Position numbers and translations under genes: made by a program. Shown here piece after piece: positions 1-50,202 of a DNA stretch of 50,202 nucleotides. The stretch covers positions 1-50,202 of the IMG/VR virus record IMGVR_UViG_3300034073_002780. The stretch is one strand, 5' to 3'. The DNA comes from a virus. How positions within the stretch are numbered: the first letter of the stretch is position 1; the number at the start of each line of letters is the position of its first letter. Under the pieces are notes generated by a model, which saw nothing but the letters and a program-made list of their open reading frames with translations, was not told where the DNA came from and searched no databases.

Positions 1-2
1 TT

Positions 3-752
3 TTCAACAAAAAGAAAATCAAGATTTGCTATACTGAGGCAGACGTGTTTGCCCTGTATGATGAGGCAACTCACGCAAATCTGATTGAGATTTTGTGTGC
101 CTGCCTGAAGTATCTTCCCCGCACTGAATACATCATTCAGGGAGACTTTATCGGTTTCGGTGGTTCTAACGAATACAAACCGAATACCGTAACCTATCAG
201 TTCCCTGAGATTGTGCGGCAGGTTATCATCATCGCACCGCATACCTGCTATTATGCTGAGAGTGACATTCGTGAGGCAGTAGCAATGCCCGACCGTGCCA
301 TCTGGAATGATACCGATTATGTCAAGTTTGTGAAACCGAACGCATACATCCTCCACAATCAAGAGTCCTTCGCTGATGTTGAGGAGGTTGTAAAGTTCGC
401 CCGCCAGATGGCAACTGCCGTAGAGTTTGTGAGCGATAAAGAGGCAGCAAAAATCAAACAACAACTGAATGCCTCCATTCGTGCTGCTGAGGTTATCCAT
501 TCTGATGACTTTGATTGTGACCCTAACCTCATCCGACTGTGGGCACTGGTTAAATCAATCAAGGATGATTGCCTCTCCATTTGTCGTAACGATGGTCCCG
601 CAGCATACCTGGGTTCGCCTTATGCTGGATACGAACGGATTGACTCTGAGGGTTACGTGATGACCAATGAGTTCGGTATGTTCAAACTGGTGAATCGTGA
701 GGTGTTTAGCTATGCTAACTTCAACCACGGTCGCTTCCAGTGTGCCAGTTGA
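3..752 (+). CDS. Probable nucleotidyltransferase-fold (RNA/DNA ligase-like) protein, 5' end outside window
   Basis: The reading frame is open to the left window edge (it reads FNKKKIKICYTEADVFALYDE), so the GTG at 45 is unlikely to be the true start and the gene is 5' truncated. The visible part ends in a pattern reminiscent of covalent nucleotidyltransferases: YIIQGDFIGFGG (motif III-like), DSEGYVM (motif IV-like EG) and FKLVNR (motif V-like K). The nucleotide-accepting lysine of motif I would lie upstream, outside the window. The stop codon at 750-752 sits in the loop of a hairpin (740-765). RNA or DNA ligase-like activity is an inference from motif order only. It could also be an unrelated conserved cyanophage protein. 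Confidence 0.55.
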   Translation, partial: FNKKKIKICYTEADVFALYDEATHANLIEILCACLKYLPRTEYIIQGDFIGFGGSNEYKPNTVTYQFPEIVRQVIIIAPHTCYYAESDIREAVAMPDRAIWNDTDYVKFVKPNAYILHNQESFADVEEVVKFARQMATAVEFVSDKEAAKIKQQLNASIRAAEVIHSDDFDCDPNLIRLWALVKSIKDDCLSICRNDGPAAYLGSPYAGYERIDSEGYVMTNEFGMFKLVNREVFSYANFNHGRFQCAS

Positions 753-815
753 GAAGGTGGCACACTCCACCCCCTACGGGGTCCGCTGAGACCCTATACT
801 GATTTCAGTTCAAAC
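740..815 (+). repeat. Intergenic stem-loop/promoter cassette, copy A
   Basis: This is the first of three related cassettes. GTGTGCCA (740-747) pairs perfectly with TGGCACAC (758-765) over a 10-nt loop that contains the upstream stop codon. A second small hairpin follows (CCCC 771-774, GGGG 778-781) and runs into GGGGTC. A -10-like TATACT lies at 795-800 and the conserved leader CAGTTCAAAC at 806-815, just before the ATG at 823. No -35 hexamer is evident 16-18 nt upstream of TATACT. The likely role is to end transcription of the upstream gene and start it for the downstream gene. Confidence 0.75.
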
Positions 816-822
816 GAACCAA

Positions 823-1083
823 ATGACTGCCACCGCTTACCAGACCAACCTCACCGACCGCACTTATAACGGTTGGACCAATTATGAGACCTGGAACGTT
901 GTTCTCTGGATTGAGAATGATGAGAGCATCCAAAACTTCATTCAGGACAATGATGTGTGCTGCTATGAAGAACTGCTGGAGGCATTCTATGAGTTCGGCA
1001 CTAAAGAGACTCCCGATGGTGTGAAGTGGAACGATCCTAAAGTTAACCGTGCTGAAATCAACGGAGACGTTTTCGACTTCTAA
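823..1083 (+). CDS. YETWN-motif small protein (DUF7249-like)
   Basis: This gene encodes 86 residues. The N-terminal third carries YNGWTNYETWNVVLWI, a signature I recognise from small proteins of cyanophages, other phages and plasmids (DUF7249-like). Their function is not known. The rest is acidic, with paired cysteines in DNDVCCYEELLEAF, and it ends in DVFDF. The ATG at 823 lies 23 nt after the TATACT box of cassette A. There is no clear Shine-Dalgarno sequence, only a CAAACGAACCAA leader. Codons are GC-ending far more often than in the structural genes downstream. The family assignment is from motif memory; the function is unknown. Confidence 0.75.
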   Translation: MTATAYQTNLTDRTYNGWTNYETWNVVLWIENDESIQNFIQDNDVCCYEELLEAFYEFGTKETPDGVKWNDPKVNRAEINGDVFDF

Positions 1084-1119
1084 ACCAAACTCCCCGCAAT
1101 CCTTCCCCCATTTCCTACA

Positions 1120-1251
1120 ATGAACAAAGTTCGTTTCGCTATCGCTCTCCTGATCATTGCTCTGGGTTGGAACACACTAGCGGCAGGAATGCGGGCAGTA
1201 AAAGCACTTGACCAACGGGTTGCTAATCAACTGGAACTCCTGGCAGAATAG
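1120..1251 (+). CDS. Tiny single-pass membrane or exported protein
   Basis: This is a 43-residue ORF starting at the ATG at 1120, 36 nt after the previous stop. The N-terminus is MNKVRFAIALLIIALGW: a short basic start and an uninterrupted hydrophobic stretch of about 13 residues. It then continues through NTLAAGMRAVKALDQRVANQ, an amphipathic, charged segment. This looks like a signal-anchor or short inner-membrane protein with a small hydrophilic tail. The leader is pyrimidine-rich and lacks a Shine-Dalgarno sequence, as in several neighbours. No family is recognised. The coding call rests on the gene-sized gap it fills, codon use like its neighbours and the plausible topology. Confidence 0.55.
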   Translation: MNKVRFAIALLIIALGWNTLAAGMRAVKALDQRVANQLELLAE

Positions 1252-1315
1252 CAATCAAAGGGAACGGCAGCGCCCTAAAGACTCCACCCGTTCTTTACAT
1301 TTTTCTTTCTTCATT

Positions 1316-1486
1316 ATGACCCGTGAAATGATGCTTGGTATGCTCCGTGCTGGTAGCAATGGTGAGCAAATCCTCCAGATTCTTGATACCATCGTAAATG
1401 ATGATGATTCTGCCGCTGATATTCAAGGCGGTTATGCTGACGCTGCTCAAGATGCCCAACCTACCCTAAGTGAGGTGGCATTCTAA
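1316..1486 (+). CDS. Small acidic hypothetical protein
   Basis: This gene encodes 56 residues from the ATG at 1316. The frame stays open further upstream, but that part overlaps the 1120-1251 gene and has low-complexity, unlikely composition, so I prefer this internal start. The sequence begins MTREMMLGMLRAGSNGEQIL and becomes acidic (NDDDSAADIQ). The N-terminal half looks like one short helical hairpin. A TTACAT box lies about 16-20 nt upstream, and the leader is pyrimidine-rich without a Shine-Dalgarno motif. The gene is followed by cassette B. No function can be assigned. Confidence 0.6.
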   Translation: MTREMMLGMLRAGSNGEQILQILDTIVNDDDSAADIQGGYADAAQDAQPTLSEVAF

Positions 1487-1500
1487 ACACTAACTCCAGG

Positions 1501-1575
1501 GTGTGCCAGTCGGCAAGGTGGCACACCCCAGCGGCACGGGGTCCCGTTTGACCCTATACTGACATCAGTTCAAAC
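1501..1575 (+). repeat. Intergenic stem-loop/promoter cassette, copy B
   Basis: The second copy has GTGTGCCA (1501-1508) paired with TGGCACAC (1519-1526) over a 10-nt loop. It is followed by CCCC (1526-1529) and GGGG (1538-1541) running into GGGGTC. TATACT is at 1555-1560 and CAGTTCAAAC at 1566-1575. The distance from the stem start to TATACT is 54 nt, against 55 in copy A. TATACT to CAGTTCAAAC is 11 nt in both. The cassette separates the 56-residue gene ending at 1486 from the 53-residue gene starting at 1588. Confidence 0.75.
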
Positions 1576-1587
1576 AAAGGAAACCAA

Positions 1588-1749
1588 ATGCGCTTTGAGG
1601 TTCACGTCCCTTCCCACCCTTACGAAGGCGAATCGGTGCATGATGAGTGGCAAGCGTGGGATCTTTGCCTCACCCTGTCTGAGGAGTTCGGTTATGCTGA
1701 GGTCCGCCGCAACGGTGTGATCCTGGGTTCCTATACTGACGGTCGCTGA
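1588..1749 (+). CDS. Small hypothetical protein behind cassette B
   Basis: This gene encodes 53 residues from the ATG at 1588, preceded by AAAGGAAACCAA, which provides one of the few Shine-Dalgarno-like sequences in this GC-rich block. The sequence begins MRFEVHVPSHPYEGESVHDE and continues into an amphipathic segment (WQAWDLCLTLSEEFGYAEVR), ending in GSYTDGR. The mixed beta/alpha look and small size fit a compact cytoplasmic phage protein. It is transcribed from the putative promoter of cassette B, 28 nt upstream. No family is recognised. Confidence 0.6.
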   Translation: MRFEVHVPSHPYEGESVHDEWQAWDLCLTLSEEFGYAEVRRNGVILGSYTDGR

Positions 1750-1795
1750 CCCCAGGACCTGCTACAATCCTATCAGTCCCACCGCTTACCATCCG

Positions 1796-2401
1796 ATGCC
1801 TGCCACCAAACTCTCCACCGCCCAGGTCGTAACCAAACTGAATCAGAATCCCCCCACTGGATTCAACAAACCCGGTCGCAATAAGGGTGAGCGTGGGCAA
1901 CTGATTGAGGGTTCCCTCGGTGTTGCTAACTCCTCCGACCTTAAGGATCTGATCGACGGTGAGATTAAATCTTTCACCGTTGGCGAAACGATTGCGGTGA
2001 CGATGCTGCAGCATTGCCTGAGTGAGATTCTGGAGGATTCGGTATGCTTTGCTGATAGTAAAGTTGCCGACAAACTGTCACAAACCATTTACGTTGGTTA
2101 CACCCGCTCCAACGATTATGTCGGGTCCGCTGTAGTGAATCTGGAAACTGATCCTGTTCACTATCAGGAACTGGCAGAGGATTATGAGTTCATTTGTGAT
2201 ACCATCCGTGCCGCATTTGATCGGGGCGATGAACTCCACACCATCACCGGACCTAACAAACTGCTCCAAATTCGCACCAAAGCGTCTAAGACTAAAGCGG
2301 GCACTTATGTTCCCCTCACTTATGCCGGTCAGTTCCTGAATGACAAGGCAATGGCATTCTATCTTCTGGCAAACTTCGGCAAGCAAGTGATAGCTAACTG
2401 A
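1796..2401 (+). CDS. MutH/Sau3AI-type endonuclease-like protein
   Basis: This 201-residue protein has the layout of the MutH/Sau3AI branch of PD-(D/E)xK nucleases. NKGERGQLIEGSLG (residues 29-42) supplies the early Glu (E38) in the GQ-hydrophobic-hydrophobic-E context typical of MutH. DLIDGEIKS (51-59) supplies the Asp and the E-x-K pair (E56, K58). GETIAVTML follows, similar to the LETT segment of MutH. The length is close to E. coli MutH. Family members nick or cut DNA at GATC-type sites. Whether this one recognises GATC cannot be read from sequence. No MutS, MutL or Dam gene is visible here. A TACAAT box lies at 1763-1768, with no clear Shine-Dalgarno sequence. The fold assignment is good; specificity and role are unknown. 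Confidence 0.75.
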   Translation: MPATKLSTAQVVTKLNQNPPTGFNKPGRNKGERGQLIEGSLGVANSSDLKDLIDGEIKSFTVGETIAVTMLQHCLSEILEDSVCFADSKVADKLSQTIYVGYTRSNDYVGSAVVNLETDPVHYQELAEDYEFICDTIRAAFDRGDELHTITGPNKLLQIRTKASKTKAGTYVPLTYAGQFLNDKAMAFYLLANFGKQVIAN

Positions 2402-2406
2402 GGGGG

Positions 2407-2481
2407 GTGTGCCAATCCCCGAACCGTCCTCCCCGGCGGTTTGGGGTCGCCCTTTGCCTGTACACTTACATCAGTTCAAAC
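2407..2481 (+). repeat. Intergenic stem-loop/promoter cassette, copy C (diverged)
   Basis: This is the third cassette, with the same spacing but altered stems. The left arm GTGTGCCA (2407-2414) is present, but its TGGCACAC partner is lost. A different hairpin takes its place: CCCCGAACCG (2417-2426) pairs with CGGTTTGGGG (2437-2446), including one G-U pair. GGGGTC follows at 2443-2448, then TACACT at 2461-2466 (54 nt from the left arm, as in copy B) and CAGTTCAAAC at 2472-2481 (11 nt after the box, as in copies A and B). A changed stem with preserved folding and spacing suggests that the structure is what is selected. Confidence 0.7.
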
Positions 2482-2491
2482 GAAACGCCTC

Positions 2492-2710
2492 ATGACCGCT
2501 TCCGCCCCTTGCGTCTATCGTGTCGATCTTCTCCGTGCTGATGGTAGTGTTGCCACGGAGTATCGCAAGCGCAAGCGTCCTACCACTGCCAAAGGTTTCG
2601 ACCGCCAGCATAACAACGTTGTGAACGCTGTTATTGAGGAACTGCGTTACTATCGGGTCGAAGGGTGGCAGAAACTGACTGTGACCCGTGTTCCTGCGGT
2701 GGGGCAATAG
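2492..2710 (+). CDS. Small basic hypothetical protein behind cassette C
   Basis: This gene encodes 72 residues from the ATG at 2492, 25 nt after the TACACT box of cassette C. The frame is open further 5', but that part runs through the cassette, so the internal ATG is preferred. Features are a hydrophobic start (MTASAPCVYRVDLLRADGS), a strongly basic patch (EYRKRKRP) and an amphipathic helix (NNVVNAVIEELRYY), then VEGWQKLTVTRVP. A small nucleic-acid-binding protein would fit the basic patch, but this is inference. No Shine-Dalgarno sequence is seen. The family is not recognised. Confidence 0.6.
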   Translation: MTASAPCVYRVDLLRADGSVATEYRKRKRPTTAKGFDRQHNNVVNAVIEELRYYRVEGWQKLTVTRVPAVGQ

Positions 2711-2751
2711 TCCCCTCCGCTTACATCCTCCCCCCACTCATTCTTCTCACT

Positions 2752-2970
2752 ATGGCAGTCTACTCTCCCGCTACCGACATCCAAACCCGCCGCATCGTGT
2801 GGGTTGGTTCTAAGGTCAAGTGCGGCACTCAGATTAAACATAAGGGGGAACCCGTAGCCCTCAGTGCTGCCGAACTTTCCAACCTCTCCACCGACTATGA
2901 GGGTTGGCAGGGTCCGGGTCACAAATACTGGCACAATCCTGAGGCGAAGCGTATTAGCTTCCCTGCCTGA
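2752..2970 (+). CDS. Small hypothetical protein
   Basis: This gene encodes 72 residues from the ATG at 2752. Upstream in-frame sequence overlaps the previous gene and is not needed. The sequence includes TRRIVWVGSKVKCGTQIKHK, which looks like a small beta-barrel strand set, then ALSAAELSNLSTDYEGWQGP and HKYWHNPEAKRISFPA. The leader is markedly pyrimidine-rich (CTCCCCCCACTCATTCTTCT) with no Shine-Dalgarno motif, and a TTACAT box lies near 2720-2725. It has the same codon style as its neighbours. Function unknown. Confidence 0.6.
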   Translation: MAVYSPATDIQTRRIVWVGSKVKCGTQIKHKGEPVALSAAELSNLSTDYEGWQGPGHKYWHNPEAKRISFPA

Positions 2971-3008
2971 CTTCCTCTCCCATTCTTTACATCATCTCTG
3001 AGGTTTTT

Positions 3009-3179
3009 ATGATTGGCGTTCTCCGTTCCATGTCTGATGATAACGGCACTATCAGTTGGTTTGACGCTGTGAGGTTTGCTCACTCCCACGGCATTCTGCA
3101 GGATCTGTTTAATGATTATGCTCTGATGATTGGGGAGAGGGTTGATACTGACGAACTGTTAGTGTGGGCAGGTTACTGA
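3009..3179 (+). CDS. Small acidic hypothetical protein, last gene of GC-rich block
   Basis: This gene encodes 56 residues from the ATG at 3009, with GAGG about 6 nt upstream as a possible ribosome binding site and a TTACAT box near 2986-2991. The sequence runs MIGVLRSMSDDNGTISWFDA, then a helical segment with HSHG, and ends in DTDELLVWAGY. It is followed within 10 nt by a strong hairpin with a T-rich tail (3188-3213), which fits the end of a transcription unit. No family is recognised. Confidence 0.6.
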   Translation: MIGVLRSMSDDNGTISWFDAVRFAHSHGILQDLFNDYALMIGERVDTDELLVWAGY

Positions 3180-3187
3180 TAGTTCGT

Positions 3188-3213
3188 GGGGGCAGTCTTA
3201 TGCCCCCTTTCTT
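3188..3213 (+). terminator. Probable intrinsic terminator
   Basis: GGGGGCA (3188-3194) pairs perfectly with TGCCCCC (3201-3207) over the 6-nt loop GTCTTA and is followed by TTTCTT. The stem is GC-rich and begins 9 nt after the stop codon of the gene ending at 3179. It marks the end of the GC-rich small-gene block. Confidence 0.75.
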
Positions 3214-3216
3214 ATA

Positions 3217-3256
3217 ACGAATAACGAACGAATAAGGGGTGCTATTCGTTATTCGT
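3217..3256. repeat. 12-bp perfect inverted repeat, 16-nt spacer
   Basis: ACGAATAACGAA (3217-3228) is exactly inverted as TTCGTTATTCGT (3245-3256). The spacer again contains CGAATAA, so the half-site is partly repeated directly. It lies between the terminator and the AT-rich part of the genome. The arms are AT-rich and no T-tract follows, so a protein-binding site is at least as likely as a terminator. Confidence 0.6.
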
Positions 3257-3270
3257 GTTGGCAGTATATA

Positions 3271-3306
3271 CCGTTGAATTCTTTATATTTTTGCCGCCGT
3301 TGAATT
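3271..3306 (+). promoter_or_regulatory. Direct repeat CCGTTGAATT, possible operator
   Basis: CCGTTGAATT occurs at 3271-3280 and again at 3297-3306, 26 bp start to start, each followed by an AT-rich TATA-containing stretch. Further downstream a run of seven C (3314-3320) leads into TATATAAAAA. No gene could be placed in 3180-3407. The exact repetition in a short intergenic region suggests a regulatory site, but this is inference. Confidence 0.35.
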
Positions 3307-3407
3307 TTATAAGCCCCCCCTATATAAAAAACCGAAACTTCCCTAACCTACAAAGTGTTACCCAAGCGACCTTTTTATTTCACTCATAAGAAAAAAATTT
3401 CCAGTAT

Positions 3408-3614
3408 ATGAAAAACTACCGCACACCTTATTGGAATTTCTGGAGAGCAGTCTTTGCAGGATGGTTGATAAGATACCCAGGTTTTTTCTGGCGGGTCGCA
3501 AAGACCATTATACTTCTACAAGTGATTCTAATCTTCTCTCTGATATATCCATTCATTCCAAAAGATGGAGAGACTGAGAAAAACATAGATACTGTGTCCT
3601 ATATAAAAAAATAA
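3408..3614 (+). CDS. Small membrane protein
   Basis: This gene encodes 68 residues. An aromatic, basic N-terminus (MKNYRTPYWNFWRAVFAGWL) leads to one hydrophobic helix of about 20 residues (TIILLQVILIFSLIYPFI), then a charged tail (PKDGETEKNIDTVSYIKK). This is a single-span inner-membrane protein by appearance. Small proteins of this type occur in cyanomyoviruses without known function. It is the first gene after the boundary region and has AT-rich codon use like the rest of the window. Confidence 0.65.
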   Translation: MKNYRTPYWNFWRAVFAGWLIRYPGFFWRVAKTIILLQVILIFSLIYPFIPKDGETEKNIDTVSYIKK

Positions 3615-3630
3615 CAAAATTTATTGAGAG

Positions 3631-3807
3631 ATGAAAAAAAATCCTGAAAAAAATTTCACAGTCGTAGAAGTCGATCCAATTACTGGAGATTATTTCATCA
3701 GAATTCCTGAATGGATGATGACAGAACTTGGATGGTATGAAGATACTGAAGTAAAGGTTCTTCTAGAAGGAAATGAAGTAGTTATTACTGAGAGGAAGTA
3801 TGAATAA
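3631..3807 (+). CDS. AbrB/MazE-like small DNA-binding protein
   Basis: This gene encodes 58 residues from the ATG at 3631, with TTGAGAG just upstream. The core IRIPEWMMTELGWYEDTEVK followed by VLLEGNEVVITER matches the swapped-hairpin pattern of SpoVT/AbrB proteins: a hydrophobic strand, an LGW turn, an acidic residue, then a strand with G-x-E-hydrophobic. In bacteria such proteins are transcription regulators or antitoxins (MazE type). No toxin partner of MazF type is seen next to it. It ends overlapping the next gene by 8 nt. Too short for confident family placement, but the fold call is reasonable. Confidence 0.6.
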   Translation: MKKNPEKNFTVVEVDPITGDYFIRIPEWMMTELGWYEDTEVKVLLEGNEVVITERKYE

Positions 3808-4009
3808 AACACATACAAATTATGTCTATCACATTTACATAAAAAATAAGTGTGCATATCATTCTCTTTCTGAGAGTGAGTTTGATAATATTTGGATAAT
3901 GTTGCAAAACTTATTAGAAATAATGGATACGAAAGAAATATCAAAACATGATATAAGTTTTGAAAAAGTCAGTGTGAATAAGGAAATATCCCTTAACTCA
4001 TCTCATTGA
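3800..4009 (+). CDS. Conserved cyanomyovirus hypothetical protein
   Basis: This gene encodes 69 residues. Its ATG at 3800 lies inside the end of the AbrB-like gene, which suggests coupled translation. It has the pattern YHIYIKNKCAYHSLSESEFD, a helical centre (NIWIMLQNLLEIM) and HDISFEKVSVN. I recognise it as a small protein common in T4-like cyanophages. The YxIYxK...C.YHSLSExEF signature is typical, but no function is known. Its stop overlaps the -35 box of the promoter at 4006-4034. Confidence 0.7.
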   Translation: MNKTHTNYVYHIYIKNKCAYHSLSESEFDNIWIMLQNLLEIMDTKEISKHDISFEKVSVNKEISLNSSH

Positions 4010-4034
4010 CAGGCACTATATAATACTGTATGAT
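4006..4034 (+). promoter_or_regulatory. Near-consensus sigma-70 promoter
   Basis: TTGACA (4006-4011) matches the -35 consensus exactly. It is separated by 17 nt from TATGAT (4029-4034), a five-of-six match to the -10 box. The predicted start near 4041 gives a leader of about 17 nt before the ATG at 4058. It should be read by unmodified host RNA polymerase and probably drives the glycosyltransferase gene and the genes behind it early. Confidence 0.75.
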
Positions 4035-4057
4035 ATGACTGAAGTAATTACTCAATT

Positions 4058-4846
4058 ATGGCAAAAGGATTTACTGTAAAAGCAAAGTCTCCAATCGCAC
4101 AAAATTCATCTTCAACTGAACCTGAATGGGACTATCAAGCAATTAAAGAAAGAATGAGGGGAAAGAGTATTGTATTCTGCCTTCCAGGTCGTGGATGCTC
4201 GTTTACCTTTCTGAAAAATTTTGTACAATTGTGCTTTGACATGGTACAAAATGGTATAGCAATTCAAATCTCTCAAGATTATTCATCCATGGTAAATTTT
4301 GCTCGTTGCAAATGTCTTGGAGCAAACGTTCTTCGTGGACCAGATCAGATTCCATGGGATGGTCGTTTGCAATATGACTATCAACTTTGGATCGACTCTG
4401 ATATTGTATTCAATACTGAAAAATTCTGGCAACTTTGCGATCTTGCTCTTCCTGAAGATGGAACTGAGAAAGAAATTGTTGCTGGATGGTATTGCACAGA
4501 AGATGGTCGTACCACATCAGTTGCTCACTGGTTGGAGGAAGAAGACTTCCGTAGCAACGGTGGTGTTATGAACCATGAGATGGTAGAAGGTATTAGCAAG
4601 CGTAAGAAACCATTTACAGTTGATTACACTGGATTTGGTTGGGTCATGATTAAACATGGAGTCTTTGAGCATTCTGAGATGAAGTATCCATGGTTTGCTC
4701 CCAAAATGCAAGTCTTTGAATCAGGTGAAGTTCAAGATATGTGTGGAGAAGATGTGTCGTTCTGTCTCGATGCAAAAGAAGCAGGATTTGAGATTTGGTG
4801 CGACCCTCGTATCAGAGTCGGTCACGAAAAGACAAGAGTTATTTGA
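4058..4846 (+). CDS. GT-A type glycosyltransferase-like protein
   Basis: This gene encodes 262 residues. After an extended N-terminus, KSIVFCLPGRGCSFTFLKNF begins a Rossmann-like domain. LWIDSDIVF (residues 110-118) carries the D-x-D metal/nucleotide-sugar motif (D113, D115). A later acidic GEDVSFCLDAKEAGF resembles the G/E-D base region of GT-A enzymes, and DPRIRVGHEK provides the histidine often seen near the C-terminus. Related genes are frequent in cyanomyoviruses. The likely role is sugar transfer to a virion protein, host surface component or phage DNA; the acceptor cannot be told from sequence. It is the first gene behind the promoter at 4006-4034. Confidence 0.7.
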   Translation: MAKGFTVKAKSPIAQNSSSTEPEWDYQAIKERMRGKSIVFCLPGRGCSFTFLKNFVQLCFDMVQNGIAIQISQDYSSMVNFARCKCLGANVLRGPDQIPWDGRLQYDYQLWIDSDIVFNTEKFWQLCDLALPEDGTEKEIVAGWYCTEDGRTTSVAHWLEEEDFRSNGGVMNHEMVEGISKRKKPFTVDYTGFGWVMIKHGVFEHSEMKYPWFAPKMQVFESGEVQDMCGEDVSFCLDAKEAGFEIWCDPRIRVGHEKTRVI

Positions 4847-4848
4847 GA

Positions 4849-5022
4849 ATGGTTGACAAGATCACACAGACAAAGTACAATATCCTCTGTAAGGGAAGGA
4901 AAATTCACCAGAACCTCACAGAGGAGCAATTCCTCGATACTATGGAGGACCTGGCACAACAGTTTTATGAGTCAGGTACTCCAAATCCTTACGATATTAC
5001 TACTGAAATTATAGGAGACTAA
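4849..5022 (+). CDS. Conserved cyanomyovirus hypothetical protein
   Basis: This gene encodes 57 residues from the ATG at 4849, two bases after the glycosyltransferase stop. Upstream in-frame sequence is the out-of-frame shadow of that gene. The pattern KYNILCKGRKIHQNLTEEQF followed by DTMEDLAQQFYESGTPNP is one I recognise from short cyanophage proteins, where the N-L-(T/S)-E-E-x-F and MEDLAxxFYxxGxPxP segments are conserved. Tight packing suggests co-transcription with its neighbours. Function unknown. Confidence 0.75.
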   Translation: MVDKITQTKYNILCKGRKIHQNLTEEQFLDTMEDLAQQFYESGTPNPYDITTEIIGD

Positions 5023-5024
5023 TT

Positions 5025-5159
5025 ATGGCACAAAAGAGTGGTTCTTATGTTCCTGGAAAACCCAAATTGACTCGTCAAGGAGATGGTCAGAATACCAAGT
5101 ATGCATCATCTTCTCGTAATAATGCTCGGAAAAAGTATCGCGGACAAGGTAAAGGGTGA
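5025..5159 (+). CDS. Small basic conserved cyanophage protein
   Basis: This gene encodes 44 residues from the ATG at 5025, preceded by ATAGGAGA as ribosome binding site, which lies at the end of the previous gene. The sequence starts MAQKSGSYVPGKPKLTRQGD and ends in SRNNARKKYRGQGKG. It is very basic, Gly-rich and probably unstructured. It resembles a short protein found next to the 4849-type gene in many T4-like cyanophages. Nucleic-acid binding is plausible from charge alone. Its stop overlaps the next start (TGATG). Confidence 0.75.
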   Translation: MAQKSGSYVPGKPKLTRQGDGQNTKYASSSRNNARKKYRGQGKG

Positions 5160-5779
5160 TGAAATATTATCCAGAGGTTGATGAAGAATGGAATCAAATT
5201 CATCCACATGATCTCTGGATCTATAATAAACTATTTTTAAGTCGGCGTTTAGGTTATACTTGTGGTCCTTTTGGGACCTCAGTTCCTAAACCCGACTATT
5301 ATATTATCAGGCCATCCATTAATCTTATGGGAATGGGTCGTTTTGCCCGCAAAAAATTTATTTTTCCACAAACTGAAGGATATTTTGAAGATTATGACAT
5401 GCATCCTGCAGAATTTTGGTGTGAAATCTTTACAGGTGAGCATTTAAGTGTTGATTTTCAGAACAAAGAATCAAAATTAATAGCTTTAGGAACTAGAGAT
5501 GATGATGATTTGTATTATAAATGGAAAAAATGGGAAAAAGTTGAAAGAAATGTAATTTTTCCTGAAATACTTAATGAATTGGTAGGTGAATATGAGTGGA
5601 TAAATTGCGAATTTATTGGTGAAAAACTAATAGAAGTACATTTTCGCAGAAATCCAGACTTTGTGTATGAAAATACTGTTGCAATTCCTGTTTGGGAGGA
5701 TGATAAGATGGTAAATAGTAATGAATATCGATTTGTAGAGTCTAAAGATTACTATAGAAAAGGATTTTTGGTAAAATAA
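5159..5779 (+). CDS. ATP-grasp-like conserved cyanophage protein
   Basis: This gene encodes 206 residues. I choose the ATG at 5159, overlapping the previous TGA; a GTG one codon earlier is also possible. The N-terminus is KYYPEVDEEWNQIHPHDLWIYNKLFLSRRLG. PDYYIIRPSINLMGMGRFAR, the acidic FWCEIFTGEHLSVDF and INCEFIGEKLIEVHFRRNPD follow. The order of a basic residue on a strand, an E-x-F strand pair and N-x-E-x-(7)-E-(V/I)-x-x-R resembles the nucleotide- and Mg-binding parts of ATP-grasp enzymes. It is found in cyanomyoviruses, usually as hypothetical. The catalytic assignment is inference; substrate unknown. Confidence 0.55.
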   Translation: MKYYPEVDEEWNQIHPHDLWIYNKLFLSRRLGYTCGPFGTSVPKPDYYIIRPSINLMGMGRFARKKFIFPQTEGYFEDYDMHPAEFWCEIFTGEHLSVDFQNKESKLIALGTRDDDDLYYKWKKWEKVERNVIFPEILNELVGEYEWINCEFIGEKLIEVHFRRNPDFVYENTVAIPVWEDDKMVNSNEYRFVESKDYYRKGFLVK

Positions 5780-5832
5780 AGGGATAGCAACCCCTCTAAA
5801 AGTTCTGTTCACCCTCAAAAAGGAGAAAACAG

Positions 5833-6081
5833 ATGGCAATGAATCCAAATCCAGATAGAAATACTAATTATATGCGTGAAATGTGGGGAACAAGTAAATT
5901 AGTTACAGATTACTGGTCTGAAAATACTAAAAAACCACAAGTTCTTCAAGAAATTATGCACGATGACCTTGGAAATCGTCATAATTTAACAGAACAAGCA
6001 AAATTGCATCAAAAAATCAGAAATGATGAAGATTATGATGATTGGGAGTATGGAACTGAACCAACATATGGTACACTGTGA
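5833..6081 (+). CDS. Small conserved hypothetical protein
   Basis: This gene encodes 82 residues from the ATG at 5833, with a strong ribosome binding site (AAAAAGGAGA) about 8 nt upstream. The sequence is hydrophilic and acidic: MAMNPNPDRNTNYMREMWGT, then EIMHDDLGNRHNLTEQAKLH and DDWEYGTEPTYGTL. It is probably helical in the middle. It is the last gene before the baseplate module, and its stop overlaps a late-promoter motif. No function recognised. Confidence 0.65.
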   Translation: MAMNPNPDRNTNYMREMWGTSKLVTDYWSENTKKPQVLQEIMHDDLGNRHNLTEQAKLHQKIRNDEDYDDWEYGTEPTYGTL

Positions 6082-6087
6082 TAAATA
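6080..6087 (+). promoter_or_regulatory. T4-type late promoter motif before gp25
   Basis: GATAAATA (with the repeat AAATA) overlaps the stop of the previous gene and lies about 24 nt before the gp25 ATG. T4-type late promoters centre on TATAAATA and are read by polymerase carrying the phage late sigma factor gp55. It probably starts the baseplate transcription unit. Confidence 0.6.
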
Positions 6088-6110
6088 AATAAGAAGAAAT
6101 TGTGTGCCTC

Positions 6111-6512
6111 ATGGCAATTCAAAAGTTATCTAGATATTTTAAAGATATTGACCTGTCATTTGAGCCTCATCCAGTCACAAATGACATTCCCGTATTGACC
6201 AATGAGAGATCTATTAATAGATCTATACGAAATTTAGTAGAAACTATTCCAACTGAAAGATTTTTTAATTCAATTATAGGATCCAATATCAGAAATGAAC
6301 TTTTTGAATTGTCAGATTTTGCGGCAATTATTACAATAAAAGAACAAATTGAAAATACAATTAAATTATTTGAACCAAGAGTAACAGATTTAACAGTTCA
6401 AGTTGATTCTGCTTTTGATGACAATAGTTTTGAAGTTACTGTAAGTTATAGAATTATTGGTCAAGATGTTCCATCCCAACCATTCACATTTATTCTAGAG
6501 GCAACAAGATAA
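6111..6512 (+). CDS. 25: Baseplate wedge protein gp25
   Basis: This gene encodes 133 residues, against 132 in T4. The sequence KLSRYFKDIDLSFEPHPVTN, then a region with NERSINRSIRNLVETIPTER and FFNSIIGSNIRNELFEL, is the typical lysozyme-like gp25 pattern; the (R/S)I..LV.T..GER-type segment and the G(S)-I-R-x-x-LFE element are characteristic. gp25 joins gp6 and gp53 in the wedge and helps trigger sheath polymerisation. The ATG at 6111 is preferred over a GTG at 6102 because it matches the family start. gp6 starts one base after the stop, as in other cyanophages. Confidence 0.92.
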   Translation: MAIQKLSRYFKDIDLSFEPHPVTNDIPVLTNERSINRSIRNLVETIPTERFFNSIIGSNIRNELFELSDFAAIITIKEQIENTIKLFEPRVTDLTVQVDSAFDDNSFEVTVSYRIIGQDVPSQPFTFILEATR

Positions 6513-6513
6513 A

Positions 6514-8439
6514 ATGCCGTTCACTAAGTTCTCAAATCTAGACTTTGCTCAGATAAAAACATCAATCAAAGATTACTTAAGAGCAAATAGTAATTTTACT
6601 GATTTTGATTTTGAAGGTTCTAACTTCTCTATATTGATTGATGTTTTGGCATACAATACATATATGACTGCCTTCAATGCAAATATGATTGCAAATGAGG
6701 CATTTTTAGATTCTGCGGTAATTAGAGATAATGTTGTATCACTCGCAAGAACTATTGGATATGTACCAAGATCTAGAGTTGCTGCACAGGCAAAAATATC
6801 CTTCACAGTAAATGTTGCTCAACAAACACCTACAGTAACTTTACAACCTGGAGTTGTATGTGTTGGTAATGATCAGAACAGTAGATATATTTTTTCAATT
6901 CCTGATGATATAACGGTAAGTGTTATTGATGGTGTAGCAAATTTTAATAATATTACAGTATATCAGGGAAATTTTATTACTCAAAGATTCACTGTAAATG
7001 CATCATTGGATCAAAGATTTATTCTTGATAATGATGGCATTGATACTTCAACTTTAAATGTATATGTTAGAGGTCCAAGTAATAGTGGTCTTGGAACAAA
7101 ATACAGATTAATAGATAATATTTTAAATATTGACAAGAATTCAGAAACTTACTTACTACAAGAAGTTCCTGATGAAAGATATGAACTTTTATTTGGTGAT
7201 GGATATTTTGGAAAAAAACTTGAAAATGATTCTATAGTTACAGCAACATATATTCAGACCACTGGTAAAATTGGAAACGGTGCTGCTAATTTTGTATATC
7301 AAGGAACAATAAGAAATGCATTTGGTTCTATTATTGTTCCGCAAAATAGAATTTCATTAACAACCAATGAAGTCGCAAGAAATGGTGATGATATTGAATC
7401 AGTATCCTCAATTAAATATTTTGCACCAAGACTCTATTCTTCACAGTATAGAGCAGTAACAACAAAAGATTACGAAGCAATTATTGCTAATCAAATATAT
7501 CCAAATACAGAATCAATTTCAGTAATAGGTGGAGAAGAATTGGATCCACCAGAGTTTGGTACTGTTGTAATCAGTATCAAACCAAAAAATGGAATTAGTG
7601 TATCTGAGTTTGATAAAGAACAAATTCTATCAAAATTAAAGCAGTATAGTTTGGCTGGAATCAATGCTCGTATAGTTGATCTCAAACTTCTTTATATTGA
7701 AATTGACTCTTCAATTTACTATAATGATAATCAAGTGGGAAGTGTTGAAACACTTAAGAGTAGTGTAATTACTAATTTAAATCTTTATGCATCATCTTTA
7801 AATGCTACTAGAGTGGATGGAAGATTTAAATATAGTAAATTACTATCTGTTATTGATAACACTGATAGATCCATTACATCAAATATAACAAAACTTACCA
7901 TAAGAAGAAATTTATCAGCAATTACAAATCAATTCTCCCAATATGAACTCTGTTTTGGTAATAGATTTCATGTAAATAGAGATGGATTTAATATTAAGTC
8001 TACTGGATTTTCAATTAGGACTGAAGATGTTGGTGGTAGTACAAGAGAAATTGATAACTGCTATTTTACAGATACACCTAATGAAGACTTATTAACTGGA
8101 GTAATTTCTGTAGTTAGACCATCAAACGTTGCTGGAGAACCTCCTGTAGTTACAATACCTTCCGCAGGAAAGGTTGACTACATTAAGGGTGAGATTATAA
8201 TAAACACAATATACTTTATCAAAACAGATAATCCAAATAATATTATCGAGATACAAGCATATCCAGAATCTAATGATATCTTATCTCTCAAAGATCTATA
8301 TCTTGTATTTGACGTTTCAAAAAGTAAAATAAATATGATTAAAGATGTAATTTCATCAGGTGATGATGTTTCTGGAGTTCTATTCTCTAAAGATTCATTT
8401 AGATCAAGCTATTCAAATGGAAGTTTGCAGAGGTCATAA
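6514..8439 (+). CDS. 6: Baseplate wedge protein gp6
   Basis: This gene encodes 641 residues, near the T4 length of 660. The N-terminus (KFSNLDFAQIKTSIKDYLRA) and the following segment through GSNFSILIDVLAYNTYMTAF and NANMIANEAFLDSAVIRDNV match the J-like gp6 family closely, as does ARTIGYVPRSRVAAQAKISF. gp6 forms the dimeric wedge core that encircles the baseplate hub. It is packed between gp25 (1 nt) and the first giant structural gene (3 nt), so the three are clearly one unit. Confidence 0.93.
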   Translation: MPFTKFSNLDFAQIKTSIKDYLRANSNFTDFDFEGSNFSILIDVLAYNTYMTAFNANMIANEAFLDSAVIRDNVVSLARTIGYVPRSRVAAQAKISFTVNVAQQTPTVTLQPGVVCVGNDQNSRYIFSIPDDITVSVIDGVANFNNITVYQGNFITQRFTVNASLDQRFILDNDGIDTSTLNVYVRGPSNSGLGTKYRLIDNILNIDKNSETYLLQEVPDERYELLFGDGYFGKKLENDSIVTATYIQTTGKIGNGAANFVYQGTIRNAFGSIIVPQNRISLTTNEVARNGDDIESVSSIKYFAPRLYSSQYRAVTTKDYEAIIANQIYPNTESISVIGGEELDPPEFGTVVISIKPKNGISVSEFDKEQILSKLKQYSLAGINARIVDLKLLYIEIDSSIYYNDNQVGSVETLKSSVITNLNLYASSLNATRVDGRFKYSKLLSVIDNTDRSITSNITKLTIRRNLSAITNQFSQYELCFGNRFHVNRDGFNIKSTGFSIRTEDVGGSTREIDNCYFTDTPNEDLLTGVISVVRPSNVAGEPPVVTIPSAGKVDYIKGEIIINTIYFIKTDNPNNIIEIQAYPESNDILSLKDLYLVFDVSKSKINMIKDVISSGDDVSGVLFSKDSFRSSYSNGSLQRS

Positions 8440-8442
8440 AAA

Positions 8443-11400
8443 ATGGTAAGAGGGATTGATGGAAAGGTAAAAATTAGTCAAATAATTGAAAGTCAACTTC
8501 CAGAATTTATTAAAGATAATATATCCATTGTAGAAGCAGATACTATATCTTCTACTTCTTTTAATGCAACATATTCCAGAACAGGAAAAACAATTATAGT
8601 ATCCAGCCCAAATCACAATTTGGCTGAGCAACAAAGAATAAATGTAGAGACTATAAGTGGATCTGCTTCTGAGGGATTTTATGGTGTATATGAAGTACTT
8701 GATAATAATACATTTACAATACTAGACGGAATAGGTGGATCAACTAGTGGATCACTTAGCTATACAACTTATTCTGGGTTTAATTCAGTAGAAACTAGAG
8801 AAATATTATCTGAACCAGGATCTTATGATAAATTTATTGAATTTTTAAGACAATACTACATCTCACAAGAGTATCCATCATCAAGTCTTGATATTATTGA
8901 TAATCTTGACAGTTATTTGTCATTAGATAATCTGGTTCCAGAATCTCTCACAAATGAAACAACATTAACTGCTGATGTTTCTTCTACATCAGATACCATT
9001 TTTGTTTCTAGTACAAAAGGATTTCCAGATAAGTATGGATTAATAAAGATTGATGATGAAATTATAACATACTTATCTAAAACACCAATTTCATTTTTAG
9101 GATGTATAAGAGGATTTAGTGGTATAACAAATTATAGTGATTCTCTTAATCCAGAAGAATTAGTATTTTCAACATCTGATTCAGATTCTCATTTATCTGG
9201 AAGAACTGTTGAAAATCTTAGTAATCTATTTCTTAAAGAATTTTTTAGGAAAATAAAGTACTCTTTATCACCAGGATTAGAAAATAAAGAATTTGCACCT
9301 GGAATAAATATTGGAAATTTTTTAAAAGAATCTAGATCTTTTTACGAATCAAAAGGTACAGAAGAATCTTTTAAAATATTATTTAAAGTATTATATGGTA
9401 GTGATGTAAGAATAATTGACTTAGAGCAATTTTTATTAAAACCTTCTTCAGCAAGATATGTTAGAAGAGAAGTATCTGTTGTAGAAGCATTATCTGGAAA
9501 TCCAGTCAATATTGTTGGACAAACTATTCTCAAAGAGAATGATAGTGAAGTGAGTGCTTCAGTTACTAGAGTAACACCTTTTACTGTTGGACAGAGAACT
9601 TATTATAACCTATATCTTTTTGTTGGTTACGATGATGCATCATCATCAATTACTGGAAGATTTGATGTAACTCCTAGTACTCTATGTGCTACCGAAGTAT
9701 CTATAACTCCAACATCTTATGAGGTAGTAACTGTAGATTCTACTGTTGGATTCAATGAATCTGGTTATTTCATTTATGAGGGAAGTAAAATATACTATGA
9801 TGAAAAGACTATAAACCAATTTTTGGGATGTAGGTCAGAAACTTCTACAATTTTACTGGAAAAAGCAAAGTCTATTACATCATCAGATCTTTATTTTTCA
9901 TATGAAAATGGGGATCCAACTAAAAAAGTTGAATTGAGATTTACTGGTATAGTTGATAATATTGATATTGATCTGGATTATGATGATCCATCAGAGAAAT
10001 TTATCTATATTTCTGGAGACGAAATATTTGTAAAAAACTTAGGAAAAGTAATAGAAAATCCAAACCCAAGTGAATCTCCATCAGATGTTGAAATTTTTTC
10101 TAATTCTTGGAAATATAACACCAGTTGCAGATTTCAGATTGATAGAGAATCTATCTCTGGTAGTGAATTTTACATCTTTACAAATATTGATAAGTCAAAT
10201 TTGATAGAAGGTGAATATATTGAAATATTGGAAAGAGGAACCCAGTTGGTTGTTCCTGGGTTAGAAAATGTTGAAGTAAGTATTATAGATGGAAGAAGAG
10301 TAGTAACCTCATCAAACATTAAACAGTTATTATTAGATGCTGAAAATAAAGGACTATCAGTAATAACTGAAGACTATGATTTTAGGAGGAAACAAAAAAC
10401 TGCATCTTCTAATAGTAATCTCCATATAAAATATGGTGATGATAAGATCTTAGCAAATATTTTAAATTTATATGAGGATGAATTAGATAACAGTCTATAT
10501 GTTGCATCTAATTCTCTCCCAAGTTATGAAATTAATCCTTATATTTACAAATATGATATTGATAGTTTACCATTAATTGGATATGATTCAGAAACTGATC
10601 TATATTCAATAATTAAATTTTCTGAACCAGTATCATTTTTAAATGGTGATAGAGTTTCTTATTTTCCTACGGATCAATCTATTGTAGGATTAAGTACTGA
10701 AGAATATTACTATGTAAAAGTTATTAGTGATGATAGAACAGAAATTAACTTATATGCGTCACCATCATCAATTATTTCTGGTGATCCTATAGGAGTTGGT
10801 GAACTTTTATCTGGAACACATAGTATAGTTCTATATGATCAGAGAAGTCTTGAGGTAGAACCTCAAAAATTACTTAGAAAATTTAATCTGAATCAGAATG
10901 ATAACAGCATAAATCGATATACTACTGATCCTGGACCAATTGGACTTTTAGTTGATGGAGTAGAAATATTCAGCTATAAGACAAATGATAAGGTTTATTA
11001 TGGCCCAATAGAAAGTGTATCTGTATTGAATAGTGGTTCTGGATATGATGTAATCAATCCACCATTGCTAGAATTTTCTACTGGAAATGCAAAAATGCAA
11101 CCAGTAATTAGTGGATCTTTTGAAAAGGTACTTGTTTCAAGACAAGAATTTAATATTGGTGAAAATATTTTAATCAATGTATCTGGTGGTAATGGTCAAG
11201 GAGCTGTATTAGAGCCAGTTCTAAAGACATATCAAAGAGAAGTTAATTTTGATGCTAGAACTATTACAAATGGTGGTGGAATAGATAATGATTTAGAAAC
11301 AATTACATTTTTAACACCACATAGTTTTTTTGAAGGACAAGAAGTAATTTATGATGCAAATAACAATACACCAATTGGAATTTCTTCATTTAAAGTAACT

Positions 11401-14400
11401 AATGCCGATAGTGGTGAATCATTAGTACCAGAATCTAGTTATTTTGTAAGCATATTTAATGATAGAACAATTATTCTTTATCCATCTTTTGATGATTTTT
11501 CCGTAGGAATTAATACTATTGGAATAACAACAGTAGGTAATGGTGGTATTCATAAATTCAAAACTCTTCCAGTTAATACACTTTCAGATGTAATTGTAGT
11601 TGATGGTGGTTCTGGATATACAAATAGAAAGTTAAGAGTTAAACCCTCAGGAATATCAACATATTTCAATACTATCAATTTCAATAAGCATGGATTCTCT
11701 GATGGAGAAATAATTGAATATTATTCCGAAGATTCTGAATCTGAATCTGCTGTACAAATTTCTGGACTTTCAACTAGTATTAATTACTATGTAATAAAGG
11801 TAGATGATAATACATTTCAATTAGCAGATGCTGGTATTGGTGCGACAATAACAGAAAATTATGAAAGAGGTAAGGTTGTAAGGCTTTCTGGAGTTGGTGA
11901 AGGTTATCATGTATTTAAATATCCAGATATTTCTTTAGATATTTCATATTCAATACCAGGAATAGGAACAACTGCATCTTTTGGATCCATCAATGCTGTT
12001 CCTATAGTAAAAGGAAACATAACTGATGTTTATGTTTATGAAAATGGAGTTGGATATGGATCTACTATCTTAAACTTAAAAGTAAATCCATCAATTAATA
12101 TTAAAAATGGATCTGGTGCTCAGTTTAAACCTATAATTTCTTCTGGAAGAATTATTGATATTCAAGTTCAATCTGGAGGTATAAATTATTATTCATATCC
12201 AGAAGTAAAAGTAATATCATCAAGTGGTACTGGTGCAGTTTTAAAACCAACTATTCAGAATGGAAAAATAACAGATGTTGAAGTTTTAAATGGTGGAAAT
12301 AATTACTCCCAAAATGATACTTCTGTTATAGCAATTTCTGCTGGCATTAATGCTAAATTTGATCCCCATATTCGTGAATTAACTGTAAATAATTCATATA
12401 AATTTGGAACATATAATGAAACAAATACTCCAAATGTATTTTACAGAAAGCCATCTGATGAAATAGTTACAACACTTCCAAACAAAACTCTTCAATATGC
12501 AGTAACATCATATTCAACAAATATATCTCAAAGATATGGTGATACATTTCCCAATCAACACTCTCCAATTATTGGATGGGCTTATGATGGAAACCCAATA
12601 TATGGATCATATGGATACACTAGTCCATTTAATGACTCATCGGTAAAATTATTAAGACCAGGATATACATTAGTAACATTATTTGATAGACCCCCAGGAT
12701 TTGAAAATGGATTTTTTGTTGAGGATTATGAATTTACCGATGATGGTGATTTAGATCTTTATAATGGAAGATTTTGTAAAACACCAGAATATCCAAACGG
12801 AACTTATGCATATTTTGCAACAATAGAAAATGACCAATTTTCTGGATCAAGTGTTGGAAAATTTCCATATTTTATAGGTGAATATTATAGATCAGATATT
12901 AATAAAGAAAATTTATTACAAATTACTCAATCATTTGATTTTAATAATAGCAATTTAATACGTAATACACTACCATATAAGGTAAATGATCAATTTGCTG
13001 GAAATGATTTTATAGTCGAATCTAATGAAATTTACAAGCAAAGATTATTAATTGAGTCAACTAAAAATGGTACGGTAGATAAGTTTAAAATAGTTGATGG
13101 TGGAAGCAATTATAAAGTTGGAGATAGGGTATTATTTGACCAATCCTCAAATGTAATTGCAAAAGTATCTGAGGTTAAAGGAAAGGACATATTAAATGTA
13201 AACACTACTATAGACTTATATGAAAATTCTATATTAACATGGGAAAATGAAAACCAACTTAAAGTTACAATATTACCTACACACGATATAGAAGTTGGTG
13301 ATACTGTAGTAATATCTGGATTAAGCACAAATCTGTATAGAAATTCTGGTTTCTATAAAGTCGGTATTACAACCTATGTGACAAAATTAACAAGACCACT
13401 AGCAAATGCGTCTACAACAGGCATTGTTACTACAATTGGACTATCATTTATTCCACCAAATATTTCTATAGGTAGTTCTATTAAAATAGAAAATGAAATA
13501 ATGTCTGTTTTAAACGTCTATGACACACAATCAGCATTAAAAATATTAAGACCTTCTGCAGGAGTTTCTCATACTGATTTTGAAAATGTAAATGTAGAAG
13601 TTTTATCTAGTGATTTTCTTATTGATAGAAGTGTTGAAAGATTTGATTCTAGATTAAATGATAGGTATTATTTTAATCCAACTGAATCTGTTGGATTGGG
13701 AACCACTTCAGGAATAACAAGAAGGTTTAGTTATTATATTGATGGTGTTGAATATAGAACAGATGTCCCAACACAATCAATATATCTACCAAAGCATAAA
13801 TTTAAAACAAATCAACAAGTTAAATTTGTAAAACCAGCAAGTTCCAGTGCAATTATTGCGACAAATGATGGATCAAATTTCTTTAATTTGCCCCAATCTG
13901 GTAATGAGCAGACATTATATGTAATCAATCAATCTATAGACTATATTGGATTAGTAACAAATATTGGACTAACTACTTCCTCTAGAGGAATGTTCTTTAC
14001 ATCATCAGGTTCAAATGATTCAAGATATTATATTGAATCAAATTTTGTTCAGGAAACATGTGATGTTGAAAGATTTAAAGTTGAAGTAATTACTAAAGAT
14101 TCACATAATTTGAATGATGGTGATAAAGTAATATTATCAGTTAAGCCAAACAACACTGGAATTGGATCAACTTCTGTTAGAATAAAGTATGATGATAGTA
14201 GTAAACTATTATTATTGGATGAAATTAATATTAGTGCGGGAATAAGCACATTAAGTAGTTCCATAACCATTAATGACCACGGGTTTATAACTGGACAAAA
14301 GGTTTATTATGATTCCACAAACTCTATTGCTGGTGGACTTACTACTGGATATTATTATGTTCTAAAACTAGATGATGATACATTCAAACTTTCAGAAACA

Positions 14401-16290
14401 TATAAGGATACGCAAAATGATATTCCAAGAACAATAACATTAACAAGTTCTGGTGGAAATGGACAAACATTATCTAAAATAAATCCAAAAATTTCTATTG
14501 TTAGAAACAATGATATTATTTTTGATTTATCAGATTCTTCATTATCTGGATATGATTTTAAAATATTTTATGATAATCAATATTATAGAGAATTTAAGAC
14601 TATAGAAACACAGCAAGATTATAGTTTGATAGGGTTTGGAACACCTGGAATTACTCCAGGTGCAAACTTAATATTAAAGTATTCTGATAATCTACCAGAG
14701 AAACTATTTTATAATATAACAAGCTCAAGTTTTATTAACACTTCAGACATATCATCACCAGACTATACTGAAATTTCATATGTTGATAGTGTATATAATG
14801 GAGAATTTTCTGCATATAATGCTTTTGGAGTTGGATCTACTACCTTTAATATTTCTTTAAATAGAAAACCAGAATCACTATCATATTCAGACACTGATTG
14901 CGATTTTATTGGATATTATACTAATTCTACTAATACTGAGGGAGAAATCTATAGAATTAAAATTTTATCAAAAGGAAATAGCATTGATACATTACCAATT
15001 TTTAGTGGATTCTCATCTTCTAGCTCTGGTGTTGGTGCATATATTATTCCAGTATCAAATGATATAGGTGATCCAAATCAAATAAAATTATATACTAATG
15101 GATTTGATTATCCATCAGATAATACATTGAGACCAAGTGCATCAATTCCAGTATTGCTCACTATAAAAAATAATTACATAATAAACAGTATTGATGTTGT
15201 TGATGGTGGAAATAAATATCTAGCAGCACCAAATCTAATAGTATTAGATGCATCAACAAATCAAGTTATTGATAGTGGTGTAATTAAAGCAGAGTTATCT
15301 GGACTCAGTGTTGGATCTGTTAAAGTAGAAGTTTCTCCAAAAGGTCTTTCTCCAACACCAGTAATAGTTAAGGCTGTAGATAATACAAATGGATTGTCAA
15401 TATCTGAAGTTAGATCTTCAAGTAGTGGAATTGTAACTTGTATACTAACTACTCCAATTGCAGGGTTCTCAACAGACCCATTTAAATTTGGTGATAAAAT
15501 TTTTGTTGAAGGAATACAAAAATATAGTGCTGATGGTGATGGATTTAATTCTTCTGACTATAATTATCAATTTTTTGATGTATTATCATATACACCAGCC
15601 TCAAATCCAGGAACTTTGACATATAGTCTTTCTGGGCTTACTACAAATCCAGGAATTGCTAAGACAATACAGGATTCATTTGCTACTGTTATAAATTCTA
15701 TAGATTATCCAACATTTTCAGTAAATCAAAGTGTTGGGAAGTTTGTGGATGGAGAAACATTATCATCAAATGATGGATTTGGTTTTGAAAAAAGAGACAT
15801 TATTGTAAAAAATCCAACAGAAAATTCTGCAAGAATTTATGGAACATATACTTTATCTGAAGGTGAGGTCTTAAGGGGAAATGATTCTTTAAATGAAGCA
15901 ACTATTGAATCAATAAAAACATCTAGTGGCACTTTTAAGATTACTGCTTATAGTAGTAAAGATATTGGATGGTCAAATGAAACTGGTAAATTAAGTGAAG
16001 ATTTCCAAGTAATTCAAGATAATGATTACTATCAAAATCTATCATACTCTATAAAAAGTGATAGAGGGTGGGATGAAATTGTATCTACAGTAAATGATCT
16101 CCTACATACAAGTGGGTTAAAAAATTTCGCAGATATTCAAATTGTTAACTCTGTTAAGGCCAATCCATATTCAGGAATAGGGACTGCATTAGAGGCAAAT
16201 ATCTTATTGCTAAATGATAATATATCTGAAAGCAGAGTTGATATTATTAATAATTTTGATTTATCTGTTGACGTAGACATACTAAGTTAA
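8443..16290 (+). CDS. Giant baseplate/fibre protein with YHYH domain
   Basis: This gene encodes 2615 residues in one open frame. The N-terminus is MVRGIDGKVKISQIIESQLP. Much of the chain is built of repeated beta modules: a GG-x-GY type (near residues 857, 1050, 1196, 1240, 1280, 1548 and 2250), an HGF-x-x-G-x-x-V/I-x-Y...YYV type, and an E-I-I-x-Y...GC-x-RG type. Residues about 1374-1483 contain a YHYH-like domain (IIGWAYDGNPIYGSYGY, then LYNGRFCKTPEYPNGTYAYF). Its place directly after gp6 is that of T4 gp7, so it may be the gp7 counterpart fused to fibre-like modules. T4 gp7 is only 1032 residues and no clear sequence match is visible. It is a virion protein with high confidence; the exact role is inferred. 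Confidence 0.82.
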   Translation: MVRGIDGKVKISQIIESQLPEFIKDNISIVEADTISSTSFNATYSRTGKTIIVSSPNHNLAEQQRINVETISGSASEGFYGVYEVLDNNTFTILDGIGGSTSGSLSYTTYSGFNSVETREILSEPGSYDKFIEFLRQYYISQEYPSSSLDIIDNLDSYLSLDNLVPESLTNETTLTADVSSTSDTIFVSSTKGFPDKYGLIKIDDEIITYLSKTPISFLGCIRGFSGITNYSDSLNPEELVFSTSDSDSHLSGRTVENLSNLFLKEFFRKIKYSLSPGLENKEFAPGINIGNFLKESRSFYESKGTEESFKILFKVLYGSDVRIIDLEQFLLKPSSARYVRREVSVVEALSGNPVNIVGQTILKENDSEVSASVTRVTPFTVGQRTYYNLYLFVGYDDASSSITGRFDVTPSTLCATEVSITPTSYEVVTVDSTVGFNESGYFIYEGSKIYYDEKTINQFLGCRSETSTILLEKAKSITSSDLYFSYENGDPTKKVELRFTGIVDNIDIDLDYDDPSEKFIYISGDEIFVKNLGKVIENPNPSESPSDVEIFSNSWKYNTSCRFQIDRESISGSEFYIFTNIDKSNLIEGEYIEILERGTQLVVPGLENVEVSIIDGRRVVTSSNIKQLLLDAENKGLSVITEDYDFRRKQKTASSNSNLHIKYGDDKILANILNLYEDELDNSLYVASNSLPSYEINPYIYKYDIDSLPLIGYDSETDLYSIIKFSEPVSFLNGDRVSYFPTDQSIVGLSTEEYYYVKVISDDRTEINLYASPSSIISGDPIGVGELLSGTHSIVLYDQRSLEVEPQKLLRKFNLNQNDNSINRYTTDPGPIGLLVDGVEIFSYKTNDKVYYGPIESVSVLNSGSGYDVINPPLLEFSTGNAKMQPVISGSFEKVLVSRQEFNIGENILINVSGGNGQGAVLEPVLKTYQREVNFDARTITNGGGIDNDLETITFLTPHSFFEGQEVIYDANNNTPIGISSFKVTNADSGESLVPESSYFVSIFNDRTIILYPSFDDFSVGINTIGITTVGNGGIHKFKTLPVNTLSDVIVVDGGSGYTNRKLRVKPSGISTYFNTINFNKHGFSDGEIIEYYSEDSESESAVQISGLSTSINYYVIKVDDNTFQLADAGIGATITENYERGKVVRLSGVGEGYHVFKYPDISLDISYSIPGIGTTASFGSINAVPIVKGNITDVYVYENGVGYGSTILNLKVNPSINIKNGSGAQFKPIISSGRIIDIQVQSGGINYYSYPEVKVISSSGTGAVLKPTIQNGKITDVEVLNGGNNYSQNDTSVIAISAGINAKFDPHIRELTVNNSYKFGTYNETNTPNVFYRKPSDEIVTTLPNKTLQYAVTSYSTNISQRYGDTFPNQHSPIIGWAYDGNPIYGSYGYTSPFNDSSVKLLRPGYTLVTLFDRPPGFENGFFVEDYEFTDDGDLDLYNGRFCKTPEYPNGTYAYFATIENDQFSGSSVGKFPYFIGEYYRSDINKENLLQITQSFDFNNSNLIRNTLPYKVNDQFAGNDFIVESNEIYKQRLLIESTKNGTVDKFKIVDGGSNYKVGDRVLFDQSSNVIAKVSEVKGKDILNVNTTIDLYENSILTWENENQLKVTILPTHDIEVGDTVVISGLSTNLYRNSGFYKVGITTYVTKLTRPLANASTTGIVTTIGLSFIPPNISIGSSIKIENEIMSVLNVYDTQSALKILRPSAGVSHTDFENVNVEVLSSDFLIDRSVERFDSRLNDRYYFNPTESVGLGTTSGITRRFSYYIDGVEYRTDVPTQSIYLPKHKFKTNQQVKFVKPASSSAIIATNDGSNFFNLPQSGNEQTLYVINQSIDYIGLVTNIGLTTSSRGMFFTSSGSNDSRYYIESNFVQETCDVERFKVEVITKDSHNLNDGDKVILSVKPNNTGIGSTSVRIKYDDSSKLLLLDEINISAGISTLSSSITINDHGFITGQKVYYDSTNSIAGGLTTGYYYVLKLDDDTFKLSETYKDTQNDIPRTITLTSSGGNGQTLSKINPKISIVRNNDIIFDLSDSSLSGYDFKIFYDNQYYREFKTIETQQDYSLIGFGTPGITPGANLILKYSDNLPEKLFYNITSSSFINTSDISSPDYTEISYVDSVYNGEFSAYNAFGVGSTTFNISLNRKPESLSYSDTDCDFIGYYTNSTNTEGEIYRIKILSKGNSIDTLPIFSGFSSSSSGVGAYIIPVSNDIGDPNQIKLYTNGFDYPSDNTLRPSASIPVLLTIKNNYIINSIDVVDGGNKYLAAPNLIVLDASTNQVIDSGVIKAELSGLSVGSVKVEVSPKGLSPTPVIVKAVDNTNGLSISEVRSSSSGIVTCILTTPIAGFSTDPFKFGDKIFVEGIQKYSADGDGFNSSDYNYQFFDVLSYTPASNPGTLTYSLSGLTTNPGIAKTIQDSFATVINSIDYPTFSVNQSVGKFVDGETLSSNDGFGFEKRDIIVKNPTENSARIYGTYTLSEGEVLRGNDSLNEATIESIKTSSGTFKITAYSSKDIGWSNETGKLSEDFQVIQDNDYYQNLSYSIKSDRGWDEIVSTVNDLLHTSGLKNFADIQIVNSVKANPYSGIGTALEANILLLNDNISESRVDIINNFDLSVDVDILS

Positions 16291-16309
16291 AAAAATTTAC
16301 ATTTGTAAA

Positions 16310-19300
16310 ATGGCAAAATCAAAGTTTTTAAAGTTACAAAATACTAAACTTTCTGACTATATTGAGGTAAGAACTAATAGAGTCTTGCAAATAGATGACA
16401 TTAGTGGAAATTTTTCCAGTTCTGATGACAATAGAGATGATTTTAGCAATATTTTAACAATAGACCCAAATAATAATTTTAATAGATTTTTGGTGCAGGT
16501 TACCTCAAATGATGGGGAGCATTCACAATTAACCGAAGTTGTAACTTTAAACGACGATTCCGATATTATAAATGTTGTAAAGAATAGTATATCACCAACT
16601 GGATCCGATGATATTATTTCAGATATTGAAGCAATTACAGATTCCGTTGGAAATTTTTATCTTCAATTCACTCCAATAGATCCAAACAATAAAGATTATT
16701 ATATAAAAGTTATTCAAAATAGATTTTTAACAAAATCAACAGGAATTAATACAGTTTCTGTTGGATTTGTTGACTTATTATCATATACAAATTTAGTATC
16801 TAGTGGATCTTCAGTTTCATTTGTTTCATTTGATAAAAATAAGTATAGTTCAATATATGCTACTGTTAATTTAATAGATTCATCTTTAGACTATAAAAAT
16901 TATGTTGAATTGCATGTTACTCATGATGGGACTAATGCTTATATAAGTGAATGGAATTTTGATGATGTTCCACAGTATAACGGAAGATTTATTGGTACAT
17001 TTACTTCTTATATTGAAGACGATATCTTACATATTGATTATATTAATGACATACAGAATCCCGTTTATATTAGATGTAAAAATATAGGATTCGGTGCAAC
17101 ATCAGTCGGTGTTGGTACATATAGATTTAAGTCTATTGGGCAACCAGATGAATCCGAAAGAACATGCATTTATGAGTCCGAATTTTATTCAGGTAGTTCA
17201 TCTTCACCTATACAAGTCTTTTCAATGAGAAAAGATCTTTTTACATCATGTAAGTCTTTAGTTACTGTAGATTGTTCTGCGGAGTCTTCAAAAGGTTTAC
17301 ATGAATTATCAGTCATACATGATGGGACAAATATTAATGTCAGTCAATTTCCATTTGTATCTGTAGGAAGTACATCTGGAATAGGAACTTTTGGTGGTGA
17401 ATATTCTGGGAATCAATTGGTAGTTAAATTTTATCCAGATTCTGGGTTATCTGGAATTACAACCATACTTTCATACAATGAAAAAATATATAAAAATTTT
17501 GATGAGAATATTCCACAACCATTAAATTATATACCAAGTGAAGAGTCTTTAACACAAACCACATTTTTTGGTAAAAATTTAGATACAATAAACAGAAAAG
17601 AGTTTGAATTGTATTATAATGGTATACCAATCTTCAGTAAAAGATTTAATCCATCAAATACTAATATTTTAGATAAAGAGACGGGAATATTTAAAATAAA
17701 CAATCATTTTTTTAGTAATCTAGAAAGATTAATTTATACCCCAAAGTCAACTTTTGAAGGTATTGTAGAGAGTCCAATTGGTATTGGACAAACTTTGAAT
17801 TCTGTTGGTGTTTTAACAACAAAATTACCAGAAGAAGTTTATGTAATTAAATTGAATTCAGATCAATTTAGACTTTCCACTAGAAGAGACTATGCAGAAG
17901 TTGGAATATATGTAACATTTACTGATAGTGGAAGTGGAAATGCACATGAATTGGAAATGTACAAGAAAAATGAAAAAACACTAGTTTCAGTTAATGATAT
18001 TATTCAATACCCACTTTCATATTCATCTTTACAATTCAATTTATTTAATAATATTAACGGGGAAATTGGTGCAGCATCAACTATCTTTTCATTAAGTGGT
18101 ATTAGTAGTATAAATCCAAAAGATTTGCTGAAAATTGATGATGAATATATTTTTATTAATAATGTTGGATTAGGAACTACTAGTGTTGGACCAATAACTT
18201 ATTCTGGGGACTTTTTCTTAGTTGATGGGGTTAGAGGTGCTGTTGGAACATCAGCAACTTCACATACCGATGGAACTCTGACAAGGATTTATAGAGGATC
18301 ATATAATATTGTTGGAAACAAAATTAATTTTGCAGAACCACCTAGAGGAAGTGCATTTTTTATAGAAGAAGAAGATTTTTCAAATCTAACTCGTGCAAAA
18401 GCAACTTTTAATGGAAGAGTTTTCTTAAGAAAAAATTATGATAGCAATCAGATATATGATGATATTTCAGAAAGATTTGATGGATTAAGTACGGATTATG
18501 AAATAACAGTTCAGGGAATTAGTACTGTTGGTTTAGGATCCGATGGTGGAAATGGAGTTTTACTTATCAATGGTCTTTTCCAAACACCTACAACAGAAAC
18601 AAATCCAAATAATAATTTCTTTATTACTGAAGATCAAGTTTCTGGGGTAACTACTGTATCATTTACTGGAATAGTTACGTCAACTGGTGAAATTGAAATA
18701 TCTTTAGATGATGTTAATAAAAACTCTCTTCCAAGAGGAGGTTTAATCGTATCCTTGGGTTCGACTTCTGGCCTTGGATATGCTCCTTTAGTTGGAGCAT
18801 CAGTTACTGCTGTAGTCAGCTCTGGTTCAATTGTTGATATAACTACTGATATTGAATTCGGATCTTATGGGTCTGGATATAGGTCTCCAGTCGTCTTCTC
18901 AATTGAAGAAGATGGTCATAGTGGTTCAGTGGCAGATATAGACGTTACTGTAGGTGCTGGTGGTTCCTTAGCATTTACTATTAACAATGGTGGTAGTGGA
19001 TATACAAATCCAAAAATTATTATCGAACCTCCAAATTATGAAAATTTAGAAGTTATTGGAGTTTCTAGATTGGGAGTAGGTCAAACTACTGAAACTGGAA
19101 TTGGATTACGTCTTAATGTTGATGTACAACCCTCCTCTGTTGTGATAACAGGTGTTGGATCTGATGTAAATGTTCTTGGAATACCTACAACAACTGGAGG
19201 AAGATTTGCTGACGCAGCATCTCTAATTGATAGGAATAAGAGATTTATAGCAAATGAAGCTGTAAATAGGATGATTATAAATTATGGTGGGTATCCTGGA

Positions 19301-21466
19301 CCAGGAACTTCTACTGATTGTGAAGATGACGTTGTTGGTGTTTTGACAACAATTAATTATAATTTACAATATGGTGGAAATGATTTGGTTTATGATGCTG
19401 CTAAAATTTATATTGATAATACTTATCTTCAAGGAGAGGAAGATGAGTCAATTTATACTTTTGAACAGGCAAGGGATATTGCTATTCAAGTAATTAGAAA
19501 TGAGTCAGTTACTGTAAGTCCAGCAACAACACAATATTCACAGGTATTTGATAATACAATCATTGTTGATCCAGATGGTCCACCATATTGTTCAGACGTT
19601 GCTTCCGCAATAACACAATTTGTTGGTATTGTTACTATTGCAATTGGTCAGGGCACTCTTCCAAATAAGGTTATAAGTTCTCCAACCTTATTTGAAGTAA
19701 AAAACTTTAAGATTGTGAAGAATGGATATGCATTTAGAAGAGGTGATATTTTTAAACCAGTAGGATTAGTTACTGCTGCTGGACTTAATTCTCCAAGAAA
19801 TGAATTTGAATTAACAGTTGTTGATGTATATAATGATTCATTTGCATTATGGAACTTTGGAAGTTTGAACTTTATAGATTCAGTCAAAAATTATCAAGAT
19901 GGTAGTAGAGTAAGATTTCCTTTATTCTTTAATTCACAGTTATTAAGTTTTGAAAAAAATTCCGAATCTGCGGAATCTCAATTAATTGATATGAATTCTC
20001 TTTTAATTATTTTTATCAACGGTGTTCTTCAAAACCCTGGAGAGGCATATGAATTTTTGGGTGGAACATCGTTCACATTTACTACTGCACCAAAACCAGA
20101 AGATAAGATAGATATATTTTTCTATATTGGAACAGAAAATGAAGACTCTGTTGTTGTGGATGTTGTTGAAACACTGAAAGTTGGTGATAGTGTGGAGGTT
20201 TTAGGTATCACTGATCCTCCAGTAAAACCACAAACACAAAGATATATTTTGGATATTTCTGGTTCCGATAAAATTCAAACATCATTATATTTTGGAAATG
20301 GAATAGATGATGTAAACTATCGACCATTTAAATGGATAAAGCAAAAAAGAGATTTAATTATTAACAATAGTGAGGTTTCAAAAGCTAGAGATTCTTTAGA
20401 AGCACAAATATACCCCACTTCTAGAATTATTAAAAATTTCTCAACTTCAGATACTGAAATATTTGTTGAAAGTATTGATTTGTTTAAATATGATAATTCA
20501 TCCGTTCCACCAAATGATATTAATCTAGCAATTTATGATGAAAGTATAGAAAAAGTGTCTGCAGCAGCAACAGCTTTGATAGGATTAAATGGACAGTTAG
20601 ATTCTTTAATTATCACTAATTTTGGTGAAGGATATATAGGAACCCTAGCGTCATTCAGATGCTCAAAACCATATAACTACTTAAATAATGGAATATTCGC
20701 AATAAATTCTGGTATCACTTCATTATCAACTGCAGAAGATGTTAAAAATGCAATAGATTTAGTAACTATTTCTGGATCTTTAGAAATTTCTAACGGTCAA
20801 ATTCTTGAACCTGTGTCTTTTGTAGAATTAAATGTCGGATCTGGTTATACATATACAAATCCACCATTAGTTGTTATTGATCCACCAGAAAAATATTATA
20901 ATTTGACATCAAATTCTTCTTCTATTAATGGGTTGGATGTTGGAATAACATCTATAAAATTAGTAAATGGTATAGGTGTACCCAAAGGAATACAATTTAC
21001 TGTCGATGATGCCGAATTAAGTCAATTGACTATTCAAGGATTCAGTGTTGGATACCCAATATATGTGTATGGAACTACTGTTGGTAATGGAATAACTTCA
21101 ATTGATACATCAGATTCTGATGTAATTGGTATAAGTACGAGAGCAATAGATAATATCTATTATGTCCATGCATGGAATTCAACAACTGGAATTATTACTT
21201 GTAATGTACTATCAACTACTTCAATTTCTGGCTTACCAACATCAATACAAAATAATGTTGGAGTTGGACTTGGATTAACTAGTAGGTATTATCCTGTTGG
21301 AAGACTTTCTTGGGGAAAAATTTCTGGAATTACGAGAACATCATCAACTCCTCTATCATTTAATGTTAAAGGAAAGATTATAAGTGGATTATCAACATTC
21401 CCCATTATACAGAGAAGGGGTTATGGTCTAAGAAACAATGGATCTATCAAGAAATCAATTTTATAA
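16310..21466 (+). CDS. Large virion structural (fibre/baseplate) protein
   Basis: This gene encodes 1718 residues. The N-terminus MAKSKFLKLQNTKLSDYIEV is followed by Ser/Asn/Asp/Gly-rich beta-type sequence throughout. GG-x-GY modules occur near residues 845, 887, 1430 and 1504 (for example INNGGSGYTNPKIIIEPP). A YVIKLNSDQFRLS segment matches the YYV..DD.TF.L element of the 8443 protein, and IDDEYIFI...VRG matches its E-I-I-x-Y module. Shared modules and position mark it as a partner of the two other giant proteins in the distal baseplate or fibres. No T4 equivalent is recognisable. Only 19 nt precede it, without a good Shine-Dalgarno sequence. Confidence 0.75.
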   Translation: MAKSKFLKLQNTKLSDYIEVRTNRVLQIDDISGNFSSSDDNRDDFSNILTIDPNNNFNRFLVQVTSNDGEHSQLTEVVTLNDDSDIINVVKNSISPTGSDDIISDIEAITDSVGNFYLQFTPIDPNNKDYYIKVIQNRFLTKSTGINTVSVGFVDLLSYTNLVSSGSSVSFVSFDKNKYSSIYATVNLIDSSLDYKNYVELHVTHDGTNAYISEWNFDDVPQYNGRFIGTFTSYIEDDILHIDYINDIQNPVYIRCKNIGFGATSVGVGTYRFKSIGQPDESERTCIYESEFYSGSSSSPIQVFSMRKDLFTSCKSLVTVDCSAESSKGLHELSVIHDGTNINVSQFPFVSVGSTSGIGTFGGEYSGNQLVVKFYPDSGLSGITTILSYNEKIYKNFDENIPQPLNYIPSEESLTQTTFFGKNLDTINRKEFELYYNGIPIFSKRFNPSNTNILDKETGIFKINNHFFSNLERLIYTPKSTFEGIVESPIGIGQTLNSVGVLTTKLPEEVYVIKLNSDQFRLSTRRDYAEVGIYVTFTDSGSGNAHELEMYKKNEKTLVSVNDIIQYPLSYSSLQFNLFNNINGEIGAASTIFSLSGISSINPKDLLKIDDEYIFINNVGLGTTSVGPITYSGDFFLVDGVRGAVGTSATSHTDGTLTRIYRGSYNIVGNKINFAEPPRGSAFFIEEEDFSNLTRAKATFNGRVFLRKNYDSNQIYDDISERFDGLSTDYEITVQGISTVGLGSDGGNGVLLINGLFQTPTTETNPNNNFFITEDQVSGVTTVSFTGIVTSTGEIEISLDDVNKNSLPRGGLIVSLGSTSGLGYAPLVGASVTAVVSSGSIVDITTDIEFGSYGSGYRSPVVFSIEEDGHSGSVADIDVTVGAGGSLAFTINNGGSGYTNPKIIIEPPNYENLEVIGVSRLGVGQTTETGIGLRLNVDVQPSSVVITGVGSDVNVLGIPTTTGGRFADAASLIDRNKRFIANEAVNRMIINYGGYPGPGTSTDCEDDVVGVLTTINYNLQYGGNDLVYDAAKIYIDNTYLQGEEDESIYTFEQARDIAIQVIRNESVTVSPATTQYSQVFDNTIIVDPDGPPYCSDVASAITQFVGIVTIAIGQGTLPNKVISSPTLFEVKNFKIVKNGYAFRRGDIFKPVGLVTAAGLNSPRNEFELTVVDVYNDSFALWNFGSLNFIDSVKNYQDGSRVRFPLFFNSQLLSFEKNSESAESQLIDMNSLLIIFINGVLQNPGEAYEFLGGTSFTFTTAPKPEDKIDIFFYIGTENEDSVVVDVVETLKVGDSVEVLGITDPPVKPQTQRYILDISGSDKIQTSLYFGNGIDDVNYRPFKWIKQKRDLIINNSEVSKARDSLEAQIYPTSRIIKNFSTSDTEIFVESIDLFKYDNSSVPPNDINLAIYDESIEKVSAAATALIGLNGQLDSLIITNFGEGYIGTLASFRCSKPYNYLNNGIFAINSGITSLSTAEDVKNAIDLVTISGSLEISNGQILEPVSFVELNVGSGYTYTNPPLVVIDPPEKYYNLTSNSSSINGLDVGITSIKLVNGIGVPKGIQFTVDDAELSQLTIQGFSVGYPIYVYGTTVGNGITSIDTSDSDVIGISTRAIDNIYYVHAWNSTTGIITCNVLSTTSISGLPTSIQNNVGVGLGLTSRYYPVGRLSWGKISGITRTSSTPLSFNVKGKIISGLSTFPIIQRRGYGLRNNGSIKKSIL

Positions 21467-21480
21467 AAACGACTATTCAA

Positions 21481-21488
21481 TATAAATA
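21481..21488 (+). promoter_or_regulatory. T4-type late promoter before gp8
   Basis: TATAAATA is an exact match to the T4-type late promoter core, 19 nt before the gp8 start at 21508 and just after the stop of the 1718-residue gene. Confidence 0.7.
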
Positions 21489-21507
21489 AAAGAAAAATAA
21501 ATGAATA

Positions 21508-23079
21508 ATGTCCGCAATAGTAACCGACAAATTTAGAATTAATAATACAAATAATTTTATTAGTTCTGTAGAGGATAATTCTAATTCTTATTATATATTT
21601 TTAGGATTACCTAATCCAGATGTAGATTTATTTGGTAGAGATTCTGAATGGGAGACCTCTACAGGGGGGACTGTTATTCCAAATCCAGTAGATAATAATT
21701 CATATATTAGTCATTACAAAGATACAATTCTTTTTGGTAAAAGAGTAACATCTTCAAATGTAAGGAGAGTTGTTCGTCGTGTTGACTGGTCTAGAGGTTC
21801 AAAATATGATCTTTATAGGCATGATTATAGTACAAGTAATTTGAGTCCTGTAACTAAAAAATCTAGATTATATGATGCAAACTACTATGTCATGAATTCT
21901 GAGTATAAAGTCTATATTTGTTTAGATAATGGTTCATCAGGATCAAATCCTAATGGCAACACTTCTCAAGATGAACCAACATTTACTGATTTGGAACCAT
22001 CAAAAGCTGGTGAGAGTGGTGATGGATATATTTGGAAATACTTGTTTACGGTAAGTCCCGCAGATATTGTTAAATTTGACTCTACAGAGTATATAACATT
22101 ACCAAATTCTTGGGAAACCTCTACAGATTCTTTAATTTCGTCTGTAAGAGAAAATGGTGACTCTAGAGTAAATGGCAATCAAATAAAAAAAATATATATT
22201 GATTCTGCTGGTGCAGGTTATACATCGGGAGAAGTAAATATAATTGGTGATGGAACTGGAGCTAAAGCTTTTATTGAAGTAAATTCTTCTGGAAGTATTA
22301 TTAACGCAATAGTTACTTCAGGTGGAAGTGGTTATACTTATGGTTTAGTTGATTTGGGGTCTTTACAACCAGCAAATAGCATACCAAATCCAGCAAGATT
22401 GATACCCATAATTCCACCATCATATGGTCATGGATATAATATTTACCAAGAATTGGGTGCTGATAGGGTTTTGCTTTATGCCAGATTTGATGACTCTACT
22501 AGAGATTTTCCAACCAATACTAATTTTTCACAAATTGGTATTATAAAAAACCCATCTAAATTTTTATCAGCAGAAACATTTATTGAAAATGAATTTTCAA
22601 ATCTTTATTCTATTAAATTTTCTACTGTAGAAACTGTACAAGTTCCTAATCCTGGTGATACAATAACTCAAGTTTTAAATAGTGGATTTGTTGCTACTGG
22701 ATATGTGGCATCATATGATGCCACAACTAAAGTGTTAAAATACTTTAAAGATCGTTCATTATATTTTGGTGATGGATTAGATGAAACCGATTATATTGGA
22801 ATTTCAACATCTGGAAATCAGAATATAGAATTTGAGTTTAATGGTGGATCTGTTATATCCCCACAGACTGGATTTAGAGGAACAATTGATAGTTCATTTA
22901 CTGGCATTAGTACTACGGTAAATGATCAGATAATAAATTTAGGGTCACAATTTACTAAAGGTCTCTCAAATCCAGAGATAAATAATAATAGTGGGGATAT
23001 TATTTACATAGATAATAGACCTCTAGTAGGAAGAAGTTCCCGACAAAAAGAAGACGTAAAAATTATCTTGGAATTCTAA
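21508..23079 (+). CDS. 8: Baseplate wedge protein gp8
   Basis: This gene encodes 523 residues, longer than T4 gp8 (334). The sequence IVTDKFRINNTNNFISSVED, the segment with NSYYIFLGLPNPD, RRVDWSRGSKYDLYRHDYS and YYVMNSEYKVYICLDNGSSG are hallmarks of the cyanophage gp8 family, as is GDGYIWKYLFTVSPADIVKF. Extra length comes from a C-terminal half with two GG-x-GY type repeats (near residues 225 and 265). gp8 dimers connect the wedge to gp7 and gp10 in T4. An ATG at 21501 is out of frame and stops at once, so 21508 is the start. Confidence 0.9.
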   Translation: MSAIVTDKFRINNTNNFISSVEDNSNSYYIFLGLPNPDVDLFGRDSEWETSTGGTVIPNPVDNNSYISHYKDTILFGKRVTSSNVRRVVRRVDWSRGSKYDLYRHDYSTSNLSPVTKKSRLYDANYYVMNSEYKVYICLDNGSSGSNPNGNTSQDEPTFTDLEPSKAGESGDGYIWKYLFTVSPADIVKFDSTEYITLPNSWETSTDSLISSVRENGDSRVNGNQIKKIYIDSAGAGYTSGEVNIIGDGTGAKAFIEVNSSGSIINAIVTSGGSGYTYGLVDLGSLQPANSIPNPARLIPIIPPSYGHGYNIYQELGADRVLLYARFDDSTRDFPTNTNFSQIGIIKNPSKFLSAETFIENEFSNLYSIKFSTVETVQVPNPGDTITQVLNSGFVATGYVASYDATTKVLKYFKDRSLYFGDGLDETDYIGISTSGNQNIEFEFNGGSVISPQTGFRGTIDSSFTGISTTVNDQIINLGSQFTKGLSNPEINNNSGDIIYIDNRPLVGRSSRQKEDVKIILEF

Positions 23080-23082
23080 CAA

Positions 23083-26000
23083 ATGGCCCAAAAAACAAAT
23101 TTAAATGTAAGTCCATATTTTGATGATTTTGACTCATCTAAAGAATATTATAAAGTTCTTTTTAGTCCAGGGAGACCTATTCAAGCTAGAGAACTAAACA
23201 ATATTCAGTCCCAAATTCAAAATCAAATTGAAAAGTTTGGTAGTCATATATTTAAAGATGGATCTATGGTAATTCCTGGAGGAGTTACTTATGATTCTAG
23301 ATTTTATGCAGTAAAGTTAGATCCAAGACAGTTTGGAATAGATATTAACATTTATATTAATAGCTTTATTGGAAAAAGAATATACGGAAAAACTTCTGGA
23401 GTAGGTGCTGAAGTTGATTACATTGCATATCCAAGTGATAGTGATGAAGTAGAATATATTACACTTTATGTAAAGTATATTAAATCCGACAATAATAATA
23501 ATATTGCACAGTTTTCTGATGGTGAATCTTTATATTGTGATGAGGATGTTACATATGGAAATACCACAATTTCATCAGAGACCCCATTTGCTACAACAAT
23601 TGCAATAAACTCAACTGCCATAGGTTCTGCAGCTCATGTCAGTAGAGGAGTCTATTTTGTAAGGGGATATTTTGTTGAGGTATTACCTCAGACTATAATA
23701 TTAGACTATTATAGTAATTTACCTTCATATAAGGTTGGTTTTACTGTAAATGAAAAAATTGTAAATGCAAAAGAAGATAATTCTTTGTATGATAATGCAA
23801 AAGGATTTACTAATTTTGCTGCTCCTGGTGCAGATAGATTTTCTATTTCATTGAAACTGGATAAACGTCCATTAGATGATGTAGGAGATCCAAATTTTAT
23901 TGAATATATGAGAACCGATGAAGGTGAACTTAAAAAGGAGGAAACTACAACACAATATAGTTTAATCAGAGATTATTTGGCAAAAAGAACATATGATGAA
24001 TCTGGAGACTATAGTGTAGATCCTTTTACAATTAATCTTAAAGAATCATTAAATGATTATGAAGGAAATGATGGATTATTTTTCCCAGGAGATACTACTG
24101 ACGATGGCAATATTCCATCAGATGATCTTGCTTGCATCAAACTTTCCCCTGGAATAGCATATGTTTCAGGTTATGATATTGCTAAACAAAATTCAACATC
24201 AGTTGATATTCAAAAACCAAGAACAACTGAAAGAATTGATAGAATTTCTTCACAGATAAAGTTAGGAAATTTTATAAGAGTAAATAATGTCAATGGTTCC
24301 CCAAATTTCAAAGAAACTATTGGTTTGTATAGTGCCAGAAAAACTTCAAATACTGCAGCTTCTGGTACGAAAATTGGAGATGCTAGAGTTTATAACTGCA
24401 ACTTAACAGATGCGGCATATACTTCTGCAGCATCATCTTGGGATTTATATCTCTATGATATACAAACTTACACAAAGATAACACTCAATTCTGCTCTAAG
24501 TAACACAGAATTGCCAGAATCATCATTTGTAAAAGGGGTTAGTAGTGGTGCATCTGGATATGCTGTTTCTGCGGGAGGTGCCTCAACAACAGTATACTTA
24601 AGACAAACTTCTGGAATATTTCAAGAAGGTGAAAAAATCACTATTAATGGTGTTGATGAATATTCAAGAACAGTAACTAGTGTTATAGTATATTCATTAC
24701 AAGATGTTAAGTCTTTATTTAAGGAAACTACTGGAGGATTATTATCTTTTTCAGCAGATACAATCTTATACAGACGTACTTTACCAGGATTCACTTCTTC
24801 TGATGAATTTATTTTAACTAGTGGTGGAGTAGTTACTTGTCCTGGGAAATTTTTCAGCAATAAAATAAAGATTGGTGACGTAGTATCATACATTGGTGAT
24901 GGAGATACTCAGCATTATAATGTTGTATCTTCAATTTCTGCAGATTTATCTTCAATAACACTTGGTACTAGCACTACTGTCTCTGGTGTTTCTGATGGAA
25001 GCATTGGTGTTAGTGCTGATACTAAATTAAAATTATACTTAAAAACTGCAAAAATAGTTGATTATAATAATGGTTCACTTTATGTTAACCTTCCAAAATC
25101 TAATATATCTTCAGTAGATTTATCATCATCATCTCTTTCATTTAAATCTCAGACAATAAATCAATTTAGTACTGGATCTGGAACATTTACAGTAGATTCT
25201 AGTAACTTTAATCTATCTGCAGGTATTTCTACAGCATTCTTTGAATCATTTGATCAAGAAAGGTATAGTGTTCATTATACAGATAGAACTATAGAAACTT
25301 TATCATCAGACAAGGTTGCTTTAGATACTACTCAAAATCAAGTGACATTTAATAATGTCACATCTTCAAAAACAGTCGATACTCTAATTGCAACTTTAAC
25401 AAAGACTGGAATTCAAAGTAAAGTAAAAAATTATAACAGAAATACTATAGTTAATTACTCTTTATCAAAATATAAAAAATCTGGCAATGATTCAGATTCA
25501 ACTATTTCTGACGGATTAACATATTCAGCAGTTTATGGTATTAGAGTTCAAGATGAAGAAATATGTTTAGGATATCCAGATGTTTCAAATATCGTTAAAA
25601 TATATGAGTCACTGGACTCAGATTTTCCAGAATTTGACCAATTGACCTTTAGTTCTTTGGTAAATGTATCAAATAATGCTATTATTGGTGAAAAAATTGT
25701 AGGATCTGTCTCTGGTGCTGCTTGTAGGGTTGTAAGAAAACCAAATGGTCTTCCAAATAATTTGGAAATTGTATATTTAAATACTGAAAGATTTTCTACT
25801 GGTGAAGTTGTAAGATTTGAAGAATCTGAAATTACAACTCCAATTGATACCATCATCAATGGTGAATACAAAGACATTACTAATAGATTTATACTAGATC
25901 AAGGGCAAACTGATCAATATTATAATTATTCAAAACTTGTTAGAAAAAGTGGTGAGTCTGAGCCAAGTAGGAAAATAACAATTATTTTCAATCATTATAC

Positions 26001-29000
26001 TGTCCCATCAAATGATAATGGACAAGTTTTCACAGCACTTAGCTATTCAAAAAATCAATATCAAAAACTTATACCCAGAATAGGTAAAAGAAATATTTTA
26101 GCATCAAATACTTTAGATTTCAGACCAAGAGTTTCTCCTATTACAAATCTTTCTAGCCTAACTAGATCACCATTTGACTTTACTCAAAGATCATTTAATT
26201 CATATGAAATAATTGCACCTGATGAGGTTATTATTTTAGGAATTGAATACTATCTTGGAAGAATTGATAAACTTTTCTTAAACAGAAATGGTCAATTCGT
26301 AGTAAAAAATGGAACGCCTTCACTCAGTCCAGTTACACCACCTAATGAAGGTGAGGGAATGTTACTTGCTACTATATTTTTACCACCATACTTATCTGAG
26401 ACTAGTCATGCAATAATAAAGCTTGAGTCCAATAAGAGATATACTATGAGGGACATTGGAAAGATAGATACAAGATTGACAAATTTAGAAAGAACAACCA
26501 CACTATCATTGTTAGAGGTAAATACTGAGGCTTTACAAATTAAGGATGCAGATGGTCTGGATCAATTTAAAACAGGATTTTTCGTAGATAATTTTGAAAA
26601 TAATTCTTATATAGATAGATACTTAAGCACTATTGAGGTTAATAAGGGAATTAGTGCATTTAAAAATCAAAATACTCTCCCAAATATTCCTCAATCAAAA
26701 AGAGTTGGTGAAATTTATTATAGCCAAGATGGAAATATTAGATTTGCATCTCGTGGATCAAATCTTGAGTCTTTAACATTAAATTATACAGAGGTAGATT
26801 GGATTGAACAGCCAATAGCAACTAGAGTAGAAAATGTAAATCCTTTCCACGTTGTAGAATATGTTGGTACAGTTTCACTAAGTCCATCTGAGGATAGATG
26901 GGTTAGAACTTTTATTAAAGAACCTGCAAACGTAATAAACAAAACAATAAATTTAGAAAATCAAATATATCAAACAGAAACCGTTGTAGTACAAGCAACT
27001 GGAGATCCTGTATTTGTGGAAGATGTCACTAGAGTTAGAGCATCTGCTTTTGATGAAATGTTTGGAAGGCAACCAAACGGTGATAGCTGGCCAAATGGAA
27101 CACAAAGAACAATATCAAATTCATCATCTACATCAGTTAGTGTAAATACAGTGCCTGGAACACCAACTGATGAAACATTTACAACATCAGATACTGCATC
27201 TTCTACCGTAAGAAGATTAATTTCTGTTGAAGATGAAAAGTTTATGCGTTCAAGAAATGTTGAATTTAGTGCATCAAACTTAATGCCATTTGCCAGACAT
27301 TATCAATTTTTAGATAGTCAGTCAAAATTGAAATATATTCCAAAAATTATCAATGTGTCAAAAAATGCTAGTGGGAGTTCATTTATAACTGGTGAAATTG
27401 TTGATGGATATAGAGTTCTTTCAGTATCAGAAGGTAGTCTTACTGGACCAACTGAAGAAAATTCAATTATAACATTCAAACTTTGTACACCAAATCACAA
27501 ATATGGTGACTTTAATAATCCAACAGATGTTTATATTACAAATCCATATGATCAAGATACAACCTTACCATCAAAATATAGTTCTGGTCTAAATTACCTA
27601 AACATAGACACAAATTCACTTGCAAATGATATTAATTATAGTGGATACTTATCAACATATATGAAGTTTGTTGGAAGAACTAGTGGTGCGGTTGCTTGGT
27701 TATCCAGAAATGATCTGATAAGTGATGCAAATGGAGATCTTCAAGGATGCTTCTTTATTGAGGATCCATATTCTAATCCTGCACCAGTAGTTAAATTTAA
27801 CACTGGAACAAAAACATATCAATTGACTAGTAGTCAAACTAATGAAGAACCATTACCAGGATCTACTGATATTTCTAGAGCAGAAACTAATTATACTGCA
27901 ACTGGAATACTTAATACCTATCAAGATGAAACTACCAATATTACAACAAACTTAAATACGACAGTAACAACAACTGTCAATACAACTACAATAACTACTA
28001 CAACTACAACAAGAAGGACTGTTCTTGAACGATATGATCCTTTAGCACAATCCTTTGAGGTAGGAAGAACATCACAAGCACCACAAAATACGTCAACACA
28101 ACTAGATAAAATTTCTGATAGTGATGGTGCATTTTTAACTGCGGTTGATATTTACTTTAGAAAAGTTGATAGTGGTAATTCCCCAATAACTATTCAAGTT
28201 AGAAGTATGGAACTTGGAACTCCTACACTAATTCAAATTGGAGAACCTGTTATATTAAGACCAAATTCAGTTGTCCCTGGAAATGGTGGTAAGAAGTTAA
28301 AAGAATTAGTTTCTCAAGATGCTTCTGTTCCATGCCATATTACATTCCCATATCCAATTTATCTTCCACCCGATGATGAATATGCAATTGTATTGTTGGC
28401 ACCACAAAGTATTGGATATGAAGTTTTCATTGCAGAGATGAATGAGAAATCCCTAAATGAAAAATCATTGACAGGACTTCCAGAAGCAGAAGCTTCAAAA
28501 TATTCCAAACAATTTGCTATTGGAAGTTTATTCAAATCACAAAATGGTTCTATCTGGACTGCAGATCAAAACCAAGATTTGAAATTTAAATTATACAAGG
28601 CAAGATTCACAACTAATGCAGGAACTGCAATATTTAATAATCCACCATTGATAGCACAAGCAACAAAAAATTATTTTGGACCTTTAGTAAAAGATCCTAT
28701 TGAAATATTTCCAAGAAAATTGACGGTTGGTGTTACCACAACATCTAAAACTTCTGCATTATTTAATAGTTTAACATTTGGAAGAAAAGTAACTTCAAAT
28801 CAAAAACAGTATAACTATGGATTCATTGAGGGATTGGGTGGACCCTCTGGAGGAACTATTGGCATAACTACTGGAGGATTTAATTATGCAGATACTTCAG
28901 CAGTAGATACTTATAATGTATCTGGAAAAGGTTCTGGATTAAGACTGAATATTACCACAATTAATGGTACTATTACTGCAGCTTCAGTAAGTGCTGGCAG

Positions 29001-30612
29001 TAGTGGAAGTGGATATGTTTCTGGTGATGTTATAGGTATTGTAACATCCTCTGTTTCAAATTCTACTGGATATGGGGCATTACTTACAGTATCTGATGTA
29101 AATTTCTATGATACCTTATACTTAACTGATGTTCAAGGAGAAAATTTACCAGTTGGGTCAACATTACAATATTATGATTCTGGTATCCAATCTTCAGGAT
29201 TAACCATTTTGTCTTGTCCAGAACCAACTGGAATTTATGCTGGAAATGTTATGAAAGTTAACCAATTTGCTCATGGAATGTATTCCACTGCAAATAAAGT
29301 TACCTTAGCAAAGGTTTATACTGATAAGAAGTCCACAAAACTTTCATCACAACTTATTAGTTCTTCAACACTAATTAACGTTGAAAGTACTGCAGATTTA
29401 ACTACATTTGAGGGTCGTCCAGTTAGTGGTTCAAATCCTGGATATGTTATCATTGAAAATGAAATAATTAGGTACACTGGAGTTTCAGCAAATTCATTAA
29501 CAAATATTACTAGAGGTATTGATTCAAGTATTGTATCAACATATGAAGTTGGTCAAAGAGTTTATAAGTATGAAGTTGGCGGTGTTTCCCTAAGAAGAAT
29601 AAATGAAGTTGGTTTGGATGTGTATCAAACTTTACTTGAAGTTGCAGATATTAAGTCTGATCTCGATAGTTATTATGTAGAATTTAGTAGAACTACTAAT
29701 GGTGTCAATAGGTCTAGTGACAATACTCCAGTAGATGCGCCACAATTGTCATTTAATAGAAATGCTAAGGTTGGCGGTAATATTGTAGCAGCTGGCACTA
29801 ACCTTCTATATAATGAAATAACTCCATCATATGATGTATATGCTCCAGGTGGTGGACAAGTTTCAGTGAAGGCATTTGCCAGAATGGTTACTGGAACAAG
29901 TGTCGATGGTACAGAAACATCATTCTTGGATCTTGGATATTCACCAATTCAATTGAATAGTAGAAATGTATTTAATGATGTTAGAATGGTTGCATCTAGA
30001 GCAAATGAAATTTCATATTTAAGTGAACTTCCAGACTCAAGATCATTTACAACAGCATTAAATCTACAAACTACGAATCCAAATCTTTCACCACAAATTT
30101 TTATAGACAATACTGTTACAGATTTTGGTTTCTACAGATTAAATAAACCAGTATCTGATTATATAACTGATGGTAGAGTTAATAATTTGATAGATGGATC
30201 TCATAGTGCAACATACGTTTCCTCTATTATTGCCTTAGAACAACCATCCACTTCACTGAAAGTATTAATAAGTGCATATAGAGATTTTTCTTCTGATTTT
30301 AGAGTTCTTTATAACTTAGTTTCTGCAGACTCTTTTGCGGTTGATCAAGGATTTGTTCTATTCCCTGGATATAATAATCTAACCATAGATAATAATCAGG
30401 ATGGATTCTTAGATGTGGTCAATCCATCTTTAAATAGTGGATTGCCTGATAAATTAGTTAGACCAAGTTTAGATAATGAATTTTTAGAATATGAGTACAC
30501 TGCATCTAGTTTACCAGAATTTGTTGGATTCTCTATTAAAATAGTTATGTCTGGTACAAATCAAGCAAAACCACCAATAATTAAAAATATAAGAGTAATT
30601 GCACTTGCTTAA
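23083..30612 (+). CDS. Giant DUF4815-type baseplate/tail fibre protein
   Basis: This gene encodes 2509 residues, three bases after gp8. The N-terminal part (YFDDFDSSKEYYKVLFSPGR, then PIQARELNNIQSQIQNQIEK and HIFKDGSMVIPGG) is the DUF4815 signature of cyanophage and other myovirus baseplate proteins. A Thr-rich linker (residues about 1619-1645) precedes RYDPLAQSFEV and a jelly-roll-like part (FLTAVDIYFRK, PIYLPPDDEYAIVLLAP), also typical of this family. The distal part has one GG-x-GY-like module (near residue 1964) and an E-I-I-R-Y...TRG module before a conserved C-terminal domain ending KPPIIKNIRVIALA. It probably takes the place of the gp9/gp10-fibre attachment system of T4. Confidence 0.82.
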   Translation: MAQKTNLNVSPYFDDFDSSKEYYKVLFSPGRPIQARELNNIQSQIQNQIEKFGSHIFKDGSMVIPGGVTYDSRFYAVKLDPRQFGIDINIYINSFIGKRIYGKTSGVGAEVDYIAYPSDSDEVEYITLYVKYIKSDNNNNIAQFSDGESLYCDEDVTYGNTTISSETPFATTIAINSTAIGSAAHVSRGVYFVRGYFVEVLPQTIILDYYSNLPSYKVGFTVNEKIVNAKEDNSLYDNAKGFTNFAAPGADRFSISLKLDKRPLDDVGDPNFIEYMRTDEGELKKEETTTQYSLIRDYLAKRTYDESGDYSVDPFTINLKESLNDYEGNDGLFFPGDTTDDGNIPSDDLACIKLSPGIAYVSGYDIAKQNSTSVDIQKPRTTERIDRISSQIKLGNFIRVNNVNGSPNFKETIGLYSARKTSNTAASGTKIGDARVYNCNLTDAAYTSAASSWDLYLYDIQTYTKITLNSALSNTELPESSFVKGVSSGASGYAVSAGGASTTVYLRQTSGIFQEGEKITINGVDEYSRTVTSVIVYSLQDVKSLFKETTGGLLSFSADTILYRRTLPGFTSSDEFILTSGGVVTCPGKFFSNKIKIGDVVSYIGDGDTQHYNVVSSISADLSSITLGTSTTVSGVSDGSIGVSADTKLKLYLKTAKIVDYNNGSLYVNLPKSNISSVDLSSSSLSFKSQTINQFSTGSGTFTVDSSNFNLSAGISTAFFESFDQERYSVHYTDRTIETLSSDKVALDTTQNQVTFNNVTSSKTVDTLIATLTKTGIQSKVKNYNRNTIVNYSLSKYKKSGNDSDSTISDGLTYSAVYGIRVQDEEICLGYPDVSNIVKIYESLDSDFPEFDQLTFSSLVNVSNNAIIGEKIVGSVSGAACRVVRKPNGLPNNLEIVYLNTERFSTGEVVRFEESEITTPIDTIINGEYKDITNRFILDQGQTDQYYNYSKLVRKSGESEPSRKITIIFNHYTVPSNDNGQVFTALSYSKNQYQKLIPRIGKRNILASNTLDFRPRVSPITNLSSLTRSPFDFTQRSFNSYEIIAPDEVIILGIEYYLGRIDKLFLNRNGQFVVKNGTPSLSPVTPPNEGEGMLLATIFLPPYLSETSHAIIKLESNKRYTMRDIGKIDTRLTNLERTTTLSLLEVNTEALQIKDADGLDQFKTGFFVDNFENNSYIDRYLSTIEVNKGISAFKNQNTLPNIPQSKRVGEIYYSQDGNIRFASRGSNLESLTLNYTEVDWIEQPIATRVENVNPFHVVEYVGTVSLSPSEDRWVRTFIKEPANVINKTINLENQIYQTETVVVQATGDPVFVEDVTRVRASAFDEMFGRQPNGDSWPNGTQRTISNSSSTSVSVNTVPGTPTDETFTTSDTASSTVRRLISVEDEKFMRSRNVEFSASNLMPFARHYQFLDSQSKLKYIPKIINVSKNASGSSFITGEIVDGYRVLSVSEGSLTGPTEENSIITFKLCTPNHKYGDFNNPTDVYITNPYDQDTTLPSKYSSGLNYLNIDTNSLANDINYSGYLSTYMKFVGRTSGAVAWLSRNDLISDANGDLQGCFFIEDPYSNPAPVVKFNTGTKTYQLTSSQTNEEPLPGSTDISRAETNYTATGILNTYQDETTNITTNLNTTVTTTVNTTTITTTTTTRRTVLERYDPLAQSFEVGRTSQAPQNTSTQLDKISDSDGAFLTAVDIYFRKVDSGNSPITIQVRSMELGTPTLIQIGEPVILRPNSVVPGNGGKKLKELVSQDASVPCHITFPYPIYLPPDDEYAIVLLAPQSIGYEVFIAEMNEKSLNEKSLTGLPEAEASKYSKQFAIGSLFKSQNGSIWTADQNQDLKFKLYKARFTTNAGTAIFNNPPLIAQATKNYFGPLVKDPIEIFPRKLTVGVTTTSKTSALFNSLTFGRKVTSNQKQYNYGFIEGLGGPSGGTIGITTGGFNYADTSAVDTYNVSGKGSGLRLNITTINGTITAASVSAGSSGSGYVSGDVIGIVTSSVSNSTGYGALLTVSDVNFYDTLYLTDVQGENLPVGSTLQYYDSGIQSSGLTILSCPEPTGIYAGNVMKVNQFAHGMYSTANKVTLAKVYTDKKSTKLSSQLISSSTLINVESTADLTTFEGRPVSGSNPGYVIIENEIIRYTGVSANSLTNITRGIDSSIVSTYEVGQRVYKYEVGGVSLRRINEVGLDVYQTLLEVADIKSDLDSYYVEFSRTTNGVNRSSDNTPVDAPQLSFNRNAKVGGNIVAAGTNLLYNEITPSYDVYAPGGGQVSVKAFARMVTGTSVDGTETSFLDLGYSPIQLNSRNVFNDVRMVASRANEISYLSELPDSRSFTTALNLQTTNPNLSPQIFIDNTVTDFGFYRLNKPVSDYITDGRVNNLIDGSHSATYVSSIIALEQPSTSLKVLISAYRDFSSDFRVLYNLVSADSFAVDQGFVLFPGYNNLTIDNNQDGFLDVVNPSLNSGLPDKLVRPSLDNEFLEYEYTASSLPEFVGFSIKIVMSGTNQAKPPIIKNIRVIALA

Positions 30613-30620
30613 TATAAATT

Positions 30621-30854
30621 ATGGATAAGATAAGAGTTGAAGGATATACAAATCTCTATAGGGATGACAACACTGGTGCTATAATTAACACTGATGATGT
30701 TGCATATGAAATGTATATATCCTCTAAAAAAAGAAGATTAGAATACAAAAAAACTCAGAGAGAAGAAATTGATTCTCTTAAAAATGAAGTGAGTGAAATT
30801 AAATCTCTACTAATGGAGTTACTAAATGAATCCCGACGAAATAGAACTGAGTAG
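30621..30854 (+). CDS. Small coiled-coil conserved protein
   Basis: This gene encodes 77 residues. The N-terminus has VEGYTNLYRDDNTGAIINTD, then YISSKKRRLEYKKTQ and a leucine-spaced helix (EIDSLKNEVSEIKSLLMELL) that should form a coiled coil. Similar short proteins with the GYTNLYRD..TGAI motif are common between the fibre genes and the neck genes of cyanomyoviruses and other T4-like phages. The function is unknown; a chaperone or assembly factor role is only a guess from position. It overlaps the next gene by 29 nt. Confidence 0.75.
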   Translation: MDKIRVEGYTNLYRDDNTGAIINTDDVAYEMYISSKKRRLEYKKTQREEIDSLKNEVSEIKSLLMELLNESRRNRTE

Positions 30855-31002
30855 TATTGATAAAATGTTTGAATATGAGAAACATTCAAGATTTATTGAT
30901 GATATGAGTTTTAGTGAATTGAAAAACTTTTCAAAAGTTTATTGCAAATTATATCTTAAGCAACAAGAGGTTTTGGCATCTCTTTGTATTGATAATATAT
31001 AA
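30826..31002 (+). CDS. Small conserved cyanophage protein
   Basis: This gene encodes 58 residues from the ATG at 30826, overlapping the previous gene in another frame. The sequence is MNPDEIELSSIDKMFEYEKH, then FIDDMSFSELKNFSKVYCKL and YLKQQEVLASLCIDNI. It is all-helical in appearance. I recognise the (D/E)IEL...DKMFEYEK..R and L.NF.K.Y.KLYLKQQEV pattern from short genes before gp13 in cyanomyoviruses. The stop codon is part of the TATAAATA promoter for gp13. Function unknown. Confidence 0.72.
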   Translation: MNPDEIELSSIDKMFEYEKHSRFIDDMSFSELKNFSKVYCKLYLKQQEVLASLCIDNI

Positions 31003-31005
31003 ATA
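30998..31005 (+). promoter_or_regulatory. T4-type late promoter before gp13
   Basis: TATAAATA is an exact match that includes the TAA stop (31000-31002) of the preceding gene. It lies 49 nt before the gp13 ATG and opens the neck/packaging unit. Confidence 0.75.
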
Positions 31006-31054
31006 AAATTGGACCATTATATAATTAAGACTAATACTGCAGGAGTAATGAATA

Positions 31055-31894
31055 ATGGCAAAACCATCAAGTAGACAGGGGTTAATAGATTATTGTCTAA
31101 GACGCCTGGGTGCTCCTGTATTGGAAATTAACGTCGCAGAGGAACAGATTGACGATTTAGTTGATGATGCCCTCCAGTACTTCCACGAAAGGCACTTTGA
31201 TGGTGTCGAAAGAATGTACTTGAAGTACAAAGTTTCCCAAGAGGATATTGATAGGGGAAAGGCAAAGGGTACTTCTGGTGTAGGTATAGTTACGACTTCT
31301 GGAACTTCAATTATTGATGGTCAGTCAACCACTTTTAATTTTTACGAAACATCCAATTATATTCAAGTTCCAGATTCTGTAATTGGTGTTGAAAAGATAT
31401 TCAAATTTGATACTAGTTCTATTTCAGGTGGAATGTTTAGTATCAAGTATCAATTATTTTTAAACGACTTATATTATTTTAATTCTGTTGAGTTATTGCA
31501 GTATGCAATGACTAAGAGTTACTTAGAAGATATTGATTTTCTTTTAACAACTGATAAGCAGATAAGATTTAATAAGAGGCAGGATAGATTATATCTGGAT
31601 ATTGATTGGGGTTCACAAAGCACTGATACCTTTATAGTGATAGATTGTTATAGAATTTTAGATCCAAATGATTTTACACAGGTTTATAATGACTCATTCT
31701 TAAAGATGTATCTCACTGCTCTTATTAAGAGGCAATGGGGACAGAATTTAATTAAATTTAATGGTGTCAAACTTCCTGGTGGAATTGAGATGAATGGTAG
31801 ACAAATATATGATGATGCTGAGAAAGAGTTGCAAGAAATCAAGCAAAAAATGGCATTGGAATATGAATTACCACCTTACGACTTTATTGGATAA
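31055..31894 (+). CDS. 13: Neck protein gp13
   Basis: This gene encodes 279 residues (T4 gp13 is 309). SRQGLIDYCLRRLGAPVLEI and VAEEQIDDLVDDALQYFHER followed by HFDGVERMYLKYKVS are diagnostic for the gp13 family. Later, RQWGQNLIKFNGVKLPGGIE and GRQIYDDAEKELQEI confirm it. gp13 and gp14 seal the packaged head and form the neck to which the tail joins. The stop and the gp14 start overlap by one base (TAATG), which indicates coupled translation. A GCAGGAG ribosome binding site precedes the start. Confidence 0.94.
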   Translation: MAKPSSRQGLIDYCLRRLGAPVLEINVAEEQIDDLVDDALQYFHERHFDGVERMYLKYKVSQEDIDRGKAKGTSGVGIVTTSGTSIIDGQSTTFNFYETSNYIQVPDSVIGVEKIFKFDTSSISGGMFSIKYQLFLNDLYYFNSVELLQYAMTKSYLEDIDFLLTTDKQIRFNKRQDRLYLDIDWGSQSTDTFIVIDCYRILDPNDFTQVYNDSFLKMYLTALIKRQWGQNLIKFNGVKLPGGIEMNGRQIYDDAEKELQEIKQKMALEYELPPYDFIG

Positions 31895-33309
31895 TGGCAT
31901 TAAATCCCTTCTTTTTACATGGGTCTAAAGGAGAACAAGGACTCGTTCAAAATTTAATTAATGAGCAGATAAGGATGTATGGACTGGAGGTCACATACAT
32001 CCCTAGAAGATATATTCGTACAGATAATATTATAAGAGAGGTTCAATCTTCATCATTTAAAGAATCCTTCCCAATTGAGGCATACATGAATAATTATGAG
32101 GGATATGGATCTGGAATGGATATAATGACAAAATTTGGAATACAGTTAAAGAATGAGGTTTCTTTAACTATCTCAAGAGAAAGATTTGAATCTTATATTG
32201 CACCATTGATGGAAGGTATAATTTCTGCTGGAAGTACTTCTAGTGGTGATTTATTATTTTCCACAAGACCAAAAGAGGGAGATTTAATTTATTTTCCTTT
32301 GGGACAAAGACTTTTTGAAATTAAGCATGTTGAATTTGAAAACCCCTTTTATCAACTAGGTAAAAATTACGTTTATGAACTGAAATGTGAGCTATTTGAA
32401 TATGAAGATGAAGAAATTGATACTAATATTCCAGAACTACAAGAAAAACTTGCAGATAAAGGTTATGTAACAACTTTAACTCTTGTAAGTCTTGGATCAA
32501 CTGCAACTGCGGAAGCATTAGTATTTACGGAAACAGTTAGAAAAGTTGTCAATAAGATATATTTAAATAATGATGGATACGGATATACATCAATTCCAAC
32601 AGTAACTATAGATCAACCACCACCTGGAGGATTGAGGGCAACTGCTGTAGCAATTACTACGGCAATTAGTGGTTCCTTTAGGGCAATAAAAGAGATAGTG
32701 TTGACAAATGCTGGTTATGGATATTCTGTAGCACCAAATATTGTAATAAGTGGTGGAGGAGGTGCTGGTGCAGCAGCAACTTGTTCAGTTGGAACCAGTG
32801 CAGTTTATAAGGTCAATATTACTGATGGTGGTCAATATTATTATACAACTCCATCTGTAACAATCGATTCACCAATTGGATCTGGAAGGAGTGCTACAGC
32901 AATAGCAAAAATATCTGCTGGTGGAACTGTTTCTGATATTTACATTACAGATTCTGGTTCTGGATATACTGATCCACCATTAGTTACTATATCTAACCCA
33001 CCTTTAGTTGGATTTGGTACTTTCCAAATTGGAGAAATTGTTGTTGGTCAAAAATCAAATGCAAATGGTATAGTGAGAAAATGGACTAATACCTCACCAA
33101 ATTCAGAAAAAACTCTTGAGATTAGTATCACTACTGGTGAATTTTTGCCTGGGGAAATCGTTGTTGGTACAGCATCATCTGCCCAATATTCAGTAAAAAT
33201 ATATGATAATAATTACAAAGATGCTAAATATAATCAAAACGAAGATTTTCAACTTGAAGCATCGGAAATCTTAGATACGACTGAAAGCAACCCATTTGGA
33301 TTTTACTGA
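31894..33309 (+). CDS. 14: Neck protein gp14, enlarged by beta repeats
   Basis: This gene encodes 471 residues, nearly twice T4 gp14 (256). The N-terminal 200 residues (NPFFLHGSKGEQGLVQNLIN, YIPRRYIRTDNIIREVQSS, FPIEAYMNNYEGYGSGMDIM) are clear gp14. Residues about 205-370 contain four GG-x-GY type repeats 38-51 residues apart (near 214, 265, 303 and 345, for example ITDSGSGYTDPPLVTISNP). They are followed by a short segment (FGTFQIGEIVVGQKSNANG) repeated later as a similar GEIVVG unit, then a gp14-like C-terminus (NEDFQLEASEILDTTESNP). The inserted repeats are the same kind as in the giant fibre proteins. The gene overlaps gp13 and gp15 by one base each. Confidence 0.92.
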   Translation: MALNPFFLHGSKGEQGLVQNLINEQIRMYGLEVTYIPRRYIRTDNIIREVQSSSFKESFPIEAYMNNYEGYGSGMDIMTKFGIQLKNEVSLTISRERFESYIAPLMEGIISAGSTSSGDLLFSTRPKEGDLIYFPLGQRLFEIKHVEFENPFYQLGKNYVYELKCELFEYEDEEIDTNIPELQEKLADKGYVTTLTLVSLGSTATAEALVFTETVRKVVNKIYLNNDGYGYTSIPTVTIDQPPPGGLRATAVAITTAISGSFRAIKEIVLTNAGYGYSVAPNIVISGGGGAGAAATCSVGTSAVYKVNITDGGQYYYTTPSVTIDSPIGSGRSATAIAKISAGGTVSDIYITDSGSGYTDPPLVTISNPPLVGFGTFQIGEIVVGQKSNANGIVRKWTNTSPNSEKTLEISITTGEFLPGEIVVGTASSAQYSVKIYDNNYKDAKYNQNEDFQLEASEILDTTESNPFGFY

Positions 33310-34109
33310 TGTTAGGAACATATTTTTACCACCAAATTATTAGAAAAACTATAATTGGATTTGGAACTTTATTTAATGATATTCACATTAAACACAAGAA
33401 TTCTTCCGATGGTGTAATATCAGATCTAAAAGTTCCAGTTGCATACGGACCTATTCAAAAATTTCTTGCTAAGGTTAAACAACAGGAAGAATTAAGTCAA
33501 CCTGTTGCATTCACTTTACCTAGAATGTCATTTGAAATGACATCAATATCATATGATGGATCTAGAAAGTCTGGTATAACACAAGCATTTAAAACCTTAG
33601 ATGATGGGGGAAAAATAAATAAGGTTTATCTCCCAGTTCCATACAATATTGGATTTCAAATGAGTGTTATTGCAAAATTAAACGATGACGCATTACAGAT
33701 AATTGAACAAGTACTTCCATTCTTCCAACCATCATTTAATCTTACTATAGATTTAGTAGATTCTATTGGTGAAAAAAGAGATATTCCAATTGTTTTAGAT
33801 AGTATTCAATTTCAAGATGATTATGAAGGAGACTTTTCATCCAGAAGAAGTTTAATTTACACTTTTAACTTTACAGCAAAAATATATCTATTTGGCCCAC
33901 TTCAAGATTCTACTGATTCTCTCATCCGTAAGGCACAAGTTGATTATTATGCAACAACTGATATTAATACTGCTAAGAGGGAATTAAGGTATACTGTTAC
34001 TCCAGATCCAATTGATGCCGAACCATATGAAGATTATGGTTTTAATGAATCATTAGAACAATTCTTTGATGGAAGAGAATATAGTCCAACACAACAAAGA
34101 GACATATAA
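33309..34109 (+). CDS. 15: Tail sheath stabiliser and completion protein gp15
   Basis: This gene encodes 266 residues (T4 gp15 is 272). GTYFYHQIIRKTIIGFGTLF, NDIHIKHKNSSDG, KVPVAYGPIQKFLAKVKQQ and LPRMSFEMTSISYDGSRK are typical of the family, as is PVPYNIGFQMSVIAKLNDDA. gp15 forms the hexameric ring that caps the tail and joins it to the neck. The start overlaps the gp14 stop (TGATG). Nothing unusual is seen. Confidence 0.94.
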   Translation: MLGTYFYHQIIRKTIIGFGTLFNDIHIKHKNSSDGVISDLKVPVAYGPIQKFLAKVKQQEELSQPVAFTLPRMSFEMTSISYDGSRKSGITQAFKTLDDGGKINKVYLPVPYNIGFQMSVIAKLNDDALQIIEQVLPFFQPSFNLTIDLVDSIGEKRDIPIVLDSIQFQDDYEGDFSSRRSLIYTFNFTAKIYLFGPLQDSTDSLIRKAQVDYYATTDINTAKRELRYTVTPDPIDAEPYEDYGFNESLEQFFDGREYSPTQQRDI

Positions 34110-34115
34110 TAAATT

Positions 34116-34550
34116 ATGACAAAAAACTTTGATTCTATCGATAAGGCACTCAACGTAGAAAGTTCTATTGTTGAGATAGAAAGTTCTCCCACAAAAATAG
34201 AAACTGTAGTAGAAACATCTAAAATTGATATTGATATAAAAAAAGATTATGAATATACAAGATCAAATTTATATTCTCTTATTGAAAAGGGTCAAGAAGC
34301 AGTTAATGGAATTCTTGAACTTGCTGGAGAAGGTGATAGTCCTAGAGCATATGAAGTTGCTGGACAATTAATTAAGAATATTGGTGATGTTACAGATAAA
34401 CTAATTGATCTTCAGAAGAAAATGAAAGATTTGGATGAGGATAGGGCACCAAAAGGACCAAATTCTGTTACAAATAATGCAGTGTTTATCGGATCAACAT
34501 CAGAACTTCTTAAAACTCTCAAAACAAATTTTCTAAATAATAAAGAGTAA
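34116..34550 (+). CDS. 16: Terminase small subunit gp16
   Basis: This gene encodes 144 residues (T4 gp16 is 164). After a variable acidic N-terminus, DYEYTRSNLYSLIEKGQEAV, NGILELAGEGDSPRAYEVAG and QLIKNIGDVTDKLIDLQKKM form the coiled-coil core that is conserved in cyanophage gp16. NAVFIGSTSELLKTL is the usual C-terminal end. gp16 recognises concatemeric DNA and regulates the gp17 motor. Here gp17 is separated from gp16 by four other genes, an arrangement known in cyanomyoviruses but unlike the adjacent pair of T4. Confidence 0.92.
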   Translation: MTKNFDSIDKALNVESSIVEIESSPTKIETVVETSKIDIDIKKDYEYTRSNLYSLIEKGQEAVNGILELAGEGDSPRAYEVAGQLIKNIGDVTDKLIDLQKKMKDLDEDRAPKGPNSVTNNAVFIGSTSELLKTLKTNFLNNKE

Positions 34551-34563
34551 TTTCTCTAATCCA

Positions 34564-36252
34564 ATGAGTTGGTCTGAAAAATATAAAAAATCTATTGATT
34601 GTGATAACCCAAAAGGATTTTCTCAACGTGCTCATTGTCAAGGACGTAATAAAAAGATGCAGGAAGAAAATAAATCTGGAGATGAAGGTCTTCATGATTG
34701 GTTTAATAAATCAAAGTCAACTGATGGTAAAAGTGGATGGGTTCAACTAGGTGGGAAGTGGTCAGGAAAACCATGTGCTCGTCAACCTGGACAAACTTCT
34801 ACACCAAAATGTGGAAGTTCTAAAATGAAAAAAGACTTAAGTGCAAAAGAAGAAGAAGCAGCAAGAAGAAGAAAAAATCGTCAAGATCCAAATCAACCAG
34901 AAAAAACTGGTGGAGCAAAACCAACCAACGTAAGAACTGAAGAAATGGATTTACAAGAAGTAAAAGACAAACCTGGAAAAGGTAGTGGTAAAAAAGATGC
35001 TTGTTACAATAAAGTAAAATCTAGATATAGTGTTTGGCCAAGTGCATATGCATCTGGGGCACTTGTAAAGTGTCGCAAAGTTGGAGCTTCAAATTGGGGA
35101 ACAAAGTCAGAAGATTGTTGGGATGGATACAAGCAGGAAGGTATGAAAAAGAAAGGTAAAAAATTAGTTCCAAATTGTATCCCCGTAAAAGAGGAAAAAT
35201 CAATGATTAGATATTGCCCAAGATGCGGTAAAGATGAAACTCGTTCTGAATGTAAGTATGGGGTAAATTATTGGGATATGTTTTCATTGCCACCAGCATT
35301 AACTACAAATCAATTAAAATTTGATATTGCTCAAGTACATCCAACAAATGAAGAAAAGGATCATGAGCACTCAATGGCAAGGTCTGAAATTTCAAAGATC
35401 ATTTCCGCAGCAAAAAGACTAAGAGGAAAGGTTAAGGGAGAAGGCAATCTTCCTGCTTGGGTCCAATCAAAGATTACGAGAGCAGCAGATTATATTGATA
35501 CTGCAGCAGATTATGTTGATAGTGGTGAAATGCATGAAGAAAATATTCAGGAAGCACTACCTGCTGTTGGTATGCTTTTAGGTAGGCTATTGGGTGGTGC
35601 TGCTGGTCGTGCTGTTGCACCTGCAGTTACTGCAAGAATTGCTGGGCCTGCAGCACAAGGAAGTCTTAGAGCATTAGTTGGGCAAAAAGCAGGTGAAATG
35701 GCAGGTGCTGCAACTCAACAACACATTCAAAAAAGAATCGAAGATAAATTTAAAAAGAAAGAACCTGTTGAGCAGGGTGTATTAGAAGGTATTAGTTTTG
35801 AAATAGGTCACACTCCCGCAGATACTAGAAGGGCACTAAGAAATGCTGCTATTGAAAATCTTGCGAAAAGGGGTGCTACTGAAGGTGAAAGGAGTGCAGC
35901 TAAAGGAAAATTAAAAGGAATTCAACTTCCTCTTGCAAACTCAAATGATTTAAAAACTTTTGGACAATTCATGCAGGAAGCAATTGATAAGTCTTCAATG
36001 AAGTGTAATTCACCAAAAGCACAAGCACATGGTTCTGGTGAGCAGGGAAAGTCCCATGTAGTCAAAGCATGTGAAGGTGGGAAGGAAAAGATTATTCGAT
36101 TTGGTCAGGTTGGGGTAAAGGGTTCACCTAAAAAGAAAGGAGAATCTGAAGCATATGCAAATAGAAGAAAAAGATTTAAAGCAAGACATGCCAAAAATAT
36201 TGCTAAAGGTAAAATGTCCGCAGCATATTGGGCCGATAAAGTTAAGTGGTGA
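34564..36252 (+). CDS. Mosaic cysteine-containing protein, several small cyanophage domains fused
   Basis: This gene encodes 562 residues in clear blocks. Residues 1-95: KKSIDCDNPKGFSQRAHCQG and GGKWSGKPCARQPGQTSTPK, a Cys/Trp/Gly motif (DUF5872-like). About 136-185: KDACYNKVKSRYSVWPSAYA, then SGALVKCRKVGASNWG. About 214-325: YCPRCGKDETRSEC, possibly metal-binding, then a helical ARSEISKIISAAKRLRGKVK segment. About 331-395: an Ala/Gly-rich, possibly membrane-interacting part. About 463-562: LKTFGQFMQEAIDKSSMKCN, then a basic RRKRFKARHAKNIAKGKMSA tail. Blocks of these types occur as separate small proteins in cyanophages, and LKTFGQFMQEA looks like a former N-terminus. Packaging or head association is inferred from position only. 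Confidence 0.72.
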   Translation: MSWSEKYKKSIDCDNPKGFSQRAHCQGRNKKMQEENKSGDEGLHDWFNKSKSTDGKSGWVQLGGKWSGKPCARQPGQTSTPKCGSSKMKKDLSAKEEEAARRRKNRQDPNQPEKTGGAKPTNVRTEEMDLQEVKDKPGKGSGKKDACYNKVKSRYSVWPSAYASGALVKCRKVGASNWGTKSEDCWDGYKQEGMKKKGKKLVPNCIPVKEEKSMIRYCPRCGKDETRSECKYGVNYWDMFSLPPALTTNQLKFDIAQVHPTNEEKDHEHSMARSEISKIISAAKRLRGKVKGEGNLPAWVQSKITRAADYIDTAADYVDSGEMHEENIQEALPAVGMLLGRLLGGAAGRAVAPAVTARIAGPAAQGSLRALVGQKAGEMAGAATQQHIQKRIEDKFKKKEPVEQGVLEGISFEIGHTPADTRRALRNAAIENLAKRGATEGERSAAKGKLKGIQLPLANSNDLKTFGQFMQEAIDKSSMKCNSPKAQAHGSGEQGKSHVVKACEGGKEKIIRFGQVGVKGSPKKKGESEAYANRRKRFKARHAKNIAKGKMSAAYWADKVKW

Positions 36253-36257
36253 TTAAA

Positions 36258-36578
36258 ATGAAATCCTTCAAAGAGTTTTTATCTGAATCGGTAAATATAC
36301 AAGGAGATTTCAACGGAAATCTTTATATCAATAGTTCTGAACCAGCACAACAGCAACAAGTCGGTGAAAGTTATGTTGCAGACATAACTTGGATGGGTAG
36401 CATTTATAGACTTGAATTGGTTTCTGAGGGGATGCCCTCAAAACTGAGTCTTGCTGAACAATTACAGTCGGAATATCCTGGAGCAATTGTTCATAACATA
36501 TACCCTGCTACTCCAACATCAGGTTTAAATATTTCAAATACAAAAAGATATCACCCATCAAAATTAGAGTGGATTTGA
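36258..36578 (+). CDS. Candidate internal head protein (prohead-protease substrate)
   Basis: This gene encodes 106 residues from the ATG at 36258; the frame is open to a GTG at 36246, but the internal ATG gives MKSFKEFLSESVNIQGDFNG. A short basic/aromatic N-terminus ending in hydrophobic-x-Glu is typical of T4 capsid-targeting sequences, which are removed by the gp21 protease. The FLSE-S here closely matches FLSE-A in gp23 of this phage (residues 51-55). The rest is a small beta-rich domain (YVADITWMGSIYRLELVSEG) followed by SLAEQLQSEYPGAIVHNIYP. Encapsidation and cleavage are inferred; no family is recognised. Confidence 0.6.
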   Translation: MKSFKEFLSESVNIQGDFNGNLYINSSEPAQQQQVGESYVADITWMGSIYRLELVSEGMPSKLSLAEQLQSEYPGAIVHNIYPATPTSGLNISNTKRYHPSKLEWI

Positions 36579-36582
36579 ACTA

Positions 36583-37878
36583 ATGGCTCAGTGGAATAAA
36601 AATGAACAAGACTTTCTAAATCAGGAGAGAAGTCTCTTTGAGGTTTATATGCGTGCCGATAGGTACGGACAAATTTATGATGAGTTGGGTCAAGGTTTTT
36701 CTGGAGATCTTTTTGGTAGATTAAAGGTATCTAATCCATATACACTTTTTGATTCAACCCATCGTTATGCTCAGGATGGGGATTTTAGTGATGTAATTGT
36801 TGGAACAGGTTCTACAGTTGGAATGATAACTGCTCAGAGCACTGCAACTCTTGGAATTGGAACTACTGCAGGTTGCTCACTAATAAGAGAAAGTAAAAGA
36901 GTATTTGCATACCAACCTGGAAAATCTCTACAGGTTCTTCAGACTTTTGTATTTAATCCAGCAAAGGAAAATCTTGTACAAAGAGCAGGATATGCAACAT
37001 CCGAAAATGGTGTAATGTTGGAACTTGATGGTTCTCAACTGAATATTATTAAAAGAACTGCAGTAACTGGTATACCCACTGTAATTACGGTTCCTCAATC
37101 AGAATGGAACATAGATACTCTTGACGGAACTGGATTTAGTACAAGTAATCCAAGTGGCATTCAATTGGATATTGCAAAAGCACAAATTTTTTACACAGAA
37201 TATGAATGGTTAGGTGTAGGTTCAGTAAAAGTTGGATTTGCGATTGATGGTAGATTTATTACAGTGCATCAATTTAATCATGCAAATCATATTGATAGCA
37301 CTTATATGACCACCCCATGTCTTCCAGTTCGTTATGAAATTTTGAATACAGGAATTACAACATCACTATCTATGATGAAACAGATTTGCGTATCTGTTCA
37401 GTCAAATGGTGGATATGAAAAGAAAGTCGCAGAAACTTTTGTAAGGCAACCAACTTCAGTTCTTGCAGATACTACTTTTAAACCGATTGTTTCAATAAAA
37501 CTTAAACCAGGAAGAGAAGATGCGATTATTCTTCCAACAAAGTTTGATGGTTTACCTTTAGCAAATAATGTTGCTTATGTAATTGCACTTTTTAAAAATA
37601 CAACTCTTGTTGGTGCTGCATGGACAAATTCAGAAAGTCCTAATGTTCAATATGATATTACTGCGACTTCTATGAGTGGTGGAGTACCTGTAGATTTTTC
37701 TTATGCCTTTGGTGCTAATCAGGCAAATGGAGCAGTTAGAACAGCAGAAGGATATAACTGGGATCTTCAACTTGGAAGAACTCAAAATAAGGTAAGTGAT
37801 ATATACACAGTAGCAGTAAGAACAATCACTGGAACTGGTGGAGTTGTTGCTGCTTTAGGATTCTATGATTTAACGTAA
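36583..37878 (+). CDS. Cyanomyovirus virion structural protein
   Basis: This gene encodes 431 residues. It begins MAQWNKNEQDFLNQERSLFE and contains GRLKVSNPYTLFDSTHRYAQ, SLIRESKRVFAYQPGKSLQV, SVKVGFAIDGRFITVHQFNH and PCLPVRYEILNTG. I recognise this as a conserved beta-rich protein located between gp16 and gp17 in T4-like cyanophages, where it is generally listed as structural. The lectin-like look (a large beta sandwich with an internal ligand-like loop) suggests a head decoration or fibre role, but that is inference. A TGAAC leader and a 4-nt gap follow the previous gene. Confidence 0.7.
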   Translation: MAQWNKNEQDFLNQERSLFEVYMRADRYGQIYDELGQGFSGDLFGRLKVSNPYTLFDSTHRYAQDGDFSDVIVGTGSTVGMITAQSTATLGIGTTAGCSLIRESKRVFAYQPGKSLQVLQTFVFNPAKENLVQRAGYATSENGVMLELDGSQLNIIKRTAVTGIPTVITVPQSEWNIDTLDGTGFSTSNPSGIQLDIAKAQIFYTEYEWLGVGSVKVGFAIDGRFITVHQFNHANHIDSTYMTTPCLPVRYEILNTGITTSLSMMKQICVSVQSNGGYEKKVAETFVRQPTSVLADTTFKPIVSIKLKPGREDAIILPTKFDGLPLANNVAYVIALFKNTTLVGAAWTNSESPNVQYDITATSMSGGVPVDFSYAFGANQANGAVRTAEGYNWDLQLGRTQNKVSDIYTVAVRTITGTGGVVAALGFYDLT

Positions 37879-37879
37879 T

Positions 37880-38134
37880 ATGTACATAAGACACGACGAA
37901 AATAATCAACCAGTATCACCTCAACCTGGATTTACTACAGTAACTCAGTTTGGTCAAAATGAGGGGTGGACTACTATAACTTATGAAGATTTTAATGTTG
38001 ATTATGTTAGACATGATGAAAATAATCAACCAATTGGAGTTGGTACATATCAACGTTATGATGAAAATAACAGTCCAATTGGAGTTGGAACTTATCAAAG
38101 ACACGATATAGATAACAATCCAGTTATACTATAA
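37880..38134 (+). CDS. Small tandem-repeat protein
   Basis: This gene encodes 84 residues, one base after the previous stop. It opens with YIRHDENNQPV and, after a non-repetitive middle (TQFGQNEGWTTITYEDFN), continues with tandem 15-residue units of the type RHDENNQPIGVGTYQ. Two full units and a partial third are present at the end. Asn/Asp/Gly-rich repeats with a Tyr every turn look like a short beta-solenoid or collagen-free fibre tip. The DNA repeats are near-identical (see 38006-38128). No family is recognised. Confidence 0.6.
   Translation: MYIRHDENNQPVSPQPGFTTVTQFGQNEGWTTITYEDFNVDYVRHDENNQPIGVGTYQRYDENNSPIGVGTYQRHDIDNNPVIL
38006..38128 (+). repeat. 45-bp tandem repeats inside the 84-residue gene
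   Basis: Units run 38006-38050, 38051-38095 and a partial one 38096-38128. Each encodes (x)R(H/Y)D-E-N-N-x-P-I-G-V-G-T-Y or a shortened form. The central CCAATTGGAGTTGG is identical in the first two units. A related but isolated half-unit occurs at the gene start (37886-37915). In-frame 45-bp units could expand or contract by slippage. Confidence 0.8.
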
Positions 38135-38149
38135 TCTAGGAGTTTTATA

Positions 38150-39850
38150 ATGTCTGCAGATGATAGTGTATACTTAGGTAATCCCAACCTAAAAAAAGTA
38201 AATACTACGATTGAATTTACCGAAGAACAAATTATTGAGTTTTTAAGATGTAAAGAAGATCCTATTTATTTTGCAAATAATTATGTAAAAATTGTTTCTC
38301 TTGATGAGGGATTAGTTCAATTTAAACCTTATGACTTTCAAGAAAGATTAATTAATAATTTCCACAGGTATAGATTTAACATCTGTAAGATGCCTAGACA
38401 AACTGGAAAGTCTACTACTGTGGTCTCTTATCTTTTACACTATCTAATCTTTAATGATAGTGTAAATATTGGTATTCTAGCAAACAAGGCAGCAACTGCT
38501 AGAGAACTTCTTGGTAGATTGGCAACAGCATATGAAAATCTACCAAAGTGGATGCAACAGGGTATTATTTCTTGGAACAAAGGTTCAATTGAACTTGAAA
38601 ATGGTTCCAAAATTTTAGCTGCTTCTACATCAGCATCTGCCGTCCGAGGAATGTCATTCAACATTATTTTCTTGGACGAATTTGCTTTCGTTCCAAATCA
38701 TATTGCAGATTCATTCTTTGCATCAGTATATCCAACTATTACTTCAGGTAAATCAACGAAAGTTATTATAGTTTCCACTCCACACGGTATGAATCATTTC
38801 TACCGAATGTGGCATGATGCAGAGAGGGATAGAAATGAATATGTAACAACTGATGTTCATTGGTCTGAAGTTCCAGGGAGAGATGAGAAATGGAAGGCAC
38901 AAACCATTGCCAACACATCTGAGCAGCAGTTTAAAGTTGAGTTTGAATGTGAATTCTTAGGTTCTCTCGATACCCTTATCAATGTTACTAAATTAAAAAC
39001 TCTTGTTTATGAAGATCCAATAAGAAGAGATAAGGGATTGGACATATATGCAAATCCAATTAAAGACCATAATTACATGGTGACTGTTGATGTTGCCAGA
39101 GGTATTGGAAACGATTATTCAACCTTTATTGTCTTTGACATTACAAATTTCCCATATAGACAAGTTGCAAAATATAGGAATAATGAAATAAAACCAATGC
39201 TATTCCCAAGCATTATAGACCAAATTGCAAAGGTTTACAATCATGCTTGGGTATTAATTGAGGTTAATGATATTGGAGATCAAGTCGCAAATATATTACA
39301 TTTTGATTTGGAGTATGACAATGTTCTTATGTGCTCCATGAGAGGTAGGGCTGGACAACTTGTTGGTTCTGGATTCAGTGGTAAAAAATCTCAACTTGGG
39401 GTTAGAATGACTTCCGCAGTTAAAAAACTTGGATGTTCTAACTTAAAGACATTGATTGAAGATGATAAGTTAGTTATTAATGATTATGATATTATAAGTG
39501 AACTTACTACTTTTATTCAAAAGCATAATTCATTTGAGGCTGAAGAAGGATGCAACGATGACTTGGCAATGTGTTTAGTTATATTCTCGTGGTTAGTTGC
39601 TCAACCATACTTTAAGGAGATGACTGATAATGATGTCCGCAAGAGAATCTATGAGGAGCAGAAAAATCAAATTGAACAGGATATGGCACCTTTTGGGTTT
39701 ATTGATGATGGATTAGAAGAAAGTGTTATGGTTGATGCCTATAGTGGGGACAGGTGGCTTGTAGCAAACGAATCAAATAAACAAGAGACTTTAGAGATCT
39801 GGAATGTTGATGAATATGGTGATAGAAGTTTTATGTGGGACTATTTGTAA
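38150..39850 (+). CDS. 17: Terminase large subunit gp17 (packaging ATPase and nuclease)
   Basis: This gene encodes 566 residues (T4 gp17 is 610). Walker A is MPRQTGKST (residues 81-89), Walker B IIFLDEFAF with D176 and catalytic E177, and the coupling motif VSTPHG is at 209-213. The RNase H-like nuclease domain shows VTVDVARGIGNDYST with D314, then LIEVNDIGDQ with E371 and CNDDLAM with D470/D471, the expected acidic triad. gp17 docks on the portal gp20, pumps DNA into the head and cuts the concatemer. It is preceded by a good ribosome binding site (TAGGAG). No intein or intron interrupts it. Confidence 0.96.
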   Translation: MSADDSVYLGNPNLKKVNTTIEFTEEQIIEFLRCKEDPIYFANNYVKIVSLDEGLVQFKPYDFQERLINNFHRYRFNICKMPRQTGKSTTVVSYLLHYLIFNDSVNIGILANKAATARELLGRLATAYENLPKWMQQGIISWNKGSIELENGSKILAASTSASAVRGMSFNIIFLDEFAFVPNHIADSFFASVYPTITSGKSTKVIIVSTPHGMNHFYRMWHDAERDRNEYVTTDVHWSEVPGRDEKWKAQTIANTSEQQFKVEFECEFLGSLDTLINVTKLKTLVYEDPIRRDKGLDIYANPIKDHNYMVTVDVARGIGNDYSTFIVFDITNFPYRQVAKYRNNEIKPMLFPSIIDQIAKVYNHAWVLIEVNDIGDQVANILHFDLEYDNVLMCSMRGRAGQLVGSGFSGKKSQLGVRMTSAVKKLGCSNLKTLIEDDKLVINDYDIISELTTFIQKHNSFEAEEGCNDDLAMCLVIFSWLVAQPYFKEMTDNDVRKRIYEEQKNQIEQDMAPFGFIDDGLEESVMVDAYSGDRWLVANESNKQETLEIWNVDEYGDRSFMWDYL

Positions 39851-39861
39851 AAGGTCTAATT

Positions 39862-39869
39862 TATAAATA
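39862..39869 (+). promoter_or_regulatory. T4-type late promoter before gp18
   Basis: TATAAATA is an exact match 34 nt before the gp18 ATG, just after the gp17 stop. It should give strong late transcription of the sheath and tube genes. Confidence 0.75.
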
Positions 39870-39902
39870 TTTTTAGATATTCTGGACTTGTAGGAAAAAA
39901 AG

Positions 39903-42107
39903 ATGACACTTAATCTAGCGTCTCCTGGAATTAAGGTAAGAGAGGTTGATTTAACCACTGGGGGAGTAAGACCATCTCAGGCTATTACTGGCGCACTTGT
40001 TGCTCCATTTGCACAGGGTCCAGTAGAGACCCAAAATTTAATCACTACAGAGAATGAATTATTGAATGTTTATGGAAAACCATATAGTGTAGATAATCAC
40101 TTTGAACATTGGTTGGTTGCATCATCTTATCTTTCATATGGAGGGCAGTTAAGAATTGTTCGTGCAGATGATGAAGGGTTGAGAAACGCCTATGTATCTG
40201 TTGCAGGAACTACTGGTAGTACTGTTGGTGGTAGTGGAGTAAAAATTAAGAGTCCACAGCACTACCAAGAACTGGCATATAATTTAAATATACTTCCAAC
40301 AACTTTATTTGCTGCAAGAAATCCTGGTTCTTGGGCAGATGGAATTAGAGTTGCTATTATTGACTCTAAGGCAGACCAGATTCTCACAGTAACTGGAATT
40401 GGATCAACTACAGCAAATTTAGTTGGAACTGGTATAACACAGGCAATCACAAAAACTTTGCCAGGTTCTGGAACAACCTCAACATTAGATGGTTATTTAA
40501 AAGGTATTATTACAGGCATTAATACTACTGCAAATACTATTGATGTTAAAGTTCTTGCTCACGTATCCTCTGCTGGAACCGTAACAAATGTTGATTACCA
40601 GGATAGAGGTATTTGGGAATTTGAAACTGGAGGAATTGTTGTTGGAATCAATACAGGTACTGATGCTTCTCCAGGGGCTGGAGCTTCTTACACAGTAGCA
40701 TCAAAATTAGATTGGTTTGAGAATCAAACTATAGCAATTACCCCATCACTTAATCTTGATTGGGATGGTGTTGCACCAAGACCACAAACAACCGAATTTG
40801 GTGAGGCAAGAGGTGCAAGATTTGATGAGTTCCATATATTGGTAATTGATGGTACAGGTTCTATTACTGGAAATGCTGGTTCCATCTTAGAAAGACATAT
40901 TGGACTTTCAAAAGCAACTAAAGCAACATTCACTTCTGGTGCTCCAGCATATTGGAGATCATATCTTGAAGTAGAATCTTCTTATCTTTTTGGTCTTGCA
41001 GGACCATCTGGAATTACAACTGTTGGATTTGGTGAAGACTTTGAATTAGAAACAGATACTGGTTGGGATCAAGACGCAGATTCAATTCTATTTGGTTGTA
41101 TAGGTGCTCAGAATTATGTACTTAGTGGTGGTAAAAATTATAGTGGAATTTCAACTATAACTGCAGCTGGGGCTCTTAGTGCAGATGTTGGTGATATTGG
41201 TGCTGGTTATGATTTATTTGAAAATGATGAAATTCCTGTCGATTTCCTTTTAATGGGTTCAGCAGCATATCCACAAGCAGATGCTCAAGCATTGGCAAAT
41301 AAGATTATTTCTGTTGCAGAACTAAGAAAGGATGCAATTGCCTTTATATCACCATATAGAGGAGCAGCTATTACTGATACCAGCTCACAAACTTCTGTGA
41401 GTGTAAGATCAATTCAAGATACAACAAATAACGTTGTATCTTTCTATGCTCCAATCACATCTTCAAGTTATGCAGTATTTGACTCTGGATATAAGTATAT
41501 GTTTGATAGATTCAACGATACTTTTAGATATGTCCCACTAAATGGAGATATTGCTGGTCTCTGTGCAAGAACTGATATTAATCAGTTCCCATGGTATTCT
41601 CCTGCAGGAACAGCAAGAGGTGCAATATTAAATGCAGTTAAACTTCCTTATAATCCAGGTAGAATTCAAAGAGATGAACTCTATACAAATAGAATTAATC
41701 CAGTAATATTCTCTCCAGGTGCTGGAATTGTATTATTTGGTGATAAGACTGGATTTGGAAGAGTTTCTGCTTTTGATAGAATCAACGTTCGTAGATTGTT
41801 CATCTATATTGAAAAAGCAATTAGACAGAGTGCAAGAGACGTTCTATTTGAATTCAATGACTCTTTAACAAGACAAAATTTTGTTAACACCATTGAACCA
41901 TTCTTGCGTGATGTTAAGGCAAAGAGAGGTATATTTGATTTCCTCATTGTATGTGATGAAAGAAATAATACCCCTGCCGTAATTGATAATAATGAATTTA
42001 TTGCTGACATTTATGTAAAACCAACTAGATCCATTAACTTCATTGGTCTAACCTTTATCGCAACAAAAACTGGTGTTGCGTTTGAAGAGGTTGTTGGTCA
42101 ATTCTAA
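39903..42107 (+). CDS. 18: Tail sheath protein gp18
   Basis: This gene encodes 734 residues (T4 gp18 is 659). The N-terminus NLASPGIKVREVDLTTGGVR, then TGALVAPFAQGPVETQNLIT and FEHWLVASSYLSYGGQLRIV, is typical. The C-terminal conserved core KTGFGRVSAFDRINVRRLFI, then KAIRQSARDVLFEFNDSLTR and RGIFDFLIVCDERNNTP, forms the interlocked sheath domain. The extra length lies in the surface-exposed middle, a Gly/Thr/Ser-rich region at residues about 100-330. gp18 polymerises around the tube and contracts during infection. Confidence 0.95.
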   Translation: MTLNLASPGIKVREVDLTTGGVRPSQAITGALVAPFAQGPVETQNLITTENELLNVYGKPYSVDNHFEHWLVASSYLSYGGQLRIVRADDEGLRNAYVSVAGTTGSTVGGSGVKIKSPQHYQELAYNLNILPTTLFAARNPGSWADGIRVAIIDSKADQILTVTGIGSTTANLVGTGITQAITKTLPGSGTTSTLDGYLKGIITGINTTANTIDVKVLAHVSSAGTVTNVDYQDRGIWEFETGGIVVGINTGTDASPGAGASYTVASKLDWFENQTIAITPSLNLDWDGVAPRPQTTEFGEARGARFDEFHILVIDGTGSITGNAGSILERHIGLSKATKATFTSGAPAYWRSYLEVESSYLFGLAGPSGITTVGFGEDFELETDTGWDQDADSILFGCIGAQNYVLSGGKNYSGISTITAAGALSADVGDIGAGYDLFENDEIPVDFLLMGSAAYPQADAQALANKIISVAELRKDAIAFISPYRGAAITDTSSQTSVSVRSIQDTTNNVVSFYAPITSSSYAVFDSGYKYMFDRFNDTFRYVPLNGDIAGLCARTDINQFPWYSPAGTARGAILNAVKLPYNPGRIQRDELYTNRINPVIFSPGAGIVLFGDKTGFGRVSAFDRINVRRLFIYIEKAIRQSARDVLFEFNDSLTRQNFVNTIEPFLRDVKAKRGIFDFLIVCDERNNTPAVIDNNEFIADIYVKPTRSINFIGLTFIATKTGVAFEEVVGQF

Positions 42108-42154
42108 TTTACAATTTAAGTTCATACTTTTTCAAAAAATAGAGGTTATTTAAA

Positions 42155-42799
42155 ATGCCAGAACAAAATTCAACCGTTAATTATCCAACAATTAAGACCA
42201 TTAGTGACTTTAAAGGTAAACTAACTGGTGGTGGTGCTAGATCCAATCTATTTGAAGTTGAATTGTCATTCCCAATTAATGCACCAATTCCATTTGCACA
42301 AGATGCCGTTGATTTAGGTAAGTACATGGTAAAAGCAGCAGCTTTGCCATCATCACAGGTTAATGCATTGCCTGTGGCATTTAGAGGTAGAGTTTTAAAT
42401 GTTGCTGGAGATAGAACCTTCCAGTCCTGGACAATTACAGTTATTAACGATACCGACTTCAAGATTCGTGCTGCTTATGAGAGATGGATGAACTACATTA
42501 ACAATGTAGCATCCAATAGAGGTGAAACCAATCCAACCAATTACATGGCAGATGCCAGAGTATTCCAGTTGGATAGAAATGGAAAGACTCTTAGATACTA
42601 TAAGATGTATGACTTGTTCCCAACTGCAATATCACAAATTGGACTAGATTATGAAACTGATGCGGTTCAGCAATTTACAGTTGAATTGCAAGTGCTTTAT
42701 TGGGAAGCATATGAAGGGGATTATCTTGCAAGAGGTCCTGAGTATGATGTTGCAACTGATGTTGAGGCAGTAGCAACATCTGAAGGTCCAGAGGTATAA
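42155..42799 (+). CDS. 19: Tail tube protein gp19
   Basis: This gene encodes 214 residues (T4 gp19 is 163). Key parts are FKGKLTGGGARSNLFEVELS, KAAALPSSQVNALPVAFRGR, AGDRTFQSWTITVINDTDFK and IRAAYERWMNYINNV, all typical of cyanophage gp19. The longer acidic C-terminus (YLARGPEYDVATDVEAVATS) is usual in this group. gp19 hexamers stack to form the DNA channel inside the sheath. AGAGG precedes the start as ribosome binding site. Confidence 0.95.
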   Translation: MPEQNSTVNYPTIKTISDFKGKLTGGGARSNLFEVELSFPINAPIPFAQDAVDLGKYMVKAAALPSSQVNALPVAFRGRVLNVAGDRTFQSWTITVINDTDFKIRAAYERWMNYINNVASNRGETNPTNYMADARVFQLDRNGKTLRYYKMYDLFPTAISQIGLDYETDAVQQFTVELQVLYWEAYEGDYLARGPEYDVATDVEAVATSEGPEV

Positions 42800-42818
42800 T
42801 TTAAGTATAAATTTTATT

Positions 42819-42827
42819 GAATAAATA
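42819..42827 (+). promoter_or_regulatory. Probable late promoter before gp20
   Basis: GAATAAATA, 29 nt before the gp20 ATG, is a variant of the T4-type late promoter core. A second partial match, TATAAATT, lies 13 nt further upstream. Confidence 0.5.
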
Positions 42828-42856
42828 AAAGAACAGTAAACGGTTAAAATTATAAG

Positions 42857-44545
42857 ATGGCAAAACTCTTTGGTTTTTCAATTGAGGATAGTGAAAAGAA
42901 ATCTAAATCAATAGTTTCCCCCGTTCCTCAAAATAATGAGGACGGGGTTGACTATTATATTCAAAGTGGATTTTATGGTCAATATGTTGATATTGAAGGT
43001 GTATATAGGACAGAGTACGATTTAATTCGTAGATATAGAGAAATGTCTTTGCACCCAGAGTGTGATGGTGCAATTGAAGATGTTGTAAATGAGGCTATTG
43101 TTAGTGACTTATATGATTCTCCAGTTGAAATTGAATTATCAAATTTGAATGCTAGTGATAAATTAAAAACAATAATTAGAGAAGAATTTAAAAATATTAA
43201 AGAAATGCTTGACTTTGATAAAAAAAGTCATGAGATATTCAGAAATTGGTATATTGATGGAAGACTTTATTATCTTAAAGTAATTGACTTAAAGAAGCCT
43301 GAAGATGGAATTCAAGAATTAAGATATATTGATCCAATGAAAATGAAGTTTGTCCGTGAAGAAAAGAAGGATCCAAATAATTTAAAAAATAATAATCCTT
43401 TAGTTAGGGGTCAAGACCAAGAACAATTTAATTTCCCAGAAATTAATGAATATTTTGTTTATACTCTGAAGGGACCATCTCTGGGTTCATATGGAAAAGG
43501 TCCTAAAGCATCAATTAAAATTGCAAAAGATGCAGTTACTTATGTAACTTCAGGACTATTTGATAGAAATAATGGAACTTGCTTATCATATTTGCATAAA
43601 GCAATTAAAGCACTCAATCAACTTAGAATGATTGAGGACTCTCTTGTAATTTATCGTCTATCAAGAGCACCTGAAAGAAGAATTTTCTATATTGACGTAG
43701 GAAATTTACCAAAAGTGAAGGCAGAACAATACCTTAAAGAGGTTATGTCTCGTTATCGCAATAAACTAGTATATGATGCAAATACTGGTGAAGTTCGTGA
43801 TGATAGAAAGTTTATGAGTATGCTTGAGGATTTTTGGTTACCTCGTAGAGAAGGTGGTAGAGGAACAGAAATTACTACTCTTCCAGGTGGTCAAAATCTT
43901 GGTGAACTTTCAGATATCGAATATTTCCAGAAAAAGTTATATAGAGCACTAGGAGTACCAGAAACAAGAATTGCTGGTGGTGGTGATGGATTTAATCTTG
44001 GAAGATCTTCAGAAATTTTAAGAGACGAACTTAAGTTTTCAAAATTTGTAGGTAGACTTAGAAAAAGATTCTCAAGACTCTTTAATGATATTTTAAGAAC
44101 TCAATTACTATTAAAAAATATAGTTTCTCCAGAAGATTGGAAAAAAATGGAGGATCATATTCAATATGACTTCATTTATGATAACCAATTTGCTGAACTA
44201 AAGGAAACTGAGATGCTTAATGGAAGACTTAATTCATTGGCACAAATAGAACCTTATATTGGAAAATACTTCTCAACAGAATATGTCCGTAAGAGAGTTC
44301 TTCGTCAAACTGATGGAGAAATCATCGAAATTGATATGCAAATTGATGATGAAATTAAAAAGGGAATTCTACCAGACCCAAATGCTCCTGTTGATGAAAT
44401 GGGAAATCCAATCCCACCACAAGAAGAAGGTGCTCCACCAACAGAAGGAGTTGGTGATTTAGGGGCAACACCACAAGAACCTGGAATAGAGACTGTTGGT
44501 ATGGAAGCACCTCAAATTCCAGAACCAAAAGGTGGTAAGATATAA
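42857..44545 (+). CDS. 20: Portal vertex protein gp20
   Basis: This gene encodes 562 residues (T4 gp20 is 524). YREMSLHPECDGAIEDVVNE, IVSDLYDSPVEIELSNLNAS, EIFRNWYIDGRLYYLKVIDL and LRYIDPMKMKFVREEKKD are the well-known portal signature used for cyanophage surveys, with YRLSRAPERRIFYIDVGNLP in the crown/stem part. The C-terminus is Pro/Glu-rich (PNAPVDEMGNPIPPQEEGAP). gp20 forms the dodecameric ring that starts prohead assembly and is the docking site of gp17. A strong hairpin lies in codons 21-31 (42919-42947). The stop lies inside the late promoter of the next gene. Confidence 0.95.
   Translation: MAKLFGFSIEDSEKKSKSIVSPVPQNNEDGVDYYIQSGFYGQYVDIEGVYRTEYDLIRRYREMSLHPECDGAIEDVVNEAIVSDLYDSPVEIELSNLNASDKLKTIIREEFKNIKEMLDFDKKSHEIFRNWYIDGRLYYLKVIDLKKPEDGIQELRYIDPMKMKFVREEKKDPNNLKNNNPLVRGQDQEQFNFPEINEYFVYTLKGPSLGSYGKGPKASIKIAKDAVTYVTSGLFDRNNGTCLSYLHKAIKALNQLRMIEDSLVIYRLSRAPERRIFYIDVGNLPKVKAEQYLKEVMSRYRNKLVYDANTGEVRDDRKFMSMLEDFWLPRREGGRGTEITTLPGGQNLGELSDIEYFQKKLYRALGVPETRIAGGGDGFNLGRSSEILRDELKFSKFVGRLRKRFSRLFNDILRTQLLLKNIVSPEDWKKMEDHIQYDFIYDNQFAELKETEMLNGRLNSLAQIEPYIGKYFSTEYVRKRVLRQTDGEIIEIDMQIDDEIKKGILPDPNAPVDEMGNPIPPQEEGAPPTEGVGDLGATPQEPGIETVGMEAPQIPEPKGGKI
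42919..42947 (+). other. RNA hairpin in the 5' coding part of gp20
   Basis: CCCCG-T-TCCTCA (42919-42930) pairs with TGAGGACGGGG (42937-42947): 11 base pairs with one bulged T and the loop AAATAA. It is unusually GC-rich for this AT-rich gene and begins 62 nt into the coding region. It could slow translation or protect the 5' end; this is inference from the fold only. Confidence 0.5.
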
Positions 44546-44548
44546 ATA
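44541..44548 (+). promoter_or_regulatory. T4-type late promoter before gp67
   Basis: TATAAATA is an exact match overlapping the gp20 stop codon (44543-44545), 31 nt before the gp67 ATG at 44579. Confidence 0.72.
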
Positions 44549-44578
44549 TTTTTATAATTAAACTATTATAACTAAAAA

Positions 44579-44743
44579 ATGGAAAATATTGTAGATTTGA
44601 TTGCCTCAGATGCATCACCATCAGATATTTCTGATGCTATTAAAGCAGCATTATTTGCAAAATCTGCTGAAACTATTGAAACGATGCGTCCTGCAGTTGC
44701 AGCATCTTTATTTGGTCAAGAAAATAATAAAAGTGAAGAGTAA
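44579..44743 (+). CDS. 67: Prohead core protein gp67
   Basis: This gene encodes 54 residues (T4 gp67 is 80). The sequence MENIVDLIASDASPSDISDA, then IKAALFAKSAETIETMRPAV and AASLFGQENNKSEE, is the cyanophage gp67 pattern: IxxLIAxDxSPxxISDxI, then AKSAExIxxxRPxVA.SLFG. In T4, gp67 is an essential component of the prohead core, degraded by gp21 during maturation. The position between gp20 and gp21 is the conserved one. Confidence 0.85.
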   Translation: MENIVDLIASDASPSDISDAIKAALFAKSAETIETMRPAVAASLFGQENNKSEE

Positions 44744-44764
44744 TTACTATCAATTAGGAAAAAA

Positions 44765-45415
44765 ATGAAACTAATTACAGAAGAAGTATCAGAAGTAAAA
44801 TTTATTACTGAAGGTACTGGAAAAAACAAAAGACTTTACATAGAAGGTGTTTTTCTTCAGGGAGACATTTGCAATCGTAATGGTAGAATGTATCCAATGC
44901 AAACTCTTGCCCGTGAGGTGCAGAGATACAATGAAAATTTCATTGCCAAAGGTCGTGCTCTTGGAGAACTGGGACACCCAGATGGCCCAACTGTAAATCT
45001 TGATAGAGTATCTCACAAGATTGTGTGCTTAACCCAAGAAGGAACAAATTTTAGAGGTAAGGCACAAATTCTTGAAACTCCAATGGGTAATATTGCCAAA
45101 TCTCTTATCTCTGAGGGTGTTACTCTTGGAGTATCTTCCCGTGGAGTTGGTTCATTGCAGATGACTAATGAAGGTCATAAAATTGTTGGTGAAGATTTTA
45201 TGTTGGCAACTGCGGCAGATATTGTTGCAGATCCTTCTGCACCTGATGCTTTTGTTCAGGGAATTATGGAAGGTAAAGAGTGGGTATGGGAAGGAGGAAT
45301 TCTTCGTGAAAAACTTGCAGAAAGTACAAAAAGAAGAATTAATGATCTTTCATCAAAGAAAATGTTGGAAGAACATAAGTTAAACCTCTTCCAAAACTTT
45401 CTCTCAAATTTATAA
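44765..45415 (+). CDS. 21: Prohead core protease gp21
   Basis: This gene encodes 216 residues (T4 gp21 is 212). GDICNRNGRMYPMQTLAREV, ALGELGHPDGPTVNLDRVSH and EGVTLGVSSRGVGSL are the serine-protease (S78/U80-type) signatures. The likely catalytic histidine is H71 in LGHP and the serine S124 or S125 in GVSSRG. It cleaves scaffold and capsid proteins after hydrophobic-x-Glu; candidate targets here include gp23 and the 36258 protein. The TTAGGA ribosome binding site lies 7-12 nt upstream of the start. Confidence 0.94.
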   Translation: MKLITEEVSEVKFITEGTGKNKRLYIEGVFLQGDICNRNGRMYPMQTLAREVQRYNENFIAKGRALGELGHPDGPTVNLDRVSHKIVCLTQEGTNFRGKAQILETPMGNIAKSLISEGVTLGVSSRGVGSLQMTNEGHKIVGEDFMLATAADIVADPSAPDAFVQGIMEGKEWVWEGGILREKLAESTKRRINDLSSKKMLEEHKLNLFQNFLSNL

Positions 45416-45417
45416 AT

Positions 45418-45425
45418 TATAAATA
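45418..45425 (+). promoter_or_regulatory. T4-type late promoter before gp22
   Basis: TATAAATA is an exact match (continuing AATA), 3 nt after the gp21 stop and 29 nt before the gp22 ATG. Confidence 0.75.
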
Positions 45426-45453
45426 AATATAGATTATAACACATATATCTAAA

Positions 45454-46566
45454 ATGTCCGTTGGTAAGAATTTACAAGAAATGGAAAACGTAGTAACCAA
45501 AGGAGCAGCTTCCGCAGAACCAATGCCAAAGTTGTCACATTCAACACCAGGACAAACTGGTGGTTGGGAAGATCTTGGCGGTCCTACTCCTGAGAATTAT
45601 CGCACTGACGATGATTCTGCAAAACTAAAAGAACCATCAGTTAAAACAGTTTCTGATGTGGTAAATAGAAAGGCAAAGTCTGCAGATCCAACACCAAAAC
45701 TCTCCCATTCAACTCCAGGTCAATCTGGTGTAGCAAAGGAAGAAGCAGAGGTAGAAGAGGATCTAGTAGAAGAAGAGTCAGTAGAAGATACTGAAGAAAT
45801 TGCTGAAGTTGCGGAAGAGTCTGAAGTAGTTGAATATAGCATCGAAGAGGATATTAATGCTCTTCTAGAGGGTGAAGAACTTTCCGAAGAATTCCAAGAA
45901 AAAGCAAGAACTATCTTTGAGGCAGCAATCAATTCTAAGATTGAAGAAATTGCTGAAGGTCTTGAAGAAAGATATGAAAATGCTCTTGTAGAAGAGATTG
46001 CTCTTATTAAAGAGAATCTCCAAGAGAGAGTTGATGCATACCTTGAGTATGTTGCTGAAGAATGGATTAAAGAAAATGCTCTTGCTGTAGAAGACGGACT
46101 TAGAACTGAGATGACTGAATCATTCCTCCAAGGAATGAGAAGTCTTTTTGAAGATCATTATGTTTCAATCCCTGAAGATAGATATGATGTAGTCTTGGGT
46201 ATGGCAGATAAACTTGATGAAATGGAAGCAAAACTCAACGAGCAAATCGAAAGAAATGTTGCTCTTAATCAGAGATTAGCGGAGTCAGTTGCTGATGTAA
46301 TTTTTGCAGATGTCGCTGAGGGTCTAGCACTTTCTCAGAAAGACAAACTCGCTTCTCTTGCAGAAAATGTTGAGTTTGATAGTGAAGAGAGCTATCGTGA
46401 GAAACTGGTAACCCTGAGGGAATCATATTTCCCAACAAAGTCCAGTACTCAAGAAACTATTGCTGAGAATTTGACTGAGAGTGCAGACCTTTATGAGGCT
46501 ACTGAAGAAGTATCCCCAAGAATGGCAGCATATCTTACTGCTCTCGGTAAGGTTTCAAAAAAGTGA
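45454..46566 (+). CDS. 22: Prohead scaffolding core protein gp22
   Basis: This gene encodes 370 residues, longer than T4 gp22 (269). It begins SVGKNLQEMENVVTKGAASA, then PMPKLSHSTPGQTGGWEDLG and GPTPENYRTDDDSAKLKEPS. The PxPKLSHSTPGQ motif appears again near residue 81, so the N-terminal segment is partly duplicated. The middle is highly acidic (EEDLVEEESVEDTEEIAEV) and the rest a long helical scaffold (EEIAEGLEERYENALVEEIA, MADKLDEMEAKLNEQIE). gp22 fills the prohead and is destroyed by gp21. A cyanophage origin is clear. Confidence 0.93.
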   Translation: MSVGKNLQEMENVVTKGAASAEPMPKLSHSTPGQTGGWEDLGGPTPENYRTDDDSAKLKEPSVKTVSDVVNRKAKSADPTPKLSHSTPGQSGVAKEEAEVEEDLVEEESVEDTEEIAEVAEESEVVEYSIEEDINALLEGEELSEEFQEKARTIFEAAINSKIEEIAEGLEERYENALVEEIALIKENLQERVDAYLEYVAEEWIKENALAVEDGLRTEMTESFLQGMRSLFEDHYVSIPEDRYDVVLGMADKLDEMEAKLNEQIERNVALNQRLAESVADVIFADVAEGLALSQKDKLASLAENVEFDSEESYREKLVTLRESYFPTKSSTQETIAENLTESADLYEATEEVSPRMAAYLTALGKVSKK

Positions 46567-46577
46567 ATTCTAGATGA

Positions 46578-46584
46578 TATAAAT
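46578..46584 (+). promoter_or_regulatory. T4-type late promoter before gp23
   Basis: TATAAAT followed by C lies 34 nt before the gp23 ATG, in the short gap after gp22. An AAAGAGGT ribosome binding site follows at the right distance. Strong late expression is expected for the capsid gene. Confidence 0.65.
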
Positions 46585-46617
46585 CAAACTAAAACTTTTT
46601 TAAAGAGGTAAATTCAA

Positions 46618-48030
46618 ATGCAGATGCAAAATGCAGAATATCTGCAGGAGAAGTGGGCTCCTATCCTTGATTACCAAGGACTTGATGGAATCAAAGATTC
46701 ACATCGTAGAGCAGTAACCGCTATCCTGTTAGAAAATCAAGAAAGAGAAATGCGTGAGGCCGCTGAGTTTCTCAGTGAGGCTCCAACAAACTCCACCGCA
46801 TCATCAGTAGGTTCTGCTGGTTTCGGTGGTAGCGCACAAGGATTTAGTGCTGGTCCAACCGCAGGTTTCGATCCCGTTCTAATTTCACTTATCAGACGTT
46901 CTATGCCTAATTTGATGGCATATGATATCTGTGGTGTTCAGCCAATGAGTGGTCCTACTGGACTTATCTTCGCAATGCGTTCACGTAGAGATAGTCAGTC
47001 TGGACCAGAAACCTTCTATGATGAAGTAGATTCAGCATTCTCAGGACAGAATGCTGCCCGCACCCTTTCTGCTTACAACAGTGGAAGCAGTGTTGGTATG
47101 GGTACTACTGGTCAACTCGGTTCTAACCCATCACTACTTAGCCCAACTAACCAAGCAACTAACCTAACTGGTGCTAATGCTTATAACGTTGGTCAAGGTA
47201 TGGGTACTTCTGAGTCTGAAGGACTTGGTGACGGAACTGGTGCTTTCAACCAGATGGCATTCTCAATCGAGAAAGTCACTGTAACTGCAAAGTCCCGTGC
47301 CCTCAAGGCTGAGTACTCACTTGAGCTTGCTCAAGACCTCAAGGCAATCCACGGTCTAAATGCAGAAGCTGAGTTGGCAAACATTCTGTCAACTGAGATT
47401 CTTGCTGAAATCAACCGTGAAGTTGTTCGTACCGTCTATAAGACTGCTAAGCCTGGTGCTCAAGCAAACGTAGCAACTGCTGGTACTTTCGACCTTGACG
47501 TTGACTCCAATGGTCGTTGGTCAGTTGAGAAGTTCAAGGGTCTTCTTTTCCAAATCGAGCGTGATGCAAACGCAATTGCACAGCAAACTCGTAGAGGAAA
47601 GGGCAACATGATCATCTGCTCTGCTGACGTTGCTTCAGCACTCACCATGGCAGGTGTTCTTGATTACACCCCAGCACTCAACGCAAACCTGAATGTAGAT
47701 GATACTGGAAACACTTTTGCTGGTGTTCTCCAAGGTAAGTATCGTGTATACATTGACCCATATTCAGCAAACGTATCTGCTAACCAGTACTACGTTGTTG
47801 GTTATAAGGGTTCATCTGCTTATGATGCAGGTCTATTCTACTGCCCATATGTACCTCTCCAGATGGTACGTGCAGTTGGTGAGAATACCTTCCAGCCAAA
47901 GATTGGCTTTAAGACCCGTTACGGAATGGTTGCTAACCCATTTGCTAACGGTCTTTCACAAGGTCAAGGTGCTCTTACAACTAACTCTAACGTATACTAC
48001 AGAAGAGTTAAAGTTCAAAACCTTATGTGA
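46618..48030 (+). CDS. 23: Major capsid protein gp23
   Basis: This gene encodes 470 residues (T4 gp23 is 521). EYLQEKWAPILDYQGLDGIK, FDPVLISLIRRSMPNLMAYD, ICGVQPMSGPTGLIFAMRSR and KYRVYIDPYSANVSANQYYV are diagnostic of the HK97-fold gp23. AAEFLSEAPTNS has the hydrophobic-x-Glu site (after E54) where gp21 should remove the propeptide. C-ending codons (TTC, AAC, GAC, ATC) are far more frequent than in the fibre genes, as expected of the most abundant protein. The gene ends before a strong terminator at 48051. Confidence 0.97.
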   Translation: MQMQNAEYLQEKWAPILDYQGLDGIKDSHRRAVTAILLENQEREMREAAEFLSEAPTNSTASSVGSAGFGGSAQGFSAGPTAGFDPVLISLIRRSMPNLMAYDICGVQPMSGPTGLIFAMRSRRDSQSGPETFYDEVDSAFSGQNAARTLSAYNSGSSVGMGTTGQLGSNPSLLSPTNQATNLTGANAYNVGQGMGTSESEGLGDGTGAFNQMAFSIEKVTVTAKSRALKAEYSLELAQDLKAIHGLNAEAELANILSTEILAEINREVVRTVYKTAKPGAQANVATAGTFDLDVDSNGRWSVEKFKGLLFQIERDANAIAQQTRRGKGNMIICSADVASALTMAGVLDYTPALNANLNVDDTGNTFAGVLQGKYRVYIDPYSANVSANQYYVVGYKGSSAYDAGLFYCPYVPLQMVRAVGENTFQPKIGFKTRYGMVANPFANGLSQGQGALTTNSNVYYRRVKVQNLM

Positions 48031-48050
48031 TCCCTATTCACATATTCTTC

Positions 48051-48076
48051 AGAGGGTCTTCGGACCCTCTTTTTTT
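48051..48076 (+). terminator. Intrinsic terminator after gp23
   Basis: AGAGGGTC (48051-48058) and GACCCTCT (48063-48070) form a perfect 8-bp stem with the stable TTCG tetraloop, followed by a T run. It lies 21 nt after the gp23 stop and should end the capsid transcript. Confidence 0.92.
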
Positions 48077-48078
48077 AT

Positions 48079-48085
48079 CTAAATA
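48079..48085 (+). promoter_or_regulatory. Possible late promoter before gp3
   Basis: CTAAATA, directly after the gp23 terminator and 14 nt before the gp3 ATG, is a weak variant of the late core. It would restart transcription for gp3 and uvsY. The AT-rich context lowers certainty. Confidence 0.35.
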
Positions 48086-48098
48086 AAAATAAAAAAAA

Positions 48099-48662
48099 AT
48101 GACTTCATCTTTCCCAAAACAGATAGAAAATAGAAATTTTTTATCTCCAGTTGGATTTTTATTTTCACTTGCAAAGTATCCAAAGGTATCATTCTTTAGT
48201 AATGCTGCAAGAATTCCAGAAATTACATACCCATCATTAGAACAACCATCTTACTTAAAAAGCATTTCAGTCCCAGCAACTGTATTAAAATATGGTTCTT
48301 TGAATCTAAAATTCTTAGTTGATGAAGATCTAACAAATTATTCAATTATTCATAACTGGTTAATTGGATTAGGATTCCCAAAAAGTACTGAACAATTTGC
48401 AAGATTCAGTAACAACGGTCCATATGATCCTGGTATTGAAGGGACTGTTGATACAAAGAAGCATTTTAGTGATGGATCATTAACTATTTTAAATAGCAAT
48501 TACAATCCATCAGTAATTGTTAAATTTACAGATTTACATCCAACCAGTCTTTCTTCATTAGAATTCGATTCAACAGTATCAGATATCAACTACTTTACAG
48601 CAGAGGTCACTTTCGACTATACTCTATATGAACTCACTGATAAGAATGGCAATCTTCTATGA
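48099..48662 (+). CDS. 3: Tail completion and sheath stabiliser protein gp3
   Basis: This gene encodes 187 residues (T4 gp3 is 176). FPKQIENRNFLSPVGFLFSL, AKYPKVSFFSNAARIPEITY and LKYGSLNLKFLVDEDLTNYS, then IIHNWLIGLGFPKSTEQFAR, agree with the gene found after gp23 in cyanomyoviruses and assigned to gp3. T4 gp3 ends the tail tube at its head-proximal side. It overlaps uvsY by 4 nt (ATGA), so the two are probably translated together. Confidence 0.85.
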   Translation: MTSSFPKQIENRNFLSPVGFLFSLAKYPKVSFFSNAARIPEITYPSLEQPSYLKSISVPATVLKYGSLNLKFLVDEDLTNYSIIHNWLIGLGFPKSTEQFARFSNNGPYDPGIEGTVDTKKHFSDGSLTILNSNYNPSVIVKFTDLHPTSLSSLEFDSTVSDINYFTAEVTFDYTLYELTDKNGNLL

Positions 48663-49090
48663 ATCTTGAAAAAATACAGGAGATGTGGGAAAAGGATTCA
48701 GTTATTGATCCAGATAACTTACACGATGAATCCATAAAAATTCCACAACTCCATTCAAAATATTATACACTACATAATACAATAACATTACTTAAAGAAG
48801 CAACAAGAGAGAAATATAATAAGACAAGGTTAGATAGGTATAATTTTTATACTGGAAAAGCAGATCCAGAGGTTTATGTTGAAGAACCATTTCCATATAA
48901 AGTTAGAGACAAAGAATCTCTTCAAAGATATATGGATGCTGACGAAAAATTAGGAAAACTTGAATTGAAGATGAGATATTATGATGTAATGCTTCGTTTC
49001 TTAGAAGATATTATTAAGACTATTTCAAATAGAACTTATCAAATAAAGAATGCAATTGAGTGGCATCGATTCCAAGCAGGTTTTAATTGA
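48659..49090 (+). CDS. uvsY: Recombination mediator UvsY
   Basis: This gene encodes 143 residues (T4 UvsY is 137). NLEKIQEMWEKDSVIDPDNL, HDESIKIPQLHSKYYTLHNT and REKYNKTRLDRYNFYTGKAD, then PFPYKVRDKESLQRYMDADE, are highly typical. UvsY loads the recombinase UvsX on single-stranded DNA covered by gp32. It starts inside the gp3 end and is closed by a terminator at 49089-49110. Confidence 0.94.
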   Translation: MNLEKIQEMWEKDSVIDPDNLHDESIKIPQLHSKYYTLHNTITLLKEATREKYNKTRLDRYNFYTGKADPEVYVEEPFPYKVRDKESLQRYMDADEKLGKLELKMRYYDVMLRFLEDIIKTISNRTYQIKNAIEWHRFQAGFN

Positions 49091-49110
49091 GGCAGAAATG
49101 CCTCTTTTTT
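49089..49110 (+). terminator. Intrinsic terminator after uvsY
   Basis: GAGGCA (49089-49094), loop GAAA and TGCCTC (49099-49104) are followed by six T. The stem begins inside the uvsY stop codon. Confidence 0.9.
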
Positions 49111-49115
49111 ATGCA

Positions 49116-49123
49116 AATAAATA
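49116..49123 (+). promoter_or_regulatory. Possible late promoter before uvsW
   Basis: AATAAATA, within CAAATAAATAATA, lies 22 nt before the uvsW ATG. T4 uvsW is itself a late gene, which agrees, but the match lacks the first T of the core. Confidence 0.4.
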
Positions 49124-49144
49124 ATATTATGCTGAAGTGAATGT

Positions 49145-50202
49145 ATGTCTCACCTTGTTATTTCAAAGAAAAATGAGGTTTATCTGCATATAAAAGCAGA
49201 CCCTCACGTATATTATGAACTAAAAGACCAGTTCACATTCGATGTTCCTGGTGCGAAGTTTATGCCTCAGTATCGTAACAAATACTGGGATGGAAGAATT
49301 TATCTTTTTAACATCCAAACCGGAGAGATTTATATTGGATTGTTAGATAAGATAGTAAGGTTTTGTGAAACTCACGGATATACTTATGAGTTCGTAAATA
49401 ATAAGTTTTATGGTCTTCCATTTGAGGTTAATCAAACCATCTCAAAGGAAGGTGTAAAGGATTATATGACTTCAATTAGTAAACACGCACCTAGAGATTA
49501 CCAGATTGAGGGAGTATACGACGCCCTAAGACATAATAGAAGGTTATTGATATCTCCAACTGCTTCAGGAAAGTCTCTGATGATATATTCTGTTGTGAGA
49601 TATTACGTTGAGAAACAACAAAATATTCTGATAGTCGTTCCAACGACTTCCCTTGTAGAGCAAATGTATAAAGACTTTGCAGATTATGGCTGGGACGTAG
49701 GTTCATTTTGCCACAAGATTTATGCTGGTAAAGAAAGAGAAACTAATTCACAAGTCATAATTACTACTTGGCAATCCATTTACAAACTTCCTCGCCAATA
49801 CTTTTCAAGATTTAATGTAGTAGTTGGAGATGAAGCTCATCAATTTAAATCCAAGTCATTAGTATCTATAATGACAAAACTTTCTGATTGTAAGTATAGA
49901 TTTGGATTTACAGGAACTCTAGATGGAACACAAACTCATAAGTGGGTTCTAGAGGGTCTATTTGGTCCTTCTTATAAGATTATCAAAACAGATGAACTAA
50001 TGAAGAAAGGTCATCTGGCAAAATTAGATATTAAAATTCTTCTCCTAAAGCACCCACCACAAAGATTTGAAACCTTTGAAGATGAGGTTCAGTATATTAT
50101 TAATCACGAAAAAAGAAATCGTCTCATTAAAAATCTAGCATTAGATTTGAAGGGAAATACTCTGGTTCTTTTTTCAAGAGTAGAAGGTCATGGACAACCC
50201 TT
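49145..50202 (+). CDS. uvsW: Helicase UvsW, 3' end outside window
   Basis: The first 352 residues are visible and the gene runs off the right edge. The ATG at 49145 gives MSHLVISKKNEVYLHIKADP; an out-of-frame ATG at 49141 stops early. The N-terminal UvsW domain (AKFMPQYRNKYWDGRIYLFN) precedes the helicase core: RDYQIEGVYDALRHNRRLLI, Walker A SPTASGKS (137-144), DEAH (229-232) and GFTGTL (motif III-like). UvsW is a 3'-5' SF2 branch-migrating helicase that unwinds R-loops and stops origin-dependent replication in favour of recombination-dependent replication. Remaining motifs V and VI lie beyond the window. Confidence 0.95.
   Translation, partial: MSHLVISKKNEVYLHIKADPHVYYELKDQFTFDVPGAKFMPQYRNKYWDGRIYLFNIQTGEIYIGLLDKIVRFCETHGYTYEFVNNKFYGLPFEVNQTISKEGVKDYMTSISKHAPRDYQIEGVYDALRHNRRLLISPTASGKSLMIYSVVRYYVEKQQNILIVVPTTSLVEQMYKDFADYGWDVGSFCHKIYAGKERETNSQVIITTWQSIYKLPRQYFSRFNVVVGDEAHQFKSKSLVSIMTKLSDCKYRFGFTGTLDGTQTHKWVLEGLFGPSYKIIKTDELMKKGHLAKLDIKILLLKHPPQRFETFEDEVQYIINHEKRNRLIKNLALDLKGNTLVLFSRVEGHGQP

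Follow-up and report, generated by a model that had tools for sequence, protein, structure and literature searches.

A palindromic operator and a -10 box in fixed register before small genes of T4-like cyanophages: a candidate early promoter and possible site of gene exchange

Introduction

The T4 proteins that steer host RNA polymerase (Alt, ModA, MotA, and AsiA) are missing in cyanomyoviruses, and how the expression programme of these phages starts is unclear (PMC2984593). The viral sequence analyzed here (IMG/VR record IMGVR_UViG_3300034073_002780, 50,202 nucleotides, called the window throughout) carries near its left end three copies of a short cassette, at positions 740–815, 1501–1575, and 2407–2481. 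A first, sequence-only reading described each copy as a stem-loop, the string GGGGTC, a TATACT-like box, and a conserved tail, held at fixed spacing with differing bases in between, and likened the arrangement to the promoter/stem-loop cassettes of coliphages. We asked what this cassette consists of, in which genomes it occurs, whether gene content changes at it, and which function its anatomy suggests.

Three cassettes in a GC-rich block of small genes

The baseplate genes gp25 (6102–6512) and gp6 (6514–8439) mark the window as part of a T4-like cyanophage. A megablast search found no near-identical phage records, and no Rfam (release 15) family gave a match in window positions 1–5000. The features of the region are as follows.

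1–3200, no strand assigned: GC-rich small-gene block, 50.2% GC vs 32.8% elsewhere in the window; precedes gp25 and gp6
740–765, plus strand: cassette 1 operator palindrome, GTGTGCCA-N10-TGGCACAC, holding the stop codon TGA (750–752) of the upstream ORF
769–782, plus strand: cassette 1 hairpin ACCCC-CTAC-GGGGT between operator and -10 box, from folding; no T tract
795–800, plus strand: cassette 1 -10 box, TATACT
805–815, plus strand: cassette 1 conserved start/leader, TCAGTTCAAAC; predicted +1 at A807
823–1083, plus strand: gene downstream of cassette 1, 86 aa, DUF7249 / phrog_871
1501–1526, plus strand: cassette 2 operator palindrome
1539–1554, plus strand: cassette 2 hairpin GGGTC-N6-GACCC between operator and -10 box, from folding
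1555–1560, plus strand: cassette 2 -10 box, TATACT
1565–1575, plus strand: cassette 2 conserved leader, TCAGTTCAAAC
1588–1749, plus strand: gene downstream of cassette 2, 53 aa, phrog_17176, function unknown
2407–2432, plus strand: cassette 3 operator, with a weaker right arm (CCGTCCTC)
2417–2446, plus strand: cassette 3 hairpin (12-bp arms), which overlaps the operator's right half, from folding
2461–2466, plus strand: cassette 3 -10 box, TACACT
2471–2481, plus strand: cassette 3 conserved leader, TCAGTTCAAAC
2492–2710, plus strand: gene downstream of cassette 3, 72 aa, phrog_5495, function unknown

The 53-aa gene at 1588–1749 is missing from the 60-aa ORF list.

Every element claimed for the three cassettes is present at its position, and the observation is confirmed and extends to relatives. 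The string GTGTGCCA occurs five times in the window, each time inside a cassette, against an expectation of 0.6, and none of 100 shuffled sequences reached five occurrences; exact copies of CAGTTCAAAC lie only at positions 806, 1566, and 2472. Copies 1 and 2 have TGGCACAC as the right palindrome arm, copy 3 the weaker CCGTCCTC. Two details of the first description needed correction. The conserved tail is indeed present in all three copies, but starts one base earlier than noted, as TCAGTTCAAAC; GGGGTC is merely the right arm of a hairpin of variable sequence and is not conserved among relatives. An inverted repeat, ACTGA-N2-TCAGT, lies at the start site of the window's cassettes. Promoter prediction with a sigma-70 model called no promoter at these cassettes, and no T-tailed terminator was found at any of the three. 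Since their spacer hairpins carry no T tract, termination at the window's cassettes is something we infer.

Consensus anatomy of the cassette

For a profile, 116 non-redundant copies were aligned on the -10 box; the palindrome became sharper when the right arm was used as the anchor instead. The full cassette set comprised 318 copies in 138 loci, and statistics on spacing, covariation, and folding were computed on 244 distinct copies. The palindrome, which we call the operator, has the 26-bp consensus GTGTGMCAGTT-N4-AACTGKCACAC and contains the stop codon of the upstream gene in 119 of 233 cases. Its right arm begins 39–41 nt upstream of the -10 box, counted to the first T of the box, in 238 of the 244 distinct copies, which bears out the claim of differing bases at fixed spacing. 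The intervening spacer of ∼28 nt has no fixed sequence and often forms a hairpin. The -10 box (TATACT) follows in set register, then the conserved start/leader TCAGTTCAAAC, and an ATG lies 27–34 nt past the -10 box in nearly all of the 318 cassettes (typically ∼28 nt). With the A of TCAGTT taken as the transcription start, the center of the palindrome falls at about -54.

A conserved -35 element is absent from the set: a match of at least four of six positions lies 16–18 nt before the -10 box in only 36 of 244 copies (14.6 expected). A few copies do contain a -35-like hexamer. The 116-copy profile likewise lacks a MotA-type box near -30, where the positions belong to the variable, G/C-rich spacer.

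Distribution among cyanophages

Searches of IMG/VR with the full pattern matched 39 contigs, and the right half alone matched at least 120 stretches, nearly all with a recognizable palindrome ∼40 nt upstream. The cassette arrangement was present in more than 100 IMG/VR contigs and in the cultured cyanomyoviruses S-PM2, S-RSM4, S-RIM32, S-SM2, and Sf-CH1b. Relatives thus hold many further copies, as predicted, and these lie in mosaic small-gene blocks. Among cultured phages the best matches were T4-like cyanophages, these five and others, and the rest were short, weak, and mostly in Streptomyces phages. In bacteria and archaea (84,980 species, one genome each, 257 billion bases) the right half gave 23 scattered matches, none with a palindrome; this is chance level, since simple base counting predicts ∼60. 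Plasmids gave one weak, unrelated match.

When phage genomes were scanned with the palindrome alone as query, followed by a -10 box ∼28 nt downstream, operators with such a box numbered 8 in Syn9, 15 in S-PM2, 18 in P-SSM2, 8 in P-SSM3, 11 in S-RSM4, and 9 in Sf-CH1b, with a few in S-SM2. Each T4-like cyanophage whose whole genome was scanned carries a palindromic operator in fixed register before a -10 box. No operator was detected in T4, in the pelagiphage HTVC008M, or in the podovirus P-SSP7, the scan covering all but the last 5–9 kb of the latter two genomes. The leaders behind these operators are mostly other than CAGTTCAAAC (as in Syn9, P-SSM2, and P-SSM3), so that the CAGTTCAAAC leader represents one family of a broader system.

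Orthologues of the three genes behind the window's cassettes in S-CREM1, S-RIM32, P-RSM1, and ACG-2014d stand behind an operator, a spacer, and a -10 box with other leaders, and the S-RIM32 orthologue has a clear T-tailed hairpin. No clear operator was seen at the homologue in S-B68 or at the DUF7249 gene of S-CREM1. Gene order in S-PM2 matches that of the window (small genes, then gp25, then gp6), and in both the cassettes form arrays before gp25; the eight operator/-10 sites of Syn9 also lie mostly in the small-gene cluster before gp25. Cassettes were expected only between accessory genes, and this is mostly where they are found, but some copies precede non-accessory genes, such as the S-SM2 copy at the start of cobS.

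Gene content at cassettes

Cassettes flank different genes in different phages, as anticipated, and gene content switches at the cassette. One downstream protein family can follow many upstream families, e.g. 12 different ones in 16 cases. The gene upstream of window cassette 1 is common to a dozen contigs, mostly with a different downstream gene, and its downstream gene is common to contigs L092 and L132, whose upstream gene differs. Contigs L024 and L132 share an upstream gene (97% identical) and near-identity through operator, hairpin, -10 box, and leader, and carry different genes from the ATG onwards; at another cassette of the same pair, everything upstream differs and identity starts at the -10 box.

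The palindrome often holds the previous stop codon and the conserved -10 box and leader abut the next start codon, and each small gene therefore has standard ends. These shared ends could supply short homology for gene swapping between phages, as PeSLs (promoter-early stem-loops) reportedly do in coliphages, so that the cassette may help related viruses swap genes. Overall, we think it probable, with reservations, that the cassette is a self-contained early promoter with an operator and an insulating hairpin that doubles as a gene-exchange point.

The strongest competitor is that the cassette is a regulatory element only and does not itself promote recombination. The presence of cassettes at mosaic junctions would then follow from the location of early accessory genes in hypervariable regions and their need for promoters of their own. 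Of the cassette pairs that had homology on at least one side, 38 shared both flanks, 113 the upstream flank only, and 263 the downstream flank only (376 one-sided); for nearby gene starts (within 3 kb) that carry no cassette, the corresponding numbers were 224, 172, and 720 (892 one-sided). Both neighbors were thus kept at 9% of cassettes vs 20% of other gene starts, in a comparison of pairs that are distinct but not mutually independent. This difference, together with the exact switches at -10 box, leader, or ATG in closely related contigs, argues against a purely regulatory role. However, most cassette-free gene starts in the same regions are mosaic too, which limits the excess at cassettes to about two-fold, and orthologous genes retain the cassette architecture despite a different leader. 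The end points of the spontaneous 9.5-kb deletion in S-PM2, which also favor a purely regulatory role, do not lie in cassettes. We regard that role as unlikely but still a serious contender, and prefer the promoter that may double as an exchange point.

The S-PM2 deletion itself, considered as a candidate cassette-mediated event, was rejected on account of these end points. The study that described the deletion judged the density of PeSLs in the deleted S-PM2 ORFanage too low and PeSL-like exchange unlikely there (PMC4503421). The "stem loop" which that study places at 11369–11391 of S-PM2 coincides, however, with the hairpin in the spacer of an operator cassette, and cassettes are packed far more densely at ∼21.5–24.6 kb.

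Genes behind cassettes have on average 50.2% GC vs 37.8% in the surrounding sequence, and are higher in 96 of 97 loci, a difference that fits a shared pool of exchanged genes. Host-codon tuning of early genes would give a similar GC difference.

A candidate operator-dependent early promoter

The arrangement can be read as a self-contained promoter of T4-like cyanophages (Kyanoviridae), in which a putative dimeric regulator would bind the palindrome, whose center lies ∼54 bp before the predicted start, and recruit host RNA polymerase with its primary sigma factor to a -10 box without a conserved -35. The spacer hairpin would block or reduce read-through out of the preceding gene. An operator-dependent promoter served by the host polymerase is the simplest reading of the motif, and the cassette probably turns on early genes, the gene downstream being the one so expressed.

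That the operator instead binds a repressor, which shuts early genes off later, seems rather improbable to us. A palindromic dimer site would suit a repressor, and the inverted repeat at the start site of the window's cassettes could be its second contact; a center near -54, however, lies upstream of the positions from which repressors usually block, and a promoter with no conserved -35 argues for help with recruitment. We therefore retain an activator as the more probable partner of the operator.

More tentatively, one dimeric regulator, of host origin or carried in by the virion, could switch on the early genes of T4-like cyanophages through this operator, with the accessory genes forming a plug-and-play, GC-rich, shuffled pool; such a pool is suggested by the way one gene ends in the operator while the next starts at the promoter. 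We see this extended scheme as possible, and as less secure than the promoter assignment. The operator DNA offers a direct handle for pulling out the putative regulator. The cassette is also a usable start signal for annotating very small genes, and it marks exchange sites of small accessory genes, which bears on their renewal in marine phages.

Operator or RNA stem-loop

The first description treated the palindrome begun by GTGTGCCA as a functional stem-loop, an interpretation that did not survive analysis of 244 cassettes: its arms do not covary, and its distance to the -10 box is fixed. None of the 10 arm pairs tested across these copies had z > 1, and two paired less often than in shuffles; at the variable pair adjoining the core, the four combinations were about equally frequent (26, 25, 22, and 22). 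This absence of arm covariation, with the rigid spacing to the -10 box, points to a site for a dimeric DNA-binding protein, and the palindrome thus reads as a DNA operator rather than an RNA stem.

The stem-loop of the first description is accordingly better treated as two elements, an operator and a distinct hairpin in the spacer. A hairpin does lie between operator and -10 box, spacers folding at ≤ -8 kcal/mol in 108 of 244 copies vs 36.7 in shuffles, but a T-rich tail resembling an intrinsic terminator follows the hairpin in only 26. If the palindrome were instead an RNA stem-loop of the upstream transcript, acting as a terminator or processing signal beside a plain host-type promoter, one could point to the palindromes of copies 1 and 2, which are able to fold, and to the upstream stop codons so often lying within the palindrome. 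This proposal is very unlikely given the lack of covariation, the rigid distance to the -10 box, the unconserved -35, and the location of the above-shuffle hairpin signal in the spacer. We rejected the RNA-stem reading of the palindrome on the covariation test.

Insertion of the cassettes by a site-specific integrase, as integron attC-like recombinase sites, would match the small gene units with standard ends and a GC content that differs from the carrying genome, but is hardly credible: attC is a folded site that conserves structure, whereas covariation is absent here, attC cassettes usually lack promoters, and no integrase was recognized among the window proteins scanned.

Comparison with known systems

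Like host sigma-70-type promoters, the cassette has a TATAMT -10 box; unlike them, it has a fixed upstream palindrome and no conserved -35. Integron attC sites differ in that the arms of the cassette palindrome show no covariation. T4 middle promoters, which combine a MotA box at -30 with a -10 box and depend on AsiA/MotA, provide another parallel, an upstream activator site replacing the -35 before a -10 box. The cyanophage operator differs in being palindromic and centered near -54, with no MotA box, and cyanomyoviruses are without homologues of alt, modA, motA, and asiA (PMC2984593).

A literature search on the motif string gave, among the papers listed, unrelated ones only, the work of Doron (2016) and Arbiol (2010) being outside its reach. 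Doron and coworkers reportedly described, in ISME J in 2016, a novel element that controls Syn9 early genes and is conserved among T4-like cyanophages. The operator has the same distribution, being found in Syn9 and other cyanomyoviruses and absent from the non-cyanobacterial relatives scanned. That element and this cassette may well be identical; whether the earlier account extends to the CAGTTCAAAC leader, the hairpin in the spacer, and the role in mosaicism is a separate matter, and it may or may not do so.

The nearest functional relatives are the PeSL cassettes of T4-type phages, said to have been described by Arbiol in 2010 and Comeau in 2014. Both combine a promoter and a stem-loop in one short intergenic unit (here a -10 box, with predicted promoter activity, and hairpins above the shuffled level), both recur in hyperplastic regions, between small accessory genes (here 318 copies in 138 loci), and in both the element marks switches of gene content among related phages. 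The cyanophage cassette is unrelated in sequence, adds a palindromic operator, and is without a conserved -35. The suggestion of a PeSL analogue with a sequence of its own is therefore upheld by the many copies, the mosaic blocks, and the gene switching, and the evidence supports a PeSL-like role. With no operator in T4 and no conserved -35, the cassette is PeSL-like in its working and not a member of that family by descent; the analogy holds for behavior.

Inverted repeats at the -10 box and start

In cassette 1, an ACTGA-N2-TCAGT inverted repeat (798-809) spans the -10 box and the start. Inverted repeats of at least 4 bp over this region accompany 57% of CAGTT-type leaders, the family found in the window, and 25% of other leaders, compared with 6% of shuffles, and at related loci they vary in sequence (e.g. 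GATTAC-N3-GTAATC).

Genes and boundary of the GC-rich block

The ORF preceding cassette 1 (45-752) belongs to DUF6267/phrog_455. Because the match covers only an internal part of the family, the ORF's true start lies upstream, outside the window, and not at 45.

Upstream of the gene at 1796-2401, positions 1763-1796 read TACAAT-CCTA-TCAGTCCCACC, with an ATG 33 nt after the -10 box. This candidate core is possibly a decayed cassette core; no recognisable operator was found there. Ahead of the cassette-less genes of the block lie C-rich tracts and hexamers resembling TTTACAT/CTACAAT (1120, 1278-1316, 2717, and 2980), possibly a second promoter class.

The boundary between the block and the AT-rich remainder is abrupt, and is marked within 3188-3260 by an inverted repeat made of CGAATAACGAA and TTCGTTATTCG and by a terminator:

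3188-3207, predicted T-tailed terminator

Cassettes and leaders in S-PM2

In the deletion mutant of S-PM2 (LN828717), two points ∼9.5 kb apart have been brought together (position 5797 of stretch L173 vs 15338 of L190, a stretch carrying S-PM2 cassettes), and neither a cassette nor a long repeat was found at this junction. Two S-PM2 cassettes (L190 5137 and 16289) have a near-identical leader, GGTAGTCAAGGGAACGCCCCATG, a further leader family that is repeated inside one genome.
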